A DNA stretch of 64,000 nucleotides from an uncultured Arenicella sp. (GTDB taxonomy: Bacteria; Pseudomonadota; Gammaproteobacteria; Arenicellales; Arenicellaceae). Where the stretch lies: positions 1 through 64,000 of the forward strand of contig CALJWL010000030.1 of assembly GCA_937974565.1 (NCBI GenBank), given 5' to 3'. This document shows, piece after piece, positions 1 through 64,000 of this stretch (positions are counted from its first letter, which is position 1; each line of letters begins with the position of its first letter). The translations under genes were made by a program, and so were the position numbers. The notes beneath the pieces were generated by a model. That model saw nothing but the letters and a program-made list of their open reading frames with translations, was not told the DNA's origin and did not search any database.

Positions 1-29
1 AGCGTGTATTCTGGTATAACTACGAAGTA

Positions 30-96
30 AGTTGCTCATATCATTGAGTTTTTTGGCGAAAAAGTAATGATAAACCTTCTTGGCTAATGAGCAACT
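30..96. repeat. Stem-loop, 10-bp perfect arms
   Basis: AGTTGCTCAT at 30-39 is the exact reverse complement of ATGAGCAACT at 87-96. Inside, ATCATT and AATGAT can extend the pairing after a bulge. There is no T-run at the base, so it is not an obvious terminator. It could be the end of a gene or element lying to the left of the window. Confidence 0.5.
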
Positions 97-120
97 CGCT
101 TTTCAATTTACAGAATCAAG

Positions 121-137
121 TCCTAAATGCACCACGG
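121..137 (+). repeat. Left half of an inverted repeat flanking katG and the esterase gene
   Basis: TCCTAAATGCACCACGG matches the reverse complement of 3815-3832 (TCCTAAAATGCACCACGG) with one extra A. The two copies face each other and bracket katG plus the esterase gene. Chance, an old element end or recombination debris are all possible. Confidence 0.45.
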
Positions 138-469
138 GTGAGTTTGAGCCATTGGGTCTGCAAACTCAGTATTCATTTATATTATTGAGCTTGGCCAACT
201 AATCCATTTTTTATTCAGGGCTGTAGCGATAGAAAAGGATGGCTATGATGACTTGCGAGAAAGTTCAGGACTTTAGTTGAAATACGAAACCAAAAACAAT
301 CAATAAATCAATGGGCTGCAGAATTTTCAAGTTTGGTCTTTTAGCTTTACATACAACAGCTTCAACATGGCCAAATTATACTCGCCGAAAGACAACTTGT
401 TCTTCCGCTTGAAATACTAGACTATCTGACTTAATACTATCAACTTAACCTTGATTTACTGAAAATAAA

Positions 470-2641
470 ATGACTGAATCGACATCAAAATGCCCCGTAA
501 TGCATGGCGCCGGAAAACACCCAATAACCGGGTCTAACGCTAATCAACACTGGTGGCCAGAACAGCTAAACCTGAGAGTGCTTAATCAAAACTCTCCGCA
601 AATTAGCCCTATGGATCAAGACTTCAATTACGCAAAAGAGTTTGCAGATATTGATTACAAGTCTTTGAAAAAGGACTTGACTGATTTGATGACGGATTCC
701 CAAGATTGGTGGCCTGCGGACTACGGGCACTATGGGCCTCTCTTCGTGCGCATGGCATGGCACAGTGCTGGTACATACCGCACATTTGATGGTCGCGGCG
801 GAGCATCAACGGGCACTCAACGCTTTGCGCCGTTAAACAGTTGGCCAGACAATGGTAACTTAGATAAAGCTCGCCGTTTATTATGGCCAATCAAACAAAA
901 GTATGGAAAATCAGTTTCTTGGGCTGATCTCATGATTTTAGCTGGCAATGTCGCAATGGAGTCGATGGGGTTTGAGACGTTTGGTTTTGCTGGCGGTCGC
1001 GAAGACGTCTATGAGCCAGAAGAAGACATCTATTGGGGGCCTGAAACTCAGTGGCTAGATGATCAACGTTATTCAGGAGAAAGAGAGTTGGCAACGCCAT
1101 TAGGCGCTGTTGAAATGGGGTTAATCTATGTTAACCCTGAAGGCCCAAACGGTGAACCAGACCCACTGAAATCGGCATTCGATATCAGAGACACATTTGC
1201 TCGTATGGCTATGAACGATTATGAAACGGTTGCCCTTGTTGCTGGTGGGCATACGTTTGGTAAAGGGCACGGTGCGGGGCCTGAAGACCAAGTGGGTCGT
1301 GAGCCTGAAGGCGCTGAAATGGAAAATCAGGGGTTTGGTTGGATTAATTCTCATGGCACCGGCTTTGGCGCAGACACCACGACCGCTGGCTTTGAAGGGG
1401 CGTGGACAAGTAATCCAACAAAGTGGGATATGGGCTATTTTGACGCATTGTTAAACTATGACTGGGAGAAAACGACTAGCCCGTCAGGCCATGTTCAATG
1501 GACCCCTACAAATAACTCTAATGCGGACCAAGCTCCTGCTGCACATGACGCATCTAAAACACAGGCACTCATGATGACGACCGCCGATATGGCGTTGAAA
1601 CTCGACCCAGAGTACCTAAGAATCTCCACTCACTTCCATGAAAACCCAGAAGAGTTTGCCAATGCCTACGCCCGTGCTTGGTTTAAGTTAACTCATAGAG
1701 ATATGGGGCCGATTAGTTGCTACATTGGAGAAGAAGTACCCAAAGAAGAGCTTATTTGGCAAGACCCCATTCCCGAGACAAGTACAGTTAATGTGACTGA
1801 CCTAGATATAGCTGAATTGAAAAAGCTCGTTTGGGATTCGGATCTAACTGTTTCAGAGTTAGTGAACACAGCATGGGCATCAGCCTCAACGTTTCGTTCT
1901 ACAGATAAGCGAGGCGGTGCCAACGGAGGCCGAATTCGCTTATCTCCACAAAAAAATTGGGACATCAACACCTCTAGCAACACGTCTAAAACAATCGATG
2001 TTTTAGAGCAGATACAGCAAAACTTCAATAATGAAACAAGGTCAATTTCCATCTCAGACTTAATTGTCTTGGCTGGTAGTGCGGCAATTGAATACACGTC
2101 AAAATGCCACAGCATTGTACCGTTAAGGCTAGGTCGAGGTGACACAACACAAGAATTAACCGACGTGGAATCATTTTCAGTATTGGAACCAACATTTGAT
2201 GGGTTTAGGAATTATAAAAATACTACAGACCAACGTACCACTGAGGCTTTATTGATTGAAAAAGCAGCCCTATTGGGGCTCTCTGTTACTGAAATGGCGG
2301 TTTTAGTTGGTGGTTTACGTGTACTTGGTGCTAATGCGGCAAACTCTACTAACGGTGTATTCACTGAGAATGTTGGTGAGCTAAGCAATGACTTTTTTAT
2401 TAACTTACTCGACATGAATACAAAATGGTCTGCCGCAAGTGAGGATCAAGAATTATTTGAAGGCCGTGATCGTGAAAACAACGAACTTAAATGGACAGGT
2501 ACGCGAGCCGATTTAGTGTTTGGCTCCAACTCAATTCTTAGATCTATTGCTGAAGTGTATGCATCAAACGATGCACAAGAAAAGTTCGAGAGTGATTTTA
2601 TCTCAGCGTGGGCAAAAGTCATGAATAATGATTTGTTCTAA
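470..2641 (+). CDS. katG: Catalase-peroxidase KatG
   Basis: Bifunctional heme enzyme that dismutates hydrogen peroxide and also has broad peroxidase activity. At 723 residues it has the normal length, with two tandem peroxidase-type halves, of which only the N-terminal one binds heme. Distal Arg94, Trp97 and His98 sit in [12 protein letters not shown]. Tyr220 ([11 protein letters not shown]) and Met246 (ARMAMND) complete the Trp-Tyr-Met crosslink typical of KatG. The proximal heme ligand is His261 in [10 protein letters not shown]. All key residues are present, so it should be active. There is no signal peptide, so it is cytoplasmic. The start is the first ATG of the frame and gives the usual KatG N-terminus (SKCPVMHG); no strong Shine-Dalgarno is visible. 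It is monocistronic, with a terminator at 2666-2703. Confidence 0.97.
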
Positions 2642-2665
2642 AACTCCTTCGTAATAAAGCAAGAC

Positions 2666-2703
2666 AAGCCTGAGCGTGCTCTTAATAGCGCTCAGGCTTT
2701 TAC
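2666..2703 (+). terminator. Rho-independent terminator after katG
   Basis: AAGCCTGAGCG (2666-2676) pairs perfectly with CGCTCAGGCTT (2689-2699), and the stem runs into TTTT. It lies 25 bases behind the katG stop codon, giving a textbook intrinsic terminator. Confidence 0.85.
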
Positions 2704-2894
2704 TTAGAACTCAGTCTGCGGGCTTGGTTTTATAGTATGGCAAATTGTTTTGAGGCTAACCCTTCAATAAAAACAGATTACTTGAGCCGCGCACCTTCAG
2801 AGCTTTAATGTGATTCTTATTACTGGATGTTTGTCTTTTTATTCTGTTTGACCGCTTTACAGTACTACATCAATACGAGTACCGTATCGTACAT

Positions 2895-3809
2895 ATGAAT
2901 GTTAACAGAGCAAAAGCCATGACAATTAAACGACTCCGGTTTCTAATAAGTACGACGTTATTTCTGGCATCTCAGATCGTTTGGGCGACTGATCACTATT
3001 TTGTTGCTCCCGGCACTAATTTTCATCAAGTGTATAGTGAAAAGACAAAACGACATTATGAACTACTTGTTACCTTACCTGGCAGTTACAACAGCAGTCC
3101 GGATCGGCATTACCCTGTTCTTTTCCTGACGGACGCTCAATGGGATATGGCGCTTGTAACGAACATACTTGGTAAACTTAATTACGATAACCATTTAAAC
3201 GAAATGATTATCGTTGGCATATCCTATCCGGGAAAAGATGCTAAGTATGACCAATTACGGCTGCTGGATATGACCCCTGTGGCTCTACCCAACGCTCCGG
3301 GAACAGGCTCTGCAGACGTTTTTCTAGATATTATCGAGAGTCAGTTTATTCCTCTCGTTGAAAAAGAATATCGAGTTAATTCTGAGGTTAGAGCCCTTGG
3401 AGGCGTATCGCTTGGGGGGGCGTTTTCGTTATACGCGGCCTTTAAAAAGCCTGATCTATTCAAGAGATACATAGCAATCTCTCCTGGAGTAATTGTCGGA
3501 GACGGGTATCTTTTTGATTATGAGGAATCATACTCAAAAAAACATAAATCACTTCCGGTTCGATTGTTTACGACTTACGGTGAGGACGAATACCCTCTAT
3601 TTAGAGACCCTATCGTGAAATATCAGAAGATACTGCAAGCGAGAAACTATAAGGATTTATTACTACGAAACCACTCTGTAGAAGAAGGCCGTCATGGCAG
3701 TGTCGCGATAGAGGGTTGGATGCACGGATTATTATGGGTGTTTAAAGACAGACGCACTGGAAAAGCAGACCCTTTGAAGTCCATGTTTGACGCGATGAAT
3801 CGTGGCTAA
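2895..3809 (+). CDS. Secreted alpha/beta hydrolase, esterase D / IroE-like family
   Basis: A 304-residue protein with an N-terminal signal peptide ending near VWA-TDHY, so probably periplasmic. The body fits the putative esterase family (PF00756), which includes siderophore esterases such as IroE/Fes and various carboxylesterases. The nucleophile elbow is GVSLGG around residue 175, followed by FKRYIAISPG. A later GEDE and a terminal HGSVAIEGW could supply the acid and the histidine. The first ATG at 2895 and another eight codons on (2919) are both possible; the second gives a more compact signal peptide. No siderophore genes are nearby, so the substrate is unknown. Confidence 0.75.
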   Translation: MNVNRAKAMTIKRLRFLISTTLFLASQIVWATDHYFVAPGTNFHQVYSEKTKRHYELLVTLPGSYNSSPDRHYPVLFLTDAQWDMALVTNILGKLNYDNHLNEMIIVGISYPGKDAKYDQLRLLDMTPVALPNAPGTGSADVFLDIIESQFIPLVEKEYRVNSEVRALGGVSLGGAFSLYAAFKKPDLFKRYIAISPGVIVGDGYLFDYEESYSKKHKSLPVRLFTTYGEDEYPLFRDPIVKYQKILQARNYKDLLLRNHSVEEGRHGSVAIEGWMHGLLWVFKDRRTGKADPLKSMFDAMNRG

Positions 3810-3814
3810 AGCCG

Positions 3815-3832
3815 CCGTGGTGCATTTTAGGA
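3815..3832 (-). repeat. Right half of the inverted repeat flanking katG and the esterase gene
   Basis: CCGTGGTGCATTTTAGGA is the inverted partner of 121-137, with a one-base indel. It begins six bases after the esterase stop codon. Beyond it, up to about 4106, I see no supportable gene. Confidence 0.45.
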
Positions 3833-4106
3833 AATAACGACTTGATGCTATTGCTATCATCCACAGAATGATGGTTAGGCTGTTAGTTGTGAGATTGTTT
3901 GAGTGTAGTGGCGTTTACAGTATTTTCTATCAGAGCCAGATACTATCGCGGAGGAGAACTCGAAATAACCAAACCAGATGACCGCGAGACCACCAAGAAC
4001 CGTTGGCAGGGTATGCGGATACTATCCATCAAGTATTGCCAGTCACCTCAGGGGCACGCTTGGCGGCAAATAGGTTAGATTCAAAGCCGAGTGCGGTTGC
4101 CGTATC

Positions 4107-4124
4107 GTAAGCGCCCCCCTTGCA
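4107..4124 (-). mobile_element. Putative IS66 terminal inverted repeat
   Basis: GTAAGCGCCCCCCTTGCA begins with the GTAAGCG that is characteristic of IS66-family ends. It lies just beyond the transposase C-terminal remnant, where the end is expected. The matching other end is not in the window. Confidence 0.5.
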
Positions 4125-4497
4125 ATTCACTCATGCGGGTGAAGCAAACTTGGTAAATTTTTTCTATTCTTCTCTCAACAGCACACATCAGGGTGATGGC
4201 TTGAGCAGGAGGCTCAGTGCTGTTGCTGAACGCGGCCTTTTTTATGTCCTGAGGTGTGGACGGCGTTCTAATTTTTTTGTTGAATGGCAGCAATTTATCA
4301 ATGTCGTCGAAGCTGTTGGCGTTTGGTATTTCGCTGAATACTCGCTTTAAGTAGGCGTAAGGTTCGATGCCGTTGGCTTTAGCGCCTTGTACGCTTTGGC
4401 TGAAGAGCCAGTTCTTGCGCCCAATGGCAAACGGTCTGATGGCATTTTCTACCGCGTTGTTGTCGATCAGGTAGGCACCATCGTCCAGGTAAATGCG
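4107..4497 (-). pseudogene. IS66-family transposase remnant (C-terminal end)
   Basis: Read on the minus strand, this gives the conserved C-terminal segment of IS66-type Tnp[13 protein letters not shown], then [18 protein letters not shown], then [14 protein letters not shown] and a terminal LLPFN. The homology begins abruptly after a stop codon at 4498-4500, so the rest of the transposase is lost. Between NWLF and EPYAYL about a dozen residues normally present in the family (the ASAAIYSLIETA-like part) are missing in frame. At 4107 the sequence GTAAGCGCCCCCC resembles an IS66 terminal inverted repeat, so the element's end is preserved. It is clearly inactive. Confidence 0.8.
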
Positions 4498-4606
4498 TTA
4501 CGTTAAGTCTTAACTCACAAATTGTAATGCTTAAATGGGATACAAAAACAATCGAATTCTTAAATCTAATGCACATAAAGATAATAAGCCAACGTGACTT
4601 AACTTC

Positions 4607-5593
4607 ATGAGTGTTGCCATACTACCCACTGTTATTGGCGCGTTATTGCTAGATTGGCTATTCGGTGAACCAAACAAATTTCACCCTTTAGTCGGTTTCG
4701 GTAAACTGGCCAACGGCTTAGAAAAGCACCTTAACGTTGGTCGTAACCCACACGATCAACTAAAACACGCGCAAGGTTCAATCAAACGATATTGGCAAGT
4801 TATGGTCGGTAGTCTTGCTGTTATAGCACTCATTGGTCCTTTTTTTTTGTTGTTTGTTATTTTAGATCGGTGCATGTCATATGAGCTATCCAACCTGTTT
4901 AATATTATCATCTTGTATTGGGCAATAGGTCATCAAAGCTTACGAGAACATGTGTGTCGCGTTTTAGAACAATGTTTAGCAGGCAACTTACGCGCGTCAC
5001 AGCAACGGCTGTCTATGATCGTGAGTCGTAACACAGAACAACTGAACGAAGAGCAAGTTGTTCAAGCCACGATAGAAACCGTGTTAGAAAATGGTAACGA
5101 TGCCATTTTTGCGCCATTGTTTTGGTTTTTCTTGCTGGAAGCAACAATGAGTTTGGGCGCCATTGCCGTACTGGTTTATCGCCTAAGCAATACGCTGGAC
5201 GCTATGTGGGGCTATCGCAATCAACGCTTCAATTATTTTGGGCGTTTTGCCGCGCGTTTAGACGATGTCTTAAATTACTTGCCTGCGCGTTTAGTCTCAC
5301 TCAGTTACGCGCTACTTGGCAACACTCAGTCAGCCTTACGTTGCTGGCGACAGCAATCCGCGTTACTCGAAAGCCCCAATGCTGGTCCAGTCATGACGGC
5401 CGGGGCCGGTAGTTTGGATGTTCGTTTGGGCGGCCCAACGTATTATCATCAAAGGTATACTAAAAAGCCTTACTTTGGCTCTGAAACAGTCGTAAAAGTG
5501 ACTGACATTGAACGTTCATTAAGGCTCATTCATCACACTGTTATTTTGTGGTGTTTTACCATGCTCATCATCACAATTTCGCTGACTCAATAG
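4607..5593 (+). CDS. cbiB: Adenosylcobinamide-phosphate synthase CbiB
   Basis: Integral inner-membrane enzyme that attaches (R)-1-aminopropan-2-ol phosphate to adenosylcobyric acid, giving adenosylcobinamide phosphate. The 328-residue length and the N-terminal hallmark LLDWLFGEPNKFHPLVGFG are those of the CbiB/CobD(Pd) family. Further conserved parts are ESPNAGPVMTAGAGSLDVRLGGPTYY near the C-terminus and several hydrophobic helices. It is followed 17 bases later by the threonine-phosphate decarboxylase that makes its substrate, so the two form one transcript. No riboswitch was seen in the 110 bases in front. Confidence 0.95.
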   Translation: MSVAILPTVIGALLLDWLFGEPNKFHPLVGFGKLANGLEKHLNVGRNPHDQLKHAQGSIKRYWQVMVGSLAVIALIGPFFLLFVILDRCMSYELSNLFNIIILYWAIGHQSLREHVCRVLEQCLAGNLRASQQRLSMIVSRNTEQLNEEQVVQATIETVLENGNDAIFAPLFWFFLLEATMSLGAIAVLVYRLSNTLDAMWGYRNQRFNYFGRFAARLDDVLNYLPARLVSLSYALLGNTQSALRCWRQQSALLESPNAGPVMTAGAGSLDVRLGGPTYYHQRYTKKPYFGSETVVKVTDIERSLRLIHHTVILWCFTMLIITISLTQ

Positions 5594-5610
5594 TCGGATT
5601 TTTTTCATAC

Positions 5611-6684
5611 ATGATTTCATTAAACCCAAAAACTACCACGGTTCGCCATGGTGGAAATTTAGAAGAGGCATTAAAACACCACAATCTCAGCAAAGAACAA
5701 TGGCTTGATCTTTCTACTGGTATCAGCCCTTGGGCCTACCCCTTTAAGGCATTGCCTGAGAACGTTTGGCGAGAATTGCCTCCGTCAAATAACGCACTTC
5801 TGGCCAGCGCGGCAACGTATTTTAACGTTAGCCAAAACAGCATTACGGCCGCGTCAGGTTCACAAATTGCCATTCGTTTACTACCGCAATTGTTTCACCC
5901 CTCAAACGTTGCAATACCTTCATTAGGCTATCAAGAACACGCTGCTTCATGGCAAATGGCAAATCATCAGACTGTACGTTATCACAGCGCGTCAAACTTA
6001 ATGGAGCTTATCAATAAGAAAGCTGTCGAACATGTGGTTGTGATCAACCCCAATAACCCCAGTGGCGAAAAATTAAACCTTAACGTCTTACGTGAAATCA
6101 TCGCGAAGGTACGTGGGGTTTGCATTATTGATGAAGCATTTATTGACCTATACGACGAGGGTGGTAACACCACGCCTTTGTGTAGCGCGACAAAAATTCT
6201 TAACCTTGATGGTTATCGCAACCTGATTGTGTTGCGTTCTGTGGGTAAGTTCTTCGGCTTAGCCGGAATTCGCCTGGGTTTTGCTATTGGTTTACACCCC
6301 AGTCTTACACTACTGAACTCATTACTGAGTCCATGGTCTATCAGCCATGCGAGCCAAGTCATTGGTATTCAGGCACTGCAAGATGAGCAATGGCAACAGC
6401 AACAAAGAGTAACGATTACGCAACAACAAAAAGCCTTTCAAAAGATCTTGGGCACGTTATTCGACAACACATTAGAACAATACAGTGTAACGGAAGCTGG
6501 GTTGTTTAATACTGTATTCGCGGCTAAAACGGAGCTAAAAGTACTGCACAGTCAATTGGCTGCACAGGGTGTTTGGACCAGACTCGGAAATGAAAATGAC
6601 CAACCCAGTTGGCTGCGTTTTGGCTTACCTAAGAATACGGCTCAGTTTGAAAAAAAAGTGTTTAACCTTTTACATCAAACTTAG
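5611..6684 (+). CDS. cobD: L-threonine-O-3-phosphate decarboxylase CobD
   Basis: PLP-dependent class I/II aminotransferase-fold enzyme that decarboxylates threonine phosphate to (R)-1-aminopropan-2-ol phosphate, the partner substrate of CbiB. The N-terminus has RHGGNLEEA and LDLSTGISPWAYP, typical of Salmonella CobD and Pseudomonas CobC. NPNNPSGE and CIIDEAFIDL are aminotransferase motifs, and LRSVGKFFGLAGIRLGF carries the PLP lysine. I chose ATG 5611 (357 residues) because it gives the family N-terminus; an upstream in-frame start at 5548 would overlap cbiB. The stop overlaps the bluB stop by four bases in convergent orientation. Confidence 0.93.
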   Translation: MISLNPKTTTVRHGGNLEEALKHHNLSKEQWLDLSTGISPWAYPFKALPENVWRELPPSNNALLASAATYFNVSQNSITAASGSQIAIRLLPQLFHPSNVAIPSLGYQEHAASWQMANHQTVRYHSASNLMELINKKAVEHVVVINPNNPSGEKLNLNVLREIIAKVRGVCIIDEAFIDLYDEGGNTTPLCSATKILNLDGYRNLIVLRSVGKFFGLAGIRLGFAIGLHPSLTLLNSLLSPWSISHASQVIGIQALQDEQWQQQQRVTITQQQKAFQKILGTLFDNTLEQYSVTEAGLFNTVFAAKTELKVLHSQLAAQGVWTRLGNENDQPSWLRFGLPKNTAQFEKKVFNLLHQT

Positions 6685-7331
6685 TCTTTATATCGATTTT
6701 GATGCACAACGCGATCCAACGGCACTCTGGATTCCCATTTTAACTGTTCTAACTCAGGCGACTCTAAAAACTCATCAACATAGCCAAGGCATAAGTAAGC
6801 AATTAACTTATTTTTCTTTGGGGCATTCAGAATTTTTTTGACTTTTTGAGGATCTAAAATACTCACCCAACCCATCCCAACATTAAGCGCTCGTGACATA
6901 AGCCACATATTTTGTACAGCGCAGACGACACTGTATTCCCCCATTTCCTGCATTGAGGTTTGGCCCAGAACACCGTCTTCTGATGGCCTGTAGAATACGG
7001 CAATGTTGACGGGTGTATTGAGAATACCTTCGAGTTTTAAGTTTACGTATTGCTGACGTTTTTCTTCAGAAAACTGCTGTTTTGCTTTTTCATTTTCAGC
7101 TGCAAAGACACTTGCAATAGCCTGCTTTGTTTGTTGGTCACGGATAATGACAAACTCCCAAGGTTGAGAGAAACCAACGGAAGGTGATATCTCGGCAACT
7201 TGCAAAATTTGTTGCACAACATCATCACTTAAGGGCTCAGCGGTGAAGCGGTTACCCCGCACATCCCTGCGATGGCGCATAATCTCTTGTAACGTGGCCC
7301 GTTGCCGTTCTGTAAAGTACTTGTTATTCAC
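6681..7331 (-). CDS. bluB: 5,6-dimethylbenzimidazole synthase BluB
   Basis: Flavin-destructase of the nitroreductase fold that converts reduced FMN and oxygen into 5,6-dimethylbenzimidazole, the lower ligand of cobalamin. The 216-residue length is right. RHRRDVRGNRF at the N-terminus and SPSVGFSQPWEFVIIRD are BluB signatures rather than general nitroreductase ones, as are GMGWVSILDP and the terminal WESRVPLDRVV. It converges on cobD with a four-base overlap of stop codons, so the late cobalamin genes are split over two strands here. Confidence 0.93.
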   Translation of the reverse strand: MNNKYFTERQRATLQEIMRHRRDVRGNRFTAEPLSDDVVQQILQVAEISPSVGFSQPWEFVIIRDQQTKQAIASVFAAENEKAKQQFSEEKRQQYVNLKLEGILNTPVNIAVFYRPSEDGVLGQTSMQEMGEYSVVCAVQNMWLMSRALNVGMGWVSILDPQKVKKILNAPKKNKLIAYLCLGYVDEFLESPELEQLKWESRVPLDRVVHQNRYKD

Positions 7332-7586
7332 TCTTTTAAAACCTAATTCTGGGGAAACTCGACATTACGGGTAATTAGACAGTCAACTTTAATAAGTTAC
7401 TTTAAAACAAGCACTGACGACGACGCTTTAGGCCCTGAGCAAACTTTCTAAATGAGTACTGAACGTGCAAGTCAATAGATAGTAACCCAAACGGCATTAC
7501 TATGATAAGTTCTAGGTAAATTCGAATTAAAACAATTCAATTATTAACGAGTTTTTCTTAGGCAAAATACATTCAGAGGTTTGATC

Positions 7587-8176
7587 ATGGAATTTACACA
7601 AAAACAAAACTTAAAGGTTGTTTCTGCACTGCTCTTTTTAACGGTGATAACGCAGGCTCTGTATACCCTCTTTACGCAATGGCAAGTGAGGTACCCCGTT
7701 TGTGTCTCTGGGGGTTAGAAGGGGTGGTGTTTGTTGTTCTTGCCGCTATTGCTGGTTCGGCCTTAGTTCAAGCGAAACAATACGCATTGGGGTTTTCAGC
7801 CATCTTTACGAGCGCAATACTCAATCTTGTGCAGGTCGGCGTTGGTCTTACACAGTTTGGCCCCCTTCGCGAAGCAGCACAAGGCGTTGAAGCAATCGCG
7901 CCGGCCGCTGGGTCAGTGGTTGCTTTTTCCTTCTTTATTTACAACGCGGCGAAGATTTTACTGGGTATCTCTGCTTTAGTATTCGGTACCGCCATCTCGC
8001 AATCTGGCTCAAAAGAGCTTGGCAGGCTTACCGTTTTTGTGGGCTTTGTTGCTATAGCCACCAACACCATCGTAATGATGTTTGGTCGAATTGAGGCCAT
8101 ACCGTCTGGTGCAACGGGTGTTATTGCAACCTTATTGCTTGCGGTGTGCTTGCTCAAACTGCAATCTGAAGATTAA
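7587..8176 (+). CDS. Small multi-spanning membrane protein, apparent frameshift near the start
   Basis: The long open frame runs from ATG 7679 to 8176 (165 residues) and encodes about four hydrophobic helices. It starts with MASEVPRLCLWGLEGVVFVV, without a ribosome site in front. A good site (CAGAGG) precedes ATG 7587 instead. That frame opens with MEFTQKQNLKVVSALLFLT, a plausible first membrane helix, but stops at 7716-7718. Joining the two needs a one-base shift around 7665-7690. I infer one ancestral gene with a frameshift, or a base error, rather than two genes. I do not recognise the family. The neighbouring porin begins 330 bases later on the same strand. Confidence 0.55.
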
Positions 8177-8188
8177 GACAGTAAAAGG

Positions 8189-8229
8189 CATCATAACGCC
8201 CTGCCCTTTGATTGTTATGATGTCTTTCT
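8189..8229 (+). terminator. Probable terminator before the urea module
   Basis: CATCATAAC (8189-8197) pairs with GTTATGATG (8214-8222), followed by a T-rich tract. It separates the membrane-protein gene from the porin-urt-ure cluster. Confidence 0.6.
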
Positions 8230-8400
8230 TTGGCACTATAGCCTTCTTGTTCATTGGTTAAATAAAAAATCTTCTTTCGATTCAATTGGTTGTGTTTGTT
8301 ACCCTTTCGCGCGGACAAAGAAATAGGCGTAAGAAGACACTGAGTGGCAGTCGGATTATTCAGTTCTTTTTACACTCTTTGTTGACGTATGAGTTTGGCG

Positions 8401-8418
8401 ATACGTAATTTCGCGTAT
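8401..8418. promoter_or_regulatory. 18-bp dyad upstream of the porin-urtA operon, shared with the kinase operon
   Basis: ATACGTAATTTCGCGTAT is a dyad (ATACG..CGTAT) in the otherwise gene-free stretch 8177-8504. It matches 14 of 18 bases with the dyad at 25753-25770 upstream of the histidine-kinase operon, with identical geometry, and two flanking bases also agree. A weak -35-like TTGACG lies at 8382-8387. I infer an operator for a dimeric regulator, most simply the LuxR-type response regulator encoded at 21328-22215. The site lies 87 bases before the porin start codon. Confidence 0.55.
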
Positions 8419-8504
8419 ATCACAGGGGGAAAAAGTCGCATTCTGTTTTGATCCAAAGGGTTTGATACTTGAGTCAGTCGTTATCAAACCTAAGGTTCAC
8501 TATT

Positions 8505-9686
8505 ATGAAAACCCCTTCCCCCCTTGCGAGGTCTGTGCTTAAAAGCACAATTCGTAACTCTCTATTTATTGCCCCTCTGCTCGTCGCTACGAATACCGCG
8601 TCGGCTGCCGGTACTATTAAAATTTCTGACAATTCAAGCATTTCAGTTGGGGCTGGTCTTCGAACACAAGCTGTTGTTGCTGAAGATGCGGCACCTGATG
8701 GAGGAAGTGGCTTTGACTTTGACGTATCTAATATACGTTTATACGTCAGTGGTCAGGTCAATGACACGGTCAAATTCACATTCAATACTGAGCGCTGGGA
8801 TAACGAAATTGATGTTCTTGATGCCATAGCTCAGTTTGAGTTTTCAGAATACTTTAACGTATGGGCTGGCTTGATGCTCACTCCGGCTGATCGTATAGAA
8901 ATGAATGGGCCTTTTTATGGCCTAAGCTGGAATCAATATACCCAGCCTTTGTTTGCCTCTGATCAAGATGCGCCTGGTGACGGCATACCTGGTGTGGCTG
9001 GTTCTGTAGGTCGAGATACTGGCGTAACCGTTTGGGGAGCCGTCGATAAGTTTCAATACGCGATTGGTGTGTTTGACGGTGTTGAGGGTGGCCCTAATAC
9101 AAGTGATAACCCTCTGATTGCAGGTCGTTTTGCCTATAACTTTTTGAACAAAGAAGACAACCCTGCTTATTACACGTCAAGCACATACCATGGTGGCTTG
9201 GGTAATGTTTTTACACTCGGCTTATCATTTCAAACTCAATCGGATGGCGTTGGCTCAGCAGCTCAATCAGGTGATTTTTCGGGTGTCACGCTCGATCTTT
9301 TGTCAGAAACTGTTCTGTCGAACAATGATGTTTTGACGATCGAAGCTGAATATAAAAATTTCGATTCAGATTTCACTGGCACTCCGTCGGCCAACCCTAT
9401 TGATGGTTGTGACTTCTGTCTTTTTGACGGGACATCTACATTTGCAACAGCTGCTTATCTATTTAAAGGAGAAGGTTACGGCGACTTTCAACCTTACATC
9501 CGTTTTGTTAGCAACGACCCTTCTGAGGGAGAGTCTAGCGACTTAACAGAAATCGGCCTCAATTACATTATCAAAGGCCACAACGCTCGATTGAACATCA
9601 ATTACGGGAGCGGTGATGCAAACATCACTGGCTTTCAAGGTGCCGATACAGACGTGTTGTCAATTGGCTTTCAACTCCAAATCTAA
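8505..9686 (+). CDS. Outer-membrane porin of the urea uptake cluster
   Basis: A 393-residue beta-barrel-type protein with a signal peptide ending near NTASA-AGTIK. The mature chain has alternating short polar/hydrophobic strands, Asp/Gly-rich turns and a terminal aromatic-rich strand ending FQLQI. DVSNIRLYVSGQVNDTVKFTFNTE and the following GLMLTPADR segment resemble phosphate-selective-type (OprO/P-like) porins. These are often called FmdC when next to amide or urea transporters. ATG 8505 is preferred over an upstream TTG because it starts a normal signal peptide. It precedes urtA by 27 bases, so a role as urea or short-amide channel is inferred from context. Confidence 0.8.
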   Translation: MKTPSPLARSVLKSTIRNSLFIAPLLVATNTASAAGTIKISDNSSISVGAGLRTQAVVAEDAAPDGGSGFDFDVSNIRLYVSGQVNDTVKFTFNTERWDNEIDVLDAIAQFEFSEYFNVWAGLMLTPADRIEMNGPFYGLSWNQYTQPLFASDQDAPGDGIPGVAGSVGRDTGVTVWGAVDKFQYAIGVFDGVEGGPNTSDNPLIAGRFAYNFLNKEDNPAYYTSSTYHGGLGNVFTLGLSFQTQSDGVGSAAQSGDFSGVTLDLLSETVLSNNDVLTIEAEYKNFDSDFTGTPSANPIDGCDFCLFDGTSTFATAAYLFKGEGYGDFQPYIRFVSNDPSEGESSDLTEIGLNYIIKGHNARLNINYGSGDANITGFQGADTDVLSIGFQLQI

Positions 9687-9713
9687 TCTATCTACTTTTT
9701 CAGAGGACTAAAA

Positions 9714-11006
9714 ATGAAATTAAAGAACATAATGAGCAAAGTGGCGCTGGGTTTAGGCGCCTGTGCTATGGCGGTGAGCGTTCAAGTAAAAGCCGAAGAC
9801 ACGATTAAAGTCGGTGTATTGCACTCTCTTTCTGGCACTATGGCAATTTCTGAAACCACATTAAAAGACACTGTTTTAATGATGATTGATGAGCAAAACG
9901 CGGCTGGCGGTCTATTAGGTAAAAAACTTGAGCCGGTGGTCGTTGACCCCGCATCAAACTGGCCTTTGTTTGCTGAAAAAACCCGTGAGTTGATTTCTAA
10001 AAATGGCGTTGACGTGATTTTTGGCTGCTGGACATCCGTGTCTCGTAAATCGGCGCTTCCGGTTCTAGAAGAACTTAATGGCTTAATGTTTTATCCTGTT
10101 CAGTATGAAGGTGAAGAGTCTTCAAAAAATGTATTCTATACAGGCGCAGCGCCTAATCAACAGGCAATTCCGGCTGTTGATTATTTAGCTGAGGAACTTG
10201 AAGTTGAGCGTTGGGTGCTTGCCGGAACGGATTACGTTTACCCACGTACTACCAATAAAATTTTAGAAGCCTACTTGAAAAGCAAAGGTGTCGCCGCTGA
10301 AGACATCATGATCAACTACACACCGTTTGGTCATGCGGATTGGCAAGGTATTGTTTCGGATATCAAAAAATTCGGAAGCGCAGGTAAGAAAACCGCCGTT
10401 GTTTCAACGGTGAATGGCGATGCCAATGTGCCTTTTTATAAAGAGTTGGGTAACCAAGGAATTTCAGCTGAAGATATTCCAGTTGTGGCATTCTCTGTCG
10501 GTGAAGAGGAATTGTCTGGTTTTGATACCGCACCACTGGTTGGCCATTTAGCCGCATGGAACTACTTTCAAAGTGCCGAGTCTGATGCTAACGATGAATT
10601 CATCGCTAAATGGAAGTCTTTCATCAAAGACGATAAGCGTGTAACGAATGATCCAATGGAAGCCACTTACGTTGGTTTTAAAGCGTGGGCTAAAGCGGTT
10701 GAAAAAGCAGGTTCTACTGATGTGGATAAAGTTCGCTCAGCCATGTATGGAATTGAAGTGGCGAATTTAACGGGCGGCGTAGCAAAAGTGTTGCCAAACC
10801 ACCATTTCACTAAACCTGTGTTGATTGGCGAAATTCAAGCCGATGGTCAGTTTGAAATTGTGTCTCAAACTGAAGAAGTCGCTGGTGATGCATGGACGGA
10901 TCACTTAGAAGAAAGCGCTAAGATCATTTCTGATTGGCAAGACCCGAAAGTTAATTGCGGTAATTACAATACGGAAACAAAAGCATGCTCAGGTCAGAAC
11001 TTCTAA
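9714..11006 (+). CDS. urtA: Urea ABC transporter substrate-binding protein UrtA
   Basis: Periplasmic binding protein that delivers urea to UrtBCDE. The 430-residue protein has a signal peptide ending near VKA-EDTIKVG. The type-I periplasmic fold of the amide/urea-binding branch starts with KVGVLHSLSGTMAISE. GCWTSVSRKSALPVLE, LFYPVQYEGEESSKN and YVYPRTTNKILEAYL are diagnostic of the UrtA/FmdD group and set it apart from LivK amino-acid binders. It follows the porin and is itself followed by a strong terminator-like hairpin, probably giving more binding protein than membrane components. Confidence 0.95.
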   Translation: MKLKNIMSKVALGLGACAMAVSVQVKAEDTIKVGVLHSLSGTMAISETTLKDTVLMMIDEQNAAGGLLGKKLEPVVVDPASNWPLFAEKTRELISKNGVDVIFGCWTSVSRKSALPVLEELNGLMFYPVQYEGEESSKNVFYTGAAPNQQAIPAVDYLAEELEVERWVLAGTDYVYPRTTNKILEAYLKSKGVAAEDIMINYTPFGHADWQGIVSDIKKFGSAGKKTAVVSTVNGDANVPFYKELGNQGISAEDIPVVAFSVGEEELSGFDTAPLVGHLAAWNYFQSAESDANDEFIAKWKSFIKDDKRVTNDPMEATYVGFKAWAKAVEKAGSTDVDKVRSAMYGIEVANLTGGVAKVLPNHHFTKPVLIGEIQADGQFEIVSQTEEVAGDAWTDHLEESAKIISDWQDPKVNCGNYNTETKACSGQNF

Positions 11007-11029
11007 GCTGACCCATTGGTATTGCAACG

Positions 11030-11066
11030 ATCTTTGGGGAGAAAATTCTCCCCAAAGATTTTTATT
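11030..11066 (+). terminator. Strong stem-loop between urtA and urtB
   Basis: ATCTTTGGGGAGAA pairs perfectly with TTCTCCCCAAAGAT around a two-base loop (11030-11059), then TTTTATTTTTG follows. It has every mark of an intrinsic terminator. In its position between a binding-protein gene and the permease genes it probably attenuates read-through. Confidence 0.88.
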
Positions 11067-11098
11067 TTTGACTTAGAAAATATTTTAAAATGCCATGT

Positions 11099-11114
11099 TG
11101 GCACACGGTTTTCA
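11099..11114 (+). promoter_or_regulatory. Weak sigma-54-like promoter candidate before urtB
   Basis: TGGCACACGGTTTTCA has a perfect -24 TGGCAC and correct spacing, but TTTCA in place of the -12 TTGCA. It lies behind the urtA terminator, 109 bases before urtB. A nitrogen-controlled promoter would fit here, but the missing GC at -12 keeps this tentative. Confidence 0.25.
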
Positions 11115-11222
11115 ACGTATTCCAACGCGGTTCTTTTATATTCAACCATGTCAATCGCGTCATAAATTAATAATTATTGAGTGGTGTGCGAAGGCGTTTG
11201 AGGCGTATCAGAAAGATCCCAT

Positions 11223-12959
11223 ATGAGTACTACTAACCCCCATAAATTGCGCAATGCGGTGCTTTTTCTGGTCGGGGCGATATTATTGATGTTCATGGCT
11301 GAGGTTTTTAGCGCTGATAGCGCTTCATCCGACACCAGTGTCATTAAGCCCTTGCTTGCACCTAATAGTAGCGACCCTAGTCAGCCAGATACCTTTAACT
11401 CTATCGACGGTTCTATTGACTCTATTGCGCAAAAGCTGGCATCAGCAAAACTTAAAAAAATCCCCAGTGTTGTTGATGAATTGATCAACAATGCAACAAC
11501 TAAAGAGCAAGAAAATTTAGCACTCGCTTATATTACAGCCCTTCTTGAAGGTGAGTTGTATTCTCGCCGAAGCAACTCACAATTGGTCCTTGCTAAAGTG
11601 ACGCAAGAGAAGTCTTTCGATCTCTACAACATTAAAGACACCCAACTCATTGAGTCTGATGTTAACAAGAAAAGTATCAAAAAAATCAGATCGTCCAATA
11701 AGGTCAGAAAATTTCTAAGAACATCAATCGCTAAAATTCAATTAAGCAGCGCTGATGTTAATCAGCGGATCAAGTCCGTCACTAACTTGATGTCAAACGT
11801 CGATGCACAAGCATTAATGTTATTAGAAGAGGCTCGTCTCAAAGAAACAAACATTAAGGTAAAAAACAAGCTTGACGATGCCATTGCCCTAGGGAATTTA
11901 GCCAGTAATAATGAGCTTGATGTTATTACTGCGTTAGAACATTTAGAAGGCAATCTTGAGCCTCAAGTGAGAAATGCCATTACCAAGTTATTAAACCAAG
12001 ACACACCCAAATCAATAGAGTCTTTGGCTATTAAGACCTTTGATTCAATTGAGAAAAAAGTCAAATTTAACGGTTACATTGAGCGTATTTTCTTCGGTCT
12101 CAGCTTAGGGTCAATCCTGCTTCTTGTGGCGGCTGGGTTAGCTATTACTTTTGGCGTGATGGGCGTCATTAATATGGCGCACGGAGAGTTAATAATGATC
12201 GGTGCATACACAACGTATGTTGTTCAATTACTCATGCCTAATTACATCGAATATTCATTGCTGGTCGCCTTGCCTGCCGCCTTTATTGTGTCTGGCTTAT
12301 TTGGCATTGGAATTGAACGCGGCGTTATACAGTTTCTAAAAGGCCGGCCTCTTGAGACTCTGCTAGCCACTTTTGGCATTAGCTTAGTGTTGCAGCAATT
12401 AGTTCGCACGATTTTTTCTCCGCTTAATCGCCAAGTAGTCAGTCCAGAATTCATGAGCGGCGCATTGCAAATAAACCCCGTTCTGTCACTGACGTACAAT
12501 CGCATTTACATACTGGTTTTTGCCTTAGTTGTGTTTTTTCTTCTGCAATTACTCATGCGTAAAACGTCTCTTGGTTTAAACGTGAGGGCCGTTTCGCAAA
12601 ATCGTAATATGGCCAGAGCCATGGGCATACGATCTGAATGGGTGGATGCCATGACGTTCGGTTTGGGCTCTGGCATTGCTGGGTTGGCGGGGGTTGCCCT
12701 GACTCAAATAACAAACGTAGGCCCAAACTTAGGTCAATCTTACATAATTGACTCGTTTATGGTGGTTGTATTTGGTGGGGTTGGCAACTTGTGGGGGACT
12801 TTGGTTGGTGCCTTCACTGTCGGCGCTTTGAACAAGTTTTTGGAGCCAGTTACCGGCACGGTACTCGCTACTATCATCGTTTTGGTACTGATTATTTTAT
12901 TTATTCAACGACGCCCTCGTGGCCTGTTTCCACAAAAAGGGCGAGCGGCTGACTCATGA
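11223..12959 (+). CDS. urtB: Urea ABC transporter permease UrtB
   Basis: Inner-membrane permease of the LivH type, one half of the urea channel. Its 578 residues fall into two parts. An N-terminal membrane anchor or signal leads into a helical, mostly polar extracytoplasmic region of about 250 residues. From about residue 285 the LivH-like core begins with GSILLLVAAGLAITFGVMG and NMAHGELIMIGAYT, and ends with a QRRPRGLFPQKGR tail. The long N-terminal region is a known feature of proteobacterial UrtB. It overlaps urtC by four bases (ATGA), indicating coupled translation. Confidence 0.94.
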   Translation: MSTTNPHKLRNAVLFLVGAILLMFMAEVFSADSASSDTSVIKPLLAPNSSDPSQPDTFNSIDGSIDSIAQKLASAKLKKIPSVVDELINNATTKEQENLALAYITALLEGELYSRRSNSQLVLAKVTQEKSFDLYNIKDTQLIESDVNKKSIKKIRSSNKVRKFLRTSIAKIQLSSADVNQRIKSVTNLMSNVDAQALMLLEEARLKETNIKVKNKLDDAIALGNLASNNELDVITALEHLEGNLEPQVRNAITKLLNQDTPKSIESLAIKTFDSIEKKVKFNGYIERIFFGLSLGSILLLVAAGLAITFGVMGVINMAHGELIMIGAYTTYVVQLLMPNYIEYSLLVALPAAFIVSGLFGIGIERGVIQFLKGRPLETLLATFGISLVLQQLVRTIFSPLNRQVVSPEFMSGALQINPVLSLTYNRIYILVFALVVFFLLQLLMRKTSLGLNVRAVSQNRNMARAMGIRSEWVDAMTFGLGSGIAGLAGVALTQITNVGPNLGQSYIIDSFMVVVFGGVGNLWGTLVGAFTVGALNKFLEPVTGTVLATIIVLVLIILFIQRRPRGLFPQKGRAADS

Positions 12960-14227
12960 CATCAATAAACACAAATTTAAACAACGAAAAAAACGATAGA
13001 AAGACGGCTCTATCAAAAGCAACTGGTGCGTATAAACGCCCTAGCCTGCTCTCCGAACAGAGTTCTTACTGGCTGATGATTATCACCGCAATAATAGTTG
13101 CGTATGCGTCGATTGGTAATTTGCTAATACCGGAAAGCTCAGCGCTTCACGTGAGTACCCACACGGTGACATTGCTGGGCAAATATTTATGCTACGCATT
13201 GCTGGCGTTATCAGTCGATGTCATTTGGGGCTACTGCGGTATATTAAGCCTAGGTCATGGGGCATTTTTTGCTCTTGGTGGCTACGGTATGGGCATGTAC
13301 CTAATGCGTCAAATTGGGTCGCGTGGTGTTTACGCCGACCCCGTTTTACCAGACTTTATGGTGTTTTTGAACTGGAGCGAATTGCCTTGGTTTTGGCATG
13401 GTTTTGACCAATTATGGTATGCCATCATTATGATCATGTTGGTACCTGGCTTGCTCGCTTTCGTATTCGGTTACCTTGCCTTTAGGTCACGTGTCACCGG
13501 GGTTTATTTATCCATTATGACTCAGGCACTGACATACGCACTGATGCTGGCATTTTTTCGTAATGAGATGGGCTTTGGTGGCAATAATGGAATGACCGAC
13601 TTTAAAGACATCATGGGTTTTAGTTTGCAAGCGGATGGTACTCGGGTTGCCTTATTTGTGATCACGGCAATCACGTTACTCGGAGCTTATTTACTGAGTA
13701 AATGGTTAATGTCATCAAAATTTGGGCGCATTATCATCTCCATTCGAGATTCGGAAGATCGAAGCCGGTTCATCGGCTATCGAACCGAGCGCTATAAGGT
13801 CTGGTTGTTTGTTTATTCTGCCGTGCTTGCGGGTATCGCCGGGGCTTTGTATGTGCCGCAAGTTGGTATCATTAACCCTAGTGAATTCACGCCACTTAAT
13901 TCCATTGAACTTGTGGTATGGGTTGCGGTTGGTGGACGCGGCACCTTGTACGGTGCCATTGCCGGTGCCATTTTAGTCAATTTTGCCAAAACTCGTTTCA
14001 CCGGCATTTTCCCTGAAGCATGGTTGTTTGCCTTAGGTGGTCTTTTCGTATTCGTCACCATCTTTTTACCTAAGGGTGTGGCGGGCTTTATCACTCAATG
14101 GCGTGGTAATACTGGCGAAGAAACACCAATCTCAACCGATGCTCCTTCCACACTAGAGCAAGCCCCCCTTACTCAGTCCCAAAATTCTGATAAAAACATG
14201 AAAAGCGACTTGACGGGTAATGAGTAA
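12956..14227 (+). CDS. urtC: Urea ABC transporter permease UrtC
   Basis: LivM-type inner-membrane permease partner of UrtB, 423 residues. Conserved parts include DVIWGYCGILSLGHGAFFALGGYGMGMYLM, FGYLAFRSRVTGVYLSIMTQ, SIRDSEDRSRFIGYR and VAVGGRGTLYGAIAGAILVN. UrtC and UrtB pair to form the channel. The gene starts within the urtB stop and ends directly against the urtD start codon, with no spacer. The extreme N-terminus and a Ser/Thr/Gln-rich C-terminal tail are not conserved family parts. Confidence 0.94.
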   Translation: MTSINTNLNNEKNDRKTALSKATGAYKRPSLLSEQSSYWLMIITAIIVAYASIGNLLIPESSALHVSTHTVTLLGKYLCYALLALSVDVIWGYCGILSLGHGAFFALGGYGMGMYLMRQIGSRGVYADPVLPDFMVFLNWSELPWFWHGFDQLWYAIIMIMLVPGLLAFVFGYLAFRSRVTGVYLSIMTQALTYALMLAFFRNEMGFGGNNGMTDFKDIMGFSLQADGTRVALFVITAITLLGAYLLSKWLMSSKFGRIIISIRDSEDRSRFIGYRTERYKVWLFVYSAVLAGIAGALYVPQVGIINPSEFTPLNSIELVVWVAVGGRGTLYGAIAGAILVNFAKTRFTGIFPEAWLFALGGLFVFVTIFLPKGVAGFITQWRGNTGEETPISTDAPSTLEQAPLTQSQNSDKNMKSDLTGNE

Positions 14228-15061
14228 ATGAAAAATAGCAAAACGTTAAATAAAGTACGTGACTACTTTAACATTGAGTACCATCAAGCCGTTACAGAGC
14301 CAAGAATTGATATTTCAAAAGACATCATTCTTTACATAGAAGGCTTAACGGTCAGTTTTGATGGCTTTAAGGCACTCAATGACCTGAACCTCTACATCAA
14401 TGACGGTGAGCTAAGGTGCCTTATTGGTGCAAATGGCGCTGGTAAAACAACATTAATGGACGTGATTACCGGTAAAACAGCTTGTGATTCTGGCTCAGCT
14501 TTTTTCGGTCAACACATTGACTTATTAGAACGTAGCGAAGCCGAAATAGCCCAACTAGGCATTGGCCGAAAATTTCAAAAGCCTTCGATTTTCGAGGCCT
14601 TAGATGTATATTCTAATCTCGAACTTTCATTGAAACTCAATAAGTCAGTAATGAGTTCAATCAGAGCTAGCTTAAACAATGAGTCTCGTGATCGTATTGC
14701 GCAGGTACTTTCTATTATTGGGTTAGCTCCACATTACAAACAACTTGCTGGAGCCCTGTCTCATGGGCAAAAACAATGGTTAGAAATTGGTATGTTGCTG
14801 TGCGCTGACCCCAGAGTCTTGTTGGTGGACGAACCCGTAGCAGGCATGACCGCTCAAGAAACAGAACGAACAGCCGAATTGCTTACTTCTTTAGCCGGTG
14901 AACGGACGGTTATTGTGGTTGAGCATGATATGGAGTTTGTTCGCAGTATTGCGCGTGAAGTAACCGTTCTTCATCAAGGCTCAGTGTTAGCCGAAGGGTC
15001 GATGGATGAAATACAATCAAACCCAGCTGTAATCGAAGTTTATCTTGGAGAAACAACATGA
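14228..15061 (+). CDS. urtD: Urea ABC transporter ATP-binding protein UrtD
   Basis: ATPase of the LivG type that powers urea import, 277 residues. Walker A is GANGAGKTT near residues 67-75, the signature is LSHGQKQWLEIGM (His in place of Gly, as is usual in UrtD), Walker B is LLVDEPVAGM, and the switch histidine is in VVEHDMEFV. GIGRKFQKPSIFEAL is typical of the family. It abuts urtC directly and overlaps urtE by four bases. Confidence 0.95.
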   Translation: MKNSKTLNKVRDYFNIEYHQAVTEPRIDISKDIILYIEGLTVSFDGFKALNDLNLYINDGELRCLIGANGAGKTTLMDVITGKTACDSGSAFFGQHIDLLERSEAEIAQLGIGRKFQKPSIFEALDVYSNLELSLKLNKSVMSSIRASLNNESRDRIAQVLSIIGLAPHYKQLAGALSHGQKQWLEIGMLLCADPRVLLVDEPVAGMTAQETERTAELLTSLAGERTVIVVEHDMEFVRSIAREVTVLHQGSVLAEGSMDEIQSNPAVIEVYLGETT

Positions 15062-15753
15062 TTCAATTCGACAAGGTGAACCAACTCTATGGCAGTTCAC
15101 AGATACTTTGGGATCTAAATCTTAATATTCGTTCTGGTTCTGTAACTTGTGTTATGGGGCGCAACGGCGTTGGGAAAACAACCGCACTCAAAGTTCTTAT
15201 GGGGTTGTTACCAACGAAAACAGGGGAGATACTCTATGAAGGTGAGGATATCACTGCTTGGAACGCCGAACGTCGCGCCCATGAAGGCATTGGTTATGTT
15301 CCTCAAGGGCGCGATATATTTGCGCAATTAACAGTGGAAGAAAACCTAAAAATTGGCTTGGCTTGTCGAAAAGACAAAGCCAAAAAAGTCCCCAGTAAAA
15401 TTTTTGATCTGTTTCCAGTTTTACACGACATGCGTACTCGCCGAGGTGGTGATTTGTCGGGGGGGCAACAACAGCAATTGGCTATTGGTCGAGCCCTTGT
15501 AATTGAACCCAAAGTACTTATTCTAGATGAGCCAAACGAAGGTATTCAGCCTAATATTGTTCAGCAAATAGGCGATGTTATTTTGCAACTTAATAAGCAA
15601 GAGCAGTTAACGGTTCTTTTGGTCGAACAAAAATTGGGCTTTGCTCGTCGTGTGGGAAGTCATTTCACTTTGATGGAAAAAGGCAGTGCCGTTGCATCGG
15701 GTTCCATGAGCGACTTATCAGACGAGTTAATTGCAAAACATTTGGCCGTATAA
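15058..15753 (+). CDS. urtE: Urea ABC transporter ATP-binding protein UrtE
   Basis: Second ATPase of the transporter, LivF type, 231 residues. Walker A is GRNGVGKTT (residues 34-42), the signature LSGGQQQQLAIGRAL, and Walker B VLILDEPNEGI. YEGEDITAW and YVPQGRDIFAQLTVEENL are family motifs. ATG overlaps the urtD stop (ATGA). The ureD coding region begins within about ten bases of its end, so transporter and enzyme genes are cotranscribed. Confidence 0.95.
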   Translation: MIQFDKVNQLYGSSQILWDLNLNIRSGSVTCVMGRNGVGKTTALKVLMGLLPTKTGEILYEGEDITAWNAERRAHEGIGYVPQGRDIFAQLTVEENLKIGLACRKDKAKKVPSKIFDLFPVLHDMRTRRGGDLSGGQQQQLAIGRALVIEPKVLILDEPNEGIQPNIVQQIGDVILQLNKQEQLTVLLVEQKLGFARRVGSHFTLMEKGSAVASGSMSDLSDELIAKHLAV

Positions 15754-15763
15754 ACTCAGTTTC

Positions 15764-16711
15764 ATGGCATTACCATATTTAAGTGACAATGCAAACCATT
15801 ATTCTATGAGCGACGCGCATGACAAGTCTGACGCACGTGCTGTTGCCGCTCAGAGCATGAAAGCCGGTGAGTGGCATGCCAATTTGGGGTTGCAAATTGA
15901 ACAGCGTTCAACCGGTGCTAGGCTGGTAAGTTATAAACGTAATGGCCCCTTGCACATACAAAAAGCCTTTTATCCTGAAGGTCAGGATATGGCGCATTTG
16001 TATATTTTGCACCCGCCCGGCGGTTTGGTGTCTGGGGATTCGTTAACAGTCAATGCTCAGATCGGCCACAACAGTGCAGCCCTCATTACAACGCCCGGTG
16101 CCGGAAGAATTTATGGCTCAGGAAAATCGGTAAAGCATCAAGTGCAGCACAATAATTTGCGTATTGCTGCGCACGCCAGTCTTGAATGGTTTCCAATGGA
16201 AACGCTGTTTTATTCGGGTTCTAATGGTGTCAGTCATACCCGCATAGACATTGACGATGGCGGCACTTTTATGGGCTGGGACATTGCCAGCTTAGGGTTG
16301 CCCGCCAGCGATCGCCCGTTTACCTCAGGCAAAGTGCGTCAAGTGATGGAAATATTCCACAAAGGTAAACTTTCATGGATTGAGCGTTGGCGTTTTAATT
16401 CAAAAGATCATGACTTTTTAAACAGCGTGGTTGGCCTAAATGGTTACAGCGCAAACGGGGTCTTTGTCGCTGGCCCTTTTTCGGGTGAATTGCCTGAAAA
16501 ACTGATCAAACGGCTTCATTCTTTATGTCAAACGGTAAGTAAAAATAATCATGGCGTTGCTGGAGTAACACAAATTAACCAATGGTTAGCCATGAGATAC
16601 GTTGGCATAAGCACCACTCATGCGCGAGAATACTTTACTCAGGCTTGGCGAGAGCTTCGCCCAGAATTATTAAACCGAAAAGCATGCCCTCCCCGTATTT
16701 GGGCCTGCTAA
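15764..16711 (+). CDS. ureD: Urease accessory protein UreD (UreH)
   Basis: Urease maturation factor that binds apo-urease and recruits UreF and UreG for nickel insertion. Conserved motifs are [40 protein letters not shown] and [11 protein letters not shown]. From ATG 15764 the product is 315 residues. ATG 15806 is also possible (301 residues), and neither has a clear ribosome site, so the exact start is open. The family core starts near [12 protein letters not shown]. It heads the urease part of the operon, right after urtE. Confidence 0.93.
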
Positions 16712-16736
16712 GCATTATTGGAGAATAATAGAGATC

Positions 16737-17039
16737 ATGGATTTACTACCCAGAGAAAAAGACAAATTGCTTTTGTTTACTGCCGCACTAATGGCCGAAC
16801 GAAGGCTGATGCGCGGTGTTAAATTAAATTATCCTGAAACAGTCGCTTATTTAAGCATGATCATCATTGAAGGGGCTCGCGATGGCAAAACGGTGGCCGA
16901 ATTAATGAGTGAAGGTCGCGAAGTTCTGACTATTGATCAAGTGATGCCGGGCGTCGCTGAACTGGTTGACGAGGTTCAAGTCGAGGCCACATTCCCAGAT
17001 GGAACCAAGCTGGTTACCGTACACCAACCCATTAACTAG
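16737..17039 (+). CDS. ureA: Urease subunit gamma UreA
   Basis: Smallest structural subunit of the nickel urease, exactly the usual 100 residues. Family sequence is seen throughout: [80 protein letters not shown] ribosome site GGAG lies ahead of ATG 16737. It is followed 11 bases later by the fused beta-alpha subunit gene. Confidence 0.97.
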
Positions 17040-17050
17040 CACGGTTAATT

Positions 17051-19120
17051 ATGACTAAAAAACAAAACTTCAAGCCAGGTCAAGTGAGTACTCAAGGCGC
17101 ACCGATCATCATAAACGAGGGGCGTGACACCCTGTCATTGTGGGTTGAAAATAATGGTGACCGGCCAATCCAAGTTGGCTCTCATTATCATTTTTATGAA
17201 ACCAATTCAGCGTTGATATTTGAACGCGAGAAGTCTAAAGGTTTTAGGCTGAATATCGTTGCCGGAACAGCCGTGCGATTTGAACCTGGTCAGGGTCGTG
17301 AGGTTGAATTAGTGCGTTTTGGGGGAGCGCAACGTGTGTTTGGTTTTCGCGGCGATGTAATGGGCGAATTAAAAGACATTAAAGCAACTGGCACCCAAAG
17401 CAGCGCAAGTGTTGAGCGCGAAGCTTACGCTCAAATGTTTGGCCCCACCCTTGGCGATCGCGTACGACTTGCCGACACAAGTCTTTGGATAAAAGTTGAA
17501 AAAGACTACACTGTGTATGGTGATGAAGTAAAGTTTGGTGGCGGTAAAGTCATTCGTGACGGCATGGGGCAAAGTCAAGCCAGCTGTGCTGACTCAATGG
17601 ATACCGTTATCACAAATGCCTTGATTTTAGATCACTGGGGGATTGTTAAAGCCGATGTCGGTCTTAAAGGTGGTCGAATCGCCGCCATCGGCAAAGCTGG
17701 AAACCCTGATATACAAGACGGTGTCACCATTGTTATTGGCGCCGGCACCGAAATTATTGCCGGCGAAGGGTCGATATTGACGGCTGGCGGTGTTGACGCT
17801 CACATTCATTTTATTTGCCCACAACAAATAGACGAAGCGTTAATGTCAGGTGTAACCACGATGATCGGCGGTGGTACAGGACCAGCGACTGGCACAAACG
17901 CAACAACGTGTACACCGGGGCCATGGAATATTCACCAAATGCTTAAGTCCACCGATGGTTTACCAATGAATTTTGGATTCTTAGGCAAAGGTAACGCCAG
18001 CCAGCCCGAGGCTCTGCGTGATCAATTAGATGCGGGTGCTTGCGGCTTAAAACTTCATGAAGACTGGGGTACAACCCCCGCATCAATTGATTGCTGTCTA
18101 AGTGTTGCTGAAGAGTACGATGTGCAAGTTGCGATTCACACAGACACGTTGAATGAGTCTGGTTTCGTTGACGACACATTAAACGCGTTTAAAGGCCGGA
18201 CAATACACACTTATCATACCGAAGGTGCTGGTGGTGGCCATGCGCCTGATATCATAAAAGCAGCCAGTTTGGAAAACGTTCTACCCTCTTCAACCAACCC
18301 GACTCGCCCTTACACCATTAATACCGTTGACGAACATTTAGACATGCTAATGGTATGTCATCATTTAGACAGTGACATTCCTGAAGACGTGGCGTTCGCT
18401 GACTCTCGTATTCGTAAGGAGACCATTGCCGCCGAAGACATCCTTCACGATTTAGGCGCTTTCAGCATGATTGCTTCGGATTCTCAGGCCATGGGCCGGG
18501 TCGGCGAAGTGGTCACGAGAACATGGCAAACAGCGCATAAAATGCGAGAACAACGCGGCCCACTTAAGGAAGACAGTGTCGATGAAAGTACCGGCAGCCA
18601 TGACAATTTTCGAGCACGTCGTTATATAGCAAAATACACCATCAACCCAGCAATTGCCCACGGTATTAGCCACGAAGTTGGCAGCATTGAAGTTGGCAAA
18701 CTGGCCGACTTAATACTGTGGAAGCCTGCCATGTTTGGAATCAAACCCAGCTTAATAATAAAAGGCGGTTTTATAGCGGCCGCCCCAATGGGAGACCCAA
18801 ACGCCTCAATTCCAACGCCACAGCCGGTGCATTACAGAAAAATGTTTGGCGCCCAGCCTAACAGTGCCTCGTCAAACAGCATTACCTTTGTAAGTAAAGC
18901 CGCGTCACAGAGCGATTTAGCGAATACACTGGGCTTGCAACGGCAACTTGTGGCATGCCGTAATACCCGAGATATTAAGAAAAGCGACATGATTCTCAAT
19001 GACGCGACGCCAGAGATATCGGTAAACCCTGAAACTTATGAAGTGTTGGCCGATGGTGAGTTCCTCACTTGTGAACCTGCGATCGAATTACCTCTTGCAC
19101 AACTGTATTGCCTGTTTTAA
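17051..19120 (+). CDS. Fused urease subunit beta-alpha (UreB-UreC)
   Basis: One 689-residue reading frame covers two normally separate urease subunits. Residues 1-108 are UreB ([40 protein letters not shown]). Residues about 121-689 are UreC, starting [20 protein letters not shown] and ending in the usual LPLAQ..LF. Active-site residues line up with a constant offset of 117 from Klebsiella UreC: His251, His253, carbamylated Lys334, His363, His389, Cys436, His437 and Asp477, so catalysis should be intact. Between codons 105 and 128 there is no in-frame ATG, GTG or TTG, which argues against separate translation of UreC. UreB-UreC fusion is unusual; the well-known bacterial fusion (Helicobacter, some actinobacteria) joins UreA and UreB. 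Confidence 0.96.
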
Positions 19121-19141
19121 CCAGTGAGGCATGAGAAGAAC

Positions 19142-19594
19142 ATGTTAGAAGTGTACCAACGAATTAACGAACCATCGAACCTAGAACCCGATTATCGACT
19201 GTTGTTAACGCATGATGAACGCTGTCGTGCGCGTCTTAAAATCGAAACAACCGACGGTGTTCCCGTCGGCGTATTTTTACCGCACGGCCAACCGTTAATG
19301 GTCGGTGAGTACTTATTAAGTGATTGTGGCCAAACATTGCGAGTTGATGGAGCAGCCGAGCCCGTTGTCTCAGCCAGTTGCGATGACCCCTTATTGTTTT
19401 CTCGTGCTTGTTATCATCTTGGGAATCGACATGTAAAGATTCAAATTGCCGAACGGGTTTTGCGTATCACGCCCGACTCAGTTCTTGAAGACATGTTAGT
19501 TTTACTCGGTCTGCAGGTTCGAAAAGAACACGCTGTTTTTATTCCTGAAAGCGGAGCTTATCACGCTAAGGGGCACGGTCATGAGCATGAGTGA
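19142..19594 (+). CDS. ureE: Urease accessory protein UreE
   Basis: Nickel metallochaperone that delivers Ni to the urease assembly complex. The protein has 150 residues from ATG 19142, chosen over an in-frame GTG at 19124 because GAGAAG sits at the right distance. Conserved parts are RARLKIETTDGVPVGVFLPHG, CYHLGNRHVKIQI and ITPDSVLEDMLVLLG. It ends in a short His-rich tail (HAKGHGHEHE), which is probably a nickel site but much shorter than in Klebsiella. Confidence 0.94.
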   Translation: MLEVYQRINEPSNLEPDYRLLLTHDERCRARLKIETTDGVPVGVFLPHGQPLMVGEYLLSDCGQTLRVDGAAEPVVSASCDDPLLFSRACYHLGNRHVKIQIAERVLRITPDSVLEDMLVLLGLQVRKEHAVFIPESGAYHAKGHGHEHE

Positions 19595-19649
19595 CCTGAG
19601 CCCGTACGAGGTGTTTTTCGCTGTCATCATGCATGGGCTAATCGCATGA
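19581..19649 (+). CDS. Candidate 22-codon coupling ORF between ureE and ureF
   Basis: ATG 19581, inside the end of ureE, opens a 22-codon frame (MSMSDLSPYEVFFAVIMHGL..). It ends in TGA overlapping the ureF ATG at 19646 (ATGA). ureF has no ribosome site of its own, so ribosomes finishing this mini-frame could re-initiate on ureF. The peptide is not a known family; its role, if any, is translational coupling. Confidence 0.3.
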   Translation: MSMSDLSPYEVFFAVIMHGLIA

Positions 19650-20317
19650 CGTTGGCCAGTTTACGTTTACTTCAACTGTGCAGTGCAAATTTGCCAACGG
19701 GCGCCTATGCGTTTTCGTTAGGTCTGGAAACCGCCACTGAAGAAGGCTGGGTTACAAACCAAAATCAGGCTCGAACGTGGTTAGAAGTTCAATTACGTTA
19801 CAGTGTTGGCGGCAGCGATCTCCCCATTTTGCTGCGCTCATTAAAAACATTGGAAAATAATGACGTAGAATCCTTACTTCACTGGAATCGTATGGCATTA
19901 ACATTACGAGAAACTAAAGAATTAAGGCTAACGGATTCGGCCACCGGCGAAGCACTCATGCGCATTTTAAAAGGCTTGGAAAATGGCCATTTAAGCACGC
20001 CATTAAGTACCGAAAAAGAAATCAGTTTTGTCACCGCTTTTGCATTTGCCGCTCACCAATGGCGTATACCAGCCGTCGATGCCTGCATGGGCTACGCGTG
20101 GTCTTGGTTAGAGAATCAAGTCGCCGCGGCCACTAAACTTGTGCCACTTGGACAAACCCAATCTCAACAATTGTTAGAAACACTGCAACCGAATGTATTG
20201 AGCGCGCTTGAATACGCAAAAACGTGCGCGGACAGCGATATTGGCGAGAGTTTACCAATGTTGTCCGTAGCCAGTTGCTGGCATGAACATCAATACAGTC
20301 GATTGTTTAGGTCTTAA
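19646..20317 (+). CDS. ureF: Urease accessory protein UreF
   Basis: Helical urease maturation protein that bridges UreD and UreG and controls UreG GTPase timing. It has 223 residues, with family motifs [52 protein letters not shown] and [17 protein letters not shown]. The start ATG 19646 has no visible Shine-Dalgarno and overlaps a preceding stop codon. ureG follows after 14 bases. Confidence 0.94.
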
Positions 20318-20331
20318 ACCTAGGAGAATTT

Positions 20332-20982
20332 ATGAATGACAAAAAAAAACGCCCAGCACTTAGAGTTGGGGTTGGTGGCCCAGTTGGGTCTGGCAAAACG
20401 GCCCTACTCCGCTCATTATGCCAATCCATGCGAGACACGTATAACATCGCCGTTGTAACAAACGATATTTACACACAAGAAGATTCTGAATTTTTAACTC
20501 GACACGGAGCCTTAGATGCCGACAGAATCATTGGCGTTGAAACCGGCGGTTGCCCTCATACGGCCATTCGTGAAGATGCGTCAATGAATTTAGCGGCCAT
20601 TGATGAATTAAATGCTCGCCACCCAGCGTTAGATGTCATTTTTGTTGAAAGCGGCGGAGACAATTTATCCGCCACATTTAGCCCAGAATTGTCAGACCTT
20701 ACACTGTATGTGATTGACGTATCAGCCGGAGATAAAATTCCACGTAAAGGCGGCCCAGGCATTACGAAGTCTGACTTATTAATTATTAACAAAACCGATT
20801 TGGCGCCTCTTGTTGGGGCCTCTTTAGAGGTGATGAACAGCGACACTCAATTAATGCGAAAAGAGCGTCCATTCGTTTTCTCCAACCTAAAAAAGGCTCA
20901 AGGTCTTAGCGATATCATTAACTTTATTGTTAGTGATGGCATGTTACCTGAACGCCCCATACAATCATTTTCAGGAGTATAA
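20332..20982 (+). CDS. ureG: Urease accessory GTPase UreG
   Basis: SIMIBI-class GTPase that carries nickel and drives its insertion into urease. The 216 residues include the P-loop [25 protein letters not shown], the nickel-binding Cys-Pro-His of [33 protein letters not shown] and the guanine motif INKTDL. AGGAG precedes the ATG. A small membrane-protein gene begins two bases after the stop. Confidence 0.97.
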
Positions 20983-20984
20983 TT

Positions 20985-21206
20985 TTGAAAAATTCAATTA
21001 AAAATTTTAGTTTAATCTTTGCTGTATTCAGCTTGACACCCGTGTTCGCTCACTCTAACCATGAGTCGCATACACACGTTACAGAGTTAGGGTTGATTGC
21101 ATTAGTATCCGTGGTTGCCGGGTATTTATTTTATCGATTAATCAGCTCTCATCTGTCTTTCAATGCAAACAAAAATCATAAAGTTACTGACCAACGAAGT
21201 ACCTAA
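20985..21206 (+). CDS. Small His-rich membrane protein ending the urease operon
   Basis: A 73-residue protein starting at TTG 20985, preceded by AGGAG at a good distance and only two bases after the ureG stop. It has a cleavable signal sequence (SLTPVFA-HS), a short His-rich stretch HSNHESHTH that would face the periplasm, one membrane helix (GLIALVSVVAGYLFY) and a basic, polar tail. I do not recognise the family. The position and the His cluster suggest nickel binding or trafficking, which is inference only; HupE/UreJ nickel permeases share a His-rich start but are several times longer. Confidence 0.7.
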   Translation: MKNSIKNFSLIFAVFSLTPVFAHSNHESHTHVTELGLIALVSVVAGYLFYRLISSHLSFNANKNHKVTDQRST

Positions 21207-21243
21207 AAGGCCAAACTGTTGTCTTGTCTCTAATGTTTAAAGT

Positions 21244-21280
21244 GGCGTTGTAAATTAGCGTCACATAAACGCCTATTTTT
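21244..21280 (+). terminator. Possible terminator of the urea/urease operon
   Basis: GGCGTT (21244-21249) can pair with AACGCC (21268-21273), followed by TATTTTTT. The loop is long and the stem short, so this is a weak call. It lies between the last urease-operon gene and the convergent response-regulator gene. Confidence 0.4.
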
Positions 21281-21327
21281 TACAGGATAATGCTATTAGC
21301 GCGCCGTTGATGAATGGATTGGGTTGA

Positions 21328-22215
21328 TTAACCCAATAACCTAATCGCAACCCCAGCAGCGGCCGTTCTGTTTTCCACACCGAGTTTAGGGAATACTTGT
21401 TCTAGATGTTTATTCACTGTTCTGACACTCATGGCTAAAATTTCAGCGATTTCTTTGTTGCTTTTACCGTTGGCCAACCAAAACAACACTTCAGACTCAC
21501 GCTTAGTAAGATTTAATCGACTTTGAAGTGTTTCTGCTCCAACTGTTGGCGAATTAAGTACAATACGCAGAGAAAACTTAGCTTGATCGCGTTTTTCGAC
21601 AAACCTAAGTTCAGCAAATTCATCGCCTTCTAAAGGCAGCACTAAACGGCTATTCACGTCAGGGTTTTGGCTAAGCCAATACGATGTTTTTTCTTGGTGA
21701 GTAGCCCACTTTATTCTAGCCAGCAGAGCATGGGTGTCAGGCGTAGCCCATAAAACATCCGCCTGTTCAGTCACAATGATGAAAAATTGCCCTAGTGAAT
21801 CCAACACTTGATACGCATTATCTGTGAACGCAGCATTGTTTAAATGCACTTTCATCCGTGCAATTAGTTCATCAGGGTTCACTGGCTTAGTTAAATAATC
21901 CACGCCTCCAACACTCAGACCTTTGACAATACTCTGAGTGTCACTCAAACCTGTCATAAACATAACTGGTACGGATGTTAAACCAGCTAATAATTTGAGT
22001 TGTGAGCAGGTTTCAAAGCCATTCATATTTGGCATGATGGCATCAAGTAAAATAAGATCAGGCCGTATGTTTTTAGCAATAGACAAGGCTTGCTTGCCGT
22101 CCAGTGCAACCAGCGTGTTGATGCCCACATCTTCAAGCACATCGCTGATGAGGCTAAGACTGTCCGCCGAATCATCAACCACAAGCACTGTGTATTGTGA
22201 AAGGTCACTGGTCAT
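21328..22215 (-). CDS. LuxR/FixJ-type response regulator
   Basis: A 295-residue two-component regulator. The receiver domain (about residues 8-125) has the acidic pair VVDDS, phospho-acceptor Asp58 in LILLDAIMP, MTG, and the lysine in YLTKPV. A middle region of about 100 residues resembles a degenerate PAS-like linker. The C-terminal LuxR helix-turn-helix (about 232-292) reads LTKRESEVLFWLANGKSNKEIAE and SVRTVNKHLEQVFPKLGV. Its start lies inside the end of the hybrid-kinase gene (11-base overlap), so the two are cotranscribed partners. Control of the adjacent urea genes is inferred from the shared dyad at 8401 and 25753. Confidence 0.92.
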   Translation of the reverse strand: MTSDLSQYTVLVVDDSADSLSLISDVLEDVGINTLVALDGKQALSIAKNIRPDLILLDAIMPNMNGFETCSQLKLLAGLTSVPVMFMTGLSDTQSIVKGLSVGGVDYLTKPVNPDELIARMKVHLNNAAFTDNAYQVLDSLGQFFIIVTEQADVLWATPDTHALLARIKWATHQEKTSYWLSQNPDVNSRLVLPLEGDEFAELRFVEKRDQAKFSLRIVLNSPTVGAETLQSRLNLTKRESEVLFWLANGKSNKEIAEILAMSVRTVNKHLEQVFPKLGVENRTAAAGVAIRLLG

Positions 22216-25200
22216 TTAAATGCCCTCTAATAACATCAATTAAAGCGCCGTATTGAAAGCGTTGCGCTAACTTTTGCCATTCTAACAAAGTTTCTGGGTT
22301 GGGCCATTGCACTTCTTCTTCATTGTGTTGGCCAAGCCTAAGCATGGCGGCTTTAATACCTTTTACATGCCCTATTTCAAGGTGAGCTTGAAGCTCACGC
22401 AATAAACCAATCTTCGATGAGGGAACGGCTGTTTCAGCGTTTGTATCGATGTTGCTTTTCGGTAAGTCCTTAAAATCAAAGTTCAAAAGATTTCCATCAT
22501 TGTTAGTGCTGACACGCTGATGAGCTTCTTCGTAATTCCACTTTAAGTCTAGTAATTGAGTCATATGCAATAACAAGGCTTGATTTTGCATTGGTTTAAC
22601 AATATAGGCGTCATAAATATTTTGCGTATTGCCTAACGGCATGTGCTGATCTTCAGGGTCGGCGGAGAGCATCAATATTGGGGCAGTAAAACCTGAGTCT
22701 CGTATGTGTTTGGCCAAACTTAAACCGTTTTCGCCAGGCATGGAGTTATCTAAAATGTATAAATCAATATGAGTGCCTAACATGCGTCGAGCCACCGTGG
22801 CGTCAGAGGCTTCGAGAACTTGAAACCCCATTGGCTGAAGTAAGTCGGCGATAAGGCCTCGATGTATTGCCTCGTCATCAATGACCAATACCGTTTTTTG
22901 TTCACCTTGGTAAGAGACTATTGACTCATCAAATGTACGTGAGACTCCAACCCCAACGGTTTCAAACATCAACACACTTACGCTAAATTCACTGCCCACC
23001 CCTAACTCACTTTTAACCGTCAATTCACCTCCCATTATTTCAGTTAAAAGGCGCACAATGGTGAGGCCAAGCCCAGTGCCATTAACGTTCGGCACATTAG
23101 TTGTTCTTACGCGCTCGAACGGCAACATGATACGCTCTAAATCATCATCAGCGATGCCCACACCGCTGTCTTTTACCGATATGTTAGCCACTTGGTTGCG
23201 ATAACGAACATCGACATCCACCGCCCCTTTTTCGGTGTATTTAATTGCATTGCTGATCAAATTAATTAAAATTTGCCGCAGACGCTTTTCATCGGCCGTC
23301 ACGTACTCGGGTAAATTTTTACCTCGTGTGAGGCAAAACTTGATGCCTTTAGACGTTGCTATTGGTACAAAAATTTCTTCAATTTGATCTAAAAAGTCTT
23401 TGAAATTAATACGATTTCGATAAAGCTCTAAGCGCCCTGCTTCAATTTTTGAAATGTTAAGTAAACCTTCAATAAGGTCAGCCAAATACTCACTGTTACG
23501 ACGGATAATGTTAAGCCCTTTAGCTTGAAAATCATTGACGTCCTTCTTATTCGCGAGTAATTGCGCATAACCTGATATGGATTGCAGTGGCGTTCTTAAC
23601 TCGTGACTAATCCCAGTCAAATAACGACTTTTCGCTTGGTTGGCTTGCTCAGCTAATTCTTTAGCGGTTTGCAGTTCCTTATCAGTAATGTCGTGAGCCT
23701 CCACTTCATCAATTAATCGAGCTGTTTGGCGATTCGACTCTTGTTGAGCAATTTCTCGGCTCTCTTGGGTTAGTAAAAATACCCAAGCAATCACACCGAA
23801 AACCATCACCAATATAAAATACAAAGAAACCAAAGCTTCTTTAAGCATCAACTGCTCGCTGACCTCAATCGGGCTAATTTGGTAATAAATGAGCGACAGC
23901 AATAACCACGTTAATACCCCTATAAGGCTGAGGGTCATCAGAAAACGCCAAACCCGATAGTCTGCGGCGCTGGCAAACCGTTCTGGCAACATTTCACGAA
24001 ACATATGTTTGAGCTGAACTCGAAATCGCCCATGCGGTTTACAGGCGTCCATGCATCGAGTATCTAAGGAACAACAAAGAGAGCAAATAACCCCCTGGTA
24101 CGCAGGGCACAAAGCCATATCAGGGCTTTCAAATGTATTCTCACAGATACAACAGGTCTGCTCCGTGGAACTCAACGATAACTCTGTGAGGCTTTCTTCC
24201 AAATCGTGTTCACGGGCAATGTAGTATTTTGCTTTAGTTACCATAGCGATAAAAGGCACACTAATAAAACAAATAGCAATGGTAATAAAATGCGCTAAAG
24301 ATTTAGCTTCTTCACCGACATACCCAAGGTAACAAACAATGCCTACAAAGGTGGCAACGGCCATACTGACCACACCAACGGGGTTAACGTCATACAAATA
24401 GGCTCGCTTAAATTCAACTTCTTTAGGGCGTAGCCCAAGTGCCGAATTAATAAGTAAGTCGGCGGCAATGCAACTGAGCCAGCTCACGGCCACTATCGCA
24501 AACACACCTAAGATTGACTCAAGGGCTCTATAAATGCCCAACTCCATTAAAATAAGAGCGATGGCAACATTAAATACTAGCCATACCACTCGCCCAGGGT
24601 GACTGTGTGTTATACGTGAGAAAAAGTTGGACCACGCTAAAGAGCCTGCATAGGCATTAGTAACATTGATTTTCATCTGGCAGACGACAACCATCACACC
24701 CGCAAGCACCAACGCAAATGTCGGGGATTGAGTAGCATAAGAGAATGCCATTTGATACATATAAGTTGGGTCTGCGGCCTTTTCAATCCCAACCCCTTTA
24801 GATACCGCTAAGTAGGCTAAAAATGAGCCAAATAGCATTTTAATAATACCAATGAGTATCCACCCAGGCCCCGCAAGCAACACCCAAAACCACCACTTTC
24901 GAGAGTTTTGGCGATTCTTTTTAGGCATAAATCGCAAATAATCTACTTGTTCACCAATCTGCGCCACCAGTGCAAACATTACCGCTGATGCAGCCCCAAA
25001 CATTGTCAGATTGAACTCAGTGCTTATCGTGTTACTGTTTGACGTTCCTGTTTTCGTGGTTGGGGCGTAAGAGAGCCACTCATTGAATTGTTGGTACTCA
25101 TTAACGCACACAATTAATAACGCACTGATTTGTAATGGCAACCAAACCCATTGACTGTGTATTTGGAATCGACTTATTGCTGAAATACCATGCGATACAA

Positions 25201-25714
25201 TTGGCATCACAGCAACTGCACACAATATATAACCAATCCAAAGAGGAATCCCTAAGAGTGCTTTGAGCGCCGAAGCTAAAATAGCGGCTTCGATGGCAAA
25301 AAATATAAAGGTGAACGAAGCGTAAATAAGAGAAGTTATGGTTGACCCTAGATAACCAAAACCAGCACTGCGAGTTAATAAATCAATATCCAACCCGTGA
25401 CGAGCGGCAAAAACGCTAATAGGGTATCCGGTTAAAATGATAACCACCGTCAAGGCCATCATGGCCCAAAAGGTATTTGCAAAGCCGAAAGTGAGGGTTA
25501 AACTAGCGGCAATGGCTTCCAATGCCAAGAATGCGGTCGCTCCTAAGGCTGTTTTAGCAACCGTCTCTATTGACCATCGACGACGAGATTGTGCCGCAAA
25601 ACGTAAGGAATAATCTTCAAGAGTCTCATTGGCAACCCATTTATTGTATTCACGCCGTTCGCGAAAAATATGCTGACGCGCTCTCATTAATTTAGGTATA
25701 CCAAGTCTATTCAA
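22205..25714 (-). CDS. Hybrid histidine kinase with NCS1-permease-like input domain and Cys cluster
   Basis: A 1169-residue membrane signalling protein. Residues about 45-500 form a polytopic transporter-like domain of the NCS1 (cytosine/allantoin permease) type: GYPISVFAARHGLDI, GFGYLGS and a dozen hydrophobic helices. Residues 521-558 hold eight or nine cysteines (CCICENTF, CPAYQGVICSLCC, RCMDAC), resembling a metal-binding knuckle. Two more helices follow (about 590-612 and 628-648), then a coiled coil. HisKA has His704 in GISHELRTP. The ATPase domain has NAIKYTEKG and GTGLGLTIVRLL, and the receiver has Asp989 (YILDNSMPG) and Lys1040. The last 100 residues are unassigned. CbrA-type kinases carry a sodium/solute symporter domain in the same way; an NCS1 version next to urea genes is much less familiar. 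It overlaps the LuxR regulator gene. Confidence 0.9.
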   Translation of the reverse strand: MNRLGIPKLMRARQHIFRERREYNKWVANETLEDYSLRFAAQSRRRWSIETVAKTALGATAFLALEAIAASLTLTFGFANTFWAMMALTVVIILTGYPISVFAARHGLDIDLLTRSAGFGYLGSTITSLIYASFTFIFFAIEAAILASALKALLGIPLWIGYILCAVAVMPIVSHGISAISRFQIHSQWVWLPLQISALLIVCVNEYQQFNEWLSYAPTTKTGTSNSNTISTEFNLTMFGAASAVMFALVAQIGEQVDYLRFMPKKNRQNSRKWWFWVLLAGPGWILIGIIKMLFGSFLAYLAVSKGVGIEKAADPTYMYQMAFSYATQSPTFALVLAGVMVVVCQMKINVTNAYAGSLAWSNFFSRITHSHPGRVVWLVFNVAIALILMELGIYRALESILGVFAIVAVSWLSCIAADLLINSALGLRPKEVEFKRAYLYDVNPVGVVSMAVATFVGIVCYLGYVGEEAKSLAHFITIAICFISVPFIAMVTKAKYYIAREHDLEESLTELSLSSTEQTCCICENTFESPDMALCPAYQGVICSLCCSLDTRCMDACKPHGRFRVQLKHMFREMLPERFASAADYRVWRFLMTLSLIGVLTWLLLSLIYYQISPIEVSEQLMLKEALVSLYFILVMVFGVIAWVFLLTQESREIAQQESNRQTARLIDEVEAHDITDKELQTAKELAEQANQAKSRYLTGISHELRTPLQSISGYAQLLANKKDVNDFQAKGLNIIRRNSEYLADLIEGLLNISKIEAGRLELYRNRINFKDFLDQIEEIFVPIATSKGIKFCLTRGKNLPEYVTADEKRLRQILINLISNAIKYTEKGAVDVDVRYRNQVANISVKDSGVGIADDDLERIMLPFERVRTTNVPNVNGTGLGLTIVRLLTEIMGGELTVKSELGVGSEFSVSVLMFETVGVGVSRTFDESIVSYQGEQKTVLVIDDEAIHRGLIADLLQPMGFQVLEASDATVARRMLGTHIDLYILDNSMPGENGLSLAKHIRDSGFTAPILMLSADPEDQHMPLGNTQNIYDAYIVKPMQNQALLLHMTQLLDLKWNYEEAHQRVSTNNDGNLLNFDFKDLPKSNIDTNAETAVPSSKIGLLRELQAHLEIGHVKGIKAAMLRLGQHNEEEVQWPNPETLLEWQKLAQRFQYGALIDVIRGHLNDQ

Positions 25715-25752
25715 TCTCTTTGCAATTTTAGGTGATAATTATACGGTGTCCA

Positions 25753-25770
25753 ATGCGTAATTTGACGCAT
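25753..25770. promoter_or_regulatory. 18-bp dyad upstream of the kinase-regulator operon
   Basis: ATGCGTAATTTGACGCAT, with six-base arms ATGCGT/ACGCAT, lies 38 bases before the hybrid-kinase start codon. It matches the dyad at 8401-8418 before the porin-urtA operon at 14 of 18 positions. I infer an operator for autoregulation and for control of the urea genes. Confidence 0.55.
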
Positions 25771-25947
25771 ATTTTTGTCTCAATCAATCATCGCCATCAA
25801 GCACCGGCCAAAAAGCACCTTGCTGACATTATCATCCACAAAGTTTCTATTGAATCTACAGTTTCCTTCACATCACTTTAATATCGCTGGTTCACCTTTT
25901 TACGGCACATTATAATTTTGAGACCAAAGCGTTAGTTTTATGAGTCG

Positions 25948-26268
25948 TTATGTTTCATTGTCGTTTTCGTTATTTGAACGCAGTATTAGGTATAGCAGCG
26001 GACCGACTGAAACAAACACCAACGTTAACAGTGTGAATAAAGCCCAATACCAAATCGGTTTTCCAAGCTTTTTACAATCTAGGAGTATCCATGTAATAGC
26101 CAATAAAGCCATGATGTATAAATCTATTAGAACTTGTGCGGTATCGGGGCTGGTCACCATTTGGTAACCAAAGCTCAATAAGGATTGATTGGATATCGAC
26201 ATAGCAAACAAGGTATAAGATGCAAAAGCGACTAAAACACAAGCCAATAAAATTTTATACTTCAACAT
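25948..26268 (-). CDS. Small membrane protein, DUF2834-like
   Basis: A 106-residue protein with three hydrophobic helices: LLACVLVAFASYTLF, DLYIMALLAITWILL and WALFTLLTLVFVSVGPLLYLIL. The pattern of an acidic helix start, a short basic loop (DCKKLGKPIWYW) and a final GPLLYLILR is that of DUF2834 membrane proteins, whose function is not known. It ends in a polar Asn/Glu-rich tail. It is a single gene between the kinase operon's upstream region and the LysR gene, with no clear functional link. Confidence 0.65.
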   Translation of the reverse strand: MLKYKILLACVLVAFASYTLFAMSISNQSLLSFGYQMVTSPDTAQVLIDLYIMALLAITWILLDCKKLGKPIWYWALFTLLTLVFVSVGPLLYLILRSNNENDNET

Positions 26269-26404
26269 AAATCATTAATTCCTCTGTGGTTCACGTGCCT
26301 ATCGTCGCCCTGTTAAATAAGCGCAGTAGATATAAGTTTTGACGTCTTATTCTGCTCTAAATTCAAATGGATAAACCCAAGGTTCTTGAGGTAATAAGCG
26401 TGCC

Positions 26405-27277
26405 TTACTCTCCCGCTTTAACAATCAAGTCTTTCAACGCTTGAGCCGCATTCGACAAACTTCTTCTGGAGTGAAACACCATGCCGAGTTCTCGTGTTAA
26501 GCCTAAGCCTGATGAGAGTACCGTAACGTCATCACTATCCAACATTGTGCTGGGCAATAAACTCCACCCTATTCCCGCAGCAACTAACATTTTTAACGTC
26601 TCTAAATTATTGGTTTCCATTTGCGCATTCATCAGCATACCCGCCGCATCAAACTGACGTGCCATAATTTGATACGTCTCGGTGTTTCTACTCGGTAGCA
26701 CACAAGAGTACGCCGCCAAATCTTGAATATGAACATGTTTCTTACCAACCAGTTCATGATCATTAGCAACAACGATTTGCAAGTCGTCAATCCAGACCGT
26801 TTGTGACTGTATTCGCTCGGGAATTAAACGTGGCAACGTCATAACACCAAACTCAATGTCTCCTTGTTCTACTGAATGAAACGCTTGATCAGAGTCTTCA
26901 AAGCGAATATCCAAGGCCACTTTGGGGTAAAGTTGATTGAATTCACGCAGCACAGGTGGCATGCGGTGCAACCCTATATGGTGAGATAAAGACACCGATA
27001 AATCACCGCTGATGTCGTCGTTCAGGTTAGACGCATAACGCTGCAACTCTTCCGCTTGAGTGACCAAATCTCTCGCCTTATTCAGTAACTGTTTTCCCGC
27101 TTCCGTTAAACTGACCGTGCGAGCCACGCGATTAAACAGTTCAACACCCAGCTCAGCTTCAAGCGCCGCAACTCGCTTACTGACCGCCGACTGTGTGATG
27201 AAAAGCCGTTCAGATGCTTTTGAGAACGATTGATCCCTAGCCACTGCGATAAAAGCGTGTAACATCGATATATCCAT
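26405..27277 (-). CDS. LysR-family transcriptional regulator next to leuC
   Basis: A 290-residue LysR-type regulator. The winged helix-turn-helix occupies about residues 1-60 (FIAVARDQSFSKASERLFITQSAVSKRVAALE), followed by a linker helix and the periplasmic-binding-like effector domain from about residue 90. It is transcribed divergently from leuC, the classical LysR arrangement, across 253 bases that contain several dyads (27291-27362). Control of leuCD is inferred from that. The inducer is unknown; a leucine-pathway intermediate would be a natural guess. Confidence 0.9.
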   Translation of the reverse strand: MDISMLHAFIAVARDQSFSKASERLFITQSAVSKRVAALEAELGVELFNRVARTVSLTEAGKQLLNKARDLVTQAEELQRYASNLNDDISGDLSVSLSHHIGLHRMPPVLREFNQLYPKVALDIRFEDSDQAFHSVEQGDIEFGVMTLPRLIPERIQSQTVWIDDLQIVVANDHELVGKKHVHIQDLAAYSCVLPSRNTETYQIMARQFDAAGMLMNAQMETNNLETLKMLVAAGIGWSLLPSTMLDSDDVTVLSSGLGLTRELGMVFHSRRSLSNAAQALKDLIVKAGE

Positions 27278-27290
27278 GACTTATCTCACC

Positions 27291-27362
27291 ATTGATAATT
27301 TATTCCAAACTGGAATCGATATTATAAAAACAATGAATTTAAATTATCAATAGGCTTTGATA
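27291..27362. promoter_or_regulatory. Dyad-rich operator region between lysR and leuC
   Basis: Three symmetric signals lie together just upstream of the lysR start. ATTGATAATTT (27291-27301) is the exact reverse complement of AAATTATCAAT (27341-27351). ATTCCAAACTGGAAT (27302-27316) is a perfect dyad that contains the LysR T-N11-A pattern. TATCAA-N6-TTGATA spans 27345-27362. This fits LysR recognition and activation sites with DNA bending, most directly autorepression of the regulator. Confidence 0.6.
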
Positions 27363-27530
27363 TCATGTCTGCCATGCAGATAAAACGGTTGGCTGGCCCA
27401 CCTTAGTTTATGTTAAGGCTCCGTTCTTACGTGTGTTGGCGCGTCTATTACTTGTTTTGAGCTATTTTAGTCAGCTTTTTTGCCAATACTCTAACATTAA
27501 GCCGTTCAGACAATTTTAAAGAGGTTTTTC

Positions 27531-28940
27531 ATGGCTAAAACCATGTACGAAAAAATTTGGGATGCGCACTTTGTGCATCAGGAACCAGGTCAAGCAGCGT
27601 TACTGTACATTGATCGCCACCTTATGCATGAGGTTACATCGCCTCAAGCATTTGAAGGCCTAAAGATGGCTGGGCGTGGAATTCGCAATACACACAGTAT
27701 CTTGGCGACGTTAGATCATTGCGTGCCCACCAAAATGGCTGACCGGCTGAATTTGCCCGACCCCATTGGTGCCAAGCAAGTGCAAACCATGATTAATAAC
27801 TGTAAAGAACACGGTCTAACGCTGTACGACATGCAGAGTAAAAACAACGGTGTCATTCACGTGGTTGTGCCAGAACATGGCTTCGTGCACCCGGGCATGA
27901 CCACCGTTTGCGGTGACAGCCACACCGCAACGCACGGCGCTTTCGGTGCCTTAGCGTTCGGCATTGGCACATCAGAGGTGGAACACGTTATGGCCACGCA
28001 AACCCTGCCTCAATCGAAATCTAAAACCATGTTAGTCAACGTTAACGGCACGCTTTCTAAGTACAGCACAGCCAAAGACATCGCACTGGCCATCATTGGT
28101 AAAATCGGTACAGCTGGTGGCAACGGTTATGTAATTGAATACGCCGGTGAAGCAATTAAGGCTTTGTCAATGGAAGGCCGTATGACCTTATGCAACATGG
28201 CAATTGAAAGTGGCGCTCGGGCTGGTTTAGTGGCACCGGATCAAAAAACCTATGACTTCTTAAAAGGCAAAGAGTTTGCGCCCAAAGGCGATGCTTGGGA
28301 TCAAGCTAAGGCTTATTGGCAATCACTGCCTAGCGATGCAAATGCAACCTTTGATCACATCGTAGAACTTGATGCGTCTGACATTGCCCCACAAGTTACG
28401 TGGGGCACCTCGCCAGAGCAAGTCGTGCCCGTTAATGCGGTGGTGCCGTCGCCGGATGATTTTGACAGTGAAGGCAAGCAAATTGCGTGCAAGAGTGCTT
28501 TAGAGTATATGGGTTTGCATTCCGGCACTCAGATGACCGATCTTGAAATCGACTTTGTCTTCCTAGGTTCTTGCACCAACTCACGAATTGAAGACTTTCG
28601 AGCGGCGGCCGAAATCGCTAAGGGCACATCCGTACCCGATAGCGTAACAGCGATTGCCGTTCCGGGGTCTTATATGGTTAAAGAGCAAGCCGAACAAGAA
28701 GGCTTAGACAAAATATTCACCGACGCAGGTTGGGAATGGCGTGAACCGGGTTGCTCCATGTGTTTGGCCATGAACGGCGACCAACTCAAGCCAGGTCAAC
28801 GCTGCGCGTCTACTTCAAATCGTAATTTTGAGGGACGTCAAGGTAAGGGGGGGCGTACTCACCTTGTCTCTCCAGCGATGGCCGCGGCGGCGGCGGCCGC
28901 TGGTCGATTTGTTGATATTCGTCAACTTGAACAAGCGTAA
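27531..28940 (+). CDS. leuC: 3-isopropylmalate dehydratase large subunit LeuC
   Basis: Aconitase-family enzyme that, with LeuD, isomerises 2-isopropylmalate to 3-isopropylmalate in leucine synthesis. The 469 residues include the 4Fe-4S cysteines in [11 protein letters not shown] and CSMCLAMN, plus [30 protein letters not shown] and the terminal [27 protein letters not shown] precedes the ATG. leuD follows after 17 bases. No Leu-rich leader peptide was found in the 250 bases ahead, so attenuation is unlikely. Confidence 0.97.
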
Positions 28941-28957
28941 TTTCGAGGTCGCTCACA

Positions 28958-29572
28958 ATGGAAAAATACACAAAGCACACCAGCGTTGCGGCTCTGATGA
29001 ATCGCAGCAATGTCGACACTGACCAAATCATCGCCAAGCAATTCTTGAAAAAAGTTGAGCGCACGGGGTTTGGGGTTCACTTATTTCACGATTGGCGTTA
29101 CCTTGAAGACGGCACACCAAACCCCGAGTTTGAACTTAATAAGCCTGAGTTCTCAAACGCAAAAATTCTGGTTGCGGGCGATAACTTTGGTTGCGGTTCC
29201 TCTCGAGAACATGCACCATGGGCGATTGATGATTACGGTTTCAACACCATCATATCAACCAGTTTTGCAGATATTTTTTACAATAATTGCTTTAAAAACG
29301 GCATCTTACCGATTGTTGTTGATGCCGATACTTTGAAGAGCTTAATGTCTGAGATCGCCGAAAATGAAGGCGTTTCGTTCACCGTGGATTTAGAGCGTCA
29401 AATCGTAAGTACACCGGCTGGCTTGCAAGTGAGTTTTGACATTGATGGTTTTAGAAAAAATAACCTATTACACGGTCTGGACGATATCGGTTTAACGCTA
29501 GGGCATACGGATAAAATTTCTGCTTACGAAGAAAAGCACAAACAACAGTTTCCTTGGCTTTGGGCAAGCTAA
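28958..29572 (+). CDS. leuD: 3-isopropylmalate dehydratase small subunit LeuD
   Basis: Small, swivelling-domain subunit of isopropylmalate isomerase, 204 residues. Motifs are [29 protein letters not shown], and the substrate loop [30 protein letters not shown] and a terminal [16 protein letters not shown] are also typical. The unit ends in a terminator at 29607. leuB, which usually comes next, is absent from this window. Confidence 0.97.
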
Positions 29573-29606
29573 ATTAGACTTAGTAAGCCAGAGCAACACA
29601 AAGCCT

Positions 29607-29640
29607 TAAAACGGTCGACAGTAAGTCGGCCGTTTTTTAT
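29607..29640 (+). terminator. Rho-independent terminator after leuCD
   Basis: AAAACGGTCGAC pairs with GTCGGCCGTTTT (one G-T wobble) around a five-base loop, and the T-run continues. It closes the leuCD transcript, so the synthase gene at 29733 has its own promoter. Confidence 0.85.
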
Positions 29641-29732
29641 TTATTTACCCGTATCGCAAGTAGTAATCATGATGTTTTTTGTTACTATGCATGTGAACGT
29701 TAAACTCTCTCACTGTTAAGATAATCAACGCA

Positions 29733-31247
29733 ATGCGCATCACTTTAATGGACACCACTCTGCGAGATGGTGAACAAACTCAAGGCGTATCATTCGCTCC
29801 ATCAGAAAAAGTGAGTTTAGCTCAAGCTCTACTTGGCCGATTAAACGTTGACCGAATTGAAGTGGCGTCCGCCGGTGTCTCTGAAGGCGAGCAACAAGCG
29901 GTCAAAAAAATCACAAGTTGGGCGACTGAAAATGGTTATTTAGATGCTGTGGAAGTATTAGGCTTTGTTGATGTAAATCGCAGTGTGGACTGGATTGTCG
30001 GTGCTGGCGGCAAAGTGATCAATCTACTTGCCAAAGGCAGTGAACATCATTGCCTGACGCAATTACGACAACAACCAAAACAACACCTAGAACGCGTTAA
30101 GCAAACCATTGACTACGCCCAAGAGCGTGGCGTATCCGTTAACGTTTATTTAGAGGATTGGTCGAATGGTTATAAAGACAAGCCAGGGTACGTATACAAC
30201 TTTGTAAATGAGCTTAAAGATTGTGGCGTGGGGCATTTTATGTTGCCTGACACATTAGGGGTGATGTCCCCTGCTGAGGTTTCTGCGGCTATTTCAGACA
30301 TGGTCGGGCGCTTTCCTGGGCTGCAGTTTGATTTTCACCCGCATAACGACTATGGCTTAGCAACGGCCAATGTGATGGCCGCTGTAGAAGCGGGCGCCAG
30401 TTCCATTCATTGCACCATTAATTGTCTAGGTGAGCGCGCTGGCAATGCATCACTGGCCGAAGTCAGTGTGGTTCTGCGTGACAAATTGGGTATTGAACTT
30501 AACATTGATGAAAAACACATTGTCGACATTAGCCAGATGGTGGAGAGCTTCTCAGGCAAGTTTGTGGCCTGCAACGCCCCTATTCTTGGCACAGACGTGT
30601 TTACTCAAACTGCTGGAATACACGCTGACGGTGATAAAAAAGGTGACCTTTACGTCACCAAACTGTCTCCAGAACGTTTCGCTCGAAAAAGAACCTACGC
30701 ACTGGGGAAACTGGCTGGAAAAGCATCACTGGAGCAAAACTTAGACGCGCTGGGCATTAAGCTCAGTGCCGAGGACCAAAAAAAGGTTCTAGAAAAAGTG
30801 ATCGAACTGGGCGATAAAAAACAAATCATAACCACAGACGACCTGCCGTTCATCATTTCTGACGTGTTAGAGACCACTGGTGAAGAACGTGTAACCCTTG
30901 AAGATTGCCAAATGATCAGTAACCTTCAAGGCAACTCTAAAGTCGATTTACACATACTCATTGACGGCAAAAAGCACACCGCAAACGGAGAGGGCAATGG
31001 TGGCTATGATGCATTTACTAAGGCTCTTGACGCTATATTAATACAATACGACGACTTAGAACGCCCTCCCCTTATCGATTATCAAGTCCATATCCCCAAA
31101 GGTGGCCGCACTAATGCGTTAACCGAAGCCGCCATCACTTGGGAACTGGAAAACGGGCGAAAAATGACAACGCGTGGGGTTAACTCCAATCAAGTTGTGG
31201 CGGCAATCCAAGCAACCTTAAAGGTCATTAACTCACTGGCCAAATAA
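29733..31247 (+). CDS. 2-isopropylmalate / citramalate synthase-like enzyme, ~500-residue type
   Basis: Claisen-type synthase that condenses acetyl-CoA with a 2-oxo acid. The N-terminal HMGL-like barrel (about residues 1-270) has DTTLRDGEQTQGVSF, metal-binding DFHPHNDYGLA and INCLGERAGNASLAEV. About residues 365-504 form the LeuA allosteric dimer domain (VDLHILIDGKKHTANGEGNGGYDAF). This is neither the ~520-residue E. coli LeuA nor the short LeuA2 of pseudomonads. It resembles the form common in Bacteroidetes, so transfer is possible. 2-Isopropylmalate synthase is likely given leuCD next door; (R)-citramalate synthase remains possible. Confidence 0.85.
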   Translation: MRITLMDTTLRDGEQTQGVSFAPSEKVSLAQALLGRLNVDRIEVASAGVSEGEQQAVKKITSWATENGYLDAVEVLGFVDVNRSVDWIVGAGGKVINLLAKGSEHHCLTQLRQQPKQHLERVKQTIDYAQERGVSVNVYLEDWSNGYKDKPGYVYNFVNELKDCGVGHFMLPDTLGVMSPAEVSAAISDMVGRFPGLQFDFHPHNDYGLATANVMAAVEAGASSIHCTINCLGERAGNASLAEVSVVLRDKLGIELNIDEKHIVDISQMVESFSGKFVACNAPILGTDVFTQTAGIHADGDKKGDLYVTKLSPERFARKRTYALGKLAGKASLEQNLDALGIKLSAEDQKKVLEKVIELGDKKQIITTDDLPFIISDVLETTGEERVTLEDCQMISNLQGNSKVDLHILIDGKKHTANGEGNGGYDAFTKALDAILIQYDDLERPPLIDYQVHIPKGGRTNALTEAAITWELENGRKMTTRGVNSNQVVAAIQATLKVINSLAK

Positions 31248-31329
31248 TGGTCGTTGCCCTTGATTGTACAAACGTTGAACCGTGCAAAAGGTATGCTCTT
31301 GCTATTGGGCGGTGTGATATCTACTCGTT

Positions 31330-31797
31330 ATGACTCCAGCAATTAAAAAGCTGCAAAAACATCACATTCCTTATACGTTGCACCATTACGATCACGACCC
31401 GCAAACGCAGTCTTACGGTTTAGAAGCCATCCAGAAACTGGGGTTTGCGCCTGAACGAGTGTTTAAAACCTTGGTGGTAAAAACCACTGACAATAGGTTT
31501 ATCGTTGGTATTGTGCCCGTAATAGCCACACTTAATCTTAAAGCCATTGCCAGTGTGGTTGGGTGCAAAAAAGCAACCATGGCTGATAAGACATTGATTC
31601 AGAGCGTCAGTGGGTACGTGGTTGGGGGAGTAAGCCCGTTAGGTCAAAAAAAACGATTAGAAACCGTAATTGATACCTCCGCATTCACTCATAAAACCAT
31701 CTGTGTTAGTGCTGGAAAACGCGGCCTTGATGTGGAATTATCGGCGCTTGATTTGAAAGCCCTTTGTTCTGCGTACAGTGCCGATATTGCGACTTAA
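31330..31797 (+). CDS. ybaK: Cys-tRNA(Pro)/Cys-tRNA(Cys) deacylase, YbaK/EbsC type
   Basis: Trans-editing factor that hydrolyses mischarged Cys-tRNA(Pro). The 155-residue length matches YbaK. Seen motifs are TPAIKKLQKHHIPYTLHHYDHD, FAPERVFKTLVVKT with the catalytic-type lysine, GIVPVIATLNLKAIA, and GYVVGGVSPLGQKKRLETVID followed by SAGKRGLDVELS. The acetyltransferase gene follows after 26 bases on the same strand. Confidence 0.92.
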   Translation: MTPAIKKLQKHHIPYTLHHYDHDPQTQSYGLEAIQKLGFAPERVFKTLVVKTTDNRFIVGIVPVIATLNLKAIASVVGCKKATMADKTLIQSVSGYVVGGVSPLGQKKRLETVIDTSAFTHKTICVSAGKRGLDVELSALDLKALCSAYSADIAT

Positions 31798-31823
31798 TTC
31801 AAACATTCAAATATGTAATAGCC

Positions 31824-32312
31824 ATGCCTAAACTATCAATTAGAGCCGTTCAGCCGGCGGACACTGAACAAATTTTACACTTTATTGTTGAACTGGCAAT
31901 TTACGAAAAAGCCGAAGATGAAGTGGTTACAAATACGAATCACATCAACGATACTTTGTTTTGTGACAACCCACAGGTTCATGGCCTAATTGCCGAGCTA
32001 GGCGGAAAGCCCGTTGGCTTTGCCATTTATTTTTTTAGTTATTCCACTTGGTTAGGAAAACATGGGATATACCTCGAAGACTTATACGTCTCGCCTGAGT
32101 TCCGCGGTTCGGGCGCGGGTAAAGGTCTGTTGCAGGAATTAGCCAAAATAGCCGTAGCAAATAACTGTGGCCGAGTTGAGTGGAGCGTATTGGATTGGAA
32201 TGAACCGTCAATCCAGTTTTATGAAGCCATGGGCGCCAAACCCAAAGGCGGTTGGACCGTTTATCGGTTAGACGGTGCCGCTCTTAAAGATTTTGCTGAA
32301 AATCGAATCTAA
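31824..32312 (+). CDS. GNAT-family N-acetyltransferase (diamine/spermidine acetyltransferase-like)
   Basis: Acetyl-CoA-dependent acyltransferase of 162 residues. The start is ATG 31824; an upstream in-frame start at 31764 would run into the deacylase gene. LSIRAVQPADTEQILHFIVELAIYEKAEDEV is close to SSAT/diamine acetyltransferase N-termini. ISLEDLYV-like GIYLEDLYVSPEFRGSGAGKGLL holds the acetyl-CoA loop, and WSVLDWNEPSIQFYEAMGAKP is the usual end. The substrate is probably a polyamine or small amine, which is uncertain. Confidence 0.85.
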   Translation: MPKLSIRAVQPADTEQILHFIVELAIYEKAEDEVVTNTNHINDTLFCDNPQVHGLIAELGGKPVGFAIYFFSYSTWLGKHGIYLEDLYVSPEFRGSGAGKGLLQELAKIAVANNCGRVEWSVLDWNEPSIQFYEAMGAKPKGGWTVYRLDGAALKDFAENRI

Positions 32313-32326
32313 TCAATAACCAATGT

Positions 32327-32911
32327 TTAACGACTGATCGACGCATTAACGAGCCAATCGCTTGGTGTGTCTATGTCTTGGTGAATGCCTGCGTCATTCA
32401 CATGTAACGTTGTCAACGCCTCACCGGCATTTCTGACGATGGCTTTAGCGCCATTATCTGCGGTTAATTTGAGTAACTCTGGCGCAAAACACTGCCCAAT
32501 GGCAATTGGATTACCGGGTTTTTCATTAAACACTGGCCGAATAATTTTGTTGGCACCGGCGGCATCACGAATTGATGCGACCGTGGACGTTTTAATATAA
32601 GGCATATCCGCAAGCGCAAATAGCCACCCGGTATTCACTTGGCAATATTCAACGGATTTTACGATGCTTCGACTCATTCCAAGCTTAGATTCATCGTTTT
32701 CAATAATCGTGACGTGTTCGTCAATCAAAATGTCCATTAATGGTAAATTATCCGGTCTAGCAACAACGTGTATCGCTGAGAACAACGGCCGATATACGGC
32801 AATGGTTTGACGAATCAAGCTTTGTGCCCCTGAGTCACGTGCAAGCAGTTTATCTGCGCCATATCGGCGACTGTAACCTGAAGCTAAAATTACACACGCC
32901 AAATCAATCAT
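32327..32911 (-). CDS. MocA/MobA-like nucleotidyltransferase
   Basis: A 194-residue NTP-transferase of the molybdenum-cofactor cytidylyltransferase type. These load CMP or GMP onto molybdopterin for hydroxylases such as xanthine dehydrogenase. The nucleotide-binding N-terminus reads VILASGYSRRYGADKLLA; FALADMPYIKTSTV carries the metal-binding Asp, and NEKPGNPIAIGQCFAPELLKL is conserved. It lies just downstream of xdhC on the same strand, which supports a hydroxylase maturation role. No such hydroxylase is in the window. Confidence 0.85.
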   Translation of the reverse strand: MIDLACVILASGYSRRYGADKLLARDSGAQSLIRQTIAVYRPLFSAIHVVARPDNLPLMDILIDEHVTIIENDESKLGMSRSIVKSVEYCQVNTGWLFALADMPYIKTSTVASIRDAAGANKIIRPVFNEKPGNPIAIGQCFAPELLKLTADNGAKAIVRNAGEALTTLHVNDAGIHQDIDTPSDWLVNASISR

Positions 32912-32932
32912 AATACGCTTTTTTAGCTGACA

Positions 32933-33835
32933 TCAATCAATTGACTTATTATAACTATCAATGACTTGTGACACTATTGAGATGGCTATTTGAGGCGGTG
33001 TCTTAGCCATAATGTCGACTCCCACGGGGCCATGTATTCGCGCCAAATTTACTTCATTAATATGCTCAGTTCGCAAAGAGTCCAAACGAGCCGCGTGCGT
33101 CTTCTTAGAACCTAAAGCACCAATATAAAACGCTTCGCTCGCTAAGGCTTGAGATAAAATCGCTATTTCAAGATCGTGTTCATGAAATAAAGACACCACC
33201 CCCGTGTGTTTGTCATACACTTCAGAAAAGTCACGATATTCATTTAAACCCACCCCGACCAATGACGCTCGTTTCAACAGTTTCAATGTGGCTTCATTTT
33301 GTGCAACGCATAACACGTCCAAGCCTGTTTCCAATGCAAGCTTAGCGCAGCTCACTAATATAGGCCCCTGCCCTAAAAGAAACAATCTGGGCGTAGGGTA
33401 GTACTTTTTAATGAAACTCAGCCGTTCAGATTTGATCTCAAACGGCACTATTTTACGTTGTTCAAGGCCTTGTTGAATGCATTGTAAATCACGTAAAGAC
33501 TGGCCAACATCAATAAAAACATCAATGCCCGATCCACAAGGCAATTGAATATCAAAATAAGGCGAACCCAAACCGTATCGCTGCACGCTGTTTTGACCAG
33601 CTTTGATTTGATGCACCGCTTGATCGGCAATCGCTTGTTCGGCACACCCCCCCGTTATTTGCCCTCTAAATACGCCATCTTCTCTCACTAGCATCTGAGT
33701 ACCCACAGGGTACGGCGCGTTACCTTCTATATTAACCAAGGTGATCAACGCAATACGGCCACCACTTTCTAACCAACCGATAGCTGACTCAATAAGCTCA
33801 AAATGCTGCTCAGAACGAATAAGGTTGGATAACAT
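32933..33835 (-). CDS. XdhC/CoxI-family molybdoenzyme maturation protein
   Basis: A 300-residue protein of the XdhC family, which binds molybdenum cofactor and helps insert its sulfurated form into xanthine dehydrogenase-type enzymes. The N-terminal XdhC_CoxI part has ALITLVNIEGNAPYPVGTQMLVREDG and ITGGCAEQAI with its conserved cysteine. The C-terminal Rossmann part has PRLFLLGQGP and ALASEAFYIGALGSKKTHAARL and RIHGPVGVDIMAKTPPQIAISI. It is followed by the MocA-like gene 21 bases on. Confidence 0.9.
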   Translation of the reverse strand: MLSNLIRSEQHFELIESAIGWLESGGRIALITLVNIEGNAPYPVGTQMLVREDGVFRGQITGGCAEQAIADQAVHQIKAGQNSVQRYGLGSPYFDIQLPCGSGIDVFIDVGQSLRDLQCIQQGLEQRKIVPFEIKSERLSFIKKYYPTPRLFLLGQGPILVSCAKLALETGLDVLCVAQNEATLKLLKRASLVGVGLNEYRDFSEVYDKHTGVVSLFHEHDLEIAILSQALASEAFYIGALGSKKTHAARLDSLRTEHINEVNLARIHGPVGVDIMAKTPPQIAISIVSQVIDSYNKSID

Positions 33836-33992
33836 GAGAGGTATGAAAAGTTAACAATTGATATTAAAGCTACACACAGAGAATAACAGAGGCCACCATA
33901 CTTTTTATCTTAAACAGACTTTATGGGTAAACGTTTTATGCGTTGATGAACAGATTCGAAAAACAACGAGTACGAACCCTCGTAGACACAGC

Positions 33993-34769
33993 CTATTCAA
34001 ATTTTGGTCTTCGTTTGTTAATGAAGGCGTTTACGCCTTCTCTGCCATCCTCTCCATCAGCGCATTGCTTGATGGTTTTTTGCTCTAGGTCGAGTTGCTG
34101 AGCGAGCGAATTTACGTTGCTGGTGTTGAGCAAACCTTTGATGGCCTTATTCGATGAAGCCGAGCCCTTGGCCAGTTTAATCGCGAGTTCTTGCGCTGTG
34201 TCCAACGCGGTTTCCGACACCTGATTAATCAGGCCCCAGTCCAGTGCTTCTTGCGCGGTTAATACACGGTTGGTGTACATTAGCTCTTGAGTTTTTCGTA
34301 AGCCAATCAGTCTTGGTAAGTAATAACTGGCACTGCCGTCAGGGCTTAACCCGATGCTGCTGTAGGCCATGGTGAACTTGGCGTGGGGTGATGCAATCAC
34401 CAAATCAGCCGATACCGCTAAGCTAAAACCAGCCCCAGCGGCCGTGCCATTCACCGCGCATATCAGCGGTTTGTCCATCAGTGAGAACGTTAACACGGCT
34501 TTGTGCAGTTCTTCGGCTATCGCCGACACGGCGGCGCCTGGTTGGTCAGCGTCGGCCATGGCTTTAACATCGCCACCAGCACAGAAAAAACGGCCTTCGC
34601 CGGTCAATACGGCCGCTTTGGTGTGAGGGTCATTTGCAATGAGGTTCGCCACAATCGCGAGTTCAGTGGCCATCTCTAAATTTAAACCGTTGGCGGCGTC
34701 TGGGCGGTTTAATGCAATGGTGGTTACACGATCTTGCGCAGAGACGGCTAGGCAATAAAAGTCAGTCAC
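33993..34769 (-). CDS. Enoyl-CoA hydratase/isomerase-family protein (operon with telA and helicase)
   Basis: Crotonase-fold protein of 258 residues with a GTG start inside the end of telA (8-base overlap). Oxyanion-hole segments are AVLTGEGRFFCAGGDVKAM and AVNGTAAGAGFSLAVSADLVIA. The catalytic region reads FTMAYSSIGLSPDGSASYYLPRLIG; an Asp replaces the second Glu of classical hydratases, a pattern often seen in PaaG-type isomerases. The C-terminus EGREGVNAFINKRRPKFE-like tail is typical. The overlap means it is translated from the helicase-telA transcript, an unexpected partner. Confidence 0.88.
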   Translation of the reverse strand: MTDFYCLAVSAQDRVTTIALNRPDAANGLNLEMATELAIVANLIANDPHTKAAVLTGEGRFFCAGGDVKAMADADQPGAAVSAIAEELHKAVLTFSLMDKPLICAVNGTAAGAGFSLAVSADLVIASPHAKFTMAYSSIGLSPDGSASYYLPRLIGLRKTQELMYTNRVLTAQEALDWGLINQVSETALDTAQELAIKLAKGSASSNKAIKGLLNTSNVNSLAQQLDLEQKTIKQCADGEDGREGVNAFINKRRPKFE

Positions 34770-35952
34770 GGCTACCCTCTAGAGTGAATTGTTTGGAGAT
34801 GTTTTCAGCTTCTTTCATCTCGTCTATCACAACGTCCATTTTGGCATTAATCTTATCCATTTTTTCAATACTGGCGCTCATTTGCGGCAGCGCTTTTACA
34901 CGAAACGTATTTACTTGCTCTAAGGCTTGATGCACATTCTTAAATGATTCTTGTAATACTTGTGTGTCGATGGTGGTCGACATGGATTGCTCTTGAATTT
35001 GTGAGCCTTGGTCTCGTAATTTTTCTGAAGTTTTTAGCAACAAATCGTTCGTGGTCTCGTTAATCGCCTGCACCCCTTTTAAGATTTTTTTCTGATGTTC
35101 TAGGGCGATCGACAAGGTGCTGGCGGTCTGAAATGCAACCACGGTCACATTGAGTGACCGGTCCACGCCGCGCATGAGTTCTTTGTTATTTTGGATGATG
35201 GCTTCTGCCGTGACTACACTGTGTTGATTTACCGCCAGTTGCTGCTGCAGGTCAATGATGCGTTGTCGTAAAGGGTACAGCACTTCTTTTTGTAGAAAGA
35301 TCAAATGCTGTTCATCCGACACGTCCGATTCAATACGCCGAGACAGTTCTTGATCAACGGTTTTGCCGTACTTGACGTATTCACGCAACTGTTGCGCCAA
35401 TTTGTGCATTTCAACCTTGTCATTTTCGAGCGTAATGTTGTCTCTGTTTAGCCGTTTGCGCCCTACTTTCAGCGATTCGACAATATCGTTGATCATTGCT
35501 TGAACGCTTTCAAATCGCACCAGCCAGTTGGCTAACACCGTCCCAATGCCGGGCAGTTTGGATAAGAACCGGCGAAAACCACTCATTGTGAAATTAAAAC
35601 GGTTTGGGTCAATTTGACTAATCTGGTGTTGTAAGTTCACCATGTCTTGCGCAATTGAACCGCCGTCTTGCAAGTCCGCCATTAATGTACTCATCGGTTC
35701 TTTTAGCAGACTGCTCTTGTGCACCAATTTACGCTGCACTGGGCCTCCCAGATCTTGAACTTCACGAGCAAAATTTTGTCGCGCCTTAATATCCGTTGCG
35801 GTTTTTGAAAATAGATCATCGATTAAGTTGTTAGCTTGCGCTACGTATTTGTCCGACGGCGCTTCTTCTTGGGGCGCACTTGGAAGCCGCTCTTCAGCTT
35901 GTTCTAGTGTGAAGAGGGTCAATTCTTGTTCCGGTTTTAATTTAGTGTCCAC
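34762..35952 (-). CDS. TelA-family protein (toxic anion resistance)
   Basis: A 396-residue cytoplasmic, almost entirely alpha-helical protein of the TelA/KlaA family (PF05816), first linked to tellurite resistance and now seen in Ter-type stress systems. Family landmarks include the central LPGIGTVLANWLVRFESVQAMINDIVESL-like segment, with a long LEND..-coiled stretch after it, and TVVAFQTASTLSIALEHQKKILKGV near residue 290. It starts with GTG, six bases after the helicase stop, and overlaps the crotonase start. No TerC/TerD genes are adjacent. Confidence 0.85.
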   Translation of the reverse strand: MDTKLKPEQELTLFTLEQAEERLPSAPQEEAPSDKYVAQANNLIDDLFSKTATDIKARQNFAREVQDLGGPVQRKLVHKSSLLKEPMSTLMADLQDGGSIAQDMVNLQHQISQIDPNRFNFTMSGFRRFLSKLPGIGTVLANWLVRFESVQAMINDIVESLKVGRKRLNRDNITLENDKVEMHKLAQQLREYVKYGKTVDQELSRRIESDVSDEQHLIFLQKEVLYPLRQRIIDLQQQLAVNQHSVVTAEAIIQNNKELMRGVDRSLNVTVVAFQTASTLSIALEHQKKILKGVQAINETTNDLLLKTSEKLRDQGSQIQEQSMSTTIDTQVLQESFKNVHQALEQVNTFRVKALPQMSASIEKMDKINAKMDVVIDEMKEAENISKQFTLEGSRD

Positions 35953-35958
35953 TTTTGT

Positions 35959-38900
35959 TTATTGTTCTACGGTTAGGGTTGGGCTGGAATCGAGTGTGTT
36001 GCCACGATATAAATCCAGCCGCTCGGTGAGTTCGTTCAGTGTTTGAGTTGGGTCTATGCCAATTTCATCGGGCGCGAGTGAGTTCAACTTAATCAGAGTC
36101 TTATCAATTTGCAAGAGTGCTTTGTCATTCTCGCGAATCAACAATTTCAATTTTGCGCGTTGTTCTTCAATCAAGCCAAGCCTGGCGGCGCTGACATCGT
36201 CGAATTCATCGGAGAACGGTGAGTCACCAAACAGCGTTTTGTGTTGTTGGAGCATGCTGTTACTGAGTTCGGCGATAACAGCGGCTTTACCAAGATTTGC
36301 AATGCAAAACTTGATTACCTCGTGCAAGGCGTTCAAATACCGTTTGTAAGTTAGTTCGTCAGGCAAAAAGTGTTCATTAAGCGCCGCTAAAAAGCGTTGG
36401 TGCTGTTGCACTAAGGTGGACAATTGGTCAGACGCAACCCGTTCTTCATGCTTAATAAAGCGGGCATGCAAGCGGTTGATTGATGCGCCGTCGGTTAACG
36501 CCGCAAAGTCAGCCACTTGAGCATCACTGTATTTATCCAGTGTCGTTGTTTCTTTTGTTAATGCTTGTGCCACGCCCATGCGCAGCATCAGGGCTGTTAG
36601 CAATGGTTTAGGTGACTCGCGCCATTCGTTATAGGGTAATAAAAACGATTCAAGCCCAGCACGCTGTAGCATTCTCAGTTGCGTGAGAGACAGAGCGCTT
36701 TTGAGTTCGCCCTCGTAACCGATCAAGTCAATCGCCAACGCACGGCCATGATACACAGCCATTATATCAATGCTAATGCCCGCAACCAGAAAATTGGGGT
36801 ATATCTCGATACCACGTTTACTCAGCCACTCGCATATCTCGCCTTGAAATGCGTCTCGTTTTTCGCTTGGTTTTTGCTCAAAGTCAGAAGCGTATTCACG
36901 AATAAACTTAAGATAAGCCGACAGCTTGGAGTTTGAATGAACTTGGTCAGGTTCACAGCTTAAAAAAAGCGATTGATAGTCTCGCGCTCGGGTAATCGCG
37001 ACATTGAACACATCATCACGGTTTAAGTAACTGTAGCTGTTACCAGATGTTTGGGCGTCCACACTGCACGAAATCAACATGTGATCGCGCTCCTCACCTT
37101 GAAACGAAAACGGCGTACCCACTCTAATATGGTGCCGACGCAAATCATTCAGGCTAATTTGATCGAATATGAGTTTTTCGAGATGATCAGCCTGAGAACT
37201 GAAAAACGCCAATACCCCAAGTTCATGAACGTCGGTTTCAGGTAAGCGCCGTTGCTCGGAGATTATGGATTTCAACTTCGCCAATACTGCCAACGCTTCT
37301 TGCTTATTAACCCCTTTATTTAGCCGTTTACCGTCAACTTGCACCACCTCAATCGAGCGCTGACGATTGGTTGGCCGCTCAGTCATGATTTTTAAACTGC
37401 TTTGATAAAACTCCTGATTACTGAACTCGATGATTTGCGGGTGGCTTCGGAAATGTTCGTCAAGCTGAACACTTTGCTCGTGGTATTGGCAAGCTTCTAG
37501 CGCGTAGTCCAGTACGCTGGCATTACGAAAATCGGTATTAATGTCAGAAACGCCGAGATCGTGTTGCTCAGCCAAACGCGCCTGTTGTTGGTACGACACA
37601 AATGAAACGTGACTCAACTGCTTTAAATCACCAACGATTACGGCACGTTTGGCTCGCTGTAATGCGGGCAAACAAACCGACAGATTGCATTGCGTGGCTT
37701 CATCAATGATCACCAAGTCAAACATCTCACGCTCAAACGGCACGAATCGATTTAAATTGCCCACGGCTGAAAACCAGAAAGGAATCACACTCAACACATC
37801 GTCCAGATTAACTTTGCTGTAGTAACGTTCTTGATAGTGTTCATTGCGAGCCGTCAACGAGTCGGCAAAGGCTTGCAGTGATTGTCGTGATTGCCGTTGT
37901 GAGATAAGCTTTTTGGCGATTAATTGGTATTCAAGCTTATGCAACGTAAGAATTTGTTCCTTGATGCGCCCTTCCAAATCCTCAAGCGCCAAAAACAGTT
38001 CAAACACACTCTTTTTGGGCTCATTTGTCTGCTTATTAAACGACATAAAACGGGTGAATGTACGCTTGGCGCGCGGTGCAGGTTGTGCCGTTGTGTTGTG
38101 TAATCGCAAGTGATACTGGTGTTCTAGGTCATCACGGTCTTTCAACAAGCGTTTGATTCGCTTGCGCACTAACTTAGTGCGCTTTTTGTCTACGGTGTAC
38201 GTGCGGCGCAGCATTTGCTGTATCTGCATTTTAGCTTCGTTCGATGTGCCCCGCTCGCTGGCCAACATCGTTAAACCCGATTCCACACCCATATCGTCAA
38301 TCAGTTTGCGTCTGACCACATCGGCCGCATGCTGATTTTGCGATACCACCAACACTGAGTTACCGCGGCTAAACTCGCTTAATGCCAAGCAGGCAATGGT
38401 AAAGCTCTTTCCAGTGCCTGGAGGGCCGCACACGGCGGATAAACCATAGCGACGTGCGGCTGAGAGTACACTGGCCTGTGAATCACTGAGAACCTCTGGT
38501 AAGGGCAAGTCGGCTTTTGACCACCACCAAGACCTTAAAAATACGTTCGACCAAAATCCCTGACTTACGTTTCCTGAAGCGCTAAAATGGTTCTCATGTT
38601 GTCTATTACCGCTTTCCAACACACGGCGAACTGGCACTGATAAACGACGCTGGCCGCACATGGTTTCAAGCTCGTACAGGCTGCTTCGGGCGCTGGTGGT
38701 TTTTGATTCAATTGAAAGGAATGCCTTTTCTATCAAGCTCAAGTTGTGTGGGTTTAGGGCGTGATTTATCTGCTCAATCAAACGCACAGTCTGATCGGCA
38801 TCATGTTCAATGCTTGCCTTAAGTAAACGCTCGAGCAACGTTGAATCTTGCTGATCTTTGTTTCCAAGAATATTAATCGCGGCAGGGTTGATGACACCGT

Positions 38901-39249
38901 CGCTGAGGTCCACAGAAACCACATTCCCATCGCCAATCTCACTCGGAAACATAAATACCGGGCAAGTGATCGCGCGCGCGCGCCGTGTGCCACCGAAGCT
39001 GGGCACCGCGTGCCGCCCCTTGATAAAGAAAACACTAAGTTGCGCGCGTTTTTCTCTCGTGTAGAATTCCAATGTGGTTGCAAACTTATCTGCTAACCGC
39101 TTATCAAGGGAATAATTCAACGCCATCCCCTCAACCTCAACAACGTGTTGACTGTTGCGTGCTGGGAAAGTCCAAACCGTTTGCGCGCGAGACTCGGCCT
39201 CCAGACAATCCTTGAAAAATGCCAGCTTCCGCCTAATAGAGTTCGCCAC
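35959..39249 (-). CDS. Large SF1 (DNA2/NAM7-like) helicase with C-terminal nuclease-like domain
   Basis: A 1096-residue protein. After a ~250-residue N-terminal region of unknown fold come the SF1 motor motifs: Walker A GPPGTGKS (275-282), a coiled insert with basic residues (about 350-450), motif II VIIDEATQ (513-520), GDLKQLSHVSF, LDEHFRSHPQI, FSFQGEERDHM and NVAITRARD (749-756). Around 801-845 a restriction-endonuclease-like segment (GIEIYPNF, SIDIM, ALAIDLIG) resembles the Vsr-like domains of DUF3320-type helicases, but the usual E-C-D-G is D-L-I-G, so the nuclease may be weak or dead. The rest is helical. It heads an operon with telA and a crotonase gene. A DNA-directed stress or defence role is inference. 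Confidence 0.85.
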   Translation of the reverse strand: MANSIRRKLAFFKDCLEAESRAQTVWTFPARNSQHVVEVEGMALNYSLDKRLADKFATTLEFYTREKRAQLSVFFIKGRHAVPSFGGTRRARAITCPVFMFPSEIGDGNVVSVDLSDGVINPAAINILGNKDQQDSTLLERLLKASIEHDADQTVRLIEQINHALNPHNLSLIEKAFLSIESKTTSARSSLYELETMCGQRRLSVPVRRVLESGNRQHENHFSASGNVSQGFWSNVFLRSWWWSKADLPLPEVLSDSQASVLSAARRYGLSAVCGPPGTGKSFTIACLALSEFSRGNSVLVVSQNQHAADVVRRKLIDDMGVESGLTMLASERGTSNEAKMQIQQMLRRTYTVDKKRTKLVRKRIKRLLKDRDDLEHQYHLRLHNTTAQPAPRAKRTFTRFMSFNKQTNEPKKSVFELFLALEDLEGRIKEQILTLHKLEYQLIAKKLISQRQSRQSLQAFADSLTARNEHYQERYYSKVNLDDVLSVIPFWFSAVGNLNRFVPFEREMFDLVIIDEATQCNLSVCLPALQRAKRAVIVGDLKQLSHVSFVSYQQQARLAEQHDLGVSDINTDFRNASVLDYALEACQYHEQSVQLDEHFRSHPQIIEFSNQEFYQSSLKIMTERPTNRQRSIEVVQVDGKRLNKGVNKQEALAVLAKLKSIISEQRRLPETDVHELGVLAFFSSQADHLEKLIFDQISLNDLRRHHIRVGTPFSFQGEERDHMLISCSVDAQTSGNSYSYLNRDDVFNVAITRARDYQSLFLSCEPDQVHSNSKLSAYLKFIREYASDFEQKPSEKRDAFQGEICEWLSKRGIEIYPNFLVAGISIDIMAVYHGRALAIDLIGYEGELKSALSLTQLRMLQRAGLESFLLPYNEWRESPKPLLTALMLRMGVAQALTKETTTLDKYSDAQVADFAALTDGASINRLHARFIKHEERVASDQLSTLVQQHQRFLAALNEHFLPDELTYKRYLNALHEVIKFCIANLGKAAVIAELSNSMLQQHKTLFGDSPFSDEFDDVSAARLGLIEEQRAKLKLLIRENDKALLQIDKTLIKLNSLAPDEIGIDPTQTLNELTERLDLYRGNTLDSSPTLTVEQ

Positions 39250-39443
39250 TCAGAGTATCTCTAACGTGTGTGTTTTAATAGTTACAGCTTAACAAACGAA
39301 CAAAATATCTCCAACCACGTTTTTACTCAACGGCACGCAACGCGGACACGCCCGTGAACGCGTACGCTGTTCATCTATCAACGATAACAATGCCTTTTTG
39401 ACTCACTTAAAAGTTATTTCTCGATTTCTGATCAAGTAAAAAA

Positions 39444-40604
39444 TCAATCCAACAAACTCTGGTAATCGTCTGAGAATATTTCGCGCCCCAGTATCAACTT
39501 CATGATTTCAGAAGTTCCTGCATAGATTCGGCTAATGCGGGCATCGGTAAACATACGACATATCTCGTACTCTTGCATGTACCCTGCTCCGCCATGCAAC
39601 TGCACACCAAGATCCATCATTCTCCATTCTACTTCAGCACCTAATAACTTCAGTTTTGCCCCCATATTAGCGGTGAGTTTTCCTTGGTTGTGCATTTCCA
39701 CACAGTGATCTAAGTAAACTTGTGCTACTTCGATTTCGGTGTCCATCTCAGCCATTTTAAACTGTGTGTTTTGAAAATCCGATACTCGTTTACCAAAAGC
39801 CTTACGGGTCATTACGAATTCACGGGTCACATCGAATGCTTTACGCGCATTAGCGATGGTACCTACGGCGTTAATTAAACGCTCTTCGGCTAAGCCATTC
39901 ATCAGATAGAAAAACCCCTTACCAGGTTCGCCTAAGATGTTGTCTTTTGGAACTTTGACGTTGTTGAAGAACAGCTCGGCGGTATCCTGTGCCTTCAAGC
40001 CCATTTTATCGAGGTTTCGCCCCCTCTCAAACCCCTCCATTCCTCGCTCGACGACCATCAAGACCATAGCGTGCGAACTGTCGGCGCCGTCTAATTTGGC
40101 CGCAACAACAATTAAATCTGCCAGAATGCCGTTTGAAATGTACGTTTTTGAGCCGTTCAACACAAAATGGTCTCCGGCATCACGTGCGGTGCTTCGCATG
40201 CCTGATAAGTCACTACCGGCATCCGACTCAGTCATCGCAACGGCTAGAACCTTTTCACCACTCACACAGGGCGGCAAAAAGCGTTCGCGCTGCTCTGGTG
40301 TGGCGTACTTATGTAAATAAGGCCCAACCAATCGACTGTGCAATGTATTAAACCACTCTCCGCATTGCTGACGAACGGTTTCTTCGATAATAATTTGCTC
40401 GTAACGAAAATCATTATCACCCAGGCCTCCGTATTGCTCATCAGGCCACACCATTAAAAAGCCTTGCTCGCCGGCTTTTTTGAACGCCGATCTATCGACA
40501 ATACCATCTTCACGCCATTGCGCCATATTAGGCGTGATTTCGGTTTCAAGGAACTTTCGATAGGCCTCACGAAACATGTCTTGTTCTTCAGTAAACGCTC
40601 TCAT
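39444..40604 (-). CDS. Acyl-CoA dehydrogenase
   Basis: FAD-dependent first enzyme of beta-oxidation, 386 residues from ATG 40604 (an upstream TTG would add four residues). Seen motifs: LAVAMTESDAGSDLSGMRSTA (flavin and substrate binding), NGSKTYISNG, RKAFGKRVSDFQNTQFKMAEM, and QLHGGAGYMQEYEICRMFTDARISRIYAGTSEIMK with the catalytic glutamate. It looks like the medium/long-chain acyl-CoA dehydrogenases of lipid-degrading proteobacteria. It stands alone on its strand between the helicase gene and the divergent nitroreductase gene. Confidence 0.93.
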   Translation of the reverse strand: MRAFTEEQDMFREAYRKFLETEITPNMAQWREDGIVDRSAFKKAGEQGFLMVWPDEQYGGLGDNDFRYEQIIIEETVRQQCGEWFNTLHSRLVGPYLHKYATPEQRERFLPPCVSGEKVLAVAMTESDAGSDLSGMRSTARDAGDHFVLNGSKTYISNGILADLIVVAAKLDGADSSHAMVLMVVERGMEGFERGRNLDKMGLKAQDTAELFFNNVKVPKDNILGEPGKGFFYLMNGLAEERLINAVGTIANARKAFDVTREFVMTRKAFGKRVSDFQNTQFKMAEMDTEIEVAQVYLDHCVEMHNQGKLTANMGAKLKLLGAEVEWRMMDLGVQLHGGAGYMQEYEICRMFTDARISRIYAGTSEIMKLILGREIFSDDYQSLLD

Positions 40605-40877
40605 ACTGGCAACCAATTGAATTTATTGTTAATGAAAAGATTTTATCCATTTGTTCAGCGGCTTTAAATGACGTGATTTAGCTGATTATTGACATAAAAC
40701 ATTATTGTTAAAATGAAAATGATCATTAAGAGTTGTTTTAATTCTCACCTACAACGTTATTATCATTGCGCCTTCACTCGGCATTATTTAATGTAGTGAT
40801 CAAATTGAGTTCGATTTTATCGCCTTATCTAAAGGCCCGAATGAGAGAACCTAACCCATCATCATCGGAGAAAAACA

Positions 40878-41543
40878 ATGATTGTAAGCGAGGCAATTAA
40901 GCAGCGTCGTTCGGTAAGAGCCTATAAAAAACAAGCGGTTGACGCAGGATTAATAGAAAAAATTTTTCTTCAGGCTCAAGATTCGCCATCTAACTGTAAC
41001 ACTCAACCTTGGCATGTGGTGGTGGTCTCTGGTGAGGCACGCAACAATATTGAAAAATCCATGGTGAGTGACATCATGTCAGGCAAAACCCCAACGCCTC
41101 ATTTTACACCCGGTGACCAAGGCCTTAAGGACGAATATCGAAAAAGGCAAATTGCTTGTGCTATATCCTTATACGATTCCGTTGATGTGAAATATGAGGA
41201 AAAAGAGAAACGACAAGAATTGATGCTGCGTAACTGGCAGTTTTTTGGTGCACCACACGCAGCATTTTTCTCTATGCCTAAGACCATGAGTGAGATCAAT
41301 GCGGTGGATATGGGGATTTATTTGCAAACCATCATGTTATTAATGACTGAAAATGGCCTTGCTAGTTGCCCACAGGGTGCGCTTGCCATGTACACTGACG
41401 CGGTGCATGAATTGGCCAACATTCCTGAAAATCACGCCATTATGTTTGGCTTGTCATTTGGTTATGCGGAAGAAGAAGCGCCGATTAACCGGTTTAACGT
41501 AGGGCGTGAAAAGTTGGACTCTTGCGTGGAATTTTTCGAATAA
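40878..41543 (+). CDS. Nitroreductase-family protein
   Basis: FMN-dependent NAD(P)H oxidoreductase fold, 221 residues. The FMN-phosphate site is IKQRRSVRAYKKQAV and the second flavin segment SPSNCNTQPWHVVVVSG. Middle and end have INAVDMGIYLQTIMLLMTENGLASCPQGA and IMFGLSFGYAEEEAPINRF. It differs from BluB at 6681-7331 in the N-terminal signature. GGAG lies ahead of the ATG. The physiological electron acceptor is unknown. Confidence 0.9.
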   Translation: MIVSEAIKQRRSVRAYKKQAVDAGLIEKIFLQAQDSPSNCNTQPWHVVVVSGEARNNIEKSMVSDIMSGKTPTPHFTPGDQGLKDEYRKRQIACAISLYDSVDVKYEEKEKRQELMLRNWQFFGAPHAAFFSMPKTMSEINAVDMGIYLQTIMLLMTENGLASCPQGALAMYTDAVHELANIPENHAIMFGLSFGYAEEEAPINRFNVGREKLDSCVEFFE

Positions 41544-41580
41544 CCTATTGCGACTCTTTGAGTTAAGTTGCTGAAAACCA

Positions 41581-41620
41581 CTTAGCACTAAACTGCCCGT
41601 TATGGCGATTTGGTGCTAAG
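41581..41620. repeat. Hairpin between convergent genes
   Basis: CTTAGCACTAAA pairs with TTTGGTGCTAAG with one mismatch, around a 16-base loop. It lies between the convergent nitroreductase and esterase genes. There is no T-run on either side, so it may be an mRNA-end structure rather than an intrinsic terminator. Confidence 0.5.
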
Positions 41621-41676
41621 ACCCTGGTAGTAAGTCATTGCCGCTAAAAAAGCACCACTAACTCACTGCTTGAGTG

Positions 41677-42630
41677 TCAACTCTCACGAATAAATTGGCC
41701 TATTCGTTGTATCGCCGTTCTTGCGGTTTGAGACACAGGAGTGAAAAGTTGAAAGTCATGACATTGATCAGGGTAGCATTCTACCGTCAACGGCACTCCT
41801 TGGGCTTTAGCTCGATCTGAAAACTCGCTAATTTGATCGTAAAATAACTCAGCAGAACCATATTGAATCAATGATTTAGGAAGCACACTTAAATCTATTT
41901 CAGAAAAATTAACTCGGCTGTTTTTTGCATCTTGGCCTTGCATTAAAGCCTCAAAACTTTTTTTAGCAAAAGGCGCGGTCAAAAAGTCATGATCGGCATT
42001 GGTTATCATTGATCCATCTTCTTTTGTGGGGTCAACCCATGGCGATATCAACACAAGAGAGTGCGGAGCAAGTGACTCCTCTGCCAAACTTAAAACAGCA
42101 GCGATGGCAAGCCCACCGCCCGCTGAATCACCGGCTATAATTACCTTCTTATCAGCGTACCGTCTCAAACATTGCTTAACCATTGCCAAACAATCGTCTT
42201 GAGGAGCCGGAAACGGGGCTTCAGGGGCTAGTCTGTAATCGGGCGCGATCACGTCACAACCCGCGCTCACCGCAATATCGCAGATCAATGATTGGTACCC
42301 TTTGGGCGAACCGGTAACGTAACCGCCACCATGAAGGTAGACAACTATGCGGCGGCTATCCAAATTGGCTTTAGGTGACACTGATAAGCAGTTGATGCCC
42401 GCGATTTTCACCTCTTGAAAGTTCACATTTTTCAGATTTTTTCCGTAAGCACCTAATTGTTCCGTTTGTTTACGCATCACCGCCAAAGGCTGCCCTTGCC
42501 CACGTTCCAGCAAGCGCTTCATGGCAGCACACATTACCTGCTCGGGAAAGGTTCGCTTCGCTCGTTTTTTTTGATTACTTTTATAACTAAAAAGCGTGCT
42601 AATAAAGGCGCTGACAAAATGTCCGATCAT
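41677..42630 (-). CDS. HSL-type alpha/beta hydrolase (esterase/lipase)
   Basis: A 317-residue esterase of the hormone-sensitive-lipase family (PF07859). The oxyanion motif is VVYLHGGGYVTGSPKGY, the nucleophile motif IIAGDSAGGGLA, and WVDPTKEDGS...D plus CYPDQCHDFQLF supply the acid and histidine. It lies 70 bases behind the multifunctional beta-oxidation gene on the same strand, so it probably supplies fatty acids from short esters to the following pathway. Confidence 0.9.
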   Translation of the reverse strand: MIGHFVSAFISTLFSYKSNQKKRAKRTFPEQVMCAAMKRLLERGQGQPLAVMRKQTEQLGAYGKNLKNVNFQEVKIAGINCLSVSPKANLDSRRIVVYLHGGGYVTGSPKGYQSLICDIAVSAGCDVIAPDYRLAPEAPFPAPQDDCLAMVKQCLRRYADKKVIIAGDSAGGGLAIAAVLSLAEESLAPHSLVLISPWVDPTKEDGSMITNADHDFLTAPFAKKSFEALMQGQDAKNSRVNFSEIDLSVLPKSLIQYGSAELFYDQISEFSDRAKAQGVPLTVECYPDQCHDFQLFTPVSQTARTAIQRIGQFIRES

Positions 42631-42700
42631 ATGTAATTCATGTGGGTATTGGGCTAGTGAGACGCCGCTCTAAAGAAGCAACGTCCACAAGCCGAGCGAG

Positions 42701-44848
42701 TTACGCAAAAGGTTTTCCAGATTCCAACTGTTGCTGAACGATGGCTGGACAACTAAAACGGTCACCGTATTGACCGGCAAGCTCTTCACAACGTTTGATA
42801 AAATCAGCATGCTGATAAGTGTTTACAAATTGTATAAAACCGCCAGTGTGTGAGGGTGCTCCAATGCCAAATATTGATCCAATGTTACCGTCGGCAACAC
42901 TCCTCAGCACACCGCTTTCTAGGCACTTTAGAGCCTCAATAACCTGCCTGAACATCAAGCGGTCCTTAATGTCTTGATCTGATATCTGATAATCCGCCTT
43001 GAAATACAAATCATAAAGTGGGGGCCAGATATTTTTACGGCCATCCTCATGGTACTCATAATACCCTCCACCGTGATAGCGACCACCACGGCCATTATCC
43101 GTGATCATATCTTTGATCACACGGCGGATCACGTCGCCATTACCCCATTTGTCAGTTACGCCCATCTCAGCCCATGTCTCTTGCGCTTTGCGGCTTAATT
43201 CCAGACTGGTTTCATCTTGAATTTGCAGAGGCCCGACTGGCATACCAATTGCACGCCCTAAACTGTCGATTCGAACAGGATCAACACCTTCGGTGAGAAG
43301 GTGAGCGGCTTCATCAAGGTACGTTCCAAAGGTGCGAGACGTAAAAAATCCCAAAGAATCATTCACTACAATGGGGGTTTTACGAATTTGCATGGTGTAA
43401 TCAAACGCTTTAGCCAGAGTCTCGTCGCTGGTTTTTTCACCACAGATAATTTCAACCAATGGCATTTTATCTACCGGTGAAAAAAAGTGAATACCGATAA
43501 AGTTTTCAGGCTTGACACTGGCTTCAGCCAATTGCGTGATCGGCAAAGTAGAAGTGTTGGACCCCCAAACACCGCCTTCGGTTAAATACGATTCAGTATT
43601 CTCGGTGATCTTATGCTTTAAACCCATGTTTTCAAACACGGCCTCAATAATTAAATCGCACCCGTCTAAGTCGTTGTCATCCGCCGTCGGGGTAATCAGG
43701 TCAAGCACCGCTGCCGCCTTAATTTGATCCATTCGACCACGTAACACGCGCTTCTCCAGTAATTTCTCTGAATACGCTTTGCCCTTGACCGCATCATCAA
43801 GGGTCATGTCTTTCAGAACCACTTCAATGCCAGCCATGGCAGAAACGTAAGCAATGCCTTGCCCCATCATCCCAGCACCAATAATACCCACCTTTTTAGT
43901 TAACTGTTTTTCAACACCCTTAGGCCGGCTAGCACCGCCGTTGATCTGATTTAGCTGAAAGAAAAATGCTGAAATCATATTTTTTGCTACGGGACCGGTT
44001 GCGATCTTAGCGAACTGTCGACCCTCAATGCGCAACGCCGTGTCAACATCAAGCATTGACGCTTGAAATGCCACGTCCATGGCGGCTGTCATTTGTGGCA
44101 TCAAACCTTTGGTCTTTTGATGTAACATGGTTGGTGCCATCACAGCCAACTGACCATTACGCGGGCTGTTTACCGCGCCCCCTGGCACTTTATAACCTTT
44201 TTTATCCCACGGTTGCACACTTGAAGCGGCCTTGTCTTCTTGTGCAAGAATCCAACTTTTTGCGGTCGGCACAAGTTCATCAATGCTATTAACCGTCTGG
44301 TCAATCAGGCCAGCGGCCAGTGCTTTTTCTGGAGTTACTCGTTTACTTTCAAGAATGTAAGGCAGTGCTTTTTCAACGCCCAATAATTTAGTCAGTCGAA
44401 CCACGCCTCCACCACCAGGGTATAAACCCAGTGAACACTCAGGCAAGCCAATTTGCACTGATTTATGATCAAACGCGATACGACGATTACACGCTAAACA
44501 CAATTCGTAACCGCCACCTAAAGCGGCTCCATTAACAGCCGCCACCACCGGAACAGGGAGTTTTTCTAATGCCCTAAGCCCAGCTTTCATTGATTCGGTT
44601 GCTTGATAAAACGCCTCTATCGTGTCCGGGTTTGCCGCTACTAGGTCATTCAGGTCTCCGCCCGCAAAGAACACTTTTTTTGCAGAAGCAAAGACAACCC
44701 CGTTTAGGCCCGATTCACTTTCTAATTTCGCCAATGTTGCAGTCATTGCCTGATGATATTCTGCATTCATAGCGTTAACTGGGCCGGTCATATCCATGGT
44801 TACTACCACGATGCCGTCTTGGTCTTTCTCATATTTAAACACACTCAT
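42701..44848 (-). CDS. Multifunctional enoyl-CoA hydratase / 3-hydroxyacyl-CoA dehydrogenase (FadJ/FadB-like)
   Basis: Alpha subunit of a beta-oxidation complex, 715 residues. Residues 1-190 are a crotonase domain (VFASAKKVFFAGGDLNDL, NGAALGGGYELCLACNRRIAF, GLPECSLGLYPGGGG) performing hydration. From about 320 the NAD-binding 3-hydroxyacyl-CoA dehydrogenase starts with VGIIGAGMMGQGIAYVSAMAG and includes GIHFFSPVDKMPLVEII and DSLGFFTSRTF; two C-terminal helical domains complete it. It starts 12 bases after the thiolase stop, the usual beta-alpha subunit pairing. Confidence 0.93.
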   Translation of the reverse strand: MSVFKYEKDQDGIVVVTMDMTGPVNAMNAEYHQAMTATLAKLESESGLNGVVFASAKKVFFAGGDLNDLVAANPDTIEAFYQATESMKAGLRALEKLPVPVVAAVNGAALGGGYELCLACNRRIAFDHKSVQIGLPECSLGLYPGGGGVVRLTKLLGVEKALPYILESKRVTPEKALAAGLIDQTVNSIDELVPTAKSWILAQEDKAASSVQPWDKKGYKVPGGAVNSPRNGQLAVMAPTMLHQKTKGLMPQMTAAMDVAFQASMLDVDTALRIEGRQFAKIATGPVAKNMISAFFFQLNQINGGASRPKGVEKQLTKKVGIIGAGMMGQGIAYVSAMAGIEVVLKDMTLDDAVKGKAYSEKLLEKRVLRGRMDQIKAAAVLDLITPTADDNDLDGCDLIIEAVFENMGLKHKITENTESYLTEGGVWGSNTSTLPITQLAEASVKPENFIGIHFFSPVDKMPLVEIICGEKTSDETLAKAFDYTMQIRKTPIVVNDSLGFFTSRTFGTYLDEAAHLLTEGVDPVRIDSLGRAIGMPVGPLQIQDETSLELSRKAQETWAEMGVTDKWGNGDVIRRVIKDMITDNGRGGRYHGGGYYEYHEDGRKNIWPPLYDLYFKADYQISDQDIKDRLMFRQVIEALKCLESGVLRSVADGNIGSIFGIGAPSHTGGFIQFVNTYQHADFIKRCEELAGQYGDRFSCPAIVQQQLESGKPFA

Positions 44849-44860
44849 GATAATCGCCTC

Positions 44861-46072
44861 TTATACTCGCTCAATGATGGTCGAAATGCCCATTCCACCG
44901 CCAACACAAAGCGACAACATGCCTGTGCTGAGGTCTCTGCGCTCTAATTCATCCAACATGCTGCTTAATATGCAGCCGCCGGTTGCGCCAAGCGGGTGAC
45001 CCATAGCAATCGAACCACCAACCACGTTGGTGATGTCATGACTAATATCCAAGTCGCGCATGTACCGCAAAGCTACGGATGCAAAGGCTTCATTGATTTC
45101 CCATAAATCAATATCACGGGTGTTCATCCTAGCTGTTTTGAGCGCTTTTTTGGCGGCTGGCCCAGGGCCGGTAAGCATAATTATTGGGTCGGTTGACAAA
45201 ATTGCCGTTGTGACTATTCGGGCTCGTGGCTTCAGACCAAGGTCTTTTCCAATTCTTTCATTGCCGATTAATACCGCACTCGCCCCATCGACAATGCCTG
45301 AAGAGTTTCCAGGAGTATGTACATGATCTATGCGCTCTAAGGTATTGTATTTTTTAAGAATAATATCATCAAAACCGTATTTTCCCATTTCGGCAAATGA
45401 CGCCTTAAGCGCGCCCAAACCTTCCATTGTTGAATTTGGCTTTATAAAGTCATCACGCTCTAAAATGATCAGGCCATTACAATCTTTAACTGGCACAACT
45501 GAGGCGTCAAACCAGCCGTTGTCGCGTGCAGCAGCGGCTCGCTTTTGAGACTCCAATGCATAGGCATCAACGTCTGCTCGCGAATAGCCATCTATCGTGG
45601 CAATGGTATCAGCACCAATCCCTTGCGGCACAAAGCTTTCTTTAACCGCAAACGCCGCGTCGGCCGCCATCGCACCACCGTCAGAACCCATTGGCACACG
45701 TGACATACACTCGATGCCACCGGCCACGATGAGTTGCTCCCACCCGGCCGCGACTTTTGCCGCTGCGGTATTAATCGCCTCAAGACCTGAGGCGCAAAAG
45801 CGATTTAATTGAACCCCGGCGACCGATTCATCCCAGCCGGCGTTTTGTACCGCCATTTTAGCAATATCACTGCCCTGCTCGCCCACCGGTGAAACGCAAC
45901 CCATGACAACGTCATCCACGTAGGCGGTATCTAAATTGTTGCGCGTTTGTAAAGCATTTAATAGGCCGGCACCCAAATCAATTGGTTTTACTTCATGCAG
46001 AGTCCCATCGGCTTTTCCTTTGCTTCGCGGTGTTCTTACCGCATCATAAATTATGGCGCTATTAGCAGTCAT
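44861..46072 (-). CDS. Acetyl-CoA C-acyltransferase (thiolase)
   Basis: Last enzyme of the beta-oxidation cycle, 403 residues. The nucleophilic cysteine is in QLNRFCASGLEAINTAAAKVAAG. The other active-site blocks are NEAFASVALRYM, GGSIAMGHPLGATGG and MLSLCVGGGMGISTIIER, with the second cysteine. It is the first gene of the thiolase, multifunctional-enzyme and esterase operon, and lies divergent to the AraC regulator 120 bases away, which probably controls it. Confidence 0.95.
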   Translation of the reverse strand: MTANSAIIYDAVRTPRSKGKADGTLHEVKPIDLGAGLLNALQTRNNLDTAYVDDVVMGCVSPVGEQGSDIAKMAVQNAGWDESVAGVQLNRFCASGLEAINTAAAKVAAGWEQLIVAGGIECMSRVPMGSDGGAMAADAAFAVKESFVPQGIGADTIATIDGYSRADVDAYALESQKRAAAARDNGWFDASVVPVKDCNGLIILERDDFIKPNSTMEGLGALKASFAEMGKYGFDDIILKKYNTLERIDHVHTPGNSSGIVDGASAVLIGNERIGKDLGLKPRARIVTTAILSTDPIIMLTGPGPAAKKALKTARMNTRDIDLWEINEAFASVALRYMRDLDISHDITNVVGGSIAMGHPLGATGGCILSSMLDELERRDLSTGMLSLCVGGGMGISTIIERV

Positions 46073-46192
46073 ACATATCTCGCTTTAAGTTCAAATCAAA
46101 AAAGTCAATCTTAATTCTACGCCACGAGATTCTATGCTCAATGGCAGAATATATCGATTGAATAGACAATGTTTATTAATTAAAGATTGTAA

Positions 46193-47230
46193 ATGTGCTT
46201 TAATTGTCAAATGAGAGATTTTTCTATCGACACCAAGTGGCTTGCAATGGTTCTAGAGGGCGCGCAATCAAGGGGCTTGAACTGCACACCAATGATGCTA
46301 AAACACGGCATCTCTGGCCTGTCGGTGAAGCAAAAAGGCAGCCGTGTGCCACTGGACTCATTCGCCGCATTTTCAGTGCAATCCATGCAAGCATTGAATG
46401 ATGAGTATCTTGGTTTGGGTGAAAAAGCTCAGCCGCTGGGCAGTTTTTCCATGATGACTCAAGCAGCTATCAGCGCAAGAACGCTGGATCGGTCACTTAG
46501 ACGCACCGCAAAGTTTTGGAATCTGTTTGAGAACAGTTATATTCATGACGTTGAAATAGAAGGCGGCTCTTGCATTTATTCACTAACTCGACGTGATAGC
46601 TTTGAGCCGTTGAACGACTATCTGGTGTCCGCCATCCTGTCTTCTGTACACCGATTTCACTGCTGGATTGGTGGGCAATTTTTGAGTCTTGAACAGGTCG
46701 AACTGGATCACCCTCGGCCTGATTTATATAAAGAATACAGCCCACTGTATTACGGTGCGCCCATTAGTTTTGATCACGGTTATGCGTCAATCAAATTTCC
46801 CGCTCGATATCTGAACACCGCCATTAGCCAAACAGCTGAAACCTTGGATGAGTATTTAAAACGAACCAATCTTTCGTTGTTATATCAACCAAAAAACTAT
46901 CGCGTTATCAGCGACCAAGTACGCCAATGGTTAGAAAGGAATATCAAACAAGGCAACTACCGAGCTACGTTGCGTGAAGCATCCGAACACTTTCAACTGA
47001 GTCAACAGGTTATGCATCGGCGCTTAATGGCAGAGAATTTGTCGTTCAAAGAAATCAAAATGCAAACGCGCCGAGACATCGCCATAAAACTTCTTTTCGA
47101 AGGTAGTTATAAAATTGAGGAGATTGCCATCTTAGTTGGATTTTCCGAACCCAGTGCCTTTATTCGTGCATTTAAGTCATGGACAGGCCAAACTCCTAGA
47201 AATTATCGGCAAAGTCAAAAGCCGACTTAA
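46193..47230 (+). CDS. AraC-family transcriptional regulator
   Basis: A 345-residue regulator with an N-terminal arabinose-binding-like domain of the OruR/PF12625 type (about 20-210) and two C-terminal helix-turn-helices (about 245-340): LREASEHFQLSQQVMHRRLMAENLSFKEIK and IEEIAILVGFSEPSAFIRAFKSWTGQTPRNYR. Starts at ATG 46193 or 46211 are both possible. It faces the thiolase operon and precedes a second esterase gene, so it may respond to a fatty acid or acyl-CoA; this is inferred from position. Confidence 0.9.
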   Translation: MCFNCQMRDFSIDTKWLAMVLEGAQSRGLNCTPMMLKHGISGLSVKQKGSRVPLDSFAAFSVQSMQALNDEYLGLGEKAQPLGSFSMMTQAAISARTLDRSLRRTAKFWNLFENSYIHDVEIEGGSCIYSLTRRDSFEPLNDYLVSAILSSVHRFHCWIGGQFLSLEQVELDHPRPDLYKEYSPLYYGAPISFDHGYASIKFPARYLNTAISQTAETLDEYLKRTNLSLLYQPKNYRVISDQVRQWLERNIKQGNYRATLREASEHFQLSQQVMHRRLMAENLSFKEIKMQTRRDIAIKLLFEGSYKIEEIAILVGFSEPSAFIRAFKSWTGQTPRNYRQSQKPT

Positions 47231-47369
47231 GGACGCTTTGCGATCTCATGGTTCCACTCGTTTTTTTTCACGTATGCCTTAATTTTGATCGCGTGCGGTT
47301 GAAATTTGGTAATATGGCTCAATCCAATCAACAAGTTGTCAAATTACTCAACTCGCCTGCGCTTAACTT

Positions 47370-48461
47370 ATGCTTATTGTCACCTTAATCCTGCTTGTTG
47401 TTTTATACTTAGTCGCCAAGATTTACCTCAGTGGCCCAGATCTGAGTATCTACGACACGCCTGTTGGCCAAACATTCAAGTCTAAAGATGATGACCTGGA
47501 AGCCAACAAACGCCTTGTCAACATGCTTCGTGATGTAAAACAACAAGCAACCGCTTCTCGGTCCCCCATAAAAGGCATGAGAATAGTTCGTAAATTTGCC
47601 GACGAGCTATCCGATGATTTAGAGACAGACACGGAATTTCAATCAGTGATGGCAAACGGAGTGCCTTGCGAATGGGCCATCGGCCCTAACGCCAACCCGA
47701 ATACGCGCGTTCTGTTTTTACACGGCGGTGCGTTTTTGTTTGGCAGTTCAAAGGGGCACAGAAAGTTCACCGACAAGTTGGCTAAAATCAGTGGCGGTGT
47801 GGTGCTGTCAGCGGATTATCGCATGTTACCGGAAAATGGCCGCCACGCCAGTATCAATGATGCGCAACAAGCGTACAAATGGCTGTTAAAGAACAGCCCA
47901 AGTAGTGACAATGAAACAACACCTGTTGAAACACTAATGGTGGCTGGTGACTCGGCGGGTGGCAATCTGGCGCTAATGCTCTCGGCTTGGAGTAAGACTG
48001 GCGCCGAGCGTAAGCCTGATGCGGTGGTGGCATTTTCGCCTTCCACAGATTCAACGTTTGTGTCTCCAACGCTGAAAAGCAACGCCAAAACCGATAAGAT
48101 ACTTGGGCCAAGTCTAGGCTTGGTTACCAAATTGCCGGAATCGGTTAAAGCATGGGTGGCTACCTGTGTGCTTAGAGCAAACCCGGCCAACCCATTGCTG
48201 TCGCCACTGTTTCAAGATTTATCTAATTTGCCGCCAACGTTAATTCACGCCAGCTCTAACGAGATACTTTTAGGCGAGGCAAATCGTTACGTAAATAAAG
48301 CTTGGGCTTCAGGTTCTGACATACGATTTCAAGTGTGGGAGAATCAAGTTCATGACTGGCACTTATTTAACATGGGTTACGGGTCAGCCAATGATGCTTG
48401 GTCAGAAGTCGAAGCCTTTCTAGCCGATGTATTCTTAAATAAAAAGCGCGATGAGCCATGA
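47370..48461 (+). CDS. HSL-type alpha/beta hydrolase with N-terminal membrane anchor
   Basis: A 363-residue esterase starting with a hydrophobic helix LIVTLILLVVLYLVAKIYL that is probably an uncleaved anchor. The catalytic part has the oxyanion motif VLFLHGGAFLFGSSKGH, the nucleophile motif MVAGDSAGGNLALML, PSTDSTF and a C-terminal HDWHLF. It is a second HSL-family enzyme in this neighbourhood, less than 30 percent similar by eye to the one at 41677. Natural substrate unknown. Confidence 0.88.
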   Translation: MLIVTLILLVVLYLVAKIYLSGPDLSIYDTPVGQTFKSKDDDLEANKRLVNMLRDVKQQATASRSPIKGMRIVRKFADELSDDLETDTEFQSVMANGVPCEWAIGPNANPNTRVLFLHGGAFLFGSSKGHRKFTDKLAKISGGVVLSADYRMLPENGRHASINDAQQAYKWLLKNSPSSDNETTPVETLMVAGDSAGGNLALMLSAWSKTGAERKPDAVVAFSPSTDSTFVSPTLKSNAKTDKILGPSLGLVTKLPESVKAWVATCVLRANPANPLLSPLFQDLSNLPPTLIHASSNEILLGEANRYVNKAWASGSDIRFQVWENQVHDWHLFNMGYGSANDAWSEVEAFLADVFLNKKRDEP

Positions 48462-48505
48462 TCTTTTCTTGTACACCTTGTACATAAAAGGTCCAATAAG
48501 TCTTC

Positions 48506-48524
48506 AGTGGCGGCAAGCGCCACT
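48506..48524. terminator. Probable bidirectional terminator between convergent genes
   Basis: AGTGGCG and CGCCACT form a perfect seven-base stem around GCAAG, between the ends of the anchored esterase gene and the crotonase gene. The following CTTTG is only weakly T-rich. Confidence 0.5.
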
Positions 48525-48548
48525 CTTTGATCAGTCTTTAAACTTTGA

Positions 48549-49409
48549 TTAATCCTTAAAGCTGGGCGTGCGCGCTTGAATATTTGCCATCACCGCTTCT
48601 AATTGGTTCGGCGTACCCATTATGTTGTCTTGCTCTACTGACTCCATCAACAAACCTTCTTCTTGAGTTTGGTAATAACTAGCGTCAATAACACGCTTTG
48701 CGGCTCGAACGGCGGTGGGGTTTTTACGACAAATTTCATGCGCAAGTTTGATGGCATCAGCCAGAGGGTCATCGCTAATGTGGGTAATAAAACCCCACTC
48801 TTTGGCCTCTTGCGCGCTAAACATACGAGCGGTGTACGTCAGTTCTCGAATAACATCATCTCGAATCATATGCCGCATAATTTGAGTGCTGCCCATGTCT
48901 GGAATAATGCCCCACTTAAGTTCTAGAATTGAAAAACGACTGTCCGGCCGAGCAAACCGGATGTCCGCCCCTAATGCGATTTGTAAACCTCCTCCCAATG
49001 CAACACCGTCAACAGCGACAATCACCGGCATTGGCAGTTCTCTCCACATAAACACAGCGTATTGCACGGCGTTCGATATCCCATTCGTACGTTGCGCTAA
49101 ATTCAAGGTTACACTGCCAGTATCATCAGAGTCTTCTCTAATTTTTTGATCTTTGGGCTGCGACTTACGTTGCTGTTGTTCAAAAAGCGCCTCAAAATTA
49201 GACTTATCTAAACCCGCACAAAAATTACCCCCCTGCCCTGAGAGAACCACAGCGCGTACGCTTCTGTCAGCACGTAATTGTTCGCCAACCAACGAGATTG
49301 CCTCGAACATTTTTTTATCCAACGCGTTCATTTTATCGGCTCTGGCCAAGCTTACCTGAGCCACGCGGTTTTCTACAATAAGTTCGATTCGGTCGTGGAT
49401 TAGCGGCAT
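48549..49409 (-). CDS. Enoyl-CoA hydratase/isomerase (crotonase) family protein
   Basis: Crotonase-fold protein of 286 residues from ATG 49409; an in-frame start 20 codons upstream gives an implausible N-terminus. Oxyanion loops are AVVLSGQGGNFCAGLDKSNF and VDGVALGGGLQIALGADIRFA. SILELKWGIIPDMGSTQIMRHM is the pattern of dienoyl-CoA isomerase-like crotonases with an Asp in the active site. The terminus LEAVMANIQARTPSF is typical. It sits near the beta-oxidation genes and may help degrade unsaturated fatty acids. Confidence 0.88.
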   Translation of the reverse strand: MPLIHDRIELIVENRVAQVSLARADKMNALDKKMFEAISLVGEQLRADRSVRAVVLSGQGGNFCAGLDKSNFEALFEQQQRKSQPKDQKIREDSDDTGSVTLNLAQRTNGISNAVQYAVFMWRELPMPVIVAVDGVALGGGLQIALGADIRFARPDSRFSILELKWGIIPDMGSTQIMRHMIRDDVIRELTYTARMFSAQEAKEWGFITHISDDPLADAIKLAHEICRKNPTAVRAAKRVIDASYYQTQEEGLLMESVEQDNIMGTPNQLEAVMANIQARTPSFKD

Positions 49410-49662
49410 AATTGAGTGTCGTTTGATTCGATTTACATTTTCAATTGAAAGCTTGTCACAACAACGCACTCAGTTTCAACTTTTATTGGAACCCATCGAA
49501 CTCGCGCTCCGAACTCTCTCTATGAAAAGAGGAACTGACAAGATAATCCTAGCATTATCGCAAAACAAACAACACGGCACGACAAATCACACACCAACAC
49601 ACCGTTTTTGTGCATAATCGCGAATAGAACCCTATTAAGTTTTAACTACAACGAGACTTCTA

Positions 49663-50205
49663 ATGGAAGACGCTTATAAAAAAATCATTCAAGCTTGCGG
49701 TGAAGACTTAGATCGCCCAGGTTTGCTTGACACACCTAAACGTGCTGCAAAAGCAATGGAATTTTTAACTCAAGGTTACCGACAAAACCTTGATGGTGTG
49801 ATTAACAATGCTCTGTTTCCATCTGATTCGCGCGAAATGGTGATTGTAAAAGACATAGAGCTTTACTCAATGTGCGAACATCACCTATTGCCATTCATCG
49901 GCAAAGCACACGTTGCGTACATTCCCAACGGCAAAGTCTTAGGACTCTCCAAAATCGCCCGCATCGTTGATATGTACGCGCGCAGAATGCAAATCCAAGA
50001 GCAGCTGACCACAGAAATCGCTGAAACCGTCAGAACCGTTACTGGCGCTGAAGGGGTTGCCGTAGTCATTGAAGCCAAACACATGTGTATGATGATGCGA
50101 GGCGTTCAAAAACAAAATTCCGTCATGAAAACCTCTTCGATGCTAGGCATCTTCCGCAGCAATCAATCCACACGCGCAGAGTTTTTATCATTGGTGAGTA
50201 ATTAG
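49663..50205 (+). CDS. folE: GTP cyclohydrolase I FolE
   Basis: Zinc enzyme converting GTP to 7,8-dihydroneopterin triphosphate, first step of folate synthesis. The 180-residue length is right for the bacterial FolE1 core. Zinc ligands are Cys and His of [21 protein letters not shown] and the cysteine of [36 protein letters not shown] is the other family block. It is a single gene with about 250 bases ahead that hold no other feature. Confidence 0.96.
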
Positions 50206-50454
50206 GGCGCATTTCCATAGAGTAACAAATAAATAAAAGACAATAACCTATTGTTGGGTGCGCACGATTTAAAGGTAAGTTAAAACATTCGCCCATTGTG
50301 GTGAAGCCGATTACACCTCATCTTATTAGAGTAACCGTAACGAAACATCGCTTAGATGCAGAAGCAACAACACCTCATTTCTGTCTTTTAATGTAGGAAT
50401 TCAACTGGCTATGTTACTAACCACTCACGGCCACTAAAGTAACTCTACGATCGA

Positions 50455-50482
50455 TTGACTTTCGACTAACTCAACCTATAAT
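50455..50482 (+). promoter_or_regulatory. Sigma-70 promoter of the riboswitch-btuB transcript
   Basis: TTGACT at 50455-50460 and a perfect TATAAT at 50477-50482 are 16 bases apart, just upstream of the riboswitch. Transcription would begin near 50489. The stretch 50206-50454 behind folE shows no gene. Confidence 0.75.
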
Positions 50483-50489
50483 TCGCCAA

Positions 50490-50700
50490 GAACTTAGGTC
50501 TGCACTTATGCATGCAGTTAAACTGGGAAGTTGGTGTAAGTCCAACGCTGCCCCCGCAACGGTATTTAAGTGATAACACATCACTTATCAGTCCGGAACC
50601 GGCCTATAAGATTGATCTGCTTTGGCAGATTAATCAATGGTTCTAGACCGTTGATGGAGCGGAGGGCTACCATCCAAGGGCATGCACTGGTAACGACTCT
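50490..50700 (+). ncRNA. Cobalamin riboswitch
   Basis: The conserved core is plain: GGTGTAAGTCCAACGCTG then CCCCCGCAACGGTA (50551-50564), followed by a GTCCGGAACCGGCCT segment near 50591 and further paired elements up to about 50690. It precedes the TonB-dependent receptor btuB by about 135 bases. Adenosylcobalamin binding would lower btuB expression, by sequestering the ribosome site or by termination. Exact ends were estimated by eye. Confidence 0.9.
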
Positions 50701-50834
50701 TTTATTCGCTGTACTTCATTTTTTATGGCAGCAATCGTTAACAGGCCTCTCCTTGATTCCTCGCTTTATCACCTTAATTCAAATACTCATATTCATGCCC
50801 TAACTGGCTGAATTACATACTTAAGGTGTTAAAA

Positions 50835-52667
50835 ATGACACACAATATAAAATCCGCCATAGCAATTGCGTGCGTACTTTCCTTCGTTGCTAATATCAAC
50901 GATGTTGGCGCTAGTAACGGCCATCAAACCTCCATTGATAAAGATGAAATTGTGGTTACCGCCAAAGGCCTGCAAAGCCTCGGCGATATTATCAATACCG
51001 CGCATGTTTTCACCGAACAAGACATCATTGCGGCTCAAGCAAAAAGCATACCAGCCTTACTCGAACGCATCGGCGGCATCTCAATCAGCGATTCAGGTGG
51101 TCGAGGGTCAACAACGGGCGTGTTTGTCCGAGGTATTTCTTCGTCACAAACCATTGTGTTGATTGACGGGGTGCGTGTTGGCAGTGCCACGCTCGGTGCG
51201 GCCGCCCTTAACTCGTATCCAATCGAAGCACTGGAGCGTATTGAGGTACTTAAAGGCCCATTTTCAGGCGTTTACGGCGCTGATGCCGTCGGTGGCGTTA
51301 TTCAACTGTTCACCAAAAAAGGCGAAAACGCTGAAAAAGTGATTTCTGCCTCTGTTGGGTCCGACAGTCTGTCCGAAGCAAGCGTGGCATTAGGGTTTGG
51401 TGATGAACGCAACAGTCTTCATATCAGCGCACAGCGAGAAGAGACCGACGGCATTGATCGTACTAGTATTCTTACTGGTGCAAATAATGACGAAGACGCT
51501 TTTGAAGAAACGGCATTTAGCCTAGGAGGCAAATTGTCATTGGGCGACAAAACCGTTGCCAGACTAAACGTCCTTGCCACTGATAGCACCGTTGAATTTG
51601 ATAACCTATTTGGTAACGGCGCGGGCAACCAAACCGAAAACGAAACTCTCAGTACCGCTCTGAATGTTACTCACCGTTTCAACGATCGTGTTCGTTGGTC
51701 CACTACGTTAGGGTTCAACGAAGACGAAGCCATTACCAGCTCGTCGTTTCCTTCAAGTTTTGTTACCAATCGTGATAGCCTAGGCACCGAAGTTGAAATT
51801 CAAGCGACTGACGCCACCATCATCACCGCCGGCCTTGATTACTACGAAGAAGATATTGAGTCTTCAAATGATTTTCCTGTAACTAACCGAGATAACACCG
51901 CCATTTTTGCTCAATTACAAACTCGTGCTGGCGCATTGGGTTTGGTAGCCAGTTTACGCAGTGACGATAATTCCGCTTACGGCAGTGAAACTAATGGCAG
52001 TATTGCCATTGGCTATGAATTGAGCGATGGCCTTCGTGCGAACGCAAGTTATGGCACGGCATTTGTTGCGCCTTCTTTCAACTTCTTGTATTTCCCATTT
52101 TTTGGTAACCCAGACATCTTACCTGAAGAATCTGAGAACGTTGAAATTAGCCTAGCTGGCAGTGTTGGCGCAACCACATGGCGCATCGCGGCGTATCACA
52201 CTGACGTAGAAAATTTATTCAGTTTCAACCCTAACACCTTTCTTGCTGCGAACATTGGTGAAGCCGAATTACAAGGTCTTGAAGTTCAAGTACAAACTCA
52301 GGTTTCCGACTGGTCGCTGGGTTTGCAAGCGGATGTTTTAGACGCTGAAAACAAAGTCACAGGCGATCAACTAGACGATCGCCCAGAAAGCACATTAAGT
52401 TTAAATGCCAGCCGTGATTTCGGGGCATTAAAGCTGGGCTTTGACCTGCGTGCTGAAACTGGTCGTGTGGATCGAGGTGGTACAGAGATCGCTGGGTTTG
52501 GCTTATTCGATATTAGTGCCGTATACAACGTTAGTGACAACGTCTCCATATTAGCCAATCTCGATAACATCTTCGATAAGGATTACACCGTTAACTTGGC
52601 AAGCTCGACCGATCGTTTCAATACCGAAGGCAGACAAGCAAAAGTAACACTAAGGTATTCGTTCTAA
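50835..52667 (+). CDS. btuB: TonB-dependent vitamin B12 receptor BtuB
   Basis: Outer-membrane receptor for cobalamin, 610 residues. ATG 50835 follows TAAGG and starts a signal peptide ending near GA-SNGH; an upstream GTG adds three residues. A TonB-box-like DEIVVTA lies at the mature N-terminus. The plug domain reads IPALLERIGGISISDSGG, VFVRGISSSQTIVLIDGVRVG and IEVLKGPFSGVYGADAVGGVIQLFTKKG. Then comes a 22-strand-type barrel ending in VTLRYSF. The riboswitch ahead and the B12 genes behind settle the substrate. Confidence 0.94.
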   Translation: MTHNIKSAIAIACVLSFVANINDVGASNGHQTSIDKDEIVVTAKGLQSLGDIINTAHVFTEQDIIAAQAKSIPALLERIGGISISDSGGRGSTTGVFVRGISSSQTIVLIDGVRVGSATLGAAALNSYPIEALERIEVLKGPFSGVYGADAVGGVIQLFTKKGENAEKVISASVGSDSLSEASVALGFGDERNSLHISAQREETDGIDRTSILTGANNDEDAFEETAFSLGGKLSLGDKTVARLNVLATDSTVEFDNLFGNGAGNQTENETLSTALNVTHRFNDRVRWSTTLGFNEDEAITSSSFPSSFVTNRDSLGTEVEIQATDATIITAGLDYYEEDIESSNDFPVTNRDNTAIFAQLQTRAGALGLVASLRSDDNSAYGSETNGSIAIGYELSDGLRANASYGTAFVAPSFNFLYFPFFGNPDILPEESENVEISLAGSVGATTWRIAAYHTDVENLFSFNPNTFLAANIGEAELQGLEVQVQTQVSDWSLGLQADVLDAENKVTGDQLDDRPESTLSLNASRDFGALKLGFDLRAETGRVDRGGTEIAGFGLFDISAVYNVSDNVSILANLDNIFDKDYTVNLASSTDRFNTEGRQAKVTLRYSF

Positions 52668-52684
52668 TTTGTAATAAGTTCACC

Positions 52685-52741
52685 GGACCTTAAGAGTCGT
52701 AAACGAGAGAGGCGTCGACGAATTTAGGGTCCTTTATATTT
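52685..52741 (+). terminator. Possible terminator after btuB
   Basis: GGACCTTAA near 52685 can pair with TTAGGGTCC ending at 52732, with one mismatch and a long structured loop, and TTTATATTTTT follows. It would separate the riboswitch-btuB transcript from the cobO operon. The call is tentative because of the large loop. Confidence 0.4.
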
Positions 52742-52882
52742 TTATGGCGTTTATGTTTGCTGGTGTTATTGTCAGTGAGAAAATACACGACTTCGACACC
52801 GTTAACTATAACAATCAAAACATCGGTCAAAATTGCAGATGCAGATTATCACCAACTTATTACTGTCTGGCAGCAGAAAATC

Positions 52883-53503
52883 ATGAGTAAATCTGAACAA
52901 CTTTCAGCAAGGCAAAAAGCCCACAAAGCCAAAATGGCGAAACACAAGAGCAAAGTAGACGCTAGCATTGCGGCGGCTCAGACTGAACGTGGCATTGCAC
53001 TTTTAATGACCGGAAACGGCAAAGGCAAAACTTCATCAGCAATGGGTATGGTGATTCGCGCATTGGGTTACGAGCAAAAGGTTGGCGTGGTTCAATTTAT
53101 TAAAGGCGCACAAGACTGTGGCGAAGGGAATTTTATACGTACCCATTGCCCCGCTGTCGACTTTTATCAAATGGGCACTGGCTTTACTTGGAATACTCAA
53201 GACATTGAATCCGACACTAAAGCCGCAGAACGCACCTGGGAGTACGCCGCACGAATGCTGAGCGATGAGCAATACAATTTAGTTGTGCTTGACGAACTAA
53301 CGTACATGCTTGGTTATCAGTATCTGGATAAAGACAAGGTGATTAACGCCATTGAAAAGCGCCCTACCGAGCAAAGCGTGGTCGTTACGGGGCGTGGGGG
53401 TGGCCGTAAATTACGTGCGGTTATGGACACGATATCCGACGTTAAAGACATTCGACATGGTTATCGCCATGGATTAAAAGCCCGTAAAGGCGTGGATTAT
53501 TAG
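52883..53503 (+). CDS. cobO: Cob(I)yrinic acid a,c-diamide adenosyltransferase CobO/BtuR
   Basis: ATP:corrinoid adenosyltransferase that makes the Co-C bond. From ATG 52883 it has 206 residues, the normal length; an in-frame start 42 codons upstream is not plausible. P-loop GNGKGKTSSAMGMVIRALG, VGVVQFIKGAQDCGEGNF, TWEYAARML, LVVLDELTYMLGYQYLD and VVVTGRGGGRKL are family motifs. The N-terminal 35 residues are basic and polar, as usual in BtuR. It heads the operon, six bases before cobQ. Confidence 0.95.
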   Translation: MSKSEQLSARQKAHKAKMAKHKSKVDASIAAAQTERGIALLMTGNGKGKTSSAMGMVIRALGYEQKVGVVQFIKGAQDCGEGNFIRTHCPAVDFYQMGTGFTWNTQDIESDTKAAERTWEYAARMLSDEQYNLVVLDELTYMLGYQYLDKDKVINAIEKRPTEQSVVVTGRGGGRKLRAVMDTISDVKDIRHGYRHGLKARKGVDY

Positions 53504-53509
53504 CACTCA

Positions 53510-55072
53510 ATGAGTCAAGCCTCGCTCATCGATATTGCTCAATTTAAAGCCAGCCACACCCTGATGGTTCAAGGGTGTACTTCTGATGCTGGAAAAACGG
53601 TGATGGTCGCCGGTTTCTGCCGACTGTTGGCTCATGCCGGCATTACTGTTGCTCCATTTAAACCGCAAAATATGGCACTCAACAGTGCCGTAACATCAAA
53701 CGGCGGTGAAATAGGTCGCGCGCAAGCATTGCAAGCCATTGCCGCCGGCATAGAACCACACACCGACCTCAATCCAATTCTATTAAAACCGTGCAGTGAT
53801 ACTGGTTCACAAGTCATTGTTCATGGTAAAGCCATCAGTGACATGCAAGCGGCCGCCTACCACGATTATAAAAAGGTGGCCATGCAGGCTGTGATTGATT
53901 CATTTCACCGGCTAGATCAACAATATCAATCTATTGTGGTTGAAGGTGCGGGCAGCCCAGCTGAGATTAATTTGCGCGAAGGCGATATAGCCAACATGGG
54001 GTTTGCTGAGAACGTCGATTGTCCGGTGGTACTGGTGGCCGATATTGATAGAGGTGGCGTATTCGCCCACTTAGTCGGCACATTGGCGTTGTTGTCGGCA
54101 AGCGAACAAAACCGAGTTGTTGGTTTTATTATCAATCGTTTTCGCGGAGATATAAAGCTGCTTCAACCCGGCATTGATTGGTTAGAGCAACGCACAGGCA
54201 AACCAGTTCTTGGCACCATACCTTATTTACACAACTTATTTTTGGATGCCGAAGACGCCATTAATTACACCACTAACAAGGATCAATCGCTGACCAAGAA
54301 GACAATGAAGGTTGTGGTTCCAGTGCTTCCCAGAATTAGCAACCATACGGACTTTGATGCCTTAAGACTGCACCCGAATATTGATCTGAGCTTTGTGCCA
54401 GTAGACGCCATTGATCGCACGGCTGATTTGATAATCTTGCCCGGATCTAAAAGCGTTATCCATGACTTACAAACACTCATTGACAACGATTGGCAAACAA
54501 CACTCAACAAACATTTAAGGTACGGTGGCAAGTTGATCGGAATCTGCGGCGGCTATCAAATGCTGGGGGAAACTATATTAGACCCCAGCGGCGTTGAGAA
54601 CCAAGGAGTAGCCAACAGTGCGCATGGCTTTTCTCTGTTACCAATAAATACAGAGTTGGCTGACTCAAAACAACTTAAGAATGTACAAGCCACCTTCGAA
54701 CATCCCTTTTTTGACAGCACCAGCGTTACCGGTTACGAAATACATTGCGGACAAAGCCAACGGTTGCTGTCACAAGGCTCATTGTTTCGACTGGCCGATC
54801 ATAGCCACGAAGGTTGCGTCAGCGATGACAATCAAGTGTTAGGTACCTATTTACATGGCCTGTTTGATTCACCGCAAGCTTGCGATCAACTGCTTAAATG
54901 GGCAGGTCTCAACGAAGGACATGCGGTCGACATCGACCGCATACGCGAAGAACAACTCAACCGATTGACTGACTCGTTAAAACAGCACTGTCGACCTGAT
55001 TTTATTGAACAAATCACCAATATTGCGTTAGCTCAACAAACTGGCTTTAATGCTGGCACTTCGAATCAATGA
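53510..55072 (+). CDS. cobQ: Adenosylcobyric acid synthase CobQ (CbiP)
   Basis: Glutamine-dependent amidotransferase that amidates four corrin side chains. It has 520 residues: an N-terminal P-loop ATPase-like domain ([44 protein letters not shown]) and a C-terminal class-I-like glutaminase with nucleophile Cys346 ([10 protein letters not shown]) and His449 (TYLHGLF). It overlaps btuC by four bases. Its presence means cobyrinic acid diamide, from de novo synthesis elsewhere or salvage, is a substrate in this organism. Confidence 0.96.
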
Positions 55073-56139
55073 ACGGTTCAGAAAAAACAGAGACACCATT
55101 GGCTTTCTTACCTAAGACCTGGTTACCCAAACACAACCTGACCGCGGCATTAATAATCGCCGTACCGCTGTGTCTGTTGTTGGCAATCAGTTTAGGCACC
55201 GTGCGCATCCCTTTTGGCGATGTGCTGGCCAGTCTTTTGGGCCGTGAATCCAACCAAATAAACAGTTTAGTAGTAAACCAAATTCGGCTTCCAAGGGCGT
55301 TATTAGCGGCCTTGGTGGGTGCGTTATTAGGCATTTGCGGGGCAACCACCCAAGGGTTGTTCCGCAACCCATTGGCCGACCCTTCATTAATCGGCGTAAC
55401 CGCGGGGGCATCGGCCGGTGCCGCCATCGTCATTTTCACCGTCACAACCGTTTCTCAATTCACGGGAATTGGTGGGCTTTGGTTAATTACACTGGGCGCG
55501 TTTATTGGCGGCACTATTGCCGTGATCGGTGTATACCAGCTTGCCACCAACCAGCATGGCACATCGGTTGCCACCATGTTACTGGCAGGAATAGCGATTA
55601 CGGCCATTGCCGGTGGCCTAACCAGTTTAATTGAATTTTTTGCTGACAACGATGCCCTGCGACGCATCAGTCTGTGGCAAATGGGGGGATTAGATGGAGC
55701 AAACTGGGCCCGTGTGCTGATCGCGGGTTTGCTAACTTTAATCATATTTGGTGTATTGCCTCGCTACAGCATGGCGTTAAATGCCTTCTTGCTCGGTGAA
55801 TCGGAAGCAAGGCATCTGGGCATCGCGGTTCAGAAAACCAAGTTTCATCTTATATTACTGGTTGCTCTTGGTGTTGGCGTATCCGTGGCTCTTGCCGGAA
55901 CGATCGCCTTTGTGGGGTTGGTTGTGCCTCATATTATTCGTCTCATGATTGGCCCGAACCACTTGTTTTTACTCCCATTGTCAGCGTTAGGTGGGGCTGT
56001 GTTGCTGTTGCTGGCGGATACGTTAGCCAGAACTATTTTAGCTCCCATAGAGTTACCCGTTGGTTTGGTAACGGCAATCTTTGGCGCACCGTTCTTCATC
56101 TCATTATTACGACATAGAAACGAGTACGGAATGCGCTAA
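55069..56139 (+). CDS. btuC: Cobalamin ABC transporter permease BtuC (FecCD family)
   Basis: Inner-membrane permease of 356 residues with about ten helices. [46 protein letters not shown] is the FecCD/BtuC signature region; the start of the region contacting the ATPase is [31 protein letters not shown] is also typical. The family includes siderophore and heme permeases; cobalamin is assigned because it lies between cobQ and cobU with BtuF in the same operon. Its stop overlaps the btuD start by one base. Confidence 0.9.
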
Positions 56140-56918
56140 TGACCATTGTCAACGTAACTGATTTGGTCGTTCCCAACCCGTCATCGTTGAACGGAGGGCA
56201 CCCGCTGGTAAATGGCGTCTCATTTAACGTGGAGCAAGGCGAAGTCTTTGTGATTATTGGCCCAAATGGCGCAGGCAAATCATCACTGTTAAAAGCCATC
56301 ACCAATGACATACCCTATTTGGGCCATATCAACACCCCAACGATTTCATCTGACCCAAAACAAAAGGCAAAACACGTTGCTGTGTTGCATCAACATACGC
56401 ATTTGCACTTCCCTTTCACAGTATTTGAAGTTGTCGAATTGGCTCGAACACCTCACGCCACTGGCAAGAAAAGAGACTGTGAACTTGTTCACGATGCTCT
56501 GAAATTAATGGACATAACTCATTTATCCGATCGAATTTACACCGATTTGTCCGGCGGCGAAAAACAACGCACACAACTGGCGCGGGTATTTTGCCAATTA
56601 TGCGAAGTCGAATCGTCAGATCGCTTACTTATTCTTGATGAGCCGCTTACCGCGCTTGATCTTGGTCACCAACACCATGTAATGAAAGCCATTCGCTCCG
56701 TTGCCGCGCAAGGGGTGACGGTGATCATGGTGTTGCATGATATCAATATCGCGGCCCGATATGCCGATAAGCTGTTAGCGCTGCTTTGCAGTGAACAATT
56801 AGCAATGGGCACACCAAGCCAAGTCATCAATGAGCAAACAATGGGGCGCCTTTTTGATTTGCCCGTTGAAATAATCATGAGCAAATCGACCAACACGCCA
56901 GTTTTGATCGGTATTTAA
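56139..56918 (+). CDS. btuD: Cobalamin ABC transporter ATP-binding protein BtuD
   Basis: ATPase partner of BtuC, 259 residues. Walker A is IIGPNGAGKSSLLKAI, Q-loop region VAVLHQHTHLHFPFTVFEVV, signature LSGGEKQRTQLARVF, Walker B LLILDEPLTALDLGHQHH and switch VLHDINIAARYADK. In detail it is closer to HmuV-type heme importers than to E. coli BtuD, but the genes on both sides are all for cobalamin. One-base overlap with btuC. Confidence 0.9.
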   Translation: MTIVNVTDLVVPNPSSLNGGHPLVNGVSFNVEQGEVFVIIGPNGAGKSSLLKAITNDIPYLGHINTPTISSDPKQKAKHVAVLHQHTHLHFPFTVFEVVELARTPHATGKKRDCELVHDALKLMDITHLSDRIYTDLSGGEKQRTQLARVFCQLCEVESSDRLLILDEPLTALDLGHQHHVMKAIRSVAAQGVTVIMVLHDINIAARYADKLLALLCSEQLAMGTPSQVINEQTMGRLFDLPVEIIMSKSTNTPVLIGI

Positions 56919-56937
56919 AGAGCCTACTTAGTTCAAC

Positions 56938-57501
56938 ATGAATTCATCCCTTCTCTCAGCGCCCTCTTACACTCACCTCATTTTAGGCGGTGCGCGCAGC
57001 GGCAAAAGCTCTTACGCAGAATCCTTGGCAACCGAATATTCAACACAAAACTCACTTCCGTTGACATACATAGCAACGGCTACAGCTGGCGACGATGAAA
57101 TGCATCGCCGTATAGAAAAACATCAACGGGATAGGCATGATAATTGGAACTTAGTCGAAGAACCGATTGAACTCGCAACCGCATTATTGGCATCACCCCC
57201 TCCTTCCGTGATTCTAATCGACTGCTTAACTTTATGGTTAAGTAACTGTTTACATCACTCCGAGGGCTGCTGGGAAGACCAAAAGCGGGCTTTCGTTTGC
57301 GCGCTTAACGACAATGCCGCTCGAACGGAATCAAGTCATAAAGTACTCATGGTCAGTAATGAAGTTGGGTGTGGCATTATTCCAATGGGAGAATTGAGCC
57401 GGCGATACGTTGATGAAGTTGGCTGGTTGCATCAAGAATTGGCTCACCAATCCACCAATGTCACAATGATAACGGCTGGATTACCACAAAAATTAAAGTA
57501 A
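56938..57501 (+). CDS. cobU: Adenosylcobinamide kinase / guanylyltransferase CobU (CobP)
   Basis: Bifunctional enzyme that phosphorylates adenosylcobinamide and transfers GMP to give adenosylcobinamide-GDP. The 187 residues include P-loop LILGGARSGKSSYAE, YIATATAGDDEMHRRIEKHQRDR with the GMP-linked histidine, VILIDCLTLWLSN and MVSNEVGCGIIPMGELSRRYVDE. It sits 19 bases after btuD and 27 before cobT. Confidence 0.95.
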   Translation: MNSSLLSAPSYTHLILGGARSGKSSYAESLATEYSTQNSLPLTYIATATAGDDEMHRRIEKHQRDRHDNWNLVEEPIELATALLASPPPSVILIDCLTLWLSNCLHHSEGCWEDQKRAFVCALNDNAARTESSHKVLMVSNEVGCGIIPMGELSRRYVDEVGWLHQELAHQSTNVTMITAGLPQKLK

Positions 57502-57528
57502 CATTGTCACTTAAACCAAAGACTAAAA

Positions 57529-58575
57529 ATGAACATGGCTTTAGATTGGATAAAACGCTCTTGCCCAACTCCGAATCAGGAAATGCGACGTGCCGCCACA
57601 GCAAGGCAAGGCATTTTAACCAAGCCTACGGGGTCATTGGGTCGCTTAGAGCAGTTGGCCATTGATTTCGCTGGTTGGCAATCCAAAGAGTTGCCTCGTT
57701 TAGGTCGTATTTCAATTCAAATATTTGCCGCCGATCACGGAGTGTGCGCTCAAGGTATTTCCGCTTTCCCACAAGAAGTGACGGCACAAATGATTGATAA
57801 TTTTCTGTCCGGTGGCGCGGCCATCAGTGTATTGGCGAAACACATGAACGCAGACTTTAACGTTATTAATTTAGGCACAATCAGCTCAATTAAAGACGCC
57901 CCTCGTTTGAAAAATGTGCCTATTTCATGCGGCACCGAAGACTTTACTCACAAACCCGCAATGAACGGCAAGCAACTCATTACGGCATTAAACATAGGCC
58001 GTGATTCAGTCACCGACTCTGACCTGTTTATCGGTGGCGAAATGGGCATAGGTAACACCTGTTCGGCTTCGGCTATCTTTTCGGCCCTGTTAAAGCTACC
58101 CGCCACCGAAACAGCGGGCCCTGGAACCGGCATTGATGCAAACACCATTACTCATAAAGCACACATAATAGACAAAGCCTTAACGCTTCATCAACCTCAC
58201 CTTAACCAACCCACTGACGTGTTGGAACGTTTAGGTGGTTTTGAAATAGCGGCCTTGACTGGCGCCTATATTTGCGCTGCACAAAAACAAATTCCCATTA
58301 TCGTCGATGGCTTTATTTGCACCGCCGCGGCCTTAATAGCAACCAACATCAACCCAAGTTGCCAAGCGTGGATGATTTTTGCACATCAGTCAGCCGAACC
58401 TGCTCACAAAAAAGCGTTAGACCATTTAAACGCTAAGCCTTTGTTGAATTTAGGTCTGCGATTAGGCGAAGGCAGTGGCGCGGCATTGGCAGTGCCAATC
58501 ATTGAGCAAGCATTGTTACTGCACTCAAGTATGGCAACGTTTACCCACGCCGGTGTGAGTGATAGACATGCGTAA
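57529..58575 (+). CDS. cobT: Nicotinate-nucleotide:dimethylbenzimidazole phosphoribosyltransferase CobT
   Basis: Makes alpha-ribazole phosphate from dimethylbenzimidazole (the BluB product) and nicotinate mononucleotide. Of 348 residues, LTKPTGSLGRLEQLAIDFAGWQ, FAADHGVCAQGISAFPQEVTAQM, GGEMGIGNTCSASAIFSALL with the GIGNTT-like loop, LGGFEIAALTGAYI and LRLGEGSGAALAVPII with the catalytic glutamate are all present. The btuF start codon lies inside its last codons. Confidence 0.95.
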   Translation: MNMALDWIKRSCPTPNQEMRRAATARQGILTKPTGSLGRLEQLAIDFAGWQSKELPRLGRISIQIFAADHGVCAQGISAFPQEVTAQMIDNFLSGGAAISVLAKHMNADFNVINLGTISSIKDAPRLKNVPISCGTEDFTHKPAMNGKQLITALNIGRDSVTDSDLFIGGEMGIGNTCSASAIFSALLKLPATETAGPGTGIDANTITHKAHIIDKALTLHQPHLNQPTDVLERLGGFEIAALTGAYICAAQKQIPIIVDGFICTAAALIATNINPSCQAWMIFAHQSAEPAHKKALDHLNAKPLLNLGLRLGEGSGAALAVPIIEQALLLHSSMATFTHAGVSDRHA

Positions 58576-59557
58576 TATCACCAATCACACAGCGATTGTG
58601 CGTATACCTTTACCATTCTTGAGTTGCGTACTTCTGTGCTTGTTTTTGATTGGTTGTGGTAGCCAAAACACTGACAATTCGAACACGCCCTCCTCGCCTC
58701 AACAACCCCGTGCATCGACGAATGACACGCCCAATAAGGTCGTTGTAACCGACTTTGCTGGCAACACCATTATACTGGCGCAACCCGCGAAAAAAATCGT
58801 TGCACTCGCACCTCACATTGTCGAAAATTTGTACACCGTTGGCGCTGGAGATCAAATCGTTGGCGTTGTGAAGCACAGTGATTACCCGCCTCAAGCACTG
58901 GAACACCCGATTGTCGGTGGTTATGAACACACGAATTATGAGCGAATACTGGAACTCAAACCCGACCTAATCATTGCGTGGGACTCTGGCAATTCTCGCA
59001 CCAATCTGAATAAGTTGAGAGAACTCGGGTTCACTGTACTAATCGATCAACCAGACTCGCTGGACGACATCGCAAAAAGTCTACGCTTACTCGGCGTGGT
59101 CACAGGTCACTCCAAACAAGCCAATCAAGCTGCAAACCGATTTCTAGAGTACGTAACAACCGCTCAAGAGGAGAATGCAAATAAACGCCCCGTGTCGGTG
59201 TTTTATCAAGTTTGGAACGAACCACTGATTACCATTAATGGCAATCACATTATTTCTGATGCAATTCGTACTTGCGGTGGCCAAAACGTGTTTGCCCGCG
59301 AGCCAGCAGTGGCCCCTAGAATCAACATTGAGTCAATATTTCAGCGTGACCCAGAAGCCATTATCGTTAGCGGAATGGGCGAAGCTCGGCCAGAATGGTT
59401 GGACGATTGGAAAAAATGGCCTAACTTAAGGTCCGTCAAGAGCGGCAACTTATTTTACGTTAACCCAGATCACCTGCAACGTCATACCATTAGACAGCAA
59501 TTGGCCATAAAAAAAATCTGTTCCCAACTCGATTCCGTCAGAGCCAAAAAAGGTTAG
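58568..59557 (+). CDS. btuF: Cobalamin-binding protein BtuF, lipoprotein form
   Basis: A 329-residue type-III periplasmic binding protein. It begins with a lipoprotein signal (CLFLIGC-GSQ), then a Ser/Pro/Asn-rich linker of about 35 residues, then the binding domain: PAKKIVALAPHIVENLYTVGAGDQIVGV, LELKPDLIIAWDSGN and VSVFYQVWNEPLITINGNHIISDAIRTCGGQNVF. ATG 58568 overlaps the cobT end by eight bases. In E. coli BtuF is a soluble periplasmic protein; here it is predicted to be lipid-anchored, as in Gram-positives. It would feed BtuCD. Confidence 0.9.
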   Translation: MRNITNHTAIVRIPLPFLSCVLLCLFLIGCGSQNTDNSNTPSSPQQPRASTNDTPNKVVVTDFAGNTIILAQPAKKIVALAPHIVENLYTVGAGDQIVGVVKHSDYPPQALEHPIVGGYEHTNYERILELKPDLIIAWDSGNSRTNLNKLRELGFTVLIDQPDSLDDIAKSLRLLGVVTGHSKQANQAANRFLEYVTTAQEENANKRPVSVFYQVWNEPLITINGNHIISDAIRTCGGQNVFAREPAVAPRINIESIFQRDPEAIIVSGMGEARPEWLDDWKKWPNLRSVKSGNLFYVNPDHLQRHTIRQQLAIKKICSQLDSVRAKKG

Positions 59558-59572
59558 CTCTTTTCATCTAAT

Positions 59573-60352
59573 ATGAAACACCAATTTGATTTACTGTTAA
59601 CGGCGTTGATGTTTTACACACGCATTCGCGTTAGTAAACGCCTGCCCTATTCACCAGAATTATTGAACCAATCACGCCAATATTTTACGTTTGTGGGGGT
59701 GATTGTTGGCGCCCTTGTGTGCGCTGTGTTTCTGATCGCTAACATCGCTTTTCCAACATCCATTGCTGTTGCGTTATCAATGATAGCCGGCCTATTCATT
59801 ACCGGTGCATTTCATGAAGACGGTTTCGCTGACTCTTGCGATGCATTAGGAGGGGGATGGAAGTCGGATGAAATTCTCAGCATCATGAAAGACAGTCGCA
59901 TTGGCACCTATGGCACAATTGGGCTGATTGGGATATTAAGCCTGAAGTTCCTCGTATTAATTGAGTTGGCCTATGGGGGCGCGCTATTTTGGTGTCTGTG
60001 CGTTATTTCAGCTCATGCCACCAGTCGGTTTCATTCATCAAGATTAATCAAACATTATAATTACGTACAAGATACAGATCAGAGTAAAATAAAACCGATA
60101 ACCGATGCCCCTTTAACTCCGCAAGCCGAACAATTTGGCATGATTGTCACATTGACACCTTGTCTAATTTTAGCCTCTCTGTCATTTTTGATGCCTGTGT
60201 TAGGCTTTGCCTTAGCCTATATTGCATCCAACTCTTTTATGCATTACTGCGAGCAGCAAATTGGCGGTTATACCGGTGACATTTTAGGTGCCATACAACA
60301 AATCGCCGAAGTCGTATTTTTACTGAGTTGCCTTGCAGTTTTTAAATTTTAA
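59573..60352 (+). CDS. cobS: Adenosylcobinamide-GDP ribazoletransferase CobS (CobV)
   Basis: Integral membrane cobalamin synthase that joins adenosylcobinamide-GDP and alpha-ribazole. The 259-residue protein has about six helices. The start LLTALMFYTRIRV, the metal-binding FHEDGFADSCDALGGGW and MKDSRIGTYGTIGLI are unmistakable, and the terminus QIGGYTGDILGAIQQIAE is conserved. It lies 15 bases after btuF. Confidence 0.95.
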   Translation: MKHQFDLLLTALMFYTRIRVSKRLPYSPELLNQSRQYFTFVGVIVGALVCAVFLIANIAFPTSIAVALSMIAGLFITGAFHEDGFADSCDALGGGWKSDEILSIMKDSRIGTYGTIGLIGILSLKFLVLIELAYGGALFWCLCVISAHATSRFHSSRLIKHYNYVQDTDQSKIKPITDAPLTPQAEQFGMIVTLTPCLILASLSFLMPVLGFALAYIASNSFMHYCEQQIGGYTGDILGAIQQIAEVVFLLSCLAVFKF

Positions 60353-60369
60353 CGACGACTAACCATACT

Positions 60370-60939
60370 ATGATTATTGATCTAATCAGGCACACCACGC
60401 CGGACGTGCAGGAAGGTATATGCTATGGTCAAAGCGACCTAGGGCTGGCTTCAGGCTTTCATGAGGAGTTCAGTTTAATCAGCGATATCATCTTTGATCA
60501 GTACGATCTGATCATCACCAGCCCATTGCAACGCTGTGCGCGCCTAGCTGCTACTATTTCAGGAGATCATAGACGGCAAGACGAGCGAATAATGGAATAC
60601 AATTTTGGCGATTGGGAACAACGACCTTGGTCAGAACTCAAGTCTGATGAAGCAAAAAATTGGATGAATAATTTCGTTGATCAACCCGCTCCCAATGGCG
60701 ATAGCATCGTCAGCATGCAACATCGAGTTTTGCAGTTTTGGCAAGAACTGCTTGATTGTGAGCATGACAAAATAGCAGTTGTCACGCATTCAGGGGTTCA
60801 GCGTTTAATACACGCTCATATTTTACAAACGCCTTTGACTCACCTGTTTCGTTTAGAATTAGAGTTTGGGGCTGTGATACGCGTTAAACATCAAAGAGAT
60901 ACAGCACTAACAACGCTAAGGCATTTAACCCAAGGATAG
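60370..60939 (+). CDS. cobC: Alpha-ribazole phosphatase CobC
   Basis: Histidine-phosphatase-family enzyme of 189 residues that removes the phosphate from alpha-ribazole phosphate or adenosylcobalamin phosphate. The phospho-histidine motif is IDLIRHTTPDVQEGICYGQSDLGL, which in this form is typical of CobC; ITSPLQRCARLA, EYNFGDWEQRPWSEL and VVTHSGVQRL with the second histidine follow. It closes the cobO-cobC operon, 17 bases after cobS. Confidence 0.9.
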   Translation: MIIDLIRHTTPDVQEGICYGQSDLGLASGFHEEFSLISDIIFDQYDLIITSPLQRCARLAATISGDHRRQDERIMEYNFGDWEQRPWSELKSDEAKNWMNNFVDQPAPNGDSIVSMQHRVLQFWQELLDCEHDKIAVVTHSGVQRLIHAHILQTPLTHLFRLELEFGAVIRVKHQRDTALTTLRHLTQG

Positions 60940-61286
60940 GTGCAACAATAATTGTCACTCGAAAACAAAGATTGGCGGCTTTAATCCAGTTTGTAAATAA
61001 GTTATAAATAGTATTAAATCAATGTTCAATTATGTCACTAAAAGTGTGGTTCACCGCAATGTACGCCGACTGAAACACGATCAGGCTGATACCATTAATT
61101 TAATACCACCAACAATATAATACGACCAACTAAGTCGATTTATTATCGGCTTCTGGGGCTAAACTTTTAAATAAAAACAATAATATATTAAACATGTTTA
61201 TTGACGCTCGTAAAACCCAACCTGCGACCTTCCCAATGATGTCTAAGGCAGCATCAACATCAGTAGCGGCCCGTGATCCAAACCTA
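60940..61286. other. AT-rich intergenic stretch
   Basis: Between cobC and the next gene lie about 347 bases with no supportable gene on either strand. An upstream in-frame start at 61194 exists for the following lipoprotein but would put a polar segment before its signal peptide. No clear terminator or promoter pair was found. Confidence 0.4.
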
Positions 61287-61895
61287 ATGCCTTCATGGAA
61301 TATTATAAATAAGTACTTTACTAGTCTTCTAGTATCACTGTGGCTTACCGCCTGTACCCCAGTGCAAGAACCCGCTCCGCCTGAACCCACGCCTCAATCA
61401 GCGCCTCAAGTGATTAAAATTTTGAGTGCAAAACCCATTAAAAATGCGTCAAAAAAACAGATACTCTTTGCACAGTCGGCACTCAATAAGTTAGGGTATC
61501 GTGTTGGCCCTGTGGATGGTATATGGGGGCCATGGTCGGCAAGAGAAATTCGTAATTTCGAGACTCAACAAAAAATCGAAACCGCAAACGGTTTTTTATC
61601 AGAGCTTAACTTAGACAGGCTTGCTAAAGAAAGCGGGCTAGACACTGAAGCATTCGCCTCAATAAGTACGCAAAAAAAAGACATCGCATCAAAGCTTGAC
61701 GGCAAGCTCGCTGATACTGGCCCACAATTGGTGATTGTTGAAAAAGATCGCAATGTATTCATTGAAGCCAATCCCTACTCCGAAAAGATACAAACCTTAA
61801 AATCGGGCACCGGAATCTATGTTATTAGTGAAAAAGAAGGTTGGTATGAAGTCGAACTGATTAACCGAAAAAAAGGCTACATACAGTCAAATTAA
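61287..61895 (+). CDS. Lipoprotein with peptidoglycan-binding and SH3-like domains
   Basis: A 202-residue predicted lipoprotein from ATG 61287: signal NKYFTSLLVSLWLTAC-TP with the lipid-modified cysteine, then a Pro-rich linker (EPAPPEPTPQSAP). A PG_binding_1 domain follows (about 55-105; FAQSALNKLGYRVGPVDGIWGPWSAREI), then a C-terminal bacterial SH3-like domain (about 145-202; NVFIEANPYSEKIQTLKSGTGIYVI, GWYEVEL). It probably binds cell wall. An alternative start at 61194 is less likely. Confidence 0.8.
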   Translation: MPSWNIINKYFTSLLVSLWLTACTPVQEPAPPEPTPQSAPQVIKILSAKPIKNASKKQILFAQSALNKLGYRVGPVDGIWGPWSAREIRNFETQQKIETANGFLSELNLDRLAKESGLDTEAFASISTQKKDIASKLDGKLADTGPQLVIVEKDRNVFIEANPYSEKIQTLKSGTGIYVISEKEGWYEVELINRKKGYIQSN

Positions 61896-62027
61896 GGCTC
61901 TTTTAGACTCGATAACTGTGCCAGTGGCTATGGTATAGTACTCGCAATGCCAGTTGCCACCATTGTTTTGCTCAAATAACTGCACTGAAAATTGTCTAAG
62001 GGCCGTGCCTAATCAAAGCTAACTGTA

Positions 62028-63785
62028 ATGTCTAATCCTCCCTCAAGATCTGAAATTGAGTCTGCCTTATCTGGGCACACCAAAAAACTTAAAGCCAAGC
62101 CTCACGCACAAACCAACACAAGCTTTGAATTTGGAGAACAACCAAGGCGACAGCAAGTGATTGGTGGTGACTTAGCGGGCGTCAACCAACGAAAAAAATT
62201 TGGCTTACTCAGTCGTCACAGCAGTGTGAGCTTAGTTAATTGGGCGGCTGGCTCTATTATTTTATTGATCATGGCCGCATTTTTTTGGCCACAAAAGAAA
62301 GATTCTATTACAGAAATTGCAAAAAAAATTGATGAGAACCAAATAGTCGAAATTGAAGATCAAACCATTATTCAAGCGGTTAATGGCACTTCAAACTTTG
62401 CCCGTGAAACCGATATTTCACGGGCCGAAGAATATCGGGCTCAAGACAAAATAGACGCTAAAATAGACGCTCTATTAACAGTGGCAAACGAACACATCCG
62501 TGCTAGACAGTTTACTCGGCCTGAAAAGTCAAATGCCGTTCTAGTGTACAGAAGAGTGCTTGAGTTAAGTCCCAACAATGCCGACGCCACAGAAGGATTA
62601 GATAAAATCAAGCAACACTTTCTTTATAACGGCGTGAATGCATTAAACGCGGCTAAACCAGCCTTAGCGACCAGCAATTTGCAACGTTTGGCTTTTGTTG
62701 ACCCAAACTCATCTGAATATGATGAGCTAAAATTCTCACTTGATGAATATAAGATAGATCAAGAAGTAACCAGTTTACTGAAAAAAGCAACGCAGGCTTT
62801 CTCCCAAGGAAACCTTATTCTTCCGGCTAGGCAAAGCGCCCTTAGTTATTATCAACAGGCCTTGGTTCTCAGAGAAGGTAACAAAGCGGCAAAAGACGGC
62901 ATTAAAAACATTGCTGACGACTTTATTGAACAAGCTAACGGCTCGGTGTTATCAGGTGAATTTGAAGCCGCATCAGCACAACTTGCGACCGTCGGTCTTA
63001 TCGACCCAGATCACAAATCAATACCCTTGATCGAAGCCATGATCGCAAGAGCCAAACCGTTAGCCGAGCAAGCTCGGCAAAATCAAGCGGCCGAACTGGC
63101 CCTCTCTACTGAGTCAAGCAGAGAAGAGTTTGATGAGCTGGCGGTAAAGCCATCAACACAGGGAGCAGCCTTTGCAACAAACCCTAATATTAAAAATACC
63201 GCAGACGATCCGCCCATTGTTACTACCTCTGATTCATTACCCAGCGACACCGTAAGTTTAACTAAAACACCTGCTCGTCAAGCCAGTGAACAGGAATTGT
63301 TTGACCAACAATATCTAAAACAAGGTCTAGATGCCTATTACAGTGGCGAGTATACAACCGCCGCTTCGCTGCTACAGCCTCTAGCAGATAAAGGTGTGGC
63401 TCGCGCGCAAATGCGTCTTGCTTATATGCACTATTTAGGCCGTGGTTTTCAACGAAACCGCACCAAAGCCGGTGAGATTGTAAGGTCCGCCCTGCCCGCC
63501 ATCAGGCGATTTGCTAACGAAGGCCGTGGCTGGGCGCAATCGGATCTCGGCAGTCTTTATGAAGATGGTTTGGTATTGCCTCGCGACTATGGTGAAGCTG
63601 TTTATTGGTATCGCACAGCCGCTGAAAAAGGTTACGCTGGCGCACAAACCAACTTAGGGATCATGTACGCACGAGGTCGCGGTGTTAGCTCAAGTCGGCG
63701 CACAGCGGTTGAATGGTTTCAACGCGCGGCCAAACAAGGCGACACCGTAGCGAAACGCAACCTAGAGGCAATGGGCGTGAACTGA
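62028..63785 (+). CDS. Membrane-anchored TPR/Sel1-repeat protein
   Basis: A 585-residue protein with a polar cytoplasmic N-terminus, a single membrane helix (about 68-87, LVNWAAGSIILLIMAAFFW) and a large extracytoplasmic part. TPR-like helical repeats run from about 130 to 350. A Ser/Thr/Pro-rich linker follows, then three to four Sel1 repeats from about 455 to the end (AQMRLAYMHYLGRGFQRN, AQSDLGSLYEDGLVLPRDYGEAV, AQTNLGIMYARGRGV). It is likely a scaffold for envelope proteins. The gene ahead encodes a wall-binding lipoprotein 132 bases away, so the two may work together; no specific partner can be named. Confidence 0.85.
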   Translation: MSNPPSRSEIESALSGHTKKLKAKPHAQTNTSFEFGEQPRRQQVIGGDLAGVNQRKKFGLLSRHSSVSLVNWAAGSIILLIMAAFFWPQKKDSITEIAKKIDENQIVEIEDQTIIQAVNGTSNFARETDISRAEEYRAQDKIDAKIDALLTVANEHIRARQFTRPEKSNAVLVYRRVLELSPNNADATEGLDKIKQHFLYNGVNALNAAKPALATSNLQRLAFVDPNSSEYDELKFSLDEYKIDQEVTSLLKKATQAFSQGNLILPARQSALSYYQQALVLREGNKAAKDGIKNIADDFIEQANGSVLSGEFEAASAQLATVGLIDPDHKSIPLIEAMIARAKPLAEQARQNQAAELALSTESSREEFDELAVKPSTQGAAFATNPNIKNTADDPPIVTTSDSLPSDTVSLTKTPARQASEQELFDQQYLKQGLDAYYSGEYTTAASLLQPLADKGVARAQMRLAYMHYLGRGFQRNRTKAGEIVRSALPAIRRFANEGRGWAQSDLGSLYEDGLVLPRDYGEAVYWYRTAAEKGYAGAQTNLGIMYARGRGVSSSRRTAVEWFQRAAKQGDTVAKRNLEAMGVN

Positions 63786-63829
63786 GTCACCAATTAGCTC
63801 ATGGCATTGGTTTCATCAATCGCAACTTC

Positions 63830-64000
63830 TTAAGTAATGGATTCAGGCATGTATTTTATAGCGTTAAATTCGGGTTCTGGGTATTCGCATTTCATGCCTT
63901 TAAGCGTATCTCTGACAACACTGGCAATCATCACATCTCTAAACGCACGGTTTTCTGCTGGCACCACATACCAAGGCGCTTGTTCACTCGCGCAGTGGGT
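63830..64000 (-). CDS. PPK2-family polyphosphate kinase, C-terminal end (runs off the window)
   Basis: The minus strand carries an open frame of 56 codons ending at TAA 63830-63832 and continuing beyond 64000. APWYVVPAENRAFRDVMIASVV is the conserved C-terminal region of PPK2-type polyphosphate:nucleotide phosphotransferases, followed by DTLKGMKCEYPEPEF. The catalytic P-loop part lies outside the window. It converges on the Sel1-repeat gene with 44 bases between stops. Confidence 0.8.
   Translation of the reverse strand, partial: THCASEQAPWYVVPAENRAFRDVMIASVVRDTLKGMKCEYPEPEFNAIKYMPESIT

Follow-up and report, generated by a model that had tools for sequence, protein, structure and literature searches.

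A hybrid histidine kinase with a predicted NCS1-type permease input beside the urea uptake and urease genes of an uncultured Arenicella species

The analysed window is a stretch of 64,000 nucleotides from an uncultured Arenicella sp. (assembly GCA_937974565.1, contig CALJWL010000030.1, positions 1-64,000, forward strand). A complete urea uptake and urease locus, which the initial annotation had reported beside a histidine kinase gene, is indeed present at 9714-20982 on the plus strand and points toward the minus-strand genes of the kinase and its partner regulator. Both urtA and urtB pass curated NCBIfam cut-offs. The genes, and the parts of the kinase, are as follows.

9714..15753, plus strand: urtABCDE, urea ABC transporter, presumed target (TIGR03407/TIGR03409 above cut-off; synteny)
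15731..20982, plus strand: ureD, ureA, fused ureB-ureC, ureE, ureF and ureG, presumed target (ORFs; orthologs beside relatives)
21328..22215, minus strand: partner response regulator, receiver and LuxR/GerE helix-turn-helix (ORF, domain match; conserved beside 59/64 fused relatives)
22205..25714, minus strand: hybrid sensor histidine kinase with a predicted NCS1 permease input (ORF and Pfam; probable start ATG 25687, 1160 residues)
24200..25657, minus strand: predicted NCS1-type permease domain, residues ~20-505, 12 predicted helices (AlphaFold model, Foldseek to Mhp1/CodB, CodB profile match, hhalign 98%)
24041..24154, minus strand: Cys module, residues 521-558, eight invariant cysteines, predicted cytoplasmic (conservation in 69/69, fold model, restriction to the family)
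23708..23956, minus strand: two extra transmembrane helices and a signalling coiled coil, residues ~587-669 (hydropathy and model helices)
23435..23635, minus strand: HisKA, residues 694-760, phospho-accepting His704 (Pfam; His kept in 68/69)
22973..23293, minus strand: HATPase_c, residues 808-914 (Pfam)
22568..22891, minus strand: receiver domain, residues 942-1049, Asp989 (Pfam and alignment of relatives)

The urease beta and alpha subunits are fused in a single ORF of 689 residues (17051-19120); most relatives have separate genes. A porin-like gene (8469-9686) lies just before urtA, and is conserved beside urtA or the kinase gene in loci L039, L040, L041 and L052. Directly after ureG there is a short membrane-protein-like ORF (20983-21205) with the His-rich stretch HSNHESHTHV, for which no relative was found at the same place in the other loci.

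The kinase gene is read on the minus strand, its ORF spanning 25714-22205; the initial annotation of 22205-25714 had left the strand unstated. The ORF itself stands, and comprises 1169 codons if read from TTG 25714 or 1160 if read from ATG 25687. The latter is probably the true start because the conserved starts of the homologs align with Met10 of the ORF. Pfam recognizes only HisKA, HATPase_c and Response_reg in the protein. His704 of HisKA and Asp989 of the receiver, both correctly named at the outset, complete a hybrid histidine kinase, and the histidine has an equivalent in 68 of the 69 fused relatives. The two extra helices that had been placed after the cysteine segment are seen both in the hydropathy profile and in the AlphaFold model (578-604 and 609-660 in model numbering, to which 9 is added to obtain the residue number). 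The C-terminal helical tail (window 22205-22460) carries a conserved G-x3-G pattern.

The Pfam model of the NCS1 family, PF02133, matches neither the kinase protein nor anything else in its own genome, and neither a phmmer search with the single kinase sequence nor a permease-only profile (A2) found a match in the PDB. Nevertheless, the structural model identifies the N-terminal part of the kinase as a 12-helix NCS1 permease. The assignment holds despite the Pfam miss because a profile of 30 relatives matches CodB (7qoa) with E=0.0022, because a stand-alone relative that is 43% identical (L054) matches PF02133 above the cut-off (1.1e-7), and because the AlphaFold model of residues 10-670 (pLDDT 81, pTM 0.82) has a 5+5 LeuT fold of 12 helices closest to Mhp1 and CodB. 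These two proteins occupy ranks 1-4 of a Foldseek search of the PDB, with E=2.5e-9 and 6e-9 and TM-scores to the target of 0.67-0.77. An hhalign comparison with the CodB family alignment gives a probability of 98% and an E-value of 1.7e-12. The PF02133 model is thus not sensitive enough for this domain. An NCS1-type input had been proposed initially with the concern that an unrelated fold might emerge, and no such fold appeared.

The domain was compared with CodB residue by residue, the roles of the CodB residues being taken from PMC9379551. The positions of CodB Gly29, Phe33 and Asn280 are kept in the alignment, whereas Trp108 and Gln105 are replaced by Phe138 and Thr135 (hhalign). On TM6, the counterpart of the aromatic CodB Phe204 is aliphatic, and this holds in either register of the helix, which could be off by one residue. 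For TM8, where plain MAFFT differs by three residues, the gap-free profile-profile register of hhalign was preferred. In this register the CodB sodium ligands Thr278 and Thr279 correspond to Lys348 and Ile349, so that the Ser/Thr pair of the Na2 site is absent. The Na2 site is found in Mhp1 and CodB, but is not required for NCS1 membership. FurE, for instance, is described as an H+ symporter and is thus a proton-coupled member (PMC10788122).

The 69 fused and all five stand-alone members of the family share eleven invariant residues, E142, Q252, E255, Q256, D258, R261, Q346, K348, N350, N353 and Y355, and eight of these (E142, Q252, E255, Q256, D258, K348, N350 and N353) belong to the pocket, the polar residues of which are identical in fused and stand-alone permeases. 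Among near relatives the permease is as well conserved (68%) as the kinase core (67%), whereas the transmembrane linker (46%), the receiver (47%) and the tail (21%) have drifted, as would be expected if a ligand site were under selection.

The permease is followed by a cysteine-rich module, which the helix count places in the cytoplasm, between helix 12 and the two further helices. The eight to nine cysteines that had been noted in residues 521-558 number nine (521, 522, 524, 536, 544, 547, 548, 554 and 558). All except Cys522 are invariant in 69 of 69 fused relatives; Cys522 and the cysteines checked elsewhere in the protein vary. Together with the conserved kinase histidine (68/69), the eight cysteines show that the architecture did not arise by chance. 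Two stand-alone permeases, L131 from Methylovirgula and L046, keep all eight. In two others, L054 and L129, exactly 521, 524, 544 and 547 remain of the eight, and the Streptomyces protein L130 keeps these plus 536. Because the short versions retain four cysteines only, the alignment suggests two separate four-Cys sites, 521/524/544/547 and 536/548/554/558.

When modelled in isolation, the module forms a knuckle, hairpins and a helix with a core pLDDT of 86-91. Treble-clef fingers of the RING, PHD, FYVE and related types make up most of its Foldseek matches, all with E of at least 0.16 and none with a sequence match. The module thus models as a RING/PHD/FYVE-like treble clef, predicted to bind two zinc ions, and the all-Cys character of the modelled fold, devoid of His ligands, suggests that the zinc would be structural. 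When the PDB was searched with the module sequence, most hits were short C2H2 segments aligned to a single CxxC knuckle, and these are not meaningful. The module is not a free-standing domain either: in 398 Pseudomonadota genomes it occurs solely in permease proteins, apart from one weak fragment. The zinc-knuckle-like stretch of the initial annotation is hence present and models as a zinc finger; it is not, however, special to the kinase, as it is also present in the stand-alone permeases of the subfamily.

The start of the regulator gene (22215) overlaps the end of the kinase gene (22205) by 11 bases, a sign of translational coupling. A LuxR-type regulator accompanies 59 of the 64 fused loci surveyed, including three (L090, L091 and L122) in which it was split over two tblastn pieces; the five that lack it encode proteins with variant outputs. 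An HPt domain is usual, but not universal, for the relay from a hybrid kinase to its regulator. In the alignment of relatives, the helical tail at the C-terminus of the kinase has no conserved histidine that would mark an HPt. Phosphate may thus reach the regulator either by direct transfer or through an unlinked HPt.

The neighborhoods of about 64 fused loci were surveyed up to ~10 kb on each side, leaving out L036 (truncated), L054 (stand-alone) and L110 (a plain NCS1 protein). Genes of urt or ure lie within ~10 kb of the kinase in 51 of these 64 loci, which are related, non-randomly chosen and not independent; in the remaining 13, some of which are near contig ends, there were no urea genes in that range. 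The association proposed in the initial annotation has thus been found again across genomes, and the kinase does not occur mostly away from urea genes. The link spans gamma-, alpha- and other Pseudomonadota as well as plasmids, and extends to whole genomes: urtA is present in 14 of 18 genomes with the kinase, compared to 84 of 369 overall (Fisher p=5.5e-7).

Two settings can be distinguished. One consists of the true urtABCDE and urease genes, as in the window. In the other, a UrtABCDE-like set ~40% identical is followed, in the loci checked, by genes for a CN-hydrolase and/or the FmdA formamidase; its UrtA still passes the urea-transporter model. On pSymB of Sinorhizobium meliloti the kinase gene is divergent from urtABCDE and adjacent to dctABD, in Methylovirgula a formamidase gene alone lies beside the kinase, and on Klebsiella/E. 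coli plasmids (NZ_CP012884, L128; NZ_CP151001, L152) the kinase accompanies urtABCDE and formamidase. The proximity of urtABCDE and formamidase has previously been interpreted as formamide uptake (PMC13209695).

The family matches 19 of 369 gammaproteobacterial genomes, one of which (G120) has only a plain NCS1 permease, and 55 of 398 Pseudomonadota genomes, nearly all with fused forms. It also matches 524 plasmid records, 342 of them from Klebsiella and a few from E. coli. PGAP names its members 'hybrid sensor histidine kinase/response regulator' or 'ATP-binding protein'. The same permease-Cys-TM input is joined to other outputs in a GGDEF-EAL protein (L048), a PAS-hybrid kinase (L050) and plain kinases (L044 and L106). 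In the GGDEF-EAL protein (L048, 6852-10526, minus strand), the input with its eight cysteines and two helices is fused to PAS-GGDEF-EAL, for which a cyclic-di-GMP output is likely; the same genome has the PAS-hybrid kinase version.

The stand-alone forms fall into one supported group nested among the fused ones in the permease tree, which, being rooted at its midpoint with long outgroup branches, does not fix the direction of fusion or loss. Stand-alone permeases with the Cys tail adjoin a kinase-fused paralog in L046 (9593-11443, plus), L129 (6159-7772, minus) and L131 (12685-14334, plus), and these neighbors look as if they were sensor and transporter pairs. The L129 record comprises 3.66 Mb of Acinetobacter DNA; PLSDB labels it as plasmid pDETAB15, but its size suggests a chromosome. 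The Streptomyces protein (L130, 5923-7602, plus), 42% identical and with a short Cys tail, is annotated as an allantoin permease, an annotation that may be wrong.

We propose, with a probability of about 60%, that this kinase is a sensor of the transporter type devoted to the acquisition of urea and short-chain amides, switching urt, together with ure or amidase genes, via the LuxR-type regulator. The ligand is most likely urea or a short amide because this is what both neighborhood settings have in common. The signalling route that we infer would begin with a small amide (urea, formamide or acetamide) binding in the central pocket of the NCS1-fold permease. The ensuing conformational change would reach the binuclear zinc-finger module, docked beneath the permease on the cytoplasmic side, and then, through the two helices and the coiled coil, HisKA/HATPase. 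His704 would hand its phosphate to Asp989 and/or straight to the regulator encoded by the overlapping gene, which in turn would switch the urt operon and the ure or amidase operon. By analogy, the zinc-finger module might take the place of STAC, which in CbrA docks under the transporter (PMC13022988).

Several observations count against this proposal: the 13 loci without urea genes, the relatedness and non-random choice of the loci, the failure to find an HPt in the kinase tail for a standard hybrid relay, and the substrates known so far for NCS1 proteins, among which there are cyclic or larger nitrogen compounds (cytosine, hydantoin, allantoin, metformin) but no urea. These substrates, together with the annotation of the Streptomyces relative and xdhC-like genes 7-12 kb from the kinase, would agree with sensing of a purine or pyrimidine breakdown product (allantoin, hydantoin or similar) that turns on urea handling in advance. 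We consider this unlikely: family members throughout are accompanied by genes for urea or amides and not for purine catabolism, the aromatic position of CodB Phe204 is aliphatic here, and the allantoin annotation derives solely from the family name. The initial annotation had offered urea, a purine product or nickel as the signal. The urea link stands; a purine product fits less well than urea or a short amide because the family also adjoins formamidase/amidase operons. Nickel, zinc or redox state acting on the Cys module, so as to set kinase activity for urease maturation, would account for the eight invariant cysteines and for the nickel requirement of urease. It is very unlikely, nickel included, as the module is invariant beside amidases and occurs beside urease-free formamidase operons, in the GGDEF-EAL protein and in stand-alone permeases, and as its all-Cys fold points to structural zinc.

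It is conceivable, if rather doubtful, that the permease is a true transceptor, still transporting its ligand in a proton-coupled manner, and that the kinase reads the flux and not binding alone. The pocket shared by fused and stand-alone permeases and the stand-alone paralogs beside the kinases in L046, L129 and L131 argue for this, as does CbrA, whose SLC5 domain imports histidine and carries a Lys within its Na2 region (PMC13022988, PMC7918813); in the window kinase, the invariant Lys348 aligns to the CodB Na2 ligand Thr278. Lys348, however, is also present in the stand-alone relatives and cannot tell a sensor from a transporter, and a transporter domain that is fused to a kinase can lose its transport activity, as Ks-Amt5 demonstrates (PMC5764959). 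That the permease is a membrane anchor only, the signal coming from elsewhere, is scarcely credible: nothing specific favors it, the domain matches the kinase core in conservation, and its polar pocket is invariant. A wider version of the urea/amide sensor hypothesis, to which we give somewhat less than even odds, is a widespread family of urea/short-amide transceptors, in which the NCS1 permease would read urea directly, zinc-finger coupling would be particular to the subfamily, and the pocket would be common to sensors and stand-alone uptake permeases.

The usual explanations for the control of urease and urea uptake are general nitrogen regulation (Ntr), pH and nickel. A sensor in the membrane that responds specifically to urea or small amides, if real, would add a new layer, and NCS1 would join SLC5 and Amt among the few transporter folds that are known to drive kinases. 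Because permeases of this kind occur naturally on their own, fused to kinases and fused to GGDEF-EAL, the evolution from transporter to receptor becomes testable. Many Klebsiella plasmids carry the kinase next to their urea-transport genes, where it has gone unremarked; a preprint on Klebsiella CG307 discusses such a cluster, 'UTS', without mention of the kinase (PMC13060141). Transporter-fused kinases are already known (SLC5/STAC, Ks-Amt5); a literature search covering mainly open-access papers, in which absence is not proof, found no description of an NCS1-fused or a urea-sensing kinase.

In fold and helix pattern the permease domain resembles the NCS1 transporters Mhp1, CodB and MetT, although CodB lacks the C-terminal Cys module. 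Like RING, PHD and FYVE fingers, the module is predicted to form a treble clef with two four-Cys sites, but its probable Cys pairing (1,2,4,5 and 3,6,7,8) differs from the cross-brace order of RING. Like the window kinase, Ks-Amt5 is a nitrogen-related, repurposed nutrient transporter fused to a kinase (PMC5764959); it differs in having a trimeric Amt fold and in lacking both a linker domain and a receiver. The SLC5/STAC kinases CbrA, CrbS/MxtR and RpuS also combine a LeuT-fold transporter, a small cytoplasmic linker domain and a histidine kinase, and have a paired response regulator controlling uptake or catabolic genes, as the regulator in the window would (PMC9100948, PMC5715377, PMC7918813). 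CrbS, moreover, is a hybrid with a receiver, like the window kinase. Their input, however, is SLC5/SSS, whereas that of the window kinase has no SSF (PF00474) match and is closest in fold to NCS1. Their linker is the STAC four-helix bundle, in place of which the window kinase has an eight-Cys β-hairpin module and two transmembrane helices, and its genomic link, unlike theirs, is to urea and amides.
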